From: Candidatus Poribacteria bacterium
GTDB taxonomy: Bacteria > Poribacteria > WGA-4E > WGA-3G
Direction: 5' to 3'
Assembly: GCA_026713385.1 (NCBI GenBank)
Contig: JAPOOP010000325.1
Coordinates: forward strand, 1-37,463
DNA: 37,463 nt
Below are positions 1-37,463 of the stretch, piece by piece (position 1 is the first letter of the stretch; each line of letters starts with the position of its first letter). Under the pieces are notes generated by a model that saw nothing but the letters and a program-made list of their open reading frames with translations, ran no database searches and was not told the DNA's origin. Both the position numbers and the translations under genes were made by a program.

Positions 1-17
1 CGGTGGAGCGTCAGCAT

Positions 18-40
18 TAAAAAAAGCGTGATTTGCACGC
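18..40 (-). terminator. Terminator-like hairpin on the minus strand
   Basis: Perfect 5-bp stem GCGTG/CACGC (26-30 with 36-40). On the minus strand the hairpin is followed by seven T residues (complement of 19-25), as in an intrinsic terminator. No minus-strand gene lies immediately to its right, since the neighbouring gene at 154 is on the plus strand, so it may be fortuitous or may stop antisense transcription. Confidence 0.35.
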
Positions 41-153
41 AGTACTGCTATCACCAAAAGTAAAATCTGATGAGGTGATGAGGTTTTGGGGAGCGCGCTT
101 CTTACTCAAATACTCTGAACCTTGTGTATATTGAAGAAGGAGATTTCATAGCT

Positions 154-873
154 ATGAAAAAATTCACAATCTTTATCGCAGTTGTCTGCATTGTCATGAT
201 CTCGCCAATGGCGTTCGCGCAAAATTGGCAGCCGGCAGGTGATAACTGGATTGGAAAATGGTGGGGACTCGATCTCGTCACCGATACCGGTGGTTTTGGC
301 ACATCCGCAACAATTGACTACCTCGCGGAAGGTAGCGGTGGTTTGATTTCCAATGCGTCCGTTTCCACACGCGATGGTGCCGGAAAAACAGCGAATGCCA
401 TCGTGAGTCTTCCAGATAATGGCGGTTCACTCGCTTGGTCGATTGTTGACATCAATACCGAAGACCAGCTTAACATGTCCACAAGCCACGGGCTCGTTGA
501 CGGCGGAGACATCACATGGCACGGTCTCATCGTCGTTATTTCTCCGGATGAACGGACGACCGTGATGCATCCCGCACATGATGATCACGCCCAAATCTGG
601 CTCAACGGTGAACAGGTCTATGATAATTCCGCATGGACAGGCGGCGTTCGCGAAGTCACAACGCCAACTGAGATTCAATTCAAGAAGGGTGAGAATTTCT
701 TACACTACAAATGTGGTGAATCGGGTGGCGCGGATTACGTCAACCTCCGCTTTGAACCTACCGATACCGATCTTCTCATTGCACCCACGAAGGACAACCT
801 TTTCTTAGATGTCCTCACACCGGTTGAACCCCAAGGCAAACTCGCGGTTCGATGGGCGGACCTCAAACGTTAG
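154..873 (+). CDS. Secreted protein of unknown function (signal peptide, lectin-like beta-rich domain)
   Basis: 239 residues. The reading frame opens with a GTG at 124, but the ATG at 154 is preferred because it begins a clean Sec signal peptide (MKKFTIFIAVVCIVMISPMAFAQ shortened: Lys-Lys, hydrophobic core, Ala-Phe-Ala cleavage site) and has GAAGGAG at 135-141 upstream. The mature protein is rich in Gly, Asp and Trp. It contains a segment around residues 140-170 (HDDHAQIWLNGEQVYDN) that resembles the ligand-binding face of galactose-binding or NPCBM-like jelly-roll domains, where a sugar or protein contact is displayed. There is no catalytic motif I can recognise. It stands alone on the plus strand and ends 17 bases before a terminator hairpin, so it is probably monocistronic. 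A carbohydrate-binding role is inference only. Confidence 0.7.
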   Translation: MKKFTIFIAVVCIVMISPMAFAQNWQPAGDNWIGKWWGLDLVTDTGGFGTSATIDYLAEGSGGLISNASVSTRDGAGKTANAIVSLPDNGGSLAWSIVDINTEDQLNMSTSHGLVDGGDITWHGLIVVISPDERTTVMHPAHDDHAQIWLNGEQVYDNSAWTGGVREVTTPTEIQFKKGENFLHYKCGESGGADYVNLRFEPTDTDLLIAPTKDNLFLDVLTPVEPQGKLAVRWADLKR

Positions 874-890
874 TAATTTTATTCTTAACG

Positions 891-926
891 AAAAACCCGT
901 GTCCGAGTCAGGATGCGGGTTTTTTG
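891..926. terminator. Bidirectional intrinsic terminator between convergent genes
   Basis: Nine-bp stem AAAAACCCG (891-899) with CGGGTTTTT (916-924). The T-run on the plus strand ends the secreted-protein gene. The A-run on the left becomes a T-run on the minus strand and would end the CRTAC1 gene that stops at 954. Confidence 0.8.
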
Positions 927-953
927 TTGTCTAACGTGAATTTTGAAATCGTC

Positions 954-2636
954 CTATTCTTCCGATTCCACAATCGTCAGAATCTGGTTAATGGATACGT
1001 CTCGCAATTCTTGTGTACTACCGCTTTGCCAGACGATACTCACTTTCTCAACACGCTGGTTTTCTCCCAAGCCGAACAACACGCGCGTATCGCTTCCAGA
1101 GGCGTAGCTTGAACCACTCTTCACTTCCCTTATTTGCGTCATATCTCCTGTTGTAACCGTGACCTTCGCTCCGATTCCGTCGCGGTTGCTTTGTGTTCCG
1201 ATCAGTTTAATGCTCAACCAATTTTTCTGGTTCCCACCATCATTCCGAAGCAGCACTGCACGTTGATTGGAATTCATGATCACTATATCGGGATCGCCGT
1301 CGTTGTCGTAATCAGCAGTGGCGGCGGCTCTGCCAACAAGTGGTTCTGAGAAATAAGACCCGGCGGTTGCTGAGACATCGGTATAAGTGCCGTCACCGTT
1401 ATTTTGAAAGATCTGGTCGCGTTGGGCGTAGGTTTCATGGTCCATCAAGATTTCAACGACATCTTGTGGGTGCCCGTTTGCACAGAACATATCGAGATGT
1501 CCATCGTTATCGTAATCCAGAAAGAGCGGGCTAAAACCGACAAACGGGAGTGTCGGTTGTTCCAATCCACTGTCCGCGGTGGCATCGGTAAAGAAAAATC
1601 CCCCCTCGTTTTTATAGAGTGTCGCCTTCTCCGAATTCGCAACAATCAGGTCAAACCATCCATCGCCGTTGTAGTCCGCACAGTCTATCCCCATAGAACC
1701 TTCAGCAGTGCCTCTATCGTCGTAACCGACACCGATGAAGATGCTTTCATCTGTGAAGGTGCCGTCGCCGTTGTTATGATACAGGAAGTTTCTATTGGTA
1801 TCGTTGGCAACGTAAATATCGGGCAATCCGTCTTGATCGTAGTCCCAAGCGACGGCTGCCATACCGCGCCCCTCGACGGGATTTGTAACGCCTGCGGTTT
1901 CGGCAATATTCGTGAAGGTGCCGTCTCCGTTGTTTCGGTAGAGTACATCAGGGGTTCCTTTGTAGCTACGCGGATGCCCGTAACCGACGATGCCCTTATA
2001 GGTCGATACCGGCATTGACAACTCATACACCAAGTAGTTGACGAGGAAGATGTCCAAGTCGCCATCTACATCGAAATCGAGGTAGACGGCGGCGATACTC
2101 CAGAGCGTGTTATCAATACCAGCGGCCTCTGTGATGTCGGTGAAGGTGCCGTCGCCGTTGTTTTGGTAGAGTGTATCCCCTCCGAAGTTGGCGACATAGA
2201 GGTCAGGATCGCCGTCGTTGTCTATATCTGCTGCGGATGCCGCCATCCCGTACCCTGTATCGCCTATTCCTGAGATTTCGGTAACATCCGTGAAGGTGCC
2301 ATCACCTTCGTTTCGGTAGAGGACGTTGCCGAGTGTTTGTTGGTTCTCATGCGGAACGCTACCACTGTTAACGAAATAGAGGTCGGGATCGCCATCGATG
2401 TCGTAATCGAAGAAGACCGTGCCAGAACCCATAGTCTCGATGATATGCTTGTGTTCGGTTGCGCCGTTGCTGTGCTTGAAGTGGATACCTGCTTCTTCGG
2501 TGACATCCACGAAGATAGCGGGTTGCGAAGCGGCGTTGCTTACGGTGAGCAGGAGGAAGAGGAGTGCCTGTAATAACGATTTTAAATGTCGGTAGGGCTG
2601 TGAGAGGGCCATTATAGTAAATTTTGGCATTGCCAT
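954..2636 (-). CDS. CRTAC1-family FG-GAP/VCBS propeller protein with C-terminal ASPIC/UnbV domain
   Basis: 560 residues. A hydrophobic N-terminal signal (about residues 19-37) is followed by at least seven FG-GAP/VCBS repeats, each with a calcium-binding loop of the type DYDxDGDPDLYxxN and a trailing LYxNNGDGTFTDVT segment, from about residue 45 to 470. These repeats build an integrin-like propeller. The last 80 residues (NWLSIKL through the conserved GxxSYASGSDxRxxFGLG) match the ASPIC/UnbV domain usual in this family. Such proteins are exported and are often found with TPR proteins, as here (TPR gene at 3693). The start is uncertain: ATGs at 2636, 2630 and 2612 are in frame and none has a strong Shine-Dalgarno. 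The third gives a compact signal peptide. A repeat element separates it from the SUMF1-domain gene. Its role is probably extracellular binding; no enzyme site is visible. Confidence 0.88.
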   Translation of the reverse strand: MAMPKFTIMALSQPYRHLKSLLQALLFLLLTVSNAASQPAIFVDVTEEAGIHFKHSNGATEHKHIIETMGSGTVFFDYDIDGDPDLYFVNSGSVPHENQQTLGNVLYRNEGDGTFTDVTEISGIGDTGYGMAASAADIDNDGDPDLYVANFGGDTLYQNNGDGTFTDITEAAGIDNTLWSIAAVYLDFDVDGDLDIFLVNYLVYELSMPVSTYKGIVGYGHPRSYKGTPDVLYRNNGDGTFTNIAETAGVTNPVEGRGMAAVAWDYDQDGLPDIYVANDTNRNFLYHNNGDGTFTDESIFIGVGYDDRGTAEGSMGIDCADYNGDGWFDLIVANSEKATLYKNEGGFFFTDATADSGLEQPTLPFVGFSPLFLDYDNDGHLDMFCANGHPQDVVEILMDHETYAQRDQIFQNNGDGTYTDVSATAGSYFSEPLVGRAAATADYDNDGDPDIVIMNSNQRAVLLRNDGGNQKNWLSIKLIGTQSNRDGIGAKVTVTTGDMTQIREVKSGSSYASGSDTRVLFGLGENQRVEKVSIVWQSGSTQELRDVSINQILTIVESEE

Positions 2637-2689
2637 AGTGTGATCAGCGGTCAGCGGTTAGCCATTAGTAGTGGCGATTTTCGTTAGAC

Positions 2690-2825
2690 CCAAGTGTGTA
2701 GCCTGCAACAACGGCGCAGGGTTTTTGATAGGGGTTTTTGATAGGGCGTTTCCCTTTCTTCAGATTTGAGAAACGCCCATCAAAGTCCAAACGCCTGTTG
2801 TTTCTCCGCAAGGTAAAATTAAAAA
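2690..2825 (+). repeat. Dispersed hairpin repeat, copy A
   Basis: Begins GTAGCCTGCAACAACGGCGC, contains the inverted repeat GGGCGTTTC (2744-2752) / GAAACGCCC (2770-2778), and ends CCGCAAGGTAAAATTAAAAA (2806-2825). The same blocks recur at 24431-24577 and 28583-28686, and the 3' terminal block also at 5174-5193. The last bases overlap the TAA stop (2819-2821) of the minus-strand SUMF1-domain gene. Confidence 0.8.
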
Positions 2826-3721
2826 GCGGTTTTTGCCAATCGGAAACCGACAAAAGAGGTTTTCAGGTTAGGATAGAGATAGAACCGAAACGTGGTGCTA
2901 CATCGGGCAATCGTATCGATCCAGGAGCCTCCGCGGAGGACGCGCCAGCTGCCGACCGCCGGTCCCGTCGGATTCTGCTTCGGACGTTTCGTGGCGGCTT
3001 GTGAACTGTGCCAATAGTAGACATCACCGTACCAGTCGGCTGTCCATTCCCAGACGTTGCCCGCCATATCCATTACGCCGTAGTAGCTTTTACCTTTCGG
3101 GAAGCTGCCGACAGGCGCGAGGCGGTTCTCATAACCATCATCTTTTGCCGCTGTGTTCGCGTAGGGTTCGAGTGCATTGCCCCAGGGCCATGTTCTATTG
3201 GTATAACCACGTGCCGCTTTCTCCCACTCCGCTTCTGTTGGGAGTCGCATGCCTTTCCACGCTGCGTAAGCGTTTGCATCGTGCCACGACACACCAACGA
3301 CCGGATGATTCGGAAACTGTTTTACGCGTGCGGGCCAATCACCGATTTGTGGGAGATGCGTGAAATTTTCTGGGGTGTATTGGGGCATTTGTCCTGGCGG
3401 AACCGTCTCTGATTGCTGTTTCCAAAATTCATAGTACTCGGCGTTCGTGACCTCATATTTGCTGATGTAATAGGCATCGAGATAGACTTTATGCATCGGT
3501 TTTTCGTCGGCGGCGCGGGTATCGCTTCCCATGGTAAAGGTGCCTGCAGAGATTAATATGAGATTCTCTGTGTCCTGTGCGGATGCCCCAAAACTCATAC
3601 CAACACTGAGGAGCAGGAGCAGCAGACCTCTTGCTGTAATGCCGATCCGTAGGGGCGAAGTCACCTTGGGAAAATACCCAAGCAAAAACCCTCTACTTCT
3701 GTTTGGACAAAAGATATTCAT
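2819..3721 (-). CDS. Exported SUMF1/formylglycine-generating-enzyme-like domain protein (catalytic pair incomplete)
   Basis: About 300 residues from the ATG at 3721. A GTG at 3664 would give a more normal signal peptide (MTSPLRIGITARGLL then a Leu-rich core ending ASAQ) but lacks a Shine-Dalgarno, so the start is unsettled. The SUMF1 fold is clear: GTFTMGSD, YEVTNAEYYEFW, VVGVSWHDANAYAAW, RLPTEAEWEKAARG, AGNVWEWTADW, RVLRGGSW and FVGFRLA in family order. In true FGEs the GGS motif is followed by a Cys-x4-Cys pair that binds copper and oxidises the sulfatase cysteine. Here the first position is Asp (D269) and only the second Cys (C274) remains, so sulfatase activation is doubtful. It overlaps or abuts the TPR gene upstream, implying one operon. 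The stop codon lies in repeat copy A. Confidence 0.85.
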   Translation of the reverse strand: MNIFCPNRSRGFLLGYFPKVTSPLRIGITARGLLLLLLSVGMSFGASAQDTENLILISAGTFTMGSDTRAADEKPMHKVYLDAYYISKYEVTNAEYYEFWKQQSETVPPGQMPQYTPENFTHLPQIGDWPARVKQFPNHPVVGVSWHDANAYAAWKGMRLPTEAEWEKAARGYTNRTWPWGNALEPYANTAAKDDGYENRLAPVGSFPKGKSYYGVMDMAGNVWEWTADWYGDVYYWHSSQAATKRPKQNPTGPAVGSWRVLRGGSWIDTIARCSTTFRFYLYPNLKTSFVGFRLAKTAF

Positions 3722-4859
3722 AGATGCGATGATGCTCCTGCGCGAGTTTTTGGTTGCCCATGCCCTGATAGATTCTTGAAAGGTTGAGGTGGTAGTAAGG
3801 TTCCTCGCTGTCGAGTTCGACCGCTTTTCGGAACGCGTTAATTGCTTTTTGCGATTCGCCTTGCATCGCATAAGTACTACCGAGGGTGTTATGGAGAATC
3901 GCTTGATTCGGCATCAGTTGGACGGCTTTTCTGGCGGCTTCTGCGGCGTGTTTAGGATAGTTGAGCCCCATGAAGGATCGGCTCAATCCATGGTAAAAGT
4001 GGGCGTTATTGGGTGCGAGTTCAATGCATTTCTGAAAGACAGGGATAGCCCTGGCAAAGTTCTTTTGATTCATGAGGAGTGTGGCTAACTCCGTCCATGC
4101 CTCAAGGTTATTCGGTTCCGCTCGTGTGAGACGGGTGAGGCGTTCGTATTCAGCGAATTCCTTTTGAAGTTGCTGATAGATTTGCATTTCCGCTCTACTT
4201 TTCTCACGGTCTCCTGATCGGAAATACGCCGTGCCGAGTCCGTGGTGTGGCTCAGCATAACCCGTTGGACCATGCGCTATTGCCAGTTTGAAATTCTCTA
4301 TTGCTTCGGGGTATGCTTTTAGATTGAGATGCGCCGTGCCGAGTTCATAATAGAGACCTGCGCCATGTGGTGACAGCGTGAGTGCCTTGGTCAGGGTCGG
4401 AACGGCTTCTGCGTAGCGACGGAGTTTTACGAGTGATTTACCGAGCATTTCATACCCGCGTGCGTGTTGCGGTGAAAGCACTATGACCCGTCGGAGACTT
4501 GGCACGGCATCTATCCACTGATCGAGTCTGAAATAGGCAACACCAAGTGAGTAGAGGGCTTCGATGTTGTCAGGCATCAGTGCTAAGGAGCGTTGGTAGT
4601 TTTCGGTGGCTTTGTTCCAGAATTCCTCTTGGGCTTGTGCCATACCGAGATAGTGCAGCACCTCGTAGTGATCGGGTTCAATCGCGAGCGCGGCTTCAAA
4701 CTCGGAGATAGCTCGGAGATTATCGCCTTGAAACATGAGAATGAAGGCTTGCTCTACGTGCTGGACGTATGCGCTGTGGTCGCCGGATTCCTCGCCAGTG
4801 ATTCCAGATAGCGGCAAACAGAGAAAAAAGATAATTACAATTGTCAACCCGTTTCGCAT
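3693..4859 (-). CDS. Exported TPR-repeat protein
   Basis: 388 residues. An N-terminal signal sequence (MRNGLTIVIIFFLCLPLSG) is followed by about nine tetratricopeptide repeats covering residues 28-385, recognisable by the W/L-G-Y-A-P periodicity (for example VLHYLGMAQAQ, ALYSLGVAYFRLDQW, LYYELGTAHLNLKAYPEAI, ILHNTLGSTYAMQGESQKAI). TPR superhelices mediate protein-protein contacts and no enzymatic domain is present. The start ATG at 4859 is preceded by GCAAGGAAACG, part of the CCGCAAGG leader motif seen before several genes here. It is first in a minus-strand set with the SUMF1-domain and CRTAC1 genes. TPR and ASPIC/CRTAC1 proteins commonly co-occur, so a shared periplasmic or surface assembly is plausible but unproven. 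Confidence 0.88.
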   Translation of the reverse strand: MRNGLTIVIIFFLCLPLSGITGEESGDHSAYVQHVEQAFILMFQGDNLRAISEFEAALAIEPDHYEVLHYLGMAQAQEEFWNKATENYQRSLALMPDNIEALYSLGVAYFRLDQWIDAVPSLRRVIVLSPQHARGYEMLGKSLVKLRRYAEAVPTLTKALTLSPHGAGLYYELGTAHLNLKAYPEAIENFKLAIAHGPTGYAEPHHGLGTAYFRSGDREKSRAEMQIYQQLQKEFAEYERLTRLTRAEPNNLEAWTELATLLMNQKNFARAIPVFQKCIELAPNNAHFYHGLSRSFMGLNYPKHAAEAARKAVQLMPNQAILHNTLGSTYAMQGESQKAINAFRKAVELDSEEPYYHLNLSRIYQGMGNQKLAQEHHRIYEYLLSKQK

Positions 4860-4879
4860 TTTTTTACGTTTCCTTGCGG

Positions 4880-5173
4880 TTCAGCCAGGCTTTGTTTGTA
4901 GGAGCGAGTTGTGCTCGCGATTCGGTATATCCAGCACTGCGCGTGCTTGTGCTTACTTCTTCTGGATTAAATTTTACCCGTAGTGCGGAAATAAGTCAAG
5001 TTTTCCATAGAGAAAAAGACTAATTGGTGCTATACTGCTCACTGGGTTTTTTGATGGAGAGACTTGTGGGACACTGCTGCGGGTTATTCTTTGCCCGCTA
5101 AAATCTGTAGCCTTAATGGAATGGAGGGCGGTTCTTGAGAATAGCCCGTTAAAGTTTTAACCCACCTTGTTCT
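4880..5173. other. Gene-free stretch holding short palindromes and a possible promoter
   Basis: No coding region seen. It contains a GTAGGAGCGAG-TTGTG-CTCGC hairpin (4899-4918), an extended -10 element TGCTATACT (5028-5036) that could serve the downstream sialidase-like gene, and from about 5120 a block (TGGAGGGCGG, then TGAGAATAGCCCG and TTAAAGTT) whose relative lies upstream of the sensor gene at 28451-28530 on the opposite strand. Confidence 0.55.
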
Positions 5174-5193
5174 CCGCAAGGTAAAATTAAAAA
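5174..5193 (+). repeat. CCGCAAGG leader motif upstream of the sialidase-like gene
   Basis: Exact CCGCAAGGTAAAATTAAAAA, identical to the ends of repeat copies A and C. A TTG codon follows directly at 5194, exactly where ATG stands after the same motif at 28450, so it is a possible alternative start in frame with the sialidase-like gene. Confidence 0.75.
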
Positions 5194-5235
5194 TTGACAA
5201 ATCTATATCACGAAAATGGAGGTATTGAGAAAAGA

Positions 5236-6324
5236 ATGCGACAAGTTACGATCTATCGCGAGCCGGGTCGCTACGCAGGCTGGCCAGCAAATTACGGTAT
5301 TTGGGCATGGGACAACGAAATCGTTGTTGGATTCACGGTTGGCTATCACAAATCGGATGCAGGTTTCCATCGCCGTGACCGCGATAAACCCTTTGTCGGG
5401 ATGCAGGCACGAAGTTTTGATGGCGGTGAGACATGGAGCGTCTCGGAAACACCGTGTCGTTTGCCAGCAAGGGGTACACTCTCTGCAGACGAACATGTGG
5501 AAGAGCAGCATAGGTCAACAGCGGAGGTTTCGTTTGACACACCGCCGCGCATCGACTTTACGCACCCGGATTTTGCGATAATGTGCAGCCGAGCCGGACT
5601 GAGAGCCGGATCATACTCATGGTTTTACACTTCTCTCGACCGGTGCCAGAGTTGGAAGGGTCCATATCGACTTCCGATGTTTGATTATACCGGTATCGCT
5701 GCTCGGACAGATTATCTCATCTCAGGTCAGGATGACTGCCTGCTGTTCCTCACGGCATCGAAGGCGGACGGTGAGGAGGGTTTGATATTCTGTGCGAAAA
5801 CCACCGATGGAAGTGAATCCTTTTCATTACTGTCTCAGATCGGACCGGAGCCTGAGGGGTTCGCGATTATGCCAGCGAGTGTTCGGTTATCTGATTCAAA
5901 GATTCTGGTAGCAGTTCGGTGCCGAGGGGGCAGTGGTCATACGAATGCTGACTGGGAAGAACGGCAGAACTGGATTGACCTCTACGCCTCAGATGATAAC
6001 GGACAGACGTGGAATTACATGAACCGACCTGTCGAGAATACAGGACGCGGTGGAAACCCACCAACGCTAACGCATCTTCACGACGGACGACTCTGTCTAA
6101 TTTACGGGTACAGGGATGCTCCGCATCGGATATGTGCCAAATTGAGCAGTGATGCTGGTGAAACTTGGGAGGAGGAGATCGTTTTGCGCGATAATGGCGG
6201 AGATCCCGATATCGGGTATCCGCGCACAATTCAACGTCCTGATGGAACTATAGTGACCGCTTATTATTTCGATGAGGAGCCGGATGGTGAGAGATTCATT
6301 GAAGCGACATTGTGGAAGCCGTAG
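5236..6324 (+). CDS. Exo-sialidase-like Asp-box (BNR) six-bladed propeller protein
   Basis: 362 residues from the ATG at 5236, chosen because GGAGG lies at 5219-5223 and the family-like N-terminus MRQVTIYREPGRYAGWPANYG begins here (first residues MRQVTIYREPG); the frame is open back to a TTG at 5194. Asp-box motifs S-x-D-x-G-x-T-W recur: SFDGGETW, TSLDRCQSW, TTDGSESF, SDDNGQTW and SSDAGETW. The LIYGYRDAPHR segment and the RP.GTIVTAYYF segment near the C-terminus are usual in sialidase-superfamily hydrolases. No signal peptide is visible, so it may be cytoplasmic or exported by other means. Whether it cleaves sialic acid or another glycan cannot be told from the sequence. It converges with the PQQ-like gene 16 bases away. 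Confidence 0.85.
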   Translation: MRQVTIYREPGRYAGWPANYGIWAWDNEIVVGFTVGYHKSDAGFHRRDRDKPFVGMQARSFDGGETWSVSETPCRLPARGTLSADEHVEEQHRSTAEVSFDTPPRIDFTHPDFAIMCSRAGLRAGSYSWFYTSLDRCQSWKGPYRLPMFDYTGIAARTDYLISGQDDCLLFLTASKADGEEGLIFCAKTTDGSESFSLLSQIGPEPEGFAIMPASVRLSDSKILVAVRCRGGSGHTNADWEERQNWIDLYASDDNGQTWNYMNRPVENTGRGGNPPTLTHLHDGRLCLIYGYRDAPHRICAKLSSDAGETWEEEIVLRDNGGDPDIGYPRTIQRPDGTIVTAYYFDEEPDGERFIEATLWKP

Positions 6325-6340
6325 CAAAAGAACGAGCCCC

Positions 6341-7663
6341 TTAATCTTTCTGCGGGGTGAGCGCAAAGCAGACTAACCGATCTTTACCTCGAACATATAG
6401 CAGCCCATTTGACAGCACGGGTGCCGACCATGCAGGATATTGTATAAATTGTTTTCCATTTCCGTCTCTTGGGACTGCTTCAGAAATGATCTCCATCTTT
6501 TCAGGCGTGCATTTGAGTAGCATCAACCGTCCGTATTCACCGAGGTAGATAAAATAATCGTTTACCCATAGCAACGAAGCACGTTCGTCAATACGTTGTC
6601 CCCATACAACTTTACCTGTCGTGAGTTCTACACACCGAAGTTCCGCACCGCTGGAGTGTCTGCTGCTACAGGCGTAGAGATAGCCGTCGTGATGGACAGC
6701 AGTATTCCAGTGCAGCCGCAGGGATTGATTTCGGCGATTAGGAGGATCCTTCCAAACAACCTTATATCCACCGGGAGACACTTGGAGAACGGAACTACCG
6801 ATCTCGTAAGATTCACTGATGAAGACGAGGTCGTCGGCAACAACTGGACATGAAGCGTTGACGGATTCAATCCTTGGGCAGCGCCACGGATAGTGGAAGT
6901 CTATTTCACCAGTCGTCGGTTCAAAGCCGACAAGACCGCCGCGAGCAAACATAAATCCCCACCGTCGTCCATTGATCGTTGCTATGATAGGGCTGGCGTA
7001 ACTCGCTAATTCGTCGCCGATTTCGTAGACTACTTCGCCTGTGTGTTTGTTGAATGCGACAATACCGGTGCCGTTTGATGGCGGATTACCGTTTGATGCC
7101 CAAGGATCTTTCGGGGTACCCGGTGGAGAACCCCCAATTTGGGCAATGAGTAACTCACCTTCAACAATCGGTGTTGAAGCGGAGCCGAAGAAATTTTGAA
7201 CTACATTATAACGGGCTGCCGTATCTACCTTCCATAACAGGTTTCCATCCGAAACATTCAGACAGTGCAACTTCCCCTGAACACCGAAGATATAGACACG
7301 GTCTCCATCAACGACAGGACAAGACCGCGGTCCATTGTTATATCCGTACATATCTTCGTAGTCTGTGGGGTATTCAAATCGCCAGAGTTCCGTACCGGTG
7401 TCGCTTTCCATACAGGTGAGACGCGCCATGTTGCCATGACGCGCGAAGATGAACAATCGTCCGCCTGCGATGGTGGGTGCCCCGTAGCTGGTACCGATCC
7501 TCGTGTGCCAAACGACGGGGGGACCCGTGTTCCGCCATGGCGCGATCTCTATCTTTTCTTGCGATTTGCCGTTTCGCGCGGGACCAAGAAAATCGTTCCA
7601 ATCCGCCGACACGGTTAGCGGGAGGGTTAGTAATAATAAAATGACTCGCGCGGATGTCGTCAC
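6341..7663 (-). CDS. Exported PQQ-like beta-propeller repeat protein
   Basis: 440 residues with a signal peptide (MTTSARVILLLLTLPLTVSADW). The DWNDFLGPARNG N-terminus is characteristic of PQQ-like propeller proteins found beside sulfatases. Blades show the pattern G-x-L-x-x-x-D-x-x-T-G-x-x-x-W (for example CMESDTGTELWRFEYPTDYE, CLNVSDGNLLWKVD, AFNKHTGEVVYEIG, CVELTTGKVVWGQR). No alcohol-dehydrogenase active-site motif is present, so it is likely a binding or scaffold propeller rather than a quinoprotein enzyme. The start is a GTG at 7663 that overlaps the TGA of the upstream UxuA-like gene (GTGA), which implies translational coupling and a shared pathway. Confidence 0.87.
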   Translation of the reverse strand: MTTSARVILLLLTLPLTVSADWNDFLGPARNGKSQEKIEIAPWRNTGPPVVWHTRIGTSYGAPTIAGGRLFIFARHGNMARLTCMESDTGTELWRFEYPTDYEDMYGYNNGPRSCPVVDGDRVYIFGVQGKLHCLNVSDGNLLWKVDTAARYNVVQNFFGSASTPIVEGELLIAQIGGSPPGTPKDPWASNGNPPSNGTGIVAFNKHTGEVVYEIGDELASYASPIIATINGRRWGFMFARGGLVGFEPTTGEIDFHYPWRCPRIESVNASCPVVADDLVFISESYEIGSSVLQVSPGGYKVVWKDPPNRRNQSLRLHWNTAVHHDGYLYACSSRHSSGAELRCVELTTGKVVWGQRIDERASLLWVNDYFIYLGEYGRLMLLKCTPEKMEIISEAVPRDGNGKQFIQYPAWSAPVLSNGLLYVRGKDRLVCFALTPQKD

Positions 7664-8679
7664 GCCGCGACCTCCTCGTTCGCACGTTTCACGAGGGCAT
7701 TCATATAGGCGATTGTATACGCTGTACCAACGCGACCGTCATCCGCCATACTCGGAATATGGTCGGGAATTAGCACACCGTTGAAGTCGACCTCGCGGAG
7801 TGCTTTTGCGACTTGATACATATCCTGATAACCGTTGTCGACAAAGGTCTCGACGAAGTGTGGGAGCGGTTGATCGACGTTACGGAAGTGGACTTTGAAG
7901 ATTTTGTTCCGTTCGCCGAAGTAGCGAATGGATTCGATGACATCTTTGCCCATGAGTTCGCCGCCTTCCAGCCAGCAACCAACGCAGAAGCACATACCGA
8001 CATTCGGACTATCAGCGATTTCAAGGGCACGTTTGTAACCTTCAAAACTGCTGAAGATACACCTCGGAATTCCAGCAAGATGCACTGCGGGTGGGTCATC
8101 AGGATGGATCCCGATCATCACGCCTGCTTCCTCAGCGACTGGTGCCGCTTGCTTGATGAAGTAGGTGTAGTTATCCCAGAGTTCATCTTCACTGAACTCG
8201 CGTCCGTGAGAGAGCGGCATCGGGTACAATTTGCCTCCCCAATGTCCTTCCTGTGCTGCGTCAAGGTTGAACCCCCGCGCACTTGCGCCACCGCGGGTTG
8301 TCTCACGTTCGGTGCTCCAGATGCCGTTGCCCATGTGTGCATAGGTCGTATACGGAATCCCTGCCTTACCGAGATCGCGAATGTACCTTTTGTACTGTTC
8401 GACCTTCGCGTCGCGGTTCTCTAAGTTCAGCACAATCCCGTCCTGATTGTGGACATCGCTGTTGCCGAACCCGTAGATCTTGAGTCCTGCATTCTCGAAA
8501 ATCTCGCGGCGACTCATGAAATAGTCGTAATTCGCATTTTCGCCGTTTGTCCAGAGGACGACATATTCAACGTCCATCTGCTTGGCGAACTGCAAATCTG
8601 CCTCACTCGGTTCCGGCGACATCTGCGCCGTGACTTTCATACCGGGTGCAATGTTTTGTAATGGGGTTTGAGTTGCCAT
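7660..8679 (-). CDS. uxuA: Mannonate dehydratase (UxuA-like) TIM-barrel protein
   Basis: 339 residues, close to the roughly 350 of Gram-positive-type UxuA. Family motifs are present: IHPDDPP at 191-197, a CVGCW at 232-236, KVHFRNV near 260, and FVDNGYQDMYQVAKALREV followed by IPDHIP near the end (FVDNGYQDMYQVAKAL). In UxuA these His, Cys and Asp positions bind the catalytic metal. The enzyme dehydrates D-mannonate to 2-keto-3-deoxygluconate in hexuronate catabolism and is cytoplasmic. GGAGG stands eight bases before the ATG. It lies between a sulfatase and a PQQ-like protein with a coupled GTGA junction. That suits breakdown of a sulfated uronate-containing glycan (inference). A related sugar-phosphate isomerase function cannot be excluded. 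Confidence 0.78.
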   Translation of the reverse strand: MATQTPLQNIAPGMKVTAQMSPEPSEADLQFAKQMDVEYVVLWTNGENANYDYFMSRREIFENAGLKIYGFGNSDVHNQDGIVLNLENRDAKVEQYKRYIRDLGKAGIPYTTYAHMGNGIWSTERETTRGGASARGFNLDAAQEGHWGGKLYPMPLSHGREFSEDELWDNYTYFIKQAAPVAEEAGVMIGIHPDDPPAVHLAGIPRCIFSSFEGYKRALEIADSPNVGMCFCVGCWLEGGELMGKDVIESIRYFGERNKIFKVHFRNVDQPLPHFVETFVDNGYQDMYQVAKALREVDFNGVLIPDHIPSMADDGRVGTAYTIAYMNALVKRANEEVAA

Positions 8680-8888
8680 TTTCTGCCTCCGTTTTGGTGA
8701 TGAGGTCGAATGAAAATTAACAGTTTAATCGGTAATTTCCTAACGATGCTTGATGCGGGAAACACCGCAGCAAAACACCATACCTACCGGACTACCATTT
8801 AACCAAATACCTCTTTAACCGACCGACGAGAGGGGTCCCCACTCGTTACTGGGAAGGGGAGCATAGCGAACGCCCCGAGAGACGACAA

Positions 8889-10286
8889 CTACTCTTCATC
8901 TCCTGCCTCTGCTTTGAGTCGATACAACTCCGCTGTCAATTCGGTGACGATGTCGGCATACGCTGGATCGTCGTAGACACTGCACATTTCATTCGGATCC
9001 TTCTCAAGATCGAAAAGTTCCCATTCGGGTTCTTTCGGTTCATCAACCGAACCCGTTGTGCCCAGTGCCTCGCCGTAGTAATAGATGAGTTTATAGCGAT
9101 GCGTTCGGATCCCGTAGTGCGCTGGAACATAGTGGTGTGTAAGGTGCATCCAGTAGCGGTAGTACATTGACGTTCGCCAATCGTCCGGCGTTTCGCCATT
9201 GAGAAGGGACCGCATACTCGTTCCCTGCATGTCCTCTGGGATCGGAAGCCCCGCATAATCAAGCCAGGTCTCTGCGAAATCTATATTCAGTGCCATTGCG
9301 TCGGATGAACTACCGGGTTGGATCTCGCGCGGGTAGCGGACAAGGAAGGGCATCCGCAAGGACTCTTCGTACATGAACCGCTTGTCATACCAGCCGTGGT
9401 CGCCTAAGAAAAAGCCTTGATCGGAGGTATAGATGACGAGCGTATCGTCTGCAATGCCTTCCTCATCAAGATAATCGAGCATCCGTCCAACGTTATCGTC
9501 GATCGAGGCAACGCAGCGCAGATACTCTTTGATATACCGTTGATACTGCCAGTTTGCTAACTCTTCCTCCGATAATCCTTCAGGCGGCGGACCGAGTGTA
9601 TCAATCTTGAGGTCTCTTTCGCTCATGTGACCGAAGACCCGCATTTTCGCATCCTTTGCGGCGTTTGAACGGTTGGCGTAATCGTCGAAGAAGTTGTCCG
9701 GCATCGGAACATCTTCATCCTCGTACATCTGTGCGTGCTTCTCATCGGAATCCCACGGACGATGTGGTGCCTTGTGGTGACACATCATGAAGAAAGGTCT
9801 CTCCGTGTCCCGATTCTGTAACCATTCCAATGAAAAATCGGTGATGATGTCGGTGGTATAGCCTTGATGGGTTTTCTCGCCATCGGGGTCGAGCATCACT
9901 GGATCGTGATAGAGTCCTTGTCCCGGTAAGACGTTCCAGTAGTCGAAACCGGTCGGGTCTGCGTTCCCGCCGTGCCCGAGATGCCATTTGCCTACCATTG
10001 CCGTCTGATAGCCGTCAGCTTGGAGCATCTTCGCGACATTCGGTATCCTACCGTCAAGCGGATCTGATAGCGTCTTGACGCCGTTGAGGTGGCTGTGTTT
10101 GCCGGTCAAAATGTTCGCACGACTCGGTGTGCATATAGAGTTGACACAGAAACAGTTTTGGAGAATCATACCGCCATCAGCAATACGATCGAGGTGCGGT
10201 GTTTCGTTAATCCGACTCCCGTAGCTACTAATAGCATGTGAAGCGTGGTCGTCGGACATGATGAATAGAATATTCGGTCTGCTCAA
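8889..10286 (-). CDS. Type I sulfatase (formylglycine-dependent)
   Basis: 465 residues without a signal peptide. The start is TTG at 10286, set by the strong AAGGAGG six bases upstream. The N-terminus PNILFIMSDDH supplies the metal-binding Asp pair (D12, D13). The sulfatase signature is C52-T-P-S-R followed by ANILTGKHSHLNG; C52 must be oxidised to formylglycine. VIYTSDQGFFLGDHGWYDKR provides the second metal-ligand segment (TSDQGFFLGDHG), and the C-terminal WELFDLEKDPNE motif is typical. It hydrolyses a sulfate ester, and the substrate is unknown. It probably heads the minus-strand run with the UxuA-like and PQQ-like genes, with a 209-base gap to the former. The SUMF1-like protein at 2819 lacks a key Cys, so maturation may depend on an FGE or anSME encoded elsewhere. 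Confidence 0.93.
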   Translation of the reverse strand: MSRPNILFIMSDDHASHAISSYGSRINETPHLDRIADGGMILQNCFCVNSICTPSRANILTGKHSHLNGVKTLSDPLDGRIPNVAKMLQADGYQTAMVGKWHLGHGGNADPTGFDYWNVLPGQGLYHDPVMLDPDGEKTHQGYTTDIITDFSLEWLQNRDTERPFFMMCHHKAPHRPWDSDEKHAQMYEDEDVPMPDNFFDDYANRSNAAKDAKMRVFGHMSERDLKIDTLGPPPEGLSEEELANWQYQRYIKEYLRCVASIDDNVGRMLDYLDEEGIADDTLVIYTSDQGFFLGDHGWYDKRFMYEESLRMPFLVRYPREIQPGSSSDAMALNIDFAETWLDYAGLPIPEDMQGTSMRSLLNGETPDDWRTSMYYRYWMHLTHHYVPAHYGIRTHRYKLIYYYGEALGTTGSVDEPKEPEWELFDLEKDPNEMCSVYDDPAYADIVTELTAELYRLKAEAGDEE

Positions 10287-10325
10287 CTTTTCCTCCTTTA
10301 TGGTTTCTTTTTTCCGTGAAAAACC

Positions 10326-11099
10326 TTAATTATAAGCGTCTAACGGCGGCACTGGAGGTGCCTCTGGGAGGGCGTATCCGTGTGTTTTCGCCCCTTGTTG
10401 CCTATCATACCATTTCATCCGCTCCTCATACCACTGTATCCACATCTGCTGCTTTTTGGCAGCCCCTTTTATACGCCCAATTGTCTCTTGGTAGCTGGAA
10501 AGAAATGCATGTATAATAGCCATAATAGCAAAGTCAGGAAAGGAATTCACGAGATAATGGAATGTTTCGGTAATTTCGTTGCTGGGTTGTATGATAATAA
10601 CAAACAGTACAAAAGCAGAAAACCAACATGAAAAATGAACAGTAAAGAACATCAGCAATCGGATCAAGTATAACAAGATGCTTCGCATGTTTACGAAATA
10701 AGCGTTGGTTCGCTTATGTTTCGATGAAAGCGGTGATTCTTCAAGCGTCCTTCCTTCTGTGATTGCCTTCTCTTGCTGGTGATACCATGGTATCCAAATC
10801 TGACGTTCTTTGGCAATCCCTTTTAGGTGCCCCCGCGCCGCCCGCCAACTGATAATGAACGCGCACGGGACAGCAATCTTATATCCCTCGTATGCGAAAT
10901 CCCCAACGATTTCTCCGATGATGAGCGAAATGGCTCTCTGAATGGATGCTGCCGCAACTACATTCGGCCATGTACCGTATATGAACGGATCGTCTGAGAG
11001 CGTAGCGAGGGCAGAGAATGAAATCCAACTTACGAACAAAGAGACTATAAAGGTTATCGGCTTGGACACTATGAGCACCAAGATTTTTGGGGGTTTCAT
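10326..11099 (-). CDS. Membrane protein of unknown family, internally duplicated (paralogue 1)
   Basis: 257 residues. It has two similar halves. Each begins with a hydrophobic hairpin after an N-terminal (K)xxKxxxxxVxxPIxFI-like segment, then a second hydrophobic stretch, then a conserved cytosolic-type motif: RAARGHLKGIAKERQIW-IPWYHQQ in the first half and QETIGRIKGAAKKQQMW-IQWYEER in the second. About four transmembrane segments are predicted by eye (residues 12-32, 78-90, 143-170 and 188-200). The neighbour at 11158 has the same plan. A Shine-Dalgarno AAGGAAA precedes the ATG. The C-terminal tail is Pro-rich. I do not recognise the family; no enzymatic motif is visible. The two genes are 58 bases apart and likely co-transcribed. 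Confidence 0.72.
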   Translation of the reverse strand: MKPPKILVLIVSKPITFIVSLFVSWISFSALATLSDDPFIYGTWPNVVAAASIQRAISLIIGEIVGDFAYEGYKIAVPCAFIISWRAARGHLKGIAKERQIWIPWYHQQEKAITEGRTLEESPLSSKHKRTNAYFVNMRSILLYLIRLLMFFTVHFSCWFSAFVLFVIIIQPSNEITETFHYLVNSFPDFAIMAIIHAFLSSYQETIGRIKGAAKKQQMWIQWYEERMKWYDRQQGAKTHGYALPEAPPVPPLDAYN

Positions 11100-11157
11100 G
11101 ATCTATTTTCCTTACATGTGAAACCTTTTTTCATAAGGAGATTCGTTGCCGTAAGGG

Positions 11158-11946
11158 TCAGAAGGTATCAAATAAAGGTGGTGATACGTCAAAGCGTGTT
11201 TCCTGCGTTTTTGCTTCCTGTTGTCGATGGTACCATTCCGTCCACGCCTGTCGCACCTTGACATTCCCTTTTACAGTGCCTCTTGCCTCTTGGTAACTGG
11301 AAAGTAGCGCAAGTACGAGAGAAAGAATAGCAAAATGAGTTAATGCCTGCACGAATTCGCCAACAATACCTGGCTCGTCTGTCCCAACGAATAGGAGCTG
11401 TGGCACAATGAATAGCAGCGTAAAGAATAGCAGCGTAAAAGCAGAAAACCAGTAGGCAAAATGGGCGATAATAGGCACCGGATTACGAACCATAGATAGT
11501 AGTGTTTTTTGTGCCTTTCTGAAATAGGAGTTGATATGCCTGTCCTCCGATGCGGGTGGAGATTCCTCAAAAGCGTTTCTCTGCACTATCGTTTCCTGTT
11601 GCCGATGATACCATTCCATCCACACCTGTTGTTCTCTGGCGATCCCTTTTAGATTACCTCTCGCTTCTCGGTAACAGATAAGGAAAGGTGGCATGACAAC
11701 ATAAATCCAAAATCCATTTCTCCATATATCGTCAGTGATTTCGTTGATAATAATTGAAGCGGCTGTGACATAATTCCCAATAGACGCAGGCGGTGATACG
11801 ATTTGGGCAATATGGGGCCATTTCCCTTCTATAAATGGATCGTCGAATACAACACCTAAAGCCGCAAACAAAAACCACCACGTTAAGTGAACGATGAACG
11901 GTATCGGATTCAGAACCATGAAGAACAGCGTTTTTGGAATTTTCAT
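11158..11946 (-). CDS. Membrane protein of unknown family, internally duplicated (paralogue 2)
   Basis: 262 residues, paralogous to the 10326-11099 product. They share MKxPKxLxxxVxxPIxFIV at the start, the DDPFIxGxWP loop, and the motif arginine/glutamine-E-A-R-G-x-x-K-G-x-x-x-x-x-Q-x-W-x-E-W-Y-H-R-Q-Q-E. That motif occurs twice, after each hydrophobic half: REARGNLKGIAREQQVWMEW and QEARGTVKGNVKVRQAWTEW. About four to five membrane segments are likely. The linker between halves (NSYFRKAQKTLLSMVRNPVPIIAH) restarts the N-terminal pattern, so an ancient internal tandem duplication is apparent. The function is unknown. A helical, positively charged WEWYxRQQ module next to the membrane suggests an assembly or scaffolding role (speculation). 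Confidence 0.72.
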   Translation of the reverse strand: MKIPKTLFFMVLNPIPFIVHLTWWFLFAALGVVFDDPFIEGKWPHIAQIVSPPASIGNYVTAASIIINEITDDIWRNGFWIYVVMPPFLICYREARGNLKGIAREQQVWMEWYHRQQETIVQRNAFEESPPASEDRHINSYFRKAQKTLLSMVRNPVPIIAHFAYWFSAFTLLFFTLLFIVPQLLFVGTDEPGIVGEFVQALTHFAILSLVLALLSSYQEARGTVKGNVKVRQAWTEWYHRQQEAKTQETRFDVSPPLFDTF

Positions 11947-11963
11947 GGCATCCTCAACTGGGA

Positions 11964-11981
11964 CGTGCGATGAATCGCACG
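11964..11981. repeat. Perfect short palindrome CGTGCGAT-GA-ATCGCACG
   Basis: Eight-bp perfect inverted repeat with a 2-base loop, followed by ACTACAAG. Reads CTTGTAGTCGTGCGATTCAT on the minus strand. The CTTGTAG head is shared with palindromes near 4899 and 19520. Lies just upstream of the 11946 start. Confidence 0.6.
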
Positions 11982-12097
11982 ACTACAAGCCTTCAATAAT
12001 CCATCGTAGATGTTGAAGCGTTTTGAACATCATTGATTTCTCCTTATCAACACAAATAAGATGTGAGTCGTGTGTGGGAAGAGAAAGAGATGCTACT

Positions 12098-13126
12098 TTA
12101 TTTTGCCTTAATCTCTTCCCATGCCCGGTTATAGTGTCTCGTGAAATCCCCCGGATCTTTCAGCCATTCAAGGGATTCCAATACCTCTGCTGGCGGATAG
12201 ATGAATTTGTGTTCCCGCAGGTGTTCAGGTAAGTATTCTTTCGCTGTTGGCACACAGGTTCCGTATTTCGTGAAAGCCGTAATTTTCGCATTGACTTCGG
12301 GACGAAGCAGGTAATTGATAAACTGCTCGGCGAGTGCCTGATGCGGTGCAGATTCCGGAATGCAGACCGCATCGATAAACTGGCTTGACCCTTCTTTAGG
12401 GATCACGTACCGGATCGTCGGACGGGTTTCGGTTGCTCGGAACGCATCGCCACTCCAGCAGTGTGCCATGACGACATCTCCAGCGATGAGGAGTTCTTCC
12501 GCCTCACTTTTATACTGTTTGACAAGCGGTTTCTGAACAATTAACTTCTCTTTCGCCGCTTTAATCTCGTTCGGATCGGATGTGTTCAGGCTATATCCGA
12601 GCAGTTTAAGTGCGGCACCGATGGTTTCGCGTTGGTCATCCAACATACTGAATTGATTCTTGTATTGCGCATCCCAAAGCACTGTCCAACTGTCAGGTGC
12701 TGGTGTAACGACTGACGAATCGTAGGCGATGCCTGCAGTGCCAAATGTGTACGGGACGGAATATCGATTTTCTGCATCGAAGTATTTGCCGAGGAAAAGG
12801 GGACTGATGTTCTGGAAATTGGGAATATTGTCGCGGTTGAGTTCGGCTAACAGGTTTTGTTTGATTAAGATTGATACCATGTAGTCGGACGGCATGATGA
12901 TGTCGTAACCTGTCGCACCTGCTAATAACTTCGCGAGGAGATCCTCGTTGCTGGCGTATGTATCGATGAGGACATTCACCCCGTATTCCTTTTCAAATCC
13001 CTCGCGGATGTCGTCGCTGACGTAACCTGCCCACGTAAAGACGTTGAGTTGTTTCTTTTGTCCATCGCTATCGCCGACAAAAAGCGTGAGGAGTATCAGG
13101 GCTAAGAGGATGTATCTGTTACGCAT
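12098..13126 (-). CDS. potD: Spermidine/putrescine-type ABC transporter periplasmic binding protein (PotD-like)
   Basis: 342 residues with a signal peptide (MRNRYILLALILLTLFVGDSDG). Family features: LNVFTWAGYVSDDIREGFEKEYG at the N-terminus (core LNVFTWAGYVSDDI), YDIIMPSDYMV, LLAELNRDNIPNF, VPYTFGTAGIAYD, and the C-terminal lobe with FINYLLRPEVNAKIT. These match the PotD/PotF extracellular solute-binding fold, which captures polyamines or similar cations for an ATP-driven importer. The conserved acidic and aromatic residues (W13-type, SDY) are present. GGGAG precedes the ATG. The expected PotA, PotB and PotC are not in this window; the adjacent genes are unrelated membrane proteins and a rhodanese. 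It is therefore either an orphan binding protein or its partners lie elsewhere. Confidence 0.9.
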   Translation of the reverse strand: MRNRYILLALILLTLFVGDSDGQKKQLNVFTWAGYVSDDIREGFEKEYGVNVLIDTYASNEDLLAKLLAGATGYDIIMPSDYMVSILIKQNLLAELNRDNIPNFQNISPLFLGKYFDAENRYSVPYTFGTAGIAYDSSVVTPAPDSWTVLWDAQYKNQFSMLDDQRETIGAALKLLGYSLNTSDPNEIKAAKEKLIVQKPLVKQYKSEAEELLIAGDVVMAHCWSGDAFRATETRPTIRYVIPKEGSSQFIDAVCIPESAPHQALAEQFINYLLRPEVNAKITAFTKYGTCVPTAKEYLPEHLREHKFIYPPAEVLESLEWLKDPGDFTRHYNRAWEEIKAK

Positions 13127-13425
13127 GTTTTTCTCCCTTGGTGTCTATTCGATGATTGTTGCTTACGATTAGCCAATTCAACGCTGTATCACAAATGCCC
13201 TGTTCGCTGGAATGTTGGGTTTCACTATCGTTCTTCTCTACACGAATCATTATAGGTAAACGGAGGTATCTTTGGATTGATAGGGTTTCGATTTTCCCGT
13301 TCAACCCAATCTACGAGGATTGAGCAGGACGATTGCGTTTATGGAAAATGGAATCGTCCCGTCTGCTCAATACCAAGATATTGACAATGTCTGTTATCTA
13401 TGCTAACTTATATGCATAGGAGGAC
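13127..13425. other. Gene-free stretch with a long bulged hairpin
   Basis: No convincing gene. An inverted repeat pairs TTGAGCAGGACGATT (13320-13334) with AATCGTCCCGTCTGCTCAA (13352-13370). It is perfect except for a 4-base bulge. No T-run follows on either strand, so it is not a standard terminator. It sits between the rhodanese and potD genes. Confidence 0.6.
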
Positions 13426-13791
13426 TTATTCGTCAGCTTTTTCAGTTGGGAGTCCTTCGGTTTTCCAGCCGCGGAAGCCACCTGTCAGTACTGAGACGTT
13501 TTCGTAGCCCATGTTTTTTAGGGTCTGTGCAGAAAGTGTCGCACGGGTACCGCCTCCGCAATATGTGACGATATGTGTGTCTGCTTCAGGGGCGATCTCG
13601 TCAATATCGAGTTCAATGTAGCCGCGGGGTAGAGAAACTGCTTCCGGTAGATGTTCTTTATCGTAGTCGGGTTCGTCGCGGACATCTAAGAGAATGATTG
13701 TCTCCGTCGCTTCTGTGAATTCGGCGGGTGAGATGTGTCCGACATTCGCTTTTGCTTCTGCAACGAGTTCTTCAAGGGTTTTCAGTGGCAT
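13426..13791 (-). CDS. Single-domain rhodanese (sulfurtransferase-like)
   Basis: 121 residues. The rhodanese core is clear: IILLDVRDEPDYDKEHLPEAVSLP (DVRDEPDYDKEHLPEA), HIVTYCGGGTRATLSAQTL with the active-site loop C78-GGGTRA, and the GFRGWKTEGLP C-terminus. A catalytic Cys and the terminal Arg of the six-residue loop are both present, so persulfide transfer is feasible. No signal peptide, so cytoplasmic. The start has GGAGG nine bases upstream, and a strong promoter lies at 13896-13925. It may be involved in sulfur trafficking or detoxification; no pathway partners adjoin it. Confidence 0.92.
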   Translation of the reverse strand: MPLKTLEELVAEAKANVGHISPAEFTEATETIILLDVRDEPDYDKEHLPEAVSLPRGYIELDIDEIAPEADTHIVTYCGGGTRATLSAQTLKNMGYENVSVLTGGFRGWKTEGLPTEKADE

Positions 13792-13839
13792 TGTTTTCCT
13801 CCATTTATAGTTGTCAGTTCTCGGTTAAGAGGCTTTCGT

Positions 13840-13892
13840 CTAACAGAACCTTCTTGTAACTGATAACTGAAAACCGATAACCGATAATCATA
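13840..13892. repeat. ACTGATAACTGAAAACCGATA-type simple repeat
   Basis: Degenerate tandem of AACTGATAACTGAAAACCG and GATAACCGATAATC units, in the leader between the promoter and the rhodanese gene. Related runs occur at 32941-32970 and, as a complement, at 32818-32836. Confidence 0.55.
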
Positions 13893-13895
13893 CAC

Positions 13896-13925
13896 ACTAT
13901 AGCATAATGTCCGCAGATTCGTCAA
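13896..13925 (-). promoter_or_regulatory. Sigma-70-type promoter for the rhodanese gene
   Basis: On the minus strand: TTGACG (13920-13925), an 18-base spacer, then TATAGT (13896-13901) with an extended -10 (TGC immediately before). This would start transcription about 100 bases before the rhodanese ATG. Confidence 0.6.
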
Positions 13926-13996
13926 TGATTTTAGTGAGAATGCAGGCTTGCTGTTTTGCTTTATGGTAAACCTACAAAGTTGAGAAAGGAAAAGAG

Positions 13997-14440
13997 ATGG
14001 AATTGCTTAAAAAGTCTGTCCAGTCTGTGCTTGAAAAAGAACGGATTGGGAGTCCAGTGTTCCTACGATGTGTTCTCCACGTAGCGGGTGATGCAGCGAA
14101 TCTGCTATCATCGGTAGCAGAAATGGCGGCACTCGCAAATGGATGGATGTCCTCATCACCCGAACGGGTCTACGCGCAAGGAGACGCGGAAGCAGCACAG
14201 GTTACGGTAATGGTCCACTATGCCGGCGGGCAGATGGCACTGTTGAGTGTCAATCGGGTCGAGCTTGAGACGGCGATTGACATCATGTTGGTTGGTAATA
14301 AAGGTGTTATCTATCATGAAACACCTGTGGGCAGGCACTACCTGAATGCTACATCGCCACAATTGGATGATACGGGTGAATTGACAGAGGCTATCGCGCA
14401 ATCGCTTGAGAGCGGTCAACCTATTCTTTTGGAGGATTAA
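13997..14440 (+). CDS. Stand-alone Gfo/Idh/MocA C-terminal-like domain protein
   Basis: 147 residues. There is no Rossmann GxGxxG motif. Instead the whole protein resembles the substrate-side C-terminal domain of Gfo/Idh/MocA oxidoreductases: an IGSPVFLRCVLHVAGD opening like the iGepvfvR strand, then a helix, then VTVMVHYAGGQMALLSVNRV and a final GNKGVIYHETP strand followed by a C-terminal GQPILLED helix region. AAAGGAAAAGAG precedes the ATG. It is followed after two bases by a full-length Gfo/Idh/MocA gene whose Shine-Dalgarno lies inside its end, so the two are co-translated. It may be a regulatory or substrate-binding partner, or an evolutionary remnant. The family assignment is moderate. 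Confidence 0.65.
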   Translation: MELLKKSVQSVLEKERIGSPVFLRCVLHVAGDAANLLSSVAEMAALANGWMSSSPERVYAQGDAEAAQVTVMVHYAGGQMALLSVNRVELETAIDIMLVGNKGVIYHETPVGRHYLNATSPQLDDTGELTEAIAQSLESGQPILLED

Positions 14441-14442
14441 AC

Positions 14443-15591
14443 ATGCAAAAAGATGGAAAATATGGGGTTCTCCTACTCGGTGGGAATCGCACACATCAAG
14501 AGAATTACGCTTTGAGTTTTGCGCAGGATGCCCGTTGTCGATTGGTCGCATTTGCTGATGAACCCGATGCTCCACCAGAGCGGATTACGTTGGCACGTTC
14601 GCTTGCTGAATCTATGGATTTGCCGTTTATCCCTGATCTCGACACGGCACTCGCACGCGAGGATGTGCATATTGTGAGTCTCTGTACAGACGTAGAGCGT
14701 CGCGGGCGTATCGGCGCGAAATGTGCTGAAGCGGGAAAGCATGTCTATCTTGATAAGCCGATGGCATTCACCCCAGAGGGTGCCGAGAAGATCGTTGCAG
14801 CGGTTGCGAAGAGTGGCGTGCGGACCCAGATGTTCAGCAATATTCACAGTGCGTGGGCGCGCACCGTACAGCGGGCGTTGACAAGTGGAAGCATCGGCGA
14901 ACTTCGGGCAGTCCATTGTGATGTTCTGTTCTCCAAAGGGCATCCCGGTAGTGCACCTGTCGGACAAAAAAGAATAGAAAAATCCGAACGCGAACGCTAC
15001 AGTTTCGTTGAAGCGAAACCTGAGATGTTCGATGTCGGGGTCTACGCCGTGTCTATGGTGAATTGGTTGACACAGAAACGGGCACAGCGTGTGTTCGGTG
15101 GGACGGCGAACTATTTCTTTAAGGAACATCTCGGCTGCAATGTTGAAGACTTCGGTGCTTTGGTCCTAACGTTGGAAGATGGAGCCACAGCGACGATTGT
15201 CGGAGGACGTTACGGATGGCAGAGTCACGCACAGGGTGGTGTACGGAAAGTACATCTCGTCGGTACCGAAGGGAGTCTGACGTTTGATGCGTCGGCGAAC
15301 CGATTGGAAGTTTTTGCGGCTGAACCGGCATTTGAACCACCGACCCCGCATCCGCTCGATCCAATGGGGATGTGGAGTAGCACGCAGGCAGGGATTGGGA
15401 TGCCACCGAAGCAACAGTGGATAGACGTTGGCAGTGATGACGATAGTGCGCGGGAATTCGGTGCGTTTGTCGATTGTATTGAAAACGGTGTAGAGAGTGA
15501 GATGAACGCCGAATTTGCGGCACATTCCGTGGAAATTATCTGTGCCGGCTATCGTTCCGCTGCAACCGGAGAGGTTATCGATCTCAACTGA
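14443..15591 (+). CDS. Gfo/Idh/MocA-family NAD(P)-dependent oxidoreductase
   Basis: 382 residues. The N-terminal Rossmann fold shows YGVLLLGGNRTHQENY with a modified nucleotide loop (GGNRTHQ rather than the usual GxGxxG). VHIVSLCTDVERRGRIGAKCAEAGKHVYLDKPMA contains the DKPMA signature equivalent to the conserved EKP Lys (motif HVYLDKPMA near residues 102-110). The C-terminal domain has VGVYAVSMVNWL, VEDFGALVLTLEDGATATIVGGR and a terminal helix. The family oxidises or rearranges sugars and polyols, and substrate choice cannot be read here. GGAGG is located within the end of the preceding gene. It probably uses NAD(P) in the cytoplasm and may serve the glycan-related genes of this region. Confidence 0.9.
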   Translation: MQKDGKYGVLLLGGNRTHQENYALSFAQDARCRLVAFADEPDAPPERITLARSLAESMDLPFIPDLDTALAREDVHIVSLCTDVERRGRIGAKCAEAGKHVYLDKPMAFTPEGAEKIVAAVAKSGVRTQMFSNIHSAWARTVQRALTSGSIGELRAVHCDVLFSKGHPGSAPVGQKRIEKSERERYSFVEAKPEMFDVGVYAVSMVNWLTQKRAQRVFGGTANYFFKEHLGCNVEDFGALVLTLEDGATATIVGGRYGWQSHAQGGVRKVHLVGTEGSLTFDASANRLEVFAAEPAFEPPTPHPLDPMGMWSSTQAGIGMPPKQQWIDVGSDDDSAREFGAFVDCIENGVESEMNAEFAAHSVEIICAGYRSAATGEVIDLN

Positions 15592-15616
15592 TGTGAGATG
15601 ATCACATCGGAGGGTC

Positions 15617-15641
15617 ATCAGAATATGGCATTGTGATTCTC
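15617..15641. repeat. 25-bp direct repeat, left copy
   Basis: Identical over 25 bases to 16274-16298. On the minus strand it reads GAGAATCACAATGCCATATT plus CTGAT, i.e. part of the ribosome-binding region, the ATG and four further codons of the 15992-16288 gene. It begins one base after the stop codon of the protease gene, where it encodes only a 9-codon orphan frame. Confidence 0.95.
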
Positions 15642-15642
15642 G

Positions 15643-16026
15643 CTATGGCAGTGCGGTAATCGTTACGTCGCCATCTGGCACAACATCCAAGGTCAGACGA
15701 CTTCCGCGAAGCAGTGCCATACCGACCAACGGTTGTTTGTCTGTTTGCAGAACTTCTATGTTGCGTTCTCTGCCGTGCCATATCACTTTTGCAAGATATA
15801 GGTTGAGAAATACTGCCCTTCCGTGAGCAATAATCGTGCGCCGAGTACCAATCCGTGGGAGTTTTAAGTGGTCAATTAAGAACCCTGGTAGCGTTAGATG
15901 GCTCGTAAATCCAGTATCAAGAATTGCCTCAATTTTCGCTCGTTGATTTAAACCGATAACTTCCATTTCAATGATGGCTGCGCGTTCGGCTCTAATTTTC
16001 CCGGTTATCATTATCACAGTCCACAT
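15643..16026 (-). CDS. Clan AA (retropepsin-like) aspartic protease
   Basis: 127 residues. The catalytic motif is D37-T-G in IEAILDTGFTSHLTLP, with a C-terminal GMALLRGSRLTLDVVPDG segment typical of small bacterial clan AA proteases. Such single-domain proteins act as dimers, each chain giving one Asp. No signal peptide, so cytoplasmic. The start overlaps the end of the preceding small gene by 35 bases, and M6 at 16011 is an alternative. The tight overlap points to strict co-expression. The gene stops one base before the left 25-bp repeat. The pair is widespread in cyanobacteria and other multicellular-type bacteria with unknown biological role. Confidence 0.85.
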   Translation of the reverse strand: MWTVIMITGKIRAERAAIIEMEVIGLNQRAKIEAILDTGFTSHLTLPGFLIDHLKLPRIGTRRTIIAHGRAVFLNLYLAKVIWHGRERNIEVLQTDKQPLVGMALLRGSRLTLDVVPDGDVTITALP

Positions 16027-16288
16027 TATATTCCACGAAATTAAAGCCTATGCCGTGGGCTGCCGGATATCCAATTCGCACACCGTAAGTCATAGCACCC
16101 GGGTGTTTGGCAAGTAGACGTTCTGTAGCTGCCAAATCCTCCTCGTCAATTTCATAGTCCTCGGTTTCAATATCGAGTACCAGGAACATGCCTTTGTGTT
16201 TTGGATCAACTTGATCACGGATTTGCTGCTGATAGATCTCTTCACCGCGGACTCCGATTTCTTCTGCGGTATAATCAGAATATGGCAT
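15992..16288 (-). CDS. Small acidic partner protein of clan AA protease
   Basis: 98 residues from the ATG at 16288, which has GGAG eight bases upstream. The frame continues further upstream to 16345 but without a plausible start signal. Features: MPYSDYTAEEIGVRGEEIYQ, KHKGMFLVLDIETEDYEIDEEDLAATERLLAKHP (core LDIETEDYEIDEEDLA) and YGVRIGYPAAHGIGFNF. This matches a family of small proteins that precede clan AA proteases or stand alone in cyanobacteria and resemble antitoxins in size, charge and operon form. I cannot name the fold. It may be a substrate, inhibitor or partner of the protease whose gene overlaps it. It follows the AAA gene after 57 bases. Confidence 0.8.
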   Translation of the reverse strand: MPYSDYTAEEIGVRGEEIYQQQIRDQVDPKHKGMFLVLDIETEDYEIDEEDLAATERLLAKHPGAMTYGVRIGYPAAHGIGFNFVEYNVDCDNDNREN

Positions 16289-16298
16289 TGTGATTCTC
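16274..16298. repeat. 25-bp direct repeat, right copy
   Basis: Covers the ribosome-binding region, ATG and first codons (Met-Pro-Tyr-Ser-Asp) of the small acidic gene. Identical to 15617-15641, so the two copies bracket the protease and most of its partner (about 630 bp between). Confidence 0.95.
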
Positions 16299-16344
16299 CT
16301 TTTAAGTGATTTTAGAATACCACTCCGTTGTCCTATTTTTCTCA

Positions 16345-18159
16345 CTATTTCGTAACACCAATGGCTTCAAGCTGTGCGATCTCTTTCATCCATGATTCTC
16401 GAACCTCAGCGGAATAGTCACCGGGGAGTAGAGATTTTCGTGTGCAGTTGACGAGGGCTTGCAAGGTTTGATAGTGTCGAATCGGACCGATATTCGGTAG
16501 GATGCGGTCTTCTGCGACAGCGATGATTTCATCGAGTGTCAGTTTGTCTTGCTTGATGAGACTGGCGGCTTCCAAATCGGAACGTAGCGATGCGAAACTC
16601 GCCGCAGAATAGTCTTCTGTCAGTTTCACAAGTCGTTCGATGGTATCTTCCGAGAGCGCATCGGGAAGAACTTTGGCGAGCGTCCAGCGGAGGAACGCCT
16701 CACGATCCTCACCCTTCGGATCAAGCACCGGGATCACCATATCCCCGACTCTACCTTCTCGTCGTAGGTCGGGAGAGAGATGATAGATCCGAGCAGTCAT
16801 GAGGAGCCAGGTGATATTGCCACGAAGTTGCGGATCGGACATCATTGCTTGTATCTTTCCTGTCAAACGTCGTTCTGTGCTGTGTGCGTCTGTCCCGACA
16901 TTACCGAATTGGGTGTCCGCTTCGTCAACGAAGATGAGCACCTTCACAAGAGCCATCAGTAATCGTCGGAGTCGTTCAAAAATGACATCTGTCTGTCCGA
17001 ACCACATACTCCGGATGTTCTTGAGGACGAGCACAGGGATATCGAGTTCACCAGCGAGTCCCTCGAAAATGAACGTTTTTCCGCTACCAATGGGACCGCA
17101 GACGCTCATACCGGCGATCGCGTCGGGACCGGTTGAGGTGACGCGCGGAATCAATTGCGTCTTCAGAAAATCCACTAATTTTTGGTTGCCAATGATGTCC
17201 TTGAGACTGTGTGCAGGCTTTTTAAACTCTACGACATCATCGCCTAACTGCCCTTGGATGAATTCGGACACTTTATTGATGACATCCTCAGGTTGCAATT
17301 TCTCACCGGAATAACGCGCGGTAAGGAGCATCTGTCGCAGTGCCTGTATGGATAAACCTGCTGTGAGCATTGCGAGTTGGGCTTGCGTGCCCCAAAGGTT
17401 TAGCGGTTTTTCCACCAGTTTCGGTGTGTTGTTAAACCATGAGATGAAATGCTGACGCTCCTCCATCCCCGGTGCCGGTATTTCGACGGTGATAACCTGT
17501 GGCAGCCTTGTAATTCGAGAGTTCACGAGACTCGCTGATTCAGCGATGAAGATGACGGTGTCGTTCCCGTCCATAAAACTGGAGTCCGAAATCCAATCTT
17601 GAACGATGCTGACCCGGTGTCTGTCCTGTAGCGACAAACTCCGAATTTCGCCTTCCGGTAGCAACATGTCCGTTGCTTCAATCAGGATTATCAATTTTTC
17701 CGATAGTAGTTTTTCACCCTGCGCGTCTGTGGTGCGAGAGAGTAAGCAGAACTGCCGTAGGAGTTCAAGTGCCAACGTTGGACTGCCGATTGCATCGTTC
17801 ATGTACTGCGTGAAAGAGGTATCTGCAGGTTCATCGACTTCTGTAGAGGGCGTGCGTTGAACGACTGCCGGTGTTGGACGAGGGGTGCCGACGCTGGCAT
17901 TTATGTCGACGTTCGCCTCTGTTGAGCCTCGCCATAGATTGAACGCACGCTTAACTTTTTCGCGCTCAGTCTCTTTTGAAAATCGGATGGGTCCATTGAG
18001 TTCGTAAACTATTAAGATGAACCCTGGAATGTCCCAGCTCTGCGTCAAGAAGGAGACGAGTGGAATATAATCCGTGTTATCTCCGTCTCGGACGAAGAAG
18101 AGATCGTGGATATTTCCAGATAGGACGAGGCTACGAGAGGTACCCGAATTGATGAGCAT
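16345..18159 (-). CDS. Tandem AAA ATPase with a Vps4-like pore loop, associated with PspA
   Basis: 604 residues. Residues 1-290 look like a degenerate AAA domain: SLVLSGNIHDLFF at the start, a Walker-B-like LIILIEATD (156-164) and TVIFIAES (201-208), but no GxxxxGKT. Residues 315-560 form an active AAA domain: Walker A GPIGSGKT 355-362, Walker B VLIFVDEAD 407-415, sensor-1 region WLLMTAR 451-457, and arginine-finger-type DLRREGR 464-470. The segment RSMWFGQTD (383-391) aligns with the aromatic pore loop SKWMGESE of Vps4/katanin ATPases, which grips substrate polypeptides. A linker at 80-115 is Thr/Pro-rich. It lies 112 bases downstream of pspA on the same strand. Inference: it remodels the PspA (ESCRT-III-like) polymer as Vps4 does for eukaryotic ESCRT-III. 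The ATG lacks a strong Shine-Dalgarno, so a slightly earlier non-ATG start is possible. Confidence 0.85.
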   Translation of the reverse strand: MLINSGTSRSLVLSGNIHDLFFVRDGDNTDYIPLVSFLTQSWDIPGFILIVYELNGPIRFSKETEREKVKRAFNLWRGSTEANVDINASVGTPRPTPAVVQRTPSTEVDEPADTSFTQYMNDAIGSPTLALELLRQFCLLSRTTDAQGEKLLSEKLIILIEATDMLLPEGEIRSLSLQDRHRVSIVQDWISDSSFMDGNDTVIFIAESASLVNSRITRLPQVITVEIPAPGMEERQHFISWFNNTPKLVEKPLNLWGTQAQLAMLTAGLSIQALRQMLLTARYSGEKLQPEDVINKVSEFIQGQLGDDVVEFKKPAHSLKDIIGNQKLVDFLKTQLIPRVTSTGPDAIAGMSVCGPIGSGKTFIFEGLAGELDIPVLVLKNIRSMWFGQTDVIFERLRRLLMALVKVLIFVDEADTQFGNVGTDAHSTERRLTGKIQAMMSDPQLRGNITWLLMTARIYHLSPDLRREGRVGDMVIPVLDPKGEDREAFLRWTLAKVLPDALSEDTIERLVKLTEDYSAASFASLRSDLEAASLIKQDKLTLDEIIAVAEDRILPNIGPIRHYQTLQALVNCTRKSLLPGDYSAEVRESWMKEIAQLEAIGVTK

Positions 18160-18271
18160 TCCGGCTTCTTTCCGGAATGTATAGGTTGGACTTTTAACGG
18201 CTATGGCTCATCGCCCCCTTCTGTTCGAGGTGACGCAACTGCGCGTGAGTTACTGCGTTTTTTGTGGCGCG

Positions 18272-19108
18272 TTATACCGGCAATTCAGAGTCGGAATCGG
18301 TAGTCTTCTTGGTAGAGTCCGTTTCTGTTTTTGCGTCAGTCTGCTGTGCTCCGAAAATTAAGGTGTCAAATTCGTCATTGGTAGCAGAGGAACGCGCTGC
18401 AGTGAGGAATTCTTCCTCTTCGCTTTTTGAATCCGTTCCAGCCAATTCCTGTGCAACTGTTGAACGCGCTTTCGCTTTCTCACGTATTTCGCGCATCCGA
18501 CCCAATTCGGCAGAAGTGCCGTCCATGCTAATACCGGAGAGCATATCGGCGATTTCCTCTTGCTCTCGTGCCGTAATCAGATCCGCAACTGCCTCAGACT
18601 GCTCGGACTTAATCTTATCTAAATCGCGATGCAGACTGGTAATCTGAAGTTTATGCGACTCAATATCAGTTTGCGCACCTTCAATCTCGTTTTCGAGTTC
18701 CGTAATGCGACCGCTTTTCTCCGTCAAGTTGGAATTGAAGTCTTGATAAGCAGTGACGCATCGGGTGTATTCACCGTGCACCTTGATTTCTTCCTGTGAT
18801 AGTCCGTCGCCTTGTAATTGGGCAGCGGTCTGCTGTGCCTTGGCGATTGCTCCTGATTTAAGTTCTTCGAGTCGCTCGACTTCGTCGGTAAGGCTTTTAA
18901 CCGCAGATCTTTTCTGTTCAACGAGTGCGATCAGTTGCCCGATCGCGGCCTTGTAGCGTTGGATATTCCCCTTTTTGTCGTTGATGATGTCTTCGTAAGC
19001 CCCTCTGACGGCTTCGGGGTTTTCCATCATTTTATCCGCGGATTCGTGTGCCTTTCCTGACAGTGTATACCAGATACCTTTAAAAAATCGTGTGAATCCA
19101 TTTGCCAT
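18272..19108 (-). CDS. pspA: PspA/IM30 (Vipp1)-family membrane-remodelling protein
   Basis: 278 residues. It starts with an amphipathic segment (MANGFTRFFKGIWYTLSGKAH) followed by a long charged coiled coil (about residues 35-215) with the PspA-type pattern: NPEAVRGAYEDIINDKKGNI, IGQLIALVEQKRSAVKSL, ALKSGAIAKAQQ-like heptads, and a C-terminal helix NSxIAxMLSG equivalent (EIADMLSGISMDG). The final 60 residues are acidic and low-complexity, ending DSDSELPV. PspA/IM30 proteins belong to the ESCRT-III superfamily and polymerise on stressed inner membranes. AGGAGAAAC sits before the ATG. The next gene in the same direction is a AAA ATPase. Divergent on the other side is a membrane metalloprotease. 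The classical PspBC/PspF partners are absent. Confidence 0.82.
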   Translation of the reverse strand: MANGFTRFFKGIWYTLSGKAHESADKMMENPEAVRGAYEDIINDKKGNIQRYKAAIGQLIALVEQKRSAVKSLTDEVERLEELKSGAIAKAQQTAAQLQGDGLSQEEIKVHGEYTRCVTAYQDFNSNLTEKSGRITELENEIEGAQTDIESHKLQITSLHRDLDKIKSEQSEAVADLITAREQEEIADMLSGISMDGTSAELGRMREIREKAKARSTVAQELAGTDSKSEEEEFLTAARSSATNDEFDTLIFGAQQTDAKTETDSTKKTTDSDSELPV

Positions 19109-19619
19109 TGTCGTTTCTCCTGTTGAGCGTGCGCATTAGCAGCGCAGTCTTCCTGTATTGATTTGCGAGTTATGCAGGTGCCTTCTGCGGTTTTCCACCG
19201 CGTCCAGACACTCATAATACGGTAGTTTAACATATTTTCTCTAAAACTGCAAGAAAATTCTATAATCCAGTTTATTTAATAGTAAGTCTACAATTCACAA
19301 TACATTGGCAGGGAATTAATTTGGAGACAATAGGAAACCGGATGGCTCTGTTTAGGTTTAGCGTTGGGTCCGAGAGATACCATTTTTTGAAGAGAGCTGA
19401 GGGCGTTGGCAACTAAACCTGAAAAATAGTAGTCAATAGATAAATAAAGGCATTCAGTTTTCGGTTTCCTGTATCGGTAAACCGAATGTCGCGACTGAGA
19501 GGTGTTTCCTCAGGATTCGGAGATCGCTCCTACAAGAGGAATGCGCGTGGAATTCTGCTTGACACAGAGGAGATATCTCAATAAAATAGACACTAAATAC
19601 GATTGTCGATTTTTTAGAG
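19109..19619. other. Divergent intergenic region between pspA and the membrane protease gene
   Basis: No gene seen in 511 bases. It contains an inverted repeat GGTTTAG (about 19357-19363) / CTAAACC (19413-19419), a CTTGTAGGAGCGA block on the minus strand (about 19523-19535), and near 19559-19587 a strong rightward promoter. Leftward, toward pspA, TTGCAG-17 bases-TAAACT around 19222-19250 is a weak promoter candidate. No sigma-54 (GG-N10-GC) site of the enterobacterial pspA type was obvious. Confidence 0.6.
19559..19587 (+). promoter_or_regulatory. Near-consensus sigma-70 promoter with a palindrome in the spacer
   Basis: TTGACA (19559-19564), a 17-base spacer, TAAAAT (19582-19587). The -35 is perfect and the -10 matches 5 of 6. 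The spacer holds the perfect palindrome GAGATATCTC (19570-19579), a possible operator. The predicted transcript starts about 25 bases before the ATG at 19620, which supports that start. Confidence 0.75.
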
Positions 19620-22031
19620 ATGCCTATAATACTTACGGTTCACAGGACATTTTCATATTGGTTATGGTTCATGGCATTCGGTGTATTGGCACTGGTACTT
19701 GCCGATGTCCCGTTGTTTAATATTCTTGCTTTTGAGTTTTGCGCCGTAATGGCACTGAGTATCTCTTTCGTAGGTGCACACGTAACACTGACAGTGTTGC
19801 GGCAGATGAAACGGAAGCCCGATGTGCTTACGGGTTCACCGAGACAAATTGTCATGCGGTGTTTTTGGGAGGCACTGATATTCAACGTGGGTTTGTTGGG
19901 ACTCCCACTCGGTATCATTCTGCTGAATGCGTTTCGCGTTGAAAATTGTAACTTCGGTGAAGGTTTCCTCTTCTTTATTCTTTTATCCGTAATTAGTTGT
20001 GTGTACACAACGGCGGCAGGCGTGTTTTTCGGGTTCTGGATTAAAAAACGATGGTTGGCATATCTTGCCTATCTTGGTTACCTTTTTGTTTCTTGTATTC
20101 CGGTGGTTGTCAATCTAATATTTCATCCACCCGTGTTTGCATATCACGCTACATTCGGATATTTTCCTGGACCGATTTATGATTTCGTCATTCCGATAAC
20201 AAATACACTGCTGATTGCAAGGGCGGAAACGCTGTTGTGGGCATTGCTGTTTTTGGGACTTACTATCAATTTATGTGAAGTGAGTAGGGATACAGGATTA
20301 ATGCCACAGTTGAGGTGGCGTAAACTTTTCGATCCGCTCGCAGGACGTGTAGGGTTGTATCTGTTGGTCATCGGTTTGCTTAGCTTCCAACTTTATGCAG
20401 GGGCATTAGGAATACGACCGACACGCGACGATATTGCACGCCAACTCGGAGGCTTGCGTGAAACGGCGCATTTTGAAATCTTCTACGCACGTGAACTGGA
20501 AGCGGAAATTGAACGAATTGTTGAAGATTGTGAGTTTCAGTACTCGCAATTGTCTGAGTATCTCGATCCTGATGGCACGATGCAATCTCGAAAGGTCCGT
20601 GCGTATATCTATGCATCTCCTGAACAGAAAAAGCGATTGATTGGTGCACGCGGCACATCTGTTGAAGACCCGTTCGGACATGGGTTTCACATTCACGCGC
20701 AGGGGTTTCCACATCCTGTCCTGAAACATGAGTTGGCACATGTTTTTACTGTGCCGTGGTCCCCAGTGAAAGTGAGTCTGAAGATAGGGCTTCACGAAGG
20801 AATTGCGGTTGCCGCTGATTGGGATGAAGGTAAGCTTACGGGGCACCAGTGGACAAAAGCGATGCGTCAGATGGAGATCGCGCCGCCGTTGTCAAGTGTC
20901 ATGGGGCTTGGATTTTGGGGGCGTGCTGGTTCGCAGAGTTATCTGTTGGCTGGCTCTTTCGTCCGGTTTCTTGTTGATACCTACGGTATAGACAAATTTA
21001 AGGGGGCATTTCCGACCGGCAATTTTGTGAAACACTACGCAAAGGACCTGCTTGCTTTGGAAGCCGAATGGATTAAATTTTTGGAGACTGTTCCATTGCG
21101 AGACGATGATGTGGCTTACGCGACATACCGTTTGAAACGGCAGAGTGTTTTTGAACAGGTCTGTGCCCACGAAATGGCAGCATTGCGGGATACCGCTTGG
21201 CAGGCATATTACCGTAAAAATTTTACCACTGCTATGGAAACCTTTGAGGTGATGCTGTCTGATGAACCTGACAATTTGAGCACGTTGTGGGGTTTGATGT
21301 ACACCGCATATCGGATGCTGGATTATGATAAAGCATTATCGTTAGCAACCCGTATTGCCAACAAGGGAGACACGAGGTTCAGCCCAGAGGCGATGTTATT
21401 GAAGGGCGACATTTATTGGCTGAGAGGTGAATATGAACAGGCGATAAATGCATACACAGCGGTTGAAACAGAGCATGAAACAATTGAGCGACGACGAATC
21501 AAGCGGATGGCAGCACTCTCTTATCCCGATGTAGTTCCTGTCGGATGGAATACCCAGTTGAGCGGAATAGTGCGAGAAAATAGGTCTCTACGTGAGTTAC
21601 TCCGTGTGGTGTTAGTCGAGCCCAAAGATTCTGGGGAGAAAATGGCGTATCTATTGATGTGTATGCAAACGGAACCTGATATGTGGTTGGCACATCTCTT
21701 AGCGGGGGAATTGCTTCATGGAGAAGGAGCGCGGCAAAGTAGTAATCAGTATCTGCACCAGGCGGTCGTGCTCTTGGAGAAGGCACAGGCATCGGATAAG
21801 GGTTTCCCGGGGACACCATTGTTAGTGCAATTGACACCGCAACAACACCAAAATCTTGCGTTAGAGGCATGGAGAACGATGGGCATCAATGCATATCATC
21901 AGAGAGATTATGTGAATGCGACAGAGGCGTTCTCCAGGATAGCAGAAGACGAAATATTACCTCTGGGGACCACACTAAAAGCGGAAGAGTGGAAACAAAG
22001 GTGTCAGTGGGCGCAAAACCGAACACCGTGA
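19620..22031 (+). CDS. Multi-pass membrane gluzincin metalloprotease with C-terminal TPR-like repeats
   Basis: 803 residues. Residues 10-260 hold about eight hydrophobic segments. The next domain has the zinc-protease site H370-E-L-A-H374 with a downstream Glu ligand at E393 in LHEGIAVAAD, spacing typical of gluzincins (MA-like peptidases); GSQSYLLAGSFVRFLVDTYG (core SYLLAGSFVRFL) is also common in that group. From about residue 520 the sequence is helical-repeat/TPR-like (TAWQAYYRKNFTTAMETFEV, AMLLKGDIYWLRGEYEQAI). It is probably anchored in the inner membrane with the protease domain outside (inference). It reads divergently from pspA, suggesting an envelope-stress connection. The substrate is unknown. 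A strong promoter lies immediately upstream. Confidence 0.85.
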   Translation: MPIILTVHRTFSYWLWFMAFGVLALVLADVPLFNILAFEFCAVMALSISFVGAHVTLTVLRQMKRKPDVLTGSPRQIVMRCFWEALIFNVGLLGLPLGIILLNAFRVENCNFGEGFLFFILLSVISCVYTTAAGVFFGFWIKKRWLAYLAYLGYLFVSCIPVVVNLIFHPPVFAYHATFGYFPGPIYDFVIPITNTLLIARAETLLWALLFLGLTINLCEVSRDTGLMPQLRWRKLFDPLAGRVGLYLLVIGLLSFQLYAGALGIRPTRDDIARQLGGLRETAHFEIFYARELEAEIERIVEDCEFQYSQLSEYLDPDGTMQSRKVRAYIYASPEQKKRLIGARGTSVEDPFGHGFHIHAQGFPHPVLKHELAHVFTVPWSPVKVSLKIGLHEGIAVAADWDEGKLTGHQWTKAMRQMEIAPPLSSVMGLGFWGRAGSQSYLLAGSFVRFLVDTYGIDKFKGAFPTGNFVKHYAKDLLALEAEWIKFLETVPLRDDDVAYATYRLKRQSVFEQVCAHEMAALRDTAWQAYYRKNFTTAMETFEVMLSDEPDNLSTLWGLMYTAYRMLDYDKALSLATRIANKGDTRFSPEAMLLKGDIYWLRGEYEQAINAYTAVETEHETIERRRIKRMAALSYPDVVPVGWNTQLSGIVRENRSLRELLRVVLVEPKDSGEKMAYLLMCMQTEPDMWLAHLLAGELLHGEGARQSSNQYLHQAVVLLEKAQASDKGFPGTPLLVQLTPQQHQNLALEAWRTMGINAYHQRDYVNATEAFSRIAEDEILPLGTTLKAEEWKQRCQWAQNRTP

Positions 22032-22132
22032 ACTTTGTTAGTGTCTCTATCTGCGTTTTTGCGATGCTCACGAATGAGAAACCGTGTTGACTTACGGATT
22101 ATTTTCATAATATAATATAAGATGGCTATTGA

Positions 22133-22423
22133 AGTTTCCTTGCTGGACAACTCTGGCTATGGCACAGTGCTGGACCTGTGTCCATGGCAAGCAACACAGT
22201 ACCTGTGGAAGGTGTAGTGAGAGTGCAACTTGTATATACACCACCAGAGCATCGAAACAATCGGTACGTAAGCGCGTGCGTTGCCAGTCTCTCAAAGCAA
22301 ATTCGTGATGAAGAATATCGTTGTATTCTCTATACTGATTTAGGTAATCCGACTTCCAACTCCATCTATCGCCGAATAGGCTATCGTGCTGTTGCCGAAG
22401 CAATCCAATATCGATTTGAGTGA
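22133..22423 (+). pseudogene. 5'-truncated GNAT acetyltransferase remnant
   Basis: The readable frame from a GTG at 22178 gives 81 residues, and the same frame runs back to about 22133 (LAGQLWLWHSAGPVSMASN) before a TGA. The sequence matches the C-terminal half of a GNAT domain: VQLVYTPPEHRNNRYVSACV (acetyl-CoA motif A, with R/Q-x-x-G/A region degraded: RNNRYV in place of RGRGYA), CILYTDLGNPTSNSIYRRIG and YRAVAEAIQYRF. The N-terminal half is missing, and the pyrophosphate loop has lost its glycines. It is therefore most likely a decayed fragment and not active. Confidence 0.65.
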
Positions 22424-22469
22424 GTCTGCTGGTAAGCGGCTTTATTCTGTAAACTTATAAGGACTGACT

Positions 22470-24389
22470 ATGAAACTTTTTGTGCCGGGAAGAATTTGCC
22501 TGTTCGGAGAACACAGTGATTGGGCAGGTGGACACCGGCGAAGTAACGCAGAGCTCGAAAGGGGCAATACGTTAATAACAAGCACAAACCAAGGTGTATA
22601 CGCCGAGGTTAAACCGCATCCGAACCGTCTGATTTTGAAAACGACCCTCAGCGATGGCACCCGCCACGGTCCCTACAGTCTGCCTATGGAGCGAAGTGCT
22701 CTTCTCGCTGAAGCTGAAAAAGGCGGCTTTTTTAGTTATGCCGCTGGGGTCGCCTATGAAATTTTAACGAACTATCGGGTGCAAGGATTGGAAATCGACA
22801 ACTACCTCACGGATTTGCCTGTTAAGAAAGGACTATCTTCGAGTGCCGCTATCAGTGTTCTGGTGGCGCGTGCCTTCAACCGGACCTACGATCTTAAATT
22901 AACAACGCGCGGAGAAATGGAATATGCCTATCGAGGGGAAACTGCTACGCCTTCACGCTGTGGACGAATGGACCAAGGGTGTGCATACCAACGCCCTATC
23001 CTCATGACCTTCGACGGCGACCATATTGATGTAAAAGAGTTCAGTGTACCTCACGACATGTACCTTGTAATTGTCGATCTCGGTGCCAGTAAAGACACAC
23101 GACTTATACTGAGCCAATTAAATCACTGTTATCCATTTGCGGAGAACGAATTAGAAAAGAACGTGCAACACTATCTCGGTCCGTTGAGCGCAAAGATTAC
23201 GCAACTGGCGTATCAGGCACTTCGCGATGGCGATGCAGAGGCAGTCGGTAAACTCATGACGCGAGCGCAGACAGAGTTCGACAACCATTTAATACCTGCA
23301 TGCCCGTCACAATTGACAGCACCTGTTCTCCACAAAGTCCTGAATTATGAACCGATTCAACCGTATATCTGGGGTGGTAAAGGTGTCGGTTCGCAAGGCG
23401 ACGGTTCCGCCCAATTCATTGTAAAAGATGAAGAGAGTCAACAGCGGGTCATTGAGATTATCGAAGGGGATTTGCAAATGTCGTGTCTGAAACTGGTTAT
23501 TGAGGCGGGTAAACATGTCCGCAAAGCAGTTATTCCTGCCGCTGGCTTCGGAACGCGACTATTTCCAGCGTCAAAGGCGATGAAGAAGGAACTCTTTCCT
23601 GTGATTGACAAATCTGGACGCGCAAAACCAGCAATCATGGCTATCGTTGAGGAAGCGATCAACGCTGGTATTGAGGAGGTTTGTCTTATCGTGCAACCCG
23701 GAGATACCGGGCTTTTTGAATCATTTTTCAAAACGCCGCCGCGGATTGAACACTATAACAAACTCAGCAAGGAGAACCAGTCATATTGCGATGCTCTGCT
23801 GGAATTAGGGAGTCGAGTTACGTTCGTCACACAGGACGTTCAAGAGGGTTTCGGGCATGCTGTCTATTGTGCAAGAGAATGGGTTGGAAACGAACCGTTT
23901 CTGCTCATGCTCGGTGACCATCTCTACGGTTCTGATGAGGAAAAATGTTGTGCCCGACAGGTCGTAGAGGCTTATGAACAGGTAGGTCATAGTGTTGTCG
24001 GTCTCAAAGTTACACCGATTGAGCAGTTGTCGAACTTCGGTTGTGTCACCGGTACGTGGAGAGAGGAGAACTCCCTGCTTTCGCTAACGGAGATTTATGA
24101 AAAGCCGGATCCTGAGTATGCAATGGAACATTTGCACGTAGATGGGATGGATATAGACCAATTCTTGACGGTGTTCGGCATCTATGTACTTCAACCTCAG
24201 ATTTTCGATTTTCTGGAACGAAATATCACCCATAATCTTCGTGATCGAGGCGAATTTCAACTTACGTCCTGTTTAGACGAATTACGGAAGACGGATGGAT
24301 TTTCAGGATATATCGTCAAAGGGCGACGGTTTGACATCGGTCTTCCAGAGGAGTATCGTCAAACGGTTATTGATTTCATGGGAGCATAG
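22470..24389 (+). CDS. Bifunctional GHMP-type sugar kinase / UTP-sugar-1-phosphate nucleotidyltransferase fusion
   Basis: 639 residues, two full domains. The N-terminal 345 residues are a GHMP kinase: GRICLFGEHSDWAGG (7-21, galactokinase/glucuronokinase-like signature), the phosphate loop KKGLSSSAA (119-127) and GGKGVGSQGDGSAQF (302-316). The C-terminal domain from about 352 is a GalU-type nucleotidyltransferase: IPAAGFGTRLFPASKAMKKE (355-374), LMLGDHLYGS, FGIYVL and GRRFDIGLPEEYRQTV. The kinase would make a sugar 1-phosphate and the second half convert it to a UDP-sugar (or similar), a salvage route that channels the intermediate. The exact sugar (glucuronate, galactose or other) is inference. 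AAGGA precedes the ATG. No gene overlaps it. Both halves keep their core motifs. Confidence 0.87.
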   Translation: MKLFVPGRICLFGEHSDWAGGHRRSNAELERGNTLITSTNQGVYAEVKPHPNRLILKTTLSDGTRHGPYSLPMERSALLAEAEKGGFFSYAAGVAYEILTNYRVQGLEIDNYLTDLPVKKGLSSSAAISVLVARAFNRTYDLKLTTRGEMEYAYRGETATPSRCGRMDQGCAYQRPILMTFDGDHIDVKEFSVPHDMYLVIVDLGASKDTRLILSQLNHCYPFAENELEKNVQHYLGPLSAKITQLAYQALRDGDAEAVGKLMTRAQTEFDNHLIPACPSQLTAPVLHKVLNYEPIQPYIWGGKGVGSQGDGSAQFIVKDEESQQRVIEIIEGDLQMSCLKLVIEAGKHVRKAVIPAAGFGTRLFPASKAMKKELFPVIDKSGRAKPAIMAIVEEAINAGIEEVCLIVQPGDTGLFESFFKTPPRIEHYNKLSKENQSYCDALLELGSRVTFVTQDVQEGFGHAVYCAREWVGNEPFLLMLGDHLYGSDEEKCCARQVVEAYEQVGHSVVGLKVTPIEQLSNFGCVTGTWREENSLLSLTEIYEKPDPEYAMEHLHVDGMDIDQFLTVFGIYVLQPQIFDFLERNITHNLRDRGEFQLTSCLDELRKTDGFSGYIVKGRRFDIGLPEEYRQTVIDFMGA

Positions 24390-24430
24390 GCGAACTGATA
24401 CCCTTATAAGAATAGAACATTAAACCAAAG

Positions 24431-24577
24431 AGGTAGCCTGCAACAACGGCGCGGGTTTTGCTTGGGGTTTTTGATAGGGCGTTTCCCCAATTTCCTCAAA
24501 TTTCCCTTTCTTCAAGATTTGAGAAACCCGCATGATTGACATAACGACCGTTGTTTTTCCGCAAGGTAAAATTAAAA
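24431..24577 (+). repeat. Dispersed hairpin repeat, copy B
   Basis: Starts GGTAGCCTGCAACAACGGCG and ends CCGCAAGGTAAAATTAAAA (24559-24577). AACAACGG (24442-24449) can pair with CCGTTGTT (24548-24555), an outer stem. TTTTTGATAGGGCGTTTCC is shared with copy A. The final motif overlaps the TAA stop (24572-24574) of the minus-strand sensor gene. Confidence 0.8.
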
Positions 24578-27500
24578 GGGGATTTTGATAGCAACGATTG
24601 TCATATCGTCGTATTGTTCCGCTTCGCCGACGAAGATACTGATATCTTCGACGATGCTTTGAATTACTTCCGTTGCGGTGAAGCTATCAGGGATTTTTGA
24701 AACGGATTCCTTTAAACGTTCCGTTCCATACATATCTTCGTTTATATTGAGTGCCTCGATAAGACCATCCGTATGAAAAATTAGGATATCACCCTCATTT
24801 AAATCGAAAGTGACGGATTCATACTCTACCCTTTTCATACTGCCAAGTGGAAGGTCGCTGCTTTCAATTTCAATGATCTCCGCACCTCGTTTAAGAACAG
24901 GATACGGTTGTCCTCCATTCGCATAATCAACCCGTTTCTTATCTTCATCAAGAATAGCAAGGTTGAGCGCGATGAAACTCGGTCCGTACATGCGTGGTGA
25001 TAGCCCAGCATTGAGGTCGGTGAGAATGATGTCCGCTTCGGATTTGAAACGCGAGACTTCATAGAGCATCCCATTCGTTAGCACGGCATTCATCGCACCT
25101 CGCAACCCTTTTCCGGCAGCATCTGCTACCGCAATGGCGGTGTGTCCGTTCGCTACGGTGAGATAATCGTAAAAATCGCCGCCCACCTGCGTTGCGGGGA
25201 CGGATAATCCCGCGATATCAAACCCTTTCGTATCAGGTGCTTCGGTGGGTAGAAGTCCCATCTGAATATTCTGCGCTTCGCTCAACTCGGCACGGATACG
25301 CTGCATCTCCGCTTCTTCCCTTTGACGCACTTCGTTACTTAGCTGTAGGGTATGGCGTCGATTTACAACCAGGCGACCAATTAAAGTAAAGACGACAGTC
25401 ATAAAGATGAGGGTTGGGAGATATGTTCGCCAGCGCGTCCAGAGGGGTGGCGAAATACTAAAGTCCACCACTGCTGGTGTGTGTGTGTAGGGCCAGTCTT
25501 TGCGGAATGCCGTGACGAGGAAACTGTAATTACCCGCTTTGAGCCCTGTATATCGGATACGCAGAATCCCGTTCTGGTTTTGGAGTTCTTGGATAATGCT
25601 ACTGTCGCGCATGGGTTGTTGAGTTGCTTGCCCGGATGTAGTGGAAAGTGTCCACTCGTCGGATGGAGACCCAGAGCCTGTTGCCAGAAGAGAGAACTCC
25701 TCTGCCGAAACATTCGTCCATGTAGGGGAGTCCAGCCCGATTAATTTAAATCGATAAGAGAGACCTTCTCGGAGTGGACTGATACCTTGAATATTAAATA
25801 TCTTAGTTCCATGTGACGGTAGCGTTAAACTGGATGAGAGGTCGGTGTAAGTTTTATCCGATTCAAGAGCGGTGAGTCGACATTCTGGAAGTCCGCCACG
25901 CGTAGGTGTATATTGCGTGACGCCTCCTTCAGTTGTGAACCAAATATCTTTATTTGCAGATTGGTGAATTTTTGAGATATTGTTATGGGCGAGACCGTCT
26001 TTTGTTGTGAGGTTATAAAAGGTTTCACCGTCATATCGGACAGTGCCACCGCCCCATGTCGCGAACCATATATTTCCACGGCTATCCTCCATAACATCTT
26101 TCACGTTGTCAACGAGAAAGCCATCCTCTTTTGTTGTATAGATTCTGGCTTTTTTCCCATCATAGCGGACAACCCCGCGAGATGTTGCTAACCAGAGAAC
26201 CCCTTCTTGAGTGGTTAGAGAGTCTTGGAGTTCAGCAAGCTCAATCTCCTCAAGAGAAATGAGTGCTATGCCGTGATATGTTTTGAGGGCATCCGAGAAA
26301 AGAAAAGTTATTCGGTTATTTTGCTGTTTCGGATCTTTCCAAACAGCAAGCGGGACTGATCTGGACTCCCCGTCCATCAGAATCGGTCTACCGAGTTCAG
26401 TATCACTCCAAAGTGTCAATTTTCCTGTGGCTGCGTTGAAAAACCATTTGCTTCCCGAAGCGGTTTTTAACAGCTTCGTTGCTTTAAGGGGAAGGGTTTC
26501 AGGTTTACCAATGCGAGTTATAGACGTTGTGGTGTTAATTTCTTTCGGATAGCGCAGAACCGTTCCGTTATCAAAGTGCACCCATAATCTGTCGTTGACA
26601 TCTCTGTATAGGTCGGTGATAGCGGCTGTGCCGAACTCTATTGGAGCTATTGAAGTAGGGGTAGTGTTCGGACCGATTTCTTGAAAGGGAATTCTCTGAA
26701 AGCCGGTGGCTGTAAACTGTAATAATCCTGTTGCGTCCGCTTTAAAGATGTGCCCTCCGAAAGCCATCCAAGTATGTTTTCCTTCGTGAATGAGAACATT
26801 AGTGCTGGTATCTGAGCGTTCCCCGCCAGGACCAATTATTGTTCGGATGGGAATAGAAACTTGACCGAATTTTCCATTTGCGTACCGAAAGAACGTATAT
26901 CGTAATCGCGTGGAACTGCCGCTCGTCCCCGGTTCGTCAATAAACCAGACGTGCCCACCAACTTCAAATATTTTTTCGATCTCAGTCCGAGTTAACCGAA
27001 CGCGCTCCCTGTTTCTCGGATCAGTTTGGGAGACAGACGATGGATCAGTTTGAACTGAACTTGCTCTGAAAATATGTGTGGTAAGTTCTTCTGATTCTGC
27101 ATCATAACGTGCAACACCTCCAGGCACACTGAACCAGAGGTAACCTCGACTGTCCTCAAATATCATCCGCACTCTGTTGGTGCCGAGTCCAGCATGTGTG
27201 CTAATGGCAGGTGTCGGGTCAAATGCTGTTACCCCATTATCGTGTCCAAACCACAATTTACCGTCTATGGCTTCAAAGATCATATGAATCCCCTCAACGC
27301 CAAGTCCACTATTGATTCTATCGGGCATTGGGGTGAGGTCGCTGTGGTACTGATGCGCTCCACTTTCGTCGGTAAACCATAGATTCCCCCATTCATCCTC
27401 GAGTTCAAGAAAGCCTGATAGGTTTCCGTGCCGAGAGCCATCCCACCATCTTGTAGTGCGTCCATCGCTGAACCAGACTCGATCTTTCGTATCATTCCGA

Positions 27501-28450
27501 ATTGATGCCAGCCTCTGAATTGATGAAGGTCTGATTCCTGAAGATTCGCTGGGTCCCCAAACTAAAGGGAGGATCTGCTCAAATGTTTCCCCGTCAAACC
27601 GCAAAAGAAGATTGTAGCCGCCGAACCAAAGGTTTCCAGAGGGATCTTCGCCTATGGTTTCTATGGTACTCACAGCGTTAAAGCTTGATGTGTCATAACG
27701 CGTGAATCCAGCATTGGGGTGAATACGCGGTGTTTTCTCTTCTGTTTTGTCGCTTGCGTCATCACTATCTTGGATTTTTAAGGGGTCCTGTACCCAACGA
27801 TTCTCTCGAAAACTCAGTATTACACCGTGCTGCTGTTCTTCTCCTTCGCTTCCGCCGATCCAAATCGTTCCGTCTTCGCTTTGAAAGATAACGTTTATCG
27901 TCAAATCCGTTGAGCGGAGCAGATCTTCACCTATAATTTCGTTTGGATGTGCTTGTGGTAGGCGTTGAACGCCTGGGGTGATGTACTTCGTTAGTTGCTG
28001 ATTCTCACCAACCCATATATCGCCATGTTCGTCAACGATCAGCGAATTCCCTGTGCCGATGAGGTTAATCGAAGAGCCATCAAACCAACTTACCCGCCCT
28101 GAGTTTTCTGAACGTAAGTGTGTGAGAAACCAGATATGTCCCCATTTATCTTCAACGATTTGTTGGGTTTGTCCGAGTAGCGCGCCTGGTCCAACGTTGG
28201 ATGTAGGCGCGTTCTCAGAAGTGTCCAAAGATCCAACATAGGATTCAAACCTGTTCCCATCAAATCGACTCACGCCACCCCGATCGGAACCGAACCAGAG
28301 GCCGCCCCGACTGTCCTGAAAAATGACAGGAACAACTGGACCTACCAATCCATCTGCAACGGTGTAGGTATGGATTTGCTCAGACTTCGTCTCGATACAG
28401 ACAAGAACCGTAAAAAAAACTATGCTAAAAATTAAAATGGCGTTTTTCAT
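24572..28450 (-). CDS. Reg_prop/Y_Y_Y sensor with SpoIIE-type PP2C phosphatase output
   Basis: 1292 residues. A signal sequence (first about 24) is followed by two-component-regulator propeller repeats (VIFQDSRGGLWFGSDRGGVSRFDG, core DSRGGLWFGSDRGGVSR, and many W-x-G-T/E-x-G-V repeats) through residue about 900. A Y_Y_Y domain covers about 905-1020 (LREGLSYRFKLIGLDSPTW, GNYSFLVTAFRKD). Then come a single membrane helix (LIFMTVVFTLIGRLVV) and a coiled coil (HTLQLSNEVRQREEAEMQRI). The C-terminal SpoIIE/PPM phosphatase follows: VGGDFYDY, VADAAGKGLRGA, FHTDGLIEAL and QYDDMTIVAI. The metal-binding Asp residues are all present, so activity is likely. The usual output of such receptors is a histidine kinase; here it is a phosphatase, probably acting on an anti-sigma-factor antagonist. 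It is bracketed by inverted CCGCAAGG motifs: one is its leader, the other supplies its stop. Confidence 0.92.
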   Translation of the reverse strand: MKNAILIFSIVFFTVLVCIETKSEQIHTYTVADGLVGPVVPVIFQDSRGGLWFGSDRGGVSRFDGNRFESYVGSLDTSENAPTSNVGPGALLGQTQQIVEDKWGHIWFLTHLRSENSGRVSWFDGSSINLIGTGNSLIVDEHGDIWVGENQQLTKYITPGVQRLPQAHPNEIIGEDLLRSTDLTINVIFQSEDGTIWIGGSEGEEQQHGVILSFRENRWVQDPLKIQDSDDASDKTEEKTPRIHPNAGFTRYDTSSFNAVSTIETIGEDPSGNLWFGGYNLLLRFDGETFEQILPLVWGPSESSGIRPSSIQRLASIRNDTKDRVWFSDGRTTRWWDGSRHGNLSGFLELEDEWGNLWFTDESGAHQYHSDLTPMPDRINSGLGVEGIHMIFEAIDGKLWFGHDNGVTAFDPTPAISTHAGLGTNRVRMIFEDSRGYLWFSVPGGVARYDAESEELTTHIFRASSVQTDPSSVSQTDPRNRERVRLTRTEIEKIFEVGGHVWFIDEPGTSGSSTRLRYTFFRYANGKFGQVSIPIRTIIGPGGERSDTSTNVLIHEGKHTWMAFGGHIFKADATGLLQFTATGFQRIPFQEIGPNTTPTSIAPIEFGTAAITDLYRDVNDRLWVHFDNGTVLRYPKEINTTTSITRIGKPETLPLKATKLLKTASGSKWFFNAATGKLTLWSDTELGRPILMDGESRSVPLAVWKDPKQQNNRITFLFSDALKTYHGIALISLEEIELAELQDSLTTQEGVLWLATSRGVVRYDGKKARIYTTKEDGFLVDNVKDVMEDSRGNIWFATWGGGTVRYDGETFYNLTTKDGLAHNNISKIHQSANKDIWFTTEGGVTQYTPTRGGLPECRLTALESDKTYTDLSSSLTLPSHGTKIFNIQGISPLREGLSYRFKLIGLDSPTWTNVSAEEFSLLATGSGSPSDEWTLSTTSGQATQQPMRDSSIIQELQNQNGILRIRYTGLKAGNYSFLVTAFRKDWPYTHTPAVVDFSISPPLWTRWRTYLPTLIFMTVVFTLIGRLVVNRRHTLQLSNEVRQREEAEMQRIRAELSEAQNIQMGLLPTEAPDTKGFDIAGLSVPATQVGGDFYDYLTVANGHTAIAVADAAGKGLRGAMNAVLTNGMLYEVSRFKSEADIILTDLNAGLSPRMYGPSFIALNLAILDEDKKRVDYANGGQPYPVLKRGAEIIEIESSDLPLGSMKRVEYESVTFDLNEGDILIFHTDGLIEALNINEDMYGTERLKESVSKIPDSFTATEVIQSIVEDISIFVGEAEQYDDMTIVAIKIPF

Positions 28451-28470
28451 ATTTTAATTTTACCTTGCAG
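28451..28470 (-). repeat. CCGCAAGG-type leader motif of the sensor gene
   Basis: On the minus strand CTGCAAGGTAAAATTAAAAT is followed directly by the ATG at 28450. It differs by one base in the CCGCAAGG core from the exact copies. GCAAGG is the ribosome-binding site. Confidence 0.8.
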
Positions 28471-28563
28471 AGTAATGAGGTGAATGTGGAACTTTGATGC
28501 CTATTCCTCAAATCCGCCCTCCACTACGTTACGGGCTTACGGTTTGGTTTTATCTTTAATTTT

Positions 28564-28577
28564 CTGTCCGAAGACAG
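28564..28577. terminator. Small UUCG-tetraloop hairpin downstream of dapL
   Basis: On the minus strand CTGTC-TTCG-GACAG, a 5-bp stem closed by a C(UUCG)G tetraloop, an unusually stable RNA fold. It lies about 100 bases past the dapL stop. The following minus-strand bases are A-rich, not a T-run, so calling it a terminator is tentative. Confidence 0.3.
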
Positions 28578-28582
28578 CAGTT

Positions 28583-28686
28583 TGCAACAACGGCACAGGT
28601 TTTTGCTTGGGCGTTTCCCTTGGATATACGAAAAGGCACATGAAATCATTAACCCACCTGACCGAACCGCAAGGTAAAATTAAAAA
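28583..28686 (+). repeat. Dispersed hairpin repeat, copy C
   Basis: Begins TGCAACAACGGCACAGG, contains GGGCGTTTCCC, and ends CCGCAAGGTAAAATTAAAAA (28667-28686). The motif overlaps the TAA stop (28680-28682) of the minus-strand dapL. Shorter than copies A and B because the right inner arm is missing. Confidence 0.75.
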
Positions 28687-29849
28687 TCGCGAATACGCGA
28701 AATTGCTTCCGTAATCACTGCGTCTGGATACGTAAGGGATATCCTGAAGTAGCCTTCGCTCCATTGTCCATATCCGAGACCTGGTGTTACCACAACCCCT
28801 GTTTCCTCAAGCAGTGCCGTTGCAAAGGCACGACTTGAACCGTTGAAGCGCTCGGGGACTGGTGCCCAGACATAGATTGTCGCTTTCGGTTTCTCGATTG
28901 CCCAGCCGCTGTCTGTGAGGGCATCCACTACCATATCTCGGCGTTTTTGATAAACTACATTTATCGCTGGTGTAATCTCGTCTGCTATTGAGAGTGCCTT
29001 TGCACCTGCGAATTGAAGCGAGCGGAGTGAGCCGTTATCGATATTGTCTTTCACCGCTTTGACTGCACCAACAACCGTTGGGTTGCCAACGACAAATCCC
29101 AAGCGCCATCCTGTCATATTGAACGCTTTGCTTAATGAGAAAAACTCAACGGCTACTTCAGCGGCACCTTCTACCTGCAATATGCTTGGTGAACGATAAC
29201 CGTCGTAGGTATTTTCACTATAGGCGTTGTCGTGTGCAATGAGGATGTTATTTTGTCTGCCAAATTCCACAGCACGCTCGAAAAAATCGAGGTCGGCAGT
29301 GGCTGTTGTTGGGTTGTTTGGATAGTTGATCCAGAGGACTTTTGCCAGTCGTTTCACTTCATCAGGGATAGCGTCAAAGTCGACGTAGAAATCGTTTTCT
29401 CGCAGAAGCGGGGCATAGTAGGTCGTCGCACTGGCAAAGACGTGTCCGATGTTGTAGGTAGGATAACCTGGACTCGCCGCTATACCAATATCACCCGGAT
29501 TGAGTATACCGAGTGCCATTTTGACGATCGCGTCTTTACTACCGAGCGTTGTCACTACCTGATCATCAGATAGCGTAATTCCGTAACGGTGTTGATAAAA
29601 GTCGAGCACTGCCTGTGGAAAATCGTCAACAGGGTTATCGCACCCGTAACGGTGGCGATCGGAGTCTTCAGGGTTTTGGATCGTGCTACACAAAGTTTCG
29701 ACGACTGGATCCGGTGTTGGGATATCCGGGTCACCGATGCCGAGGCTAATCACGTCTACGCCTCGTGCTTGTGCCGACTGCATTTTTTGGCGCAAATCTA
29801 CAAAGAGATAGGGTGGAAGTTTCTGTAACCGTTCTGCGATTGTGATCAT
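28680..29849 (-). CDS. dapL: LL-diaminopimelate aminotransferase (DapL)
   Basis: 389 residues, a fold-type I PLP aminotransferase. Schiff-base Lys is K241 in SLSKAFNMTGWRLGF; other PLP contacts are YPNNPT (176-181), D207 and Y210. DapL-type features are ISLGIGDPDIPTP near the start and FVDLRQKM before it. The enzyme converts tetrahydrodipicolinate directly to LL-2,6-diaminopimelate with glutamate as amino donor, bypassing the acyl intermediates, for lysine and peptidoglycan. Two dapB genes lie 3-5 kb away on the same strand, which strengthens the assignment over a general aspartate aminotransferase. The start is preceded by TTAGGAG (distance about 15), then ATTAAAAAT as in the leader motif. 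The stop codon lies in repeat copy C. Confidence 0.85.
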   Translation of the reverse strand: MITIAERLQKLPPYLFVDLRQKMQSAQARGVDVISLGIGDPDIPTPDPVVETLCSTIQNPEDSDRHRYGCDNPVDDFPQAVLDFYQHRYGITLSDDQVVTTLGSKDAIVKMALGILNPGDIGIAASPGYPTYNIGHVFASATTYYAPLLRENDFYVDFDAIPDEVKRLAKVLWINYPNNPTTATADLDFFERAVEFGRQNNILIAHDNAYSENTYDGYRSPSILQVEGAAEVAVEFFSLSKAFNMTGWRLGFVVGNPTVVGAVKAVKDNIDNGSLRSLQFAGAKALSIADEITPAINVVYQKRRDMVVDALTDSGWAIEKPKATIYVWAPVPERFNGSSRAFATALLEETGVVVTPGLGYGQWSEGYFRISLTYPDAVITEAISRIRDF

Positions 29850-29880
29850 ATTTTTAATTATAAACTCCTAAGTTAATAAA

Positions 29881-30624
29881 TTATTTCAGATGAAGGATTG
29901 ACTGCTGGGTTTCGTTGAGGCTTTCCATAACGTTTGGACTGAAGTGCAAACCTTGACCGCCCCAATCTGGCATATAGCCGATGCTATAGCAGTAATAGAG
30001 CGTACGACGCGGTTTGTCGGAAACATTGATAACAGATCCGTGTGTGAGTGCCTCCGTAAAAATAATGGCATCTCCTGCTTTCGCTGGAATCGGGGTCAAC
30101 ACAGGGTTTTCATCGGGATGGCTTCCCCAAGGCTTAGGGAAATTGCTCTTATGTGCACCCGGTATAACAGCAAAACACCCGTCCTCAACATCACAATCCA
30201 GCATCGGAAAAACAGCTTTTGTTAAAGTTGATACCATCTCTCCGTTCTTGCAATGGTACTGACATTTCGGGATAATCGGTGTGCCGTGCATGTGCAACCC
30301 CGTATAGCCACCACCCCACCGGTAAATTGTGTAGGTATGGTTGAGTCGATACGGACCACCGGTTACACCATAAATTACGTCGAGTACCTCCGGAATATCG
30401 ATCAGCGCGTTAAAGGTACTGTCCGCCTCCAAAATGTTGGAGATATAGAGTTCTTTCTCGGTTCGCTGTGTGCCAAGGCACAGTGGGGGCGGATAGTCGT
30501 CCGGTGGCATATTCTCGTACTGATCTAACACAGCGTTACACGCGTCGACGACTGTTTGTGGGATAACACCCTTCAGAACGATGAAGCCTTGCAGATCAAA
30601 TAGATATTTTTGTTCGTCTGTCAT
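29881..30624 (-). CDS. PhyH-family Fe(II)/2-oxoglutarate dioxygenase-like protein
   Basis: 247 residues. The phytanoyl-CoA dioxygenase-type layout is present: FDLQGFIVLKGVI near the N-terminus, the metal region GLHMHGTPI (H111-x-H113 where most members have H-x-D), DVEDGCFAVIPGAHKSNFP (DGCFAVIPGAHKSN) as the conserved core, GDAIIFTEALTHGSVIN with the distal His H195, and RRTLYYCY as the 2-oxoglutarate Arg. It is cytoplasmic. The Asp-to-His change may alter metal handling or define a separate subfamily. The PhyH family is strongly expanded in poribacteria-like genomes. The product and substrate are unknown. GGAGG precedes the ATG by about 14 bases. It lies between dapL and the YCF48-like lipoprotein. 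Confidence 0.85.
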   Translation of the reverse strand: MTDEQKYLFDLQGFIVLKGVIPQTVVDACNAVLDQYENMPPDDYPPPLCLGTQRTEKELYISNILEADSTFNALIDIPEVLDVIYGVTGGPYRLNHTYTIYRWGGGYTGLHMHGTPIIPKCQYHCKNGEMVSTLTKAVFPMLDCDVEDGCFAVIPGAHKSNFPKPWGSHPDENPVLTPIPAKAGDAIIFTEALTHGSVINVSDKPRRTLYYCYSIGYMPDWGGQGLHFSPNVMESLNETQQSILHLK

Positions 30625-30748
30625 TTTTTTACTCTAAGCCTCCGAGTTGCCCTCCACTACGTGTCGGACAGGTGTCTGGTACAGTTCACACTGGGATTGT
30701 CTGTTCGGACTTAATCGAGAACTACCGTGAAACGAAGTGGAACGGTTT

Positions 30749-30797
30749 AACCATCAACTCGACTTCGTTATAAATGTTAAAGCACGAGTTGATGATT
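30749..30797. repeat. Palindromic repeat, copy 1, downstream of the YCF48-like gene
   Basis: CATCAACTCG (30752-30761) pairs perfectly with CGAGTTGATG (30785-30794). The loop TTATAAATGTTAAAGCA is similar to the copy at 32834-32890, in the same orientation. Confidence 0.8.
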
Positions 30798-30825
30798 AAC
30801 AGATTTAATAGTTTAAAAAATCTAT

Positions 30826-32889
30826 TCACGGAACAGCTTCATATCTGAGAATTGTTCCGTTTTGTCCAACCACCCATCCGCTACGTGTGCTGCTTATGTG
30901 GATAGCTTTCAGATCCGTTCTGGTATCTGTGTGCTGAGGTCTCCAATTTTGTCCGCTGTCCTTTGTGTGAAGAACGAGTCCCTCTTTTCCAACGATCCAA
31001 CCTTCTGTTGCTGAGATAAAAAATACGTCGTCAAGGAAATTGCCGGTATAACTCTCTTGACGTTGCCATGTTTTTCCACCGTTCTCAGTATGCAGGATCA
31101 ACCCATCCATACCCAAACTGCGTAAATCTAATCCTACAACCCACCCGATTTCTGGCGTGACGAAGGTGACAGCGTCTAAGAAAAAAGATGGGTAACGCCT
31201 ACTGACAGATGACAACTTCCAATTGGCACCACCGTCAATTGTAGAGAGCATTGTCCCGTTCATGCCGACTGCCCAGCCACGCTGTATGGAGGTGAAATGG
31301 ACGTCAAAGAGGTTCCAGCTCGTTCCACTCTTTTGCTGTCGCCATGTTTTTCCTCCATTATCCGTGTGGATGATTTCGCCGCCGCTTCCGACACACCATC
31401 CATTTTTTTCGTCTGCAAAGAAAACACCGAGTAGGTCCTGCTGTGTCCCCGAAATTTGCCGTTGCCAGACGCTTCCGCCGTTTGTGGTATGCAGAACGAC
31501 ACCGGCTTCTGCAACCGCCCATCCTATTTGTGCGGACACGAAATACGTTGCACCGAAACACTCAGTCGTACGGCTATCTTGCGCGCTCCATACAACCCCG
31601 CCATCTTCGGTTCGTAGAATCGCACCCCGGTCACCGACAACGTATCCTTCATCCGGTGAAATAGCACATACACCCACCAGAAGATGACTCGGACTTGATT
31701 GTGATTCCCATGTCACACCAGCGTTGCGAGTGTGCAGAATTGTGCCGTTTTCACCGACTGCCCAACCGATTTGCTGAGAGATGAAGTCAACACCCAACAG
31801 GACAGCGTCTGCACTGTTGTGAAAGCGGGGACCGCCGCGTTGATGTTTCCATTTTTCTTTTCCACCAGACGAAGTGTGGAGAATCACCCCTAAGTCACCG
31901 ACAATCCAGCCGTTTTGGGCATCTACAAAGTCAATATCGTAAAGTGTAAAGGTATGCAGTGGTTCATTGCCGAGGTAATCCGGTTGTCCGTAGTCACTTT
32001 TGTGGCGTTCGTTGGTTCCGCGAGTAACGAATTTCCACGTGTGCCCACCATCGGTTGTTATGAAGACGCTCCGTCGGTCGCCGACAACCCAACCCGTCTG
32101 TGAGTCTATGAAATGGAGGTTGAACAGGGCAACTTCCGTCTCAAATTGGACTTCCCAAGTTTCTCCGCCATTGGTTGTCCGATAGATGGAACCGGCGTTT
32201 CCCGAATTTGCTGATGTCGGTGTGTTATAGGTGACGATCCATCCCTGATTTTCGTCTACAAAATGAACCCCTTTCAATGACTTTCCATCGAACACCATTC
32301 TATCAGTCTTTGTGAAAGTCTGTCCGCTGTCGGTCGTTTTTAGAACTGTGCCCCAGTCGCCGACGATCCAACCTGTTCCTTCGCCAATAAAAAGATCATG
32401 CAGATTATTTTCCGTACCGGTTTCAATATGCTGCCATGTCTGCCCCGCGTCGATTGTATGGATCAGAACACCGCCTTCGCCTATACACCAGCCTTCTAAT
32501 GCCGAATGAAAGTACACGTTTCGCAGAGGTTTGCTGAAAACGCCACTGTGCTGCCGGTGCCATGTTCGTCCGCCGTCGTCTGTATAAATAATGAGGCTCT
32601 CCGGGCCTTCTCCAGGATCGGCTCCAGGCGTTACGTCTACAGAGTTACCAACTGCCCACCCCTGCTTTTCAGAAATGAAATGTACATCGTATAGGTGTGA
32701 ACTCCAATCGCCTTCCATGACAGTTTTCCATTCGTACCGGACCTGTCTCTTGGACGCTGTTTGTTCACAGCCAACCAAAAATAGAATACCGATGAATAGC
32801 AGAATAAAATAGTTGTGAGTTATCAGTAGTCGGTTTTGACCATCAACTCGCCTCTGTTCATAAGTGTTAAAGCGCGACTTAATGGTCAA
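30826..32889 (-). CDS. YCF48-like/BNR double-propeller lipoprotein (14 repeats)
   Basis: About 690 residues. The start is uncertain: the frame is open to 33018 but that part is translated simple repeat (FQFSVFSFQ) overlapping dapB, and the given TTG at 32889 lacks a Shine-Dalgarno. A lipoprotein signal follows (YFILLFIGILFLVGC, lipobox LVGC). The rest consists of 14 repeats of the pattern x-G-W-x-V-G-x-x-G-x-I-x-H-T-x-D-G-G-x-T-W, for example QIGWAVGENGTILHTRNAG and TEGWIVGKEGLVLHTKDSG. Fourteen equals two seven-bladed propellers. YCF48/Hcf136 members help assemble photosystem II in cyanobacteria; here no photosynthesis genes are seen, so a generic binding role on the outer membrane is likely. 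It is bracketed by two copies of a hairpin repeat. Confidence 0.82.
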   Translation of the reverse strand: MTIKSRFNTYEQRRVDGQNRLLITHNYFILLFIGILFLVGCEQTASKRQVRYEWKTVMEGDWSSHLYDVHFISEKQGWAVGNSVDVTPGADPGEGPESLIIYTDDGGRTWHRQHSGVFSKPLRNVYFHSALEGWCIGEGGVLIHTIDAGQTWQHIETGTENNLHDLFIGEGTGWIVGDWGTVLKTTDSGQTFTKTDRMVFDGKSLKGVHFVDENQGWIVTYNTPTSANSGNAGSIYRTTNGGETWEVQFETEVALFNLHFIDSQTGWVVGDRRSVFITTDGGHTWKFVTRGTNERHKSDYGQPDYLGNEPLHTFTLYDIDFVDAQNGWIVGDLGVILHTSSGGKEKWKHQRGGPRFHNSADAVLLGVDFISQQIGWAVGENGTILHTRNAGVTWESQSSPSHLLVGVCAISPDEGYVVGDRGAILRTEDGGVVWSAQDSRTTECFGATYFVSAQIGWAVAEAGVVLHTTNGGSVWQRQISGTQQDLLGVFFADEKNGWCVGSGGEIIHTDNGGKTWRQQKSGTSWNLFDVHFTSIQRGWAVGMNGTMLSTIDGGANWKLSSVSRRYPSFFLDAVTFVTPEIGWVVGLDLRSLGMDGLILHTENGGKTWQRQESYTGNFLDDVFFISATEGWIVGKEGLVLHTKDSGQNWRPQHTDTRTDLKAIHISSTRSGWVVGQNGTILRYEAVP

Positions 32890-32890
32890 A
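32834..32890. repeat. Palindromic repeat, copy 2, at the 5' end of the YCF48-like gene
   Basis: TTTTGACCATCAACTCG (32834-32850) pairs with CGACTTAATGGTCAAA (32875-32890) with two mismatches. The loop contains CATAAGTGTTAAAGCG. Similar to 30749-30797, same orientation. It falls between the open frame and the lipoprotein signal, so it may have replaced the original start region. Confidence 0.78.
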
Positions 32891-32940
32891 GTTAATTTTT
32901 GCAGCAGTTGCGTATTGTACGCATACCACAAACATCTCTT

Positions 32941-32970
32941 TAACTGAAAACTGAAAACTGAAAACTGAAA
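32941..32970. repeat. ACTGAAA tandem repeat
   Basis: Four near-perfect 7-base ACTGAAA units after the dapB stop. Translated in the YCF48-like frame it gives FQFSVFSFQ, a sign that that N-terminal extension is not real protein. Confidence 0.85.
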
Positions 32971-32974
32971 ACCA

Positions 32975-33772
32975 TTAAAAAAGGACTTCGCTAACATCGT
33001 GTAACCCTTTAGGGGCATCGATTACCCATTTCGCAGCGCGGATTGTACCTTTTGCGAATGCCTCTGGGCTGTGTGCTCGGTGCACGACACTTAATTGCTC
33101 ACCCTCTGTTGCGAACAGCACCGTATGATCACCAGAAATGTCGCCACCTCGAACTGCATGAATGCAGATCTGTTTCTTCGGTCTCGCGCCAACGATGCCG
33201 TGGCGACCATAGACACCCACCTCATCTAAATTTTGTTCAAGTGCCCTGGTGATAGTTTCCGCTACACGGAGTGCTGTACCACTCGGTGAATCTGCTTTGT
33301 GGTTGTGGTGTGCTTCTATCACTTCAATATTATAATCATTTCCGAGGGCTTTGGCAATTAATTCTAATGCTTGGAGCATCACATTGACACCGAGGCTCAT
33401 GTTTGGTGACATTACACAACGAATCCGTGATGCGAGCACTTTGATGGTCGCGAGTTCCTCGTCGGTAAAACCGGTTGTTCCAAGAACCATGGCTTTATCT
33501 GCATCGACAACTTGTTGGAGGTGGTCCAGGGATGCTTTCGGTTTTGAAAATTCGATGACAACATCTGAACGATGAACCACATCCTCAAGTTTGCCTGTAA
33601 TGGCTACTCCGATGTCACTGATACCGGCGACAACCCCCGCATCGCTTCCGATCTGTGGATGCGACGGATATTGGACAGCCCCAACGAGTTGCATATCGGT
33701 GTGTTGGGCAATACCTCGCGTGATACACCGGCCCATGCGACCGCAAACACCAGTGATAACTACACGAATCAT
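32975..33772 (-). CDS. dapB: 4-hydroxy-tetrahydrodipicolinate reductase, copy 1
   Basis: 265 residues. NAD(P)-binding motif GVCGRMGR (8-15), GTTGF (98-102), and the DapB catalytic signature E-A-H-H-N-H-K-A-D-S-P-S-G-T-A with H155/H156 and K159. The C-terminal HAVRGGDISGDHTVLFATEG (HAVRGGDISGDHTV) is standard. It reduces the DapA product to tetrahydrodipicolinate, the DapL substrate. The leader CCGCAAGGAACATTAAAAAT precedes the ATG. It is a tandem paralogue of the gene at 34027: the C-terminal halves are nearly identical while the N-terminal dinucleotide-binding halves have diverged. This copy keeps the canonical GTTGF. Confidence 0.95.
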   Translation of the reverse strand: MIRVVITGVCGRMGRCITRGIAQHTDMQLVGAVQYPSHPQIGSDAGVVAGISDIGVAITGKLEDVVHRSDVVIEFSKPKASLDHLQQVVDADKAMVLGTTGFTDEELATIKVLASRIRCVMSPNMSLGVNVMLQALELIAKALGNDYNIEVIEAHHNHKADSPSGTALRVAETITRALEQNLDEVGVYGRHGIVGARPKKQICIHAVRGGDISGDHTVLFATEGEQLSVVHRAHSPEAFAKGTIRAAKWVIDAPKGLHDVSEVLF

Positions 33773-34026
33773 ATTTTTAATGTTCCTTGCGGTTACATGA
33801 CGTGGATTTGAGCTTTAACGGTTTATGATATAGATCTGAAGAAACACCAAATTTAGTCTGCGGATAGACTAAATCCCGTGTTGATTCGCAAAAACCCTTT
33901 ACATGTTTCACACTTTCCCAGTATCCCATCCCTGTAACGGGTGTGAAACATGGGAAGACCTTGGTTTCTGATGAAACCAGTAAGGTTAATGCTAAGAGGT
34001 ATTCTTGAGGTTAAAGGTCGTGTCTA
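33773..34026. other. Structured intergenic region between the two dapB genes
   Basis: No gene. Three hairpins: TTTAGTCT/AGACTAAA (33853-33874), CATGTTTCACAC/GTGTGAAACATG (33902-33951 approximately), and GGTTTC/GAAACC (about 33963-33978). The last 65 bases before the copy-1 ATG match the corresponding bases before copy 2 (ATCTAT...ACCGT.AAAG.TCAAA...GTCAT.TAACCGCAAGGAA), so the duplication included the leader. Not recognised as a lysine riboswitch. Confidence 0.65.
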
Positions 34027-34830
34027 TTACTTCTGAAAAAGGACTTCGCTGATATCGTGTAATCCTTTAGGAGCGTTGACCACCCATCTCGCAGCGCGGA
34101 TTGCACCTTTTGCGAATGCCTCTGGGCTGTGTGCTCGGTGAACGACACTTAATTGCTCACCTTCAGTTGCGAACAGCACTGTATGATCGCCAGCAATGTC
34201 ACCACCTCGCACCGCGTGGATACCGATCTGCTTCTTCGGTCTCGCACCAACGATGCCGTGTCTACCGTAGACACCTACTTCATCTAAATCACGCTCCAAT
34301 GCTGTTGCAACTGTTTCCGCTAAGCGAAGGGCAGTGCCGCTCGGCGAATCTGCTTTATGATTGTGGTGTGCCTCTACCACCTCAATATCGTAATCATCCC
34401 CGAGGGCTTTAGCGATTAACTCCAGGGCTTGGATCATCACGTTGACACCGAGACTCATGTTTGGTGCCATTACACAACGGATCTGCGATGCGAGTTCATG
34501 CACAGTAGCGAGTTCATCGGAATCGAACCCAGTTGTTGCGATTATCATTGCTTTGTCGGCATTGGCGACTTCTCCGAGGTGTTGCAGGGTTGCCTCAGGT
34601 TTCGAGAATTCGATGACAACATCTGCGCTTTCAAGTACATCTTTAAGGTTGCCTGTGACGGCGACCCCTATTTCTCCAATACCCGCAACAACTCCCGCAT
34701 CACTGCCGATCTGTGGGTGTTCCGGGAACTCAATCGCTCCAACAATTTTCATATCGGCTTGCTCAGAAATGCCTCGGATGATGAGCCGTCCCATACGGCC
34801 ACATGCCCCATTAATAATTACACCAACCAT
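34027..34830 (-). CDS. dapB: 4-hydroxy-tetrahydrodipicolinate reductase, copy 2
   Basis: 267 residues. Same architecture as copy 1: GACGRMGR nucleotide motif, ATTGF instead of GTTGF, catalytic EAHHNHKADSPSGTA and C-terminal HAVRGGDIAGDHTV all intact, so it looks functional. The N-terminal 130 residues differ at many positions from copy 1, whereas residues from about 145 on are almost the same. The leader CCGCAAGGAATATTAAAAAT immediately precedes the ATG. Together with dapL it points to the diaminopimelate aminotransferase route. Whether the two paralogues differ in cofactor preference or form hetero-tetramers is not known. Confidence 0.95.
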   Translation of the reverse strand: MVGVIINGACGRMGRLIIRGISEQADMKIVGAIEFPEHPQIGSDAGVVAGIGEIGVAVTGNLKDVLESADVVIEFSKPEATLQHLGEVANADKAMIIATTGFDSDELATVHELASQIRCVMAPNMSLGVNVMIQALELIAKALGDDYDIEVVEAHHNHKADSPSGTALRLAETVATALERDLDEVGVYGRHGIVGARPKKQIGIHAVRGGDIAGDHTVLFATEGEQLSVVHRAHSPEAFAKGAIRAARWVVNAPKGLHDISEVLFQK

Positions 34831-34958
34831 ATTTTTAATATTCCTTGCGGTTAAATGACATCGGTTTGAACTTTGACGGTTTTTTGAGATAGATTTCCCC
34901 TACTAAACGAAATCCTCTTTGTTGAAAACCAAGAGCGAAGCGACCTAATTGCTGACGG

Positions 34959-35879
34959 CTATTTTAGTGTGAATAGGTATGCCAGAAGGTCGTGCATCTG
35001 CTGGACTGAAAGGATATCTGCGAAGTTTTCAGGCATGATGCCTGCTTGTGGGACGCTGGTACTCCTTATATCCTTAATGAGGTAAGTTGTCCACAACTTC
35101 CCAGAATCGTCGAGTATTTGCACTGTTTCAGGGTCTATTCTGCCTCTGTGATCATACTGATAACGTTTCCTACCAGTGATCTCGTTTCCATCCTTAGTGA
35201 AGATGGTAAGCATCTCATATTCGGGCGCGATATAGGAGCGCGGATTGAGGATGGACTCGACAATGAATTGCGGTGAGCGGGTGCGAGCAACATAAGTCAT
35301 ATCTGGACCTATTTCGCTGCCGGTGCCAGTGGCACCTCTCCCGTGAACTGTGTGGCACTTACCGCAAGCGTACCCTTCTGAGAAGAAGATGGCTTCTCCT
35401 GCTTTGATGTCGCCCTTCATGTAAGGGGTCCAATCCTCAGTAGATTTTATCTCTTCCAAAGAGACCCCTGCCGCTTTCGCTTGTTCCGAGCGGACGTAGC
35501 CAACAATCATGTTGATCGCCTCATCAGAAAGTTTGCCACCAAACTTTTGCATTTGGGTCCCTGGAAGTCCATTAAATACGGTCTGGAAGATGCCATCATC
35601 GGTCCATCCGTAAAGCCATTGGGGTTTAAAGAGATCGGGGGCTTTGCCACCGCGTGTTTGTGCGGCGTGGCAATTCCAACACATCAAACGGAAGTAGAAC
35701 GCGCCGTCGATAACGTCTTCGTCATAATTAACATCTCTTGGTGCTGCAGGGGCAATATCCACCTCTAAATCCTGGGCATTTACGGTCGGAAAAAAGAAGA
35801 GACTTACACCCAGAAAGAGGAGAAAAATGCACCACGTTATTCGGACGGTAGGAGTTGTAACGTGGGTAGAATACATCAT
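34959..35879 (-). CDS. Diheme c-type cytochrome of the quinoprotein operon
   Basis: 306 residues with an N-terminal signal/anchor (about residues 13-35). Two heme-binding sites: C67-W-N-C-H71 and C172-G-K-C-H176. A likely axial Met of the first domain is in GTQMQKFGGKLSDEAI (M110), and of the second in GIMPENFADILS near the C-terminus. The middle SEIGPDMTYVARTRSPQFIVESILNP (SPQFIVESILNP) is typical of cytochromes that accompany PQQ dehydrogenases. It should pass electrons from the dehydrogenase toward the terminal oxidase in the periplasm. Its ATG overlaps the TGA of the binding-protein gene upstream (ATGA), so translation is coupled. XoxG/MoxG are usually monoheme, so two hemes are a departure. 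Confidence 0.9.
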   Translation of the reverse strand: MMYSTHVTTPTVRITWCIFLLFLGVSLFFFPTVNAQDLEVDIAPAAPRDVNYDEDVIDGAFYFRLMCWNCHAAQTRGGKAPDLFKPQWLYGWTDDGIFQTVFNGLPGTQMQKFGGKLSDEAINMIVGYVRSEQAKAAGVSLEEIKSTEDWTPYMKGDIKAGEAIFFSEGYACGKCHTVHGRGATGTGSEIGPDMTYVARTRSPQFIVESILNPRSYIAPEYEMLTIFTKDGNEITGRKRYQYDHRGRIDPETVQILDDSGKLWTTYLIKDIRSTSVPQAGIMPENFADILSVQQMHDLLAYLFTLK

Positions 35880-36751
35880 TTCTCTTCGTCCTCCTGAAAC
35901 GGAGCGAAGTAAGGTAAATAATACTTCTCACAGAGTTCTTTGAGTTCTTCTTCACTCCATTTCTGTTCGATAATTGTGTTAACAACATTTTGAAGTTCGC
36001 GTGTTTTTTGTGTTGGTGTCTCTTTGCTAAAAGCAATAGCGATATTCCAACGGAGACGCGCTTCAGGAATGTATTCTTTGACAATCTCTAATTCAGGGTA
36101 AGCAGTGTCTGTCTGTTCTGGCTGCTGAATTCGGGAACCCTTTTCAATCAGCCATCCAATATTTGACCAGACATATCCGTAAGCAATTTGACCTTTCTTG
36201 AGAGCGTCAAGGACAGCGATTTGTGAGCGATACACGCGGCGATTATATCCCATCTGTCGAAGAACGTCGCTTGCGATAGAACCCGCTTCTGTCCCAATCG
36301 TTTCTAACTTAATGTCCTCCAGCGTTTTCGGGGACGCTGGGTTGCTTTTCTGTTTTACCAATATGTAGCCGGTACCAAAGATGGGGTTAGAGAAATCAAC
36401 GTTTTTTCCCAATTGAATTGCTTCACTCATGGCGCGCTCCTCAATGGGCACTCCGATCACGCAGTCGCAATGTCCACGTATCATGTCAGCGAGCAGACTG
36501 TCACGAAGGGTGTTAAGCCAGTGGAGGTCCAACTTAACGCCGAGTTCCTCTGCCAGTAAGTGTGCTATCTCAACATATAATCCAGGAAGTTCGGGATCCG
36601 CATTGGAGTAGGGCAGATTTCGGACATCCATACAGACCGTTAAAACGCCCTTTGCCCGAACCTCTTCCAAAGCACTGTCAGCGTTGGCAGTACGTAGCAT
36701 TAAAATGGGCAATATGAGAAGCGCGATCCACAAAGTGATATAGTGTTTCAC
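35876..36751 (-). CDS. Quinoprotein dehydrogenase-associated periplasmic binding protein (XoxJ/MoxJ-like)
   Basis: About 292 residues. The start is GTG at 36751, decided by the strong AAGGAGG seven bases upstream and a clean signal peptide (MKHYITLWIALLILPILM). The upstream in-frame ATG at 36781 would overlap the preceding stop (TAATG) but lies before that ribosome site. The mature protein is a SBP_bac_3 fold: GVLTVCMDVRNLPYSN, GLYVEIAHLLAEELGVKLD, IGVPIEERAMSE, FSNPIFGTGYILV and TIGTEAGSIASDVL. Such proteins next to PQQ alcohol dehydrogenases (MoxJ/XoxJ) are thought to help maturation or activation of the enzyme rather than transport. It sits between the dehydrogenase and the cytochrome c genes with coupled junctions. 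Confidence 0.85.
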   Translation of the reverse strand: MKHYITLWIALLILPILMLRTANADSALEEVRAKGVLTVCMDVRNLPYSNADPELPGLYVEIAHLLAEELGVKLDLHWLNTLRDSLLADMIRGHCDCVIGVPIEERAMSEAIQLGKNVDFSNPIFGTGYILVKQKSNPASPKTLEDIKLETIGTEAGSIASDVLRQMGYNRRVYRSQIAVLDALKKGQIAYGYVWSNIGWLIEKGSRIQQPEQTDTAYPELEIVKEYIPEARLRWNIAIAFSKETPTQKTRELQNVVNTIIEQKWSEEELKELCEKYYLPYFAPFQEDEEK

Positions 36752-36780
36752 GTGGAAACCTCCTTGTGCCGATGGTAACA

Positions 36781-37463
36781 TTATTCAAAGAGCGCGAACA
36801 CAAAGAGAGTTCCGCCTTGACGAGCATTAACTTCAGCATATTTCACAGCACCTGACGCTATCACAACGTATTGGACACCGTCAAGTTGATAGGTAATTGG
36901 GGGGGCGAGAACCCCGGAGCCGGTCTGGAAATCCCAAAGCACTTCACCGCTTTCTGCTGACAATGCCATAAATCTTCCTTCTAAATCGCCAGCAAAAACG
37001 AGACCGCCCGCTGTCGTGAGGCATCCGCCCCATTGTGGGAAGTTCGTTTTGTGTCGCCATTTAATCTCACCCGTAGAAACTTCGATCGCACTGATATGTC
37101 CCCACATCATCATATCACCGTCTTCGTCTTTCTCCGCTGTCATACCGCTTCCGACGTAGGGCAATCCTTTTATGTAGAAGACGCGCCCTTGATGATAGGA
37201 GCCACAGAGTTCCAGTGAAGGAACATAGAGGTAATTTGTGAGTGGATTGTAGGCTGAAGGGGGCCAGTTCTTTCCACCTTCAACACCCGGACAGACGCGG
37301 ATCGTGCCTTCTTCTGAGGTAGACACGCCGGGTAGGACAGTAGGACGACCATTTTCATCGAGTCCCCCGGTCCAGTTCTGTTCGCAGTAAGTGCTTGCAT
37401 ATAGAAATTTTCCGTTGGTCCTATCAAGCACATAAAAATAACCGTTCCGATTCGCTTGCATCA
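36781..37463 (-). CDS. PQQ-dependent alcohol dehydrogenase (methanol/ethanol type), C-terminal part
   Basis: Partial: the N-terminus lies beyond the window edge. 226 residues are visible. The family segments include QANRNGYFYVLDRTNGKFL (QANRNGYFYVLDRTNG), GGKNWPPSAYNPLTNYLYVPS (NWPPSAYNPLTNYLYVPS), WGGCLTTAGGLVFAGDLEGRF (WGGCLTTAGGLVFAGD) and FQTGSGVLAPPITYQLDGVQYVVIASG (core GSGVLAPPITYQLDGVQY), matching the last blades of the eight-bladed quinoprotein propeller. The catalytic Asp and the lanthanide/calcium-ligand Asp are in the missing part, so XoxF versus MxaF type cannot be decided. It is followed by the J-like protein and a cytochrome c, the operon order of periplasmic methanol or alcohol oxidation. 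Confidence 0.9.
   Translation of the reverse strand, partial: MQANRNGYFYVLDRTNGKFLYASTYCEQNWTGGLDENGRPTVLPGVSTSEEGTIRVCPGVEGGKNWPPSAYNPLTNYLYVPSLELCGSYHQGRVFYIKGLPYVGSGMTAEKDEDGDMMMWGHISAIEVSTGEIKWRHKTNFPQWGGCLTTAGGLVFAGDLEGRFMALSAESGEVLWDFQTGSGVLAPPITYQLDGVQYVVIASGAVKYAEVNARQGGTLFVFALFE

Follow-up and report, generated by a model that had tools for sequence, protein, structure and literature searches.

Does the AAA protein that is encoded downstream of a PspA-like protein in the sponge-associated bacterium Candidatus Poribacteria act on this neighbour? The stretch of DNA analysed here (the window, 37,463 nucleotides) carries both genes as open reading frames on its minus strand, with the PspA gene upstream of the AAA gene, as the initial annotation had it. 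Whether bacterial PspA/Vipp1 polymers have a disassembly ATPase of their own is treated as an open question in the literature on Vipp1/PspA (PMC8281802, PMC11237479, PMC11746142).

The locus and its PspA-like protein

The gene for the PspA-like protein of the ESCRT-III superfamily (278 aa, 18272-19108, minus strand) is separated from that of the tandem AAA protein (619 aa, 16345-18204, minus strand, probable start codon ATA at 18202-18204) by an intergenic spacer (18205-18271, minus strand), which holds a Shine-Dalgarno-like AAGGGGG at 18214-18220. On the same strand, at 15643-16345, lies a two-gene cassette of a small protein and a clan AA aspartic protease (TIGR03698, E 2.5e-14); it was found near the AAA gene in several relatives and is missing in others, and the small protein sometimes occurs twice (L009, L021). 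Elsewhere in the window, a GHMP kinase domain is fused to a GalU-type nucleotidyltransferase domain in a single ORF (22470-24389, plus strand). Anti-phage defence was considered and rejected, the PADLOC matches being weak and reflecting shared AAA and coiled-coil segments.

Against Pfam PspA_IM30, the PspA-like protein scored 29.3 bits (E 7.9e-7), which is below the gathering score of 33.9; it is a divergent member of the PspA/Vipp1-type ESCRT-III superfamily. Its earlier assignment to this superfamily is borne out by a profile built from 30 of its relatives, which matched almost solely Vipp1/PspA entries of the PDB (best E 2e-6), by an AlphaFold model with the alpha0-alpha5 layout of PspA, including the long hairpin of alpha1 and alpha2/3 as well as alpha4 and alpha5, and by Vipp1 (6zvr) as the top Foldseek match of this model. 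The predicted helices comprise residues 5-29 (alpha0), 31-100 (alpha1), 112-193 (alpha2/3), 199-224 (alpha4) and 228-252 (alpha5). The window's genome encodes further PspA paralogs besides the AAA-linked module. At L165 (G000:C499) it has two PspA_IM30 paralogs in tandem, ~370-390 aa long and extended by a segment at the N-terminus, and tandem paralogs of this type recur in most genomes of the genus.

The tandem AAA protein

The AlphaFold model of the AAA protein (mean pLDDT 88) displays two AAA-type domains and begins with a short helix, followed by the AAA-like alpha/beta domain. This N-terminal domain (about residues 1-320, 17245-18204) has no Walker A motif, and none was found in it among 48 relatives, the sole regex match being in a shorter protein and due to its C-terminal P-loop. 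The C-terminal part (about residues 321-619, 16348-17244) consists of the active AAA domain, which matches Pfam AAA with an E of 3e-14, and of C-terminal helices. Its Walker A motif GPIGSGKT (residues 370-377, 17074-17097) reads GK in 48/48 relatives, and its Walker B motif with the catalytic D427 and E428 (16912-16935) reads DE in 48/48. Sensor 1 and the second region of homology (16744-16797) include the arginine fingers R482, present in 47/48 relatives with a gap in the other one, and R485, present in 48/48. The putative substrate-threading pore loop RSMWFGQTD covers residues 398-406 (16987-17013; all these features are on the minus strand). Within it, R398, G403 and T405 are invariant in the 48 relatives, while the position of W401 (W386 in the earlier numbering; ours is that of the 619-aa protein) is occupied by W in 38, Y in 8, F in one and L in one, and is thus aromatic in 47. 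The distribution of these residues agrees with the initial annotation, which had taken the N-terminal AAA-like domain to be inactive, the C-terminal one to be active and RSMWFGQTD to be the pore loop.

The description of the protein as Vps4-like, in contrast, had to be abandoned as a statement of family. Loops of the SKWMGESE type, with which the pore loop had been aligned, are common to classical AAA proteins, including Cdc48 D2, and the resemblance is therefore no sign of the Vps4 family. In a maximum-likelihood tree, the AAA family formed a clade of its own (100/100), outside the group of Vps4, Cdc48 D1/D2, PAN and FtsH (99/97), with yeast Vps4 as the only meiotic representative in the tree. 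PDB searches, both with the single sequence and with a profile, returned Cdc48/VAT first, and the NCBIfam scores for CDC48 (35.8 bits) and CdvC (30.5 bits) were both far below the cut-off. Foldseek aligned both domains of the model with Pex1/Pex6, Rix7 and p97/Cdc48, over ~650 columns, and also with NVL and Drg1. An N-terminal MIT domain is diagnostic for Vps4 (PMC10936438), and the AlphaFold model of the N-terminus of the window's AAA protein contains none. Membership of Vps4/CdvC is ruled out by the tree, the architecture and the missing MIT domain; what survives from the earlier comparison is the substrate-threading loop, not the grouping with Vps4.

A PspF-type (NtrC) regulator was likewise rejected, as Pfam and NCBIfam match classical AAA families only. 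The proposal that the AAA protein stands in place of PspF and PspBC is supported as regards PspF and PspC: in the genus, PspC was not found and no PspF match lay above the cut-off. Weak AAA matches in relatives were not accepted as orthologs; FtsH (L162) is among those at about residues 326-561, and the matches at about 158-491 (L163, L164, L073) belong to a sibling tandem-AAA family. Members of this sibling family (L163, L164, L073, L064) carry an N-terminal FLLHFNVxDL domain and occur in the same genomes, where no PspA neighbour was seen.

Start codon of the AAA gene

Judging from the alignments, translation of the AAA gene most likely starts at the ATA at 18202-18204 and not at the listed ATG at 18159. 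The ORF beginning with the latter (16345-18159) is 15 codons shorter, and relatives align across those 15 codons. Of 36 distinct relatives, 35 have ATA at the homologous codon and a single one has ATG; the ATA is conserved in Poribacteria from several genera, a strong Shine-Dalgarno-like run lies 5' of this codon in 35 of the 36, and in most sequences an in-frame stop codon is found shortly before it. Between ATA and the next methionine, variation by codon position amounted to 41/31/114, falling mostly on third positions, and upstream of ATA to 159/197/174, with no third-position excess. A start at ATG 18159 was discarded because this codon is not conserved (relatives have CTG, GTG, ACG, ACA or AAA), in contrast to the upstream ATA. 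The ATA start may keep expression of the AAA protein low relative to that of PspA.

Conservation of the pair

Both genes are present in all 24 genomes of the genus, which were searched first. Across the phylum, counting strong matches only, 64 of 85 genomes contain both and 14 neither; two have the AAA gene only (in at least one of them, G064, a contig end is so close that a PspA would not show), and five have only a weak PspA relative. Genomes that lack both genes belong to several families within the order and class. Because the genomes of the phylum are related, these counts are not independent, and more weight falls on the gene order across phyla. In GTDB genomes, a scan revealed members of the AAA family in Poribacteria, Verrucomicrobia, Lentisphaerae, Planctomycetes, Sumerlaeota, Hydrogenedentota, Acidobacteria, Myxococcales, Coatesbacteria and others, with a PspA at 64 of 80 AAA loci, mostly upstream and on the same strand; several of the remaining loci are cut by contig ends. 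Conservation across the phylum and several other phyla excludes a chance pairing. The co-conservation that the initial annotation had named as a check was thus found, and the pairing of PspA and AAA is real and ancient. In G017 (L067 4446-5603), a 385-aa ORF, possibly from a mobile element, lies between intact pspA and AAA genes.

The C-terminal tail of PspA

The last residues of the window's PspA (253-278, 18275-18352, minus strand) form a tail that is predicted to be disordered, with a pLDDT <50 for residues 253-276, and that ends in the conserved motif DSDSELPV (18275-18298, minus strand). The C-termini of AAA-linked PspAs in relatives are likewise composed of a variable linker and a short motif, which is DSDSELP[VLI] in Poribacteria, mostly LPE in other phyla and RPEI in one divergent branch. 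Among AAA-linked PspAs, a match to [LIR]P[EVLI] occurs near the C-terminal end in 41 of 51 distinct tails; the 10 without it belong chiefly to divergent branches. The end motif was not found in PspAs of the same genomes at 17 loci unlinked to the AAA gene, where the proteins have ends such as DEDLAALKAK; among five class relatives without the AAA gene, one (L066) has DLPAKE as its end, and nothing comparable occurs in the other four. The tail is a candidate recognition and initiation site, that is, a handle, for the AAA motor. In genus g13 (L122, L124, L133, L188), copies of PspA that are shortened and have no tail motif are located upstream of a full-length pspA, and some copies of this type have internal stops in other genomes.

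Possible function of the pair

The pair, its co-conservation, the intact catalytic residues, the dead N-terminal domain and the tail motif are all read from sequence, the folds being predicted, and with these in hand we assign a probability of about 0.55 to the reading that PspA and AAA form a bacterial membrane-remodelling pair in which the AAA protein is a dedicated, ATP-driven unfoldase of PspA. The N-terminal AAA-like domain, which has no normal P-loop for ATP, would resemble that of Pex1/Pex6 in giving structural support and docking the substrate. The C-terminal ring would use its W/F pore loop to engage the unstructured PspA tail, for which the ELPV/LPE end serves as the mark, and would pull PspA subunits from the polymer, leading to polymer turnover. 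We infer, then, that the window's PspA polymerises and that its tail docks, and that PspA is threaded and its polymer disassembled. A role of the AAA protein as such a recycling or disassembly motor is plausible. Many PspAs work without any AAA protein of this kind.

The genes that stand between PspA and AAA in a wider operon leave room for other clients of the AAA protein. In many other phyla, the pair is part of a nine-gene envelope operon with OmpA/NMT1, VWA, OmpA/NMT1, TM protein, PspA, SBP, permease, ABC ATPase and AAA as the commonest full order, and G036 has this whole arrangement minus the first two genes at a single locus. The client might accordingly be another product of the operon (OmpA/NMT1, the TM protein or the ABC transporter), with PspA as a membrane scaffold or adaptor and not as the substrate. 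This alternative, which we regard as rather unlikely, would explain why the ancestral operon has PspA and AAA separated by SBP, permease and ABC ATPase and why G036, G025, G028 and G037 keep these genes in between, and it is in line with the main text of Ravi et al., where such operons are tied to solute transport (PMC11237479). Against it stands the reduction of the operon. The G030 locus consists of OmpA/NMT1, TM protein, PspA and AAA, without transporter genes, and in the window's genus the pair stands alone, most of the operon having been split off or lost and the OmpA/NMT1 part being either elsewhere or lost. Loss of the latter affects about ten of the 24 genomes, in which the PspA-AAA pair is retained; it is real, given that OmpA/NMT1 is absent from the single-contig genomes G010 and G021. 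Since the pair outlasts the operon's OmpA/NMT1 proteins, it is PspA that constantly accompanies AAA.

It is less probable still that the relation is reversed and a PspA polymer sequesters or silences the AAA protein until membrane stress occurs, as E. coli PspA does with PspF. The AAA activator PspF, held inactive by PspA, provides a precedent (PMC8281802, PMC11746142), and the non-standard start codon of the AAA gene hints at low expression, but the AAA protein is not of the NtrC/PspF type according to Pfam and NCBIfam and possesses a threading loop. That pspA and the AAA gene are mere neighbours with no joint function, for which one might point to the 1.5-2 kb of other sequence between them in g13 genomes and G017, is nearly refuted by their phylum-wide co-presence and co-absence and by a gene order conserved in many phyla.

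The two-gene pair represents a minimal system, which eases testing for a bacterial counterpart of the Vps4 recycling motor, and the tail motif of PspA offers a concrete target for mutation. Cultured planctomycetes with the AAA family are possible hosts for genetics; Botrimarina colliarenosi has it together with PspA and the operon, and Alienimonas chondri has the AAA gene near a contig end.

Comparison with known systems

A PspA adjoining a tandem AAA protein whose N-terminal copy is inactive was reported by Ravi et al. in 2024, who inferred ATP-dependent membrane remodelling for it (PMC11237479), so that the window's pair belongs to a described kind. Judged against the description in the main text of that paper, it fits well, having two AAA domains, the N-terminal one inactive and the C-terminal one intact, beside pspA. 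Architecture and partner are the same, and so is the longer operon, with an ABC ATPase, a permease and a PBPB/OmpA-domain protein. Their main text mentions neither Poribacteria nor VWA or second OmpA/NMT1 genes, and contains no C-terminal tail motif, stripped two-gene pair, ATA start or taxonomic breadth of the AAA family as seen here.

With the PspF-PspABC system of E. coli, the pair shares a PspA and an AAA protein that are linked in function and genome. PspF, however, is a sigma54 activator, while the window's AAA protein is of the classical threading type and its genus is without PspC. The two-ring AAA proteins (Pex1/Pex6, Cdc48/p97, Rix7/NVL) are the best structural matches spanning both domains, and Pex1/6 likewise has an inactive N-terminal AAA ring; in contrast to them, the window's AAA protein has no Cdc48-type N domain, its active domain forms its own clade, and identity is about 12-19 %.

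The ESCRT-III/Vps4 system (CdvB/CdvC) has in common with the pair a polymer protein of the ESCRT-III superfamily that carries a short motif at its C-terminus, a neighbouring AAA protein and an aromatic pore loop in the latter. It differs in its ATPase, since the window's protein has two AAA domains in tandem, of which the N-terminal one is dead, lacks an MIT domain and has a core that falls outside the Vps4/Cdc48/PAN/FtsH group. We tentatively consider, as a possibility well short of our main reading, that the pair is an independently derived bacterial counterpart of ESCRT-III/Vps4, in which a two-ring, Pex1/6-like unfoldase from outside the Vps4 family would read an LPE-type peptide on its own PspA, much as MIT domains read MIM motifs, and would drive turnover, the version of Poribacteria being a free-standing one of two genes with a conserved AUA start.
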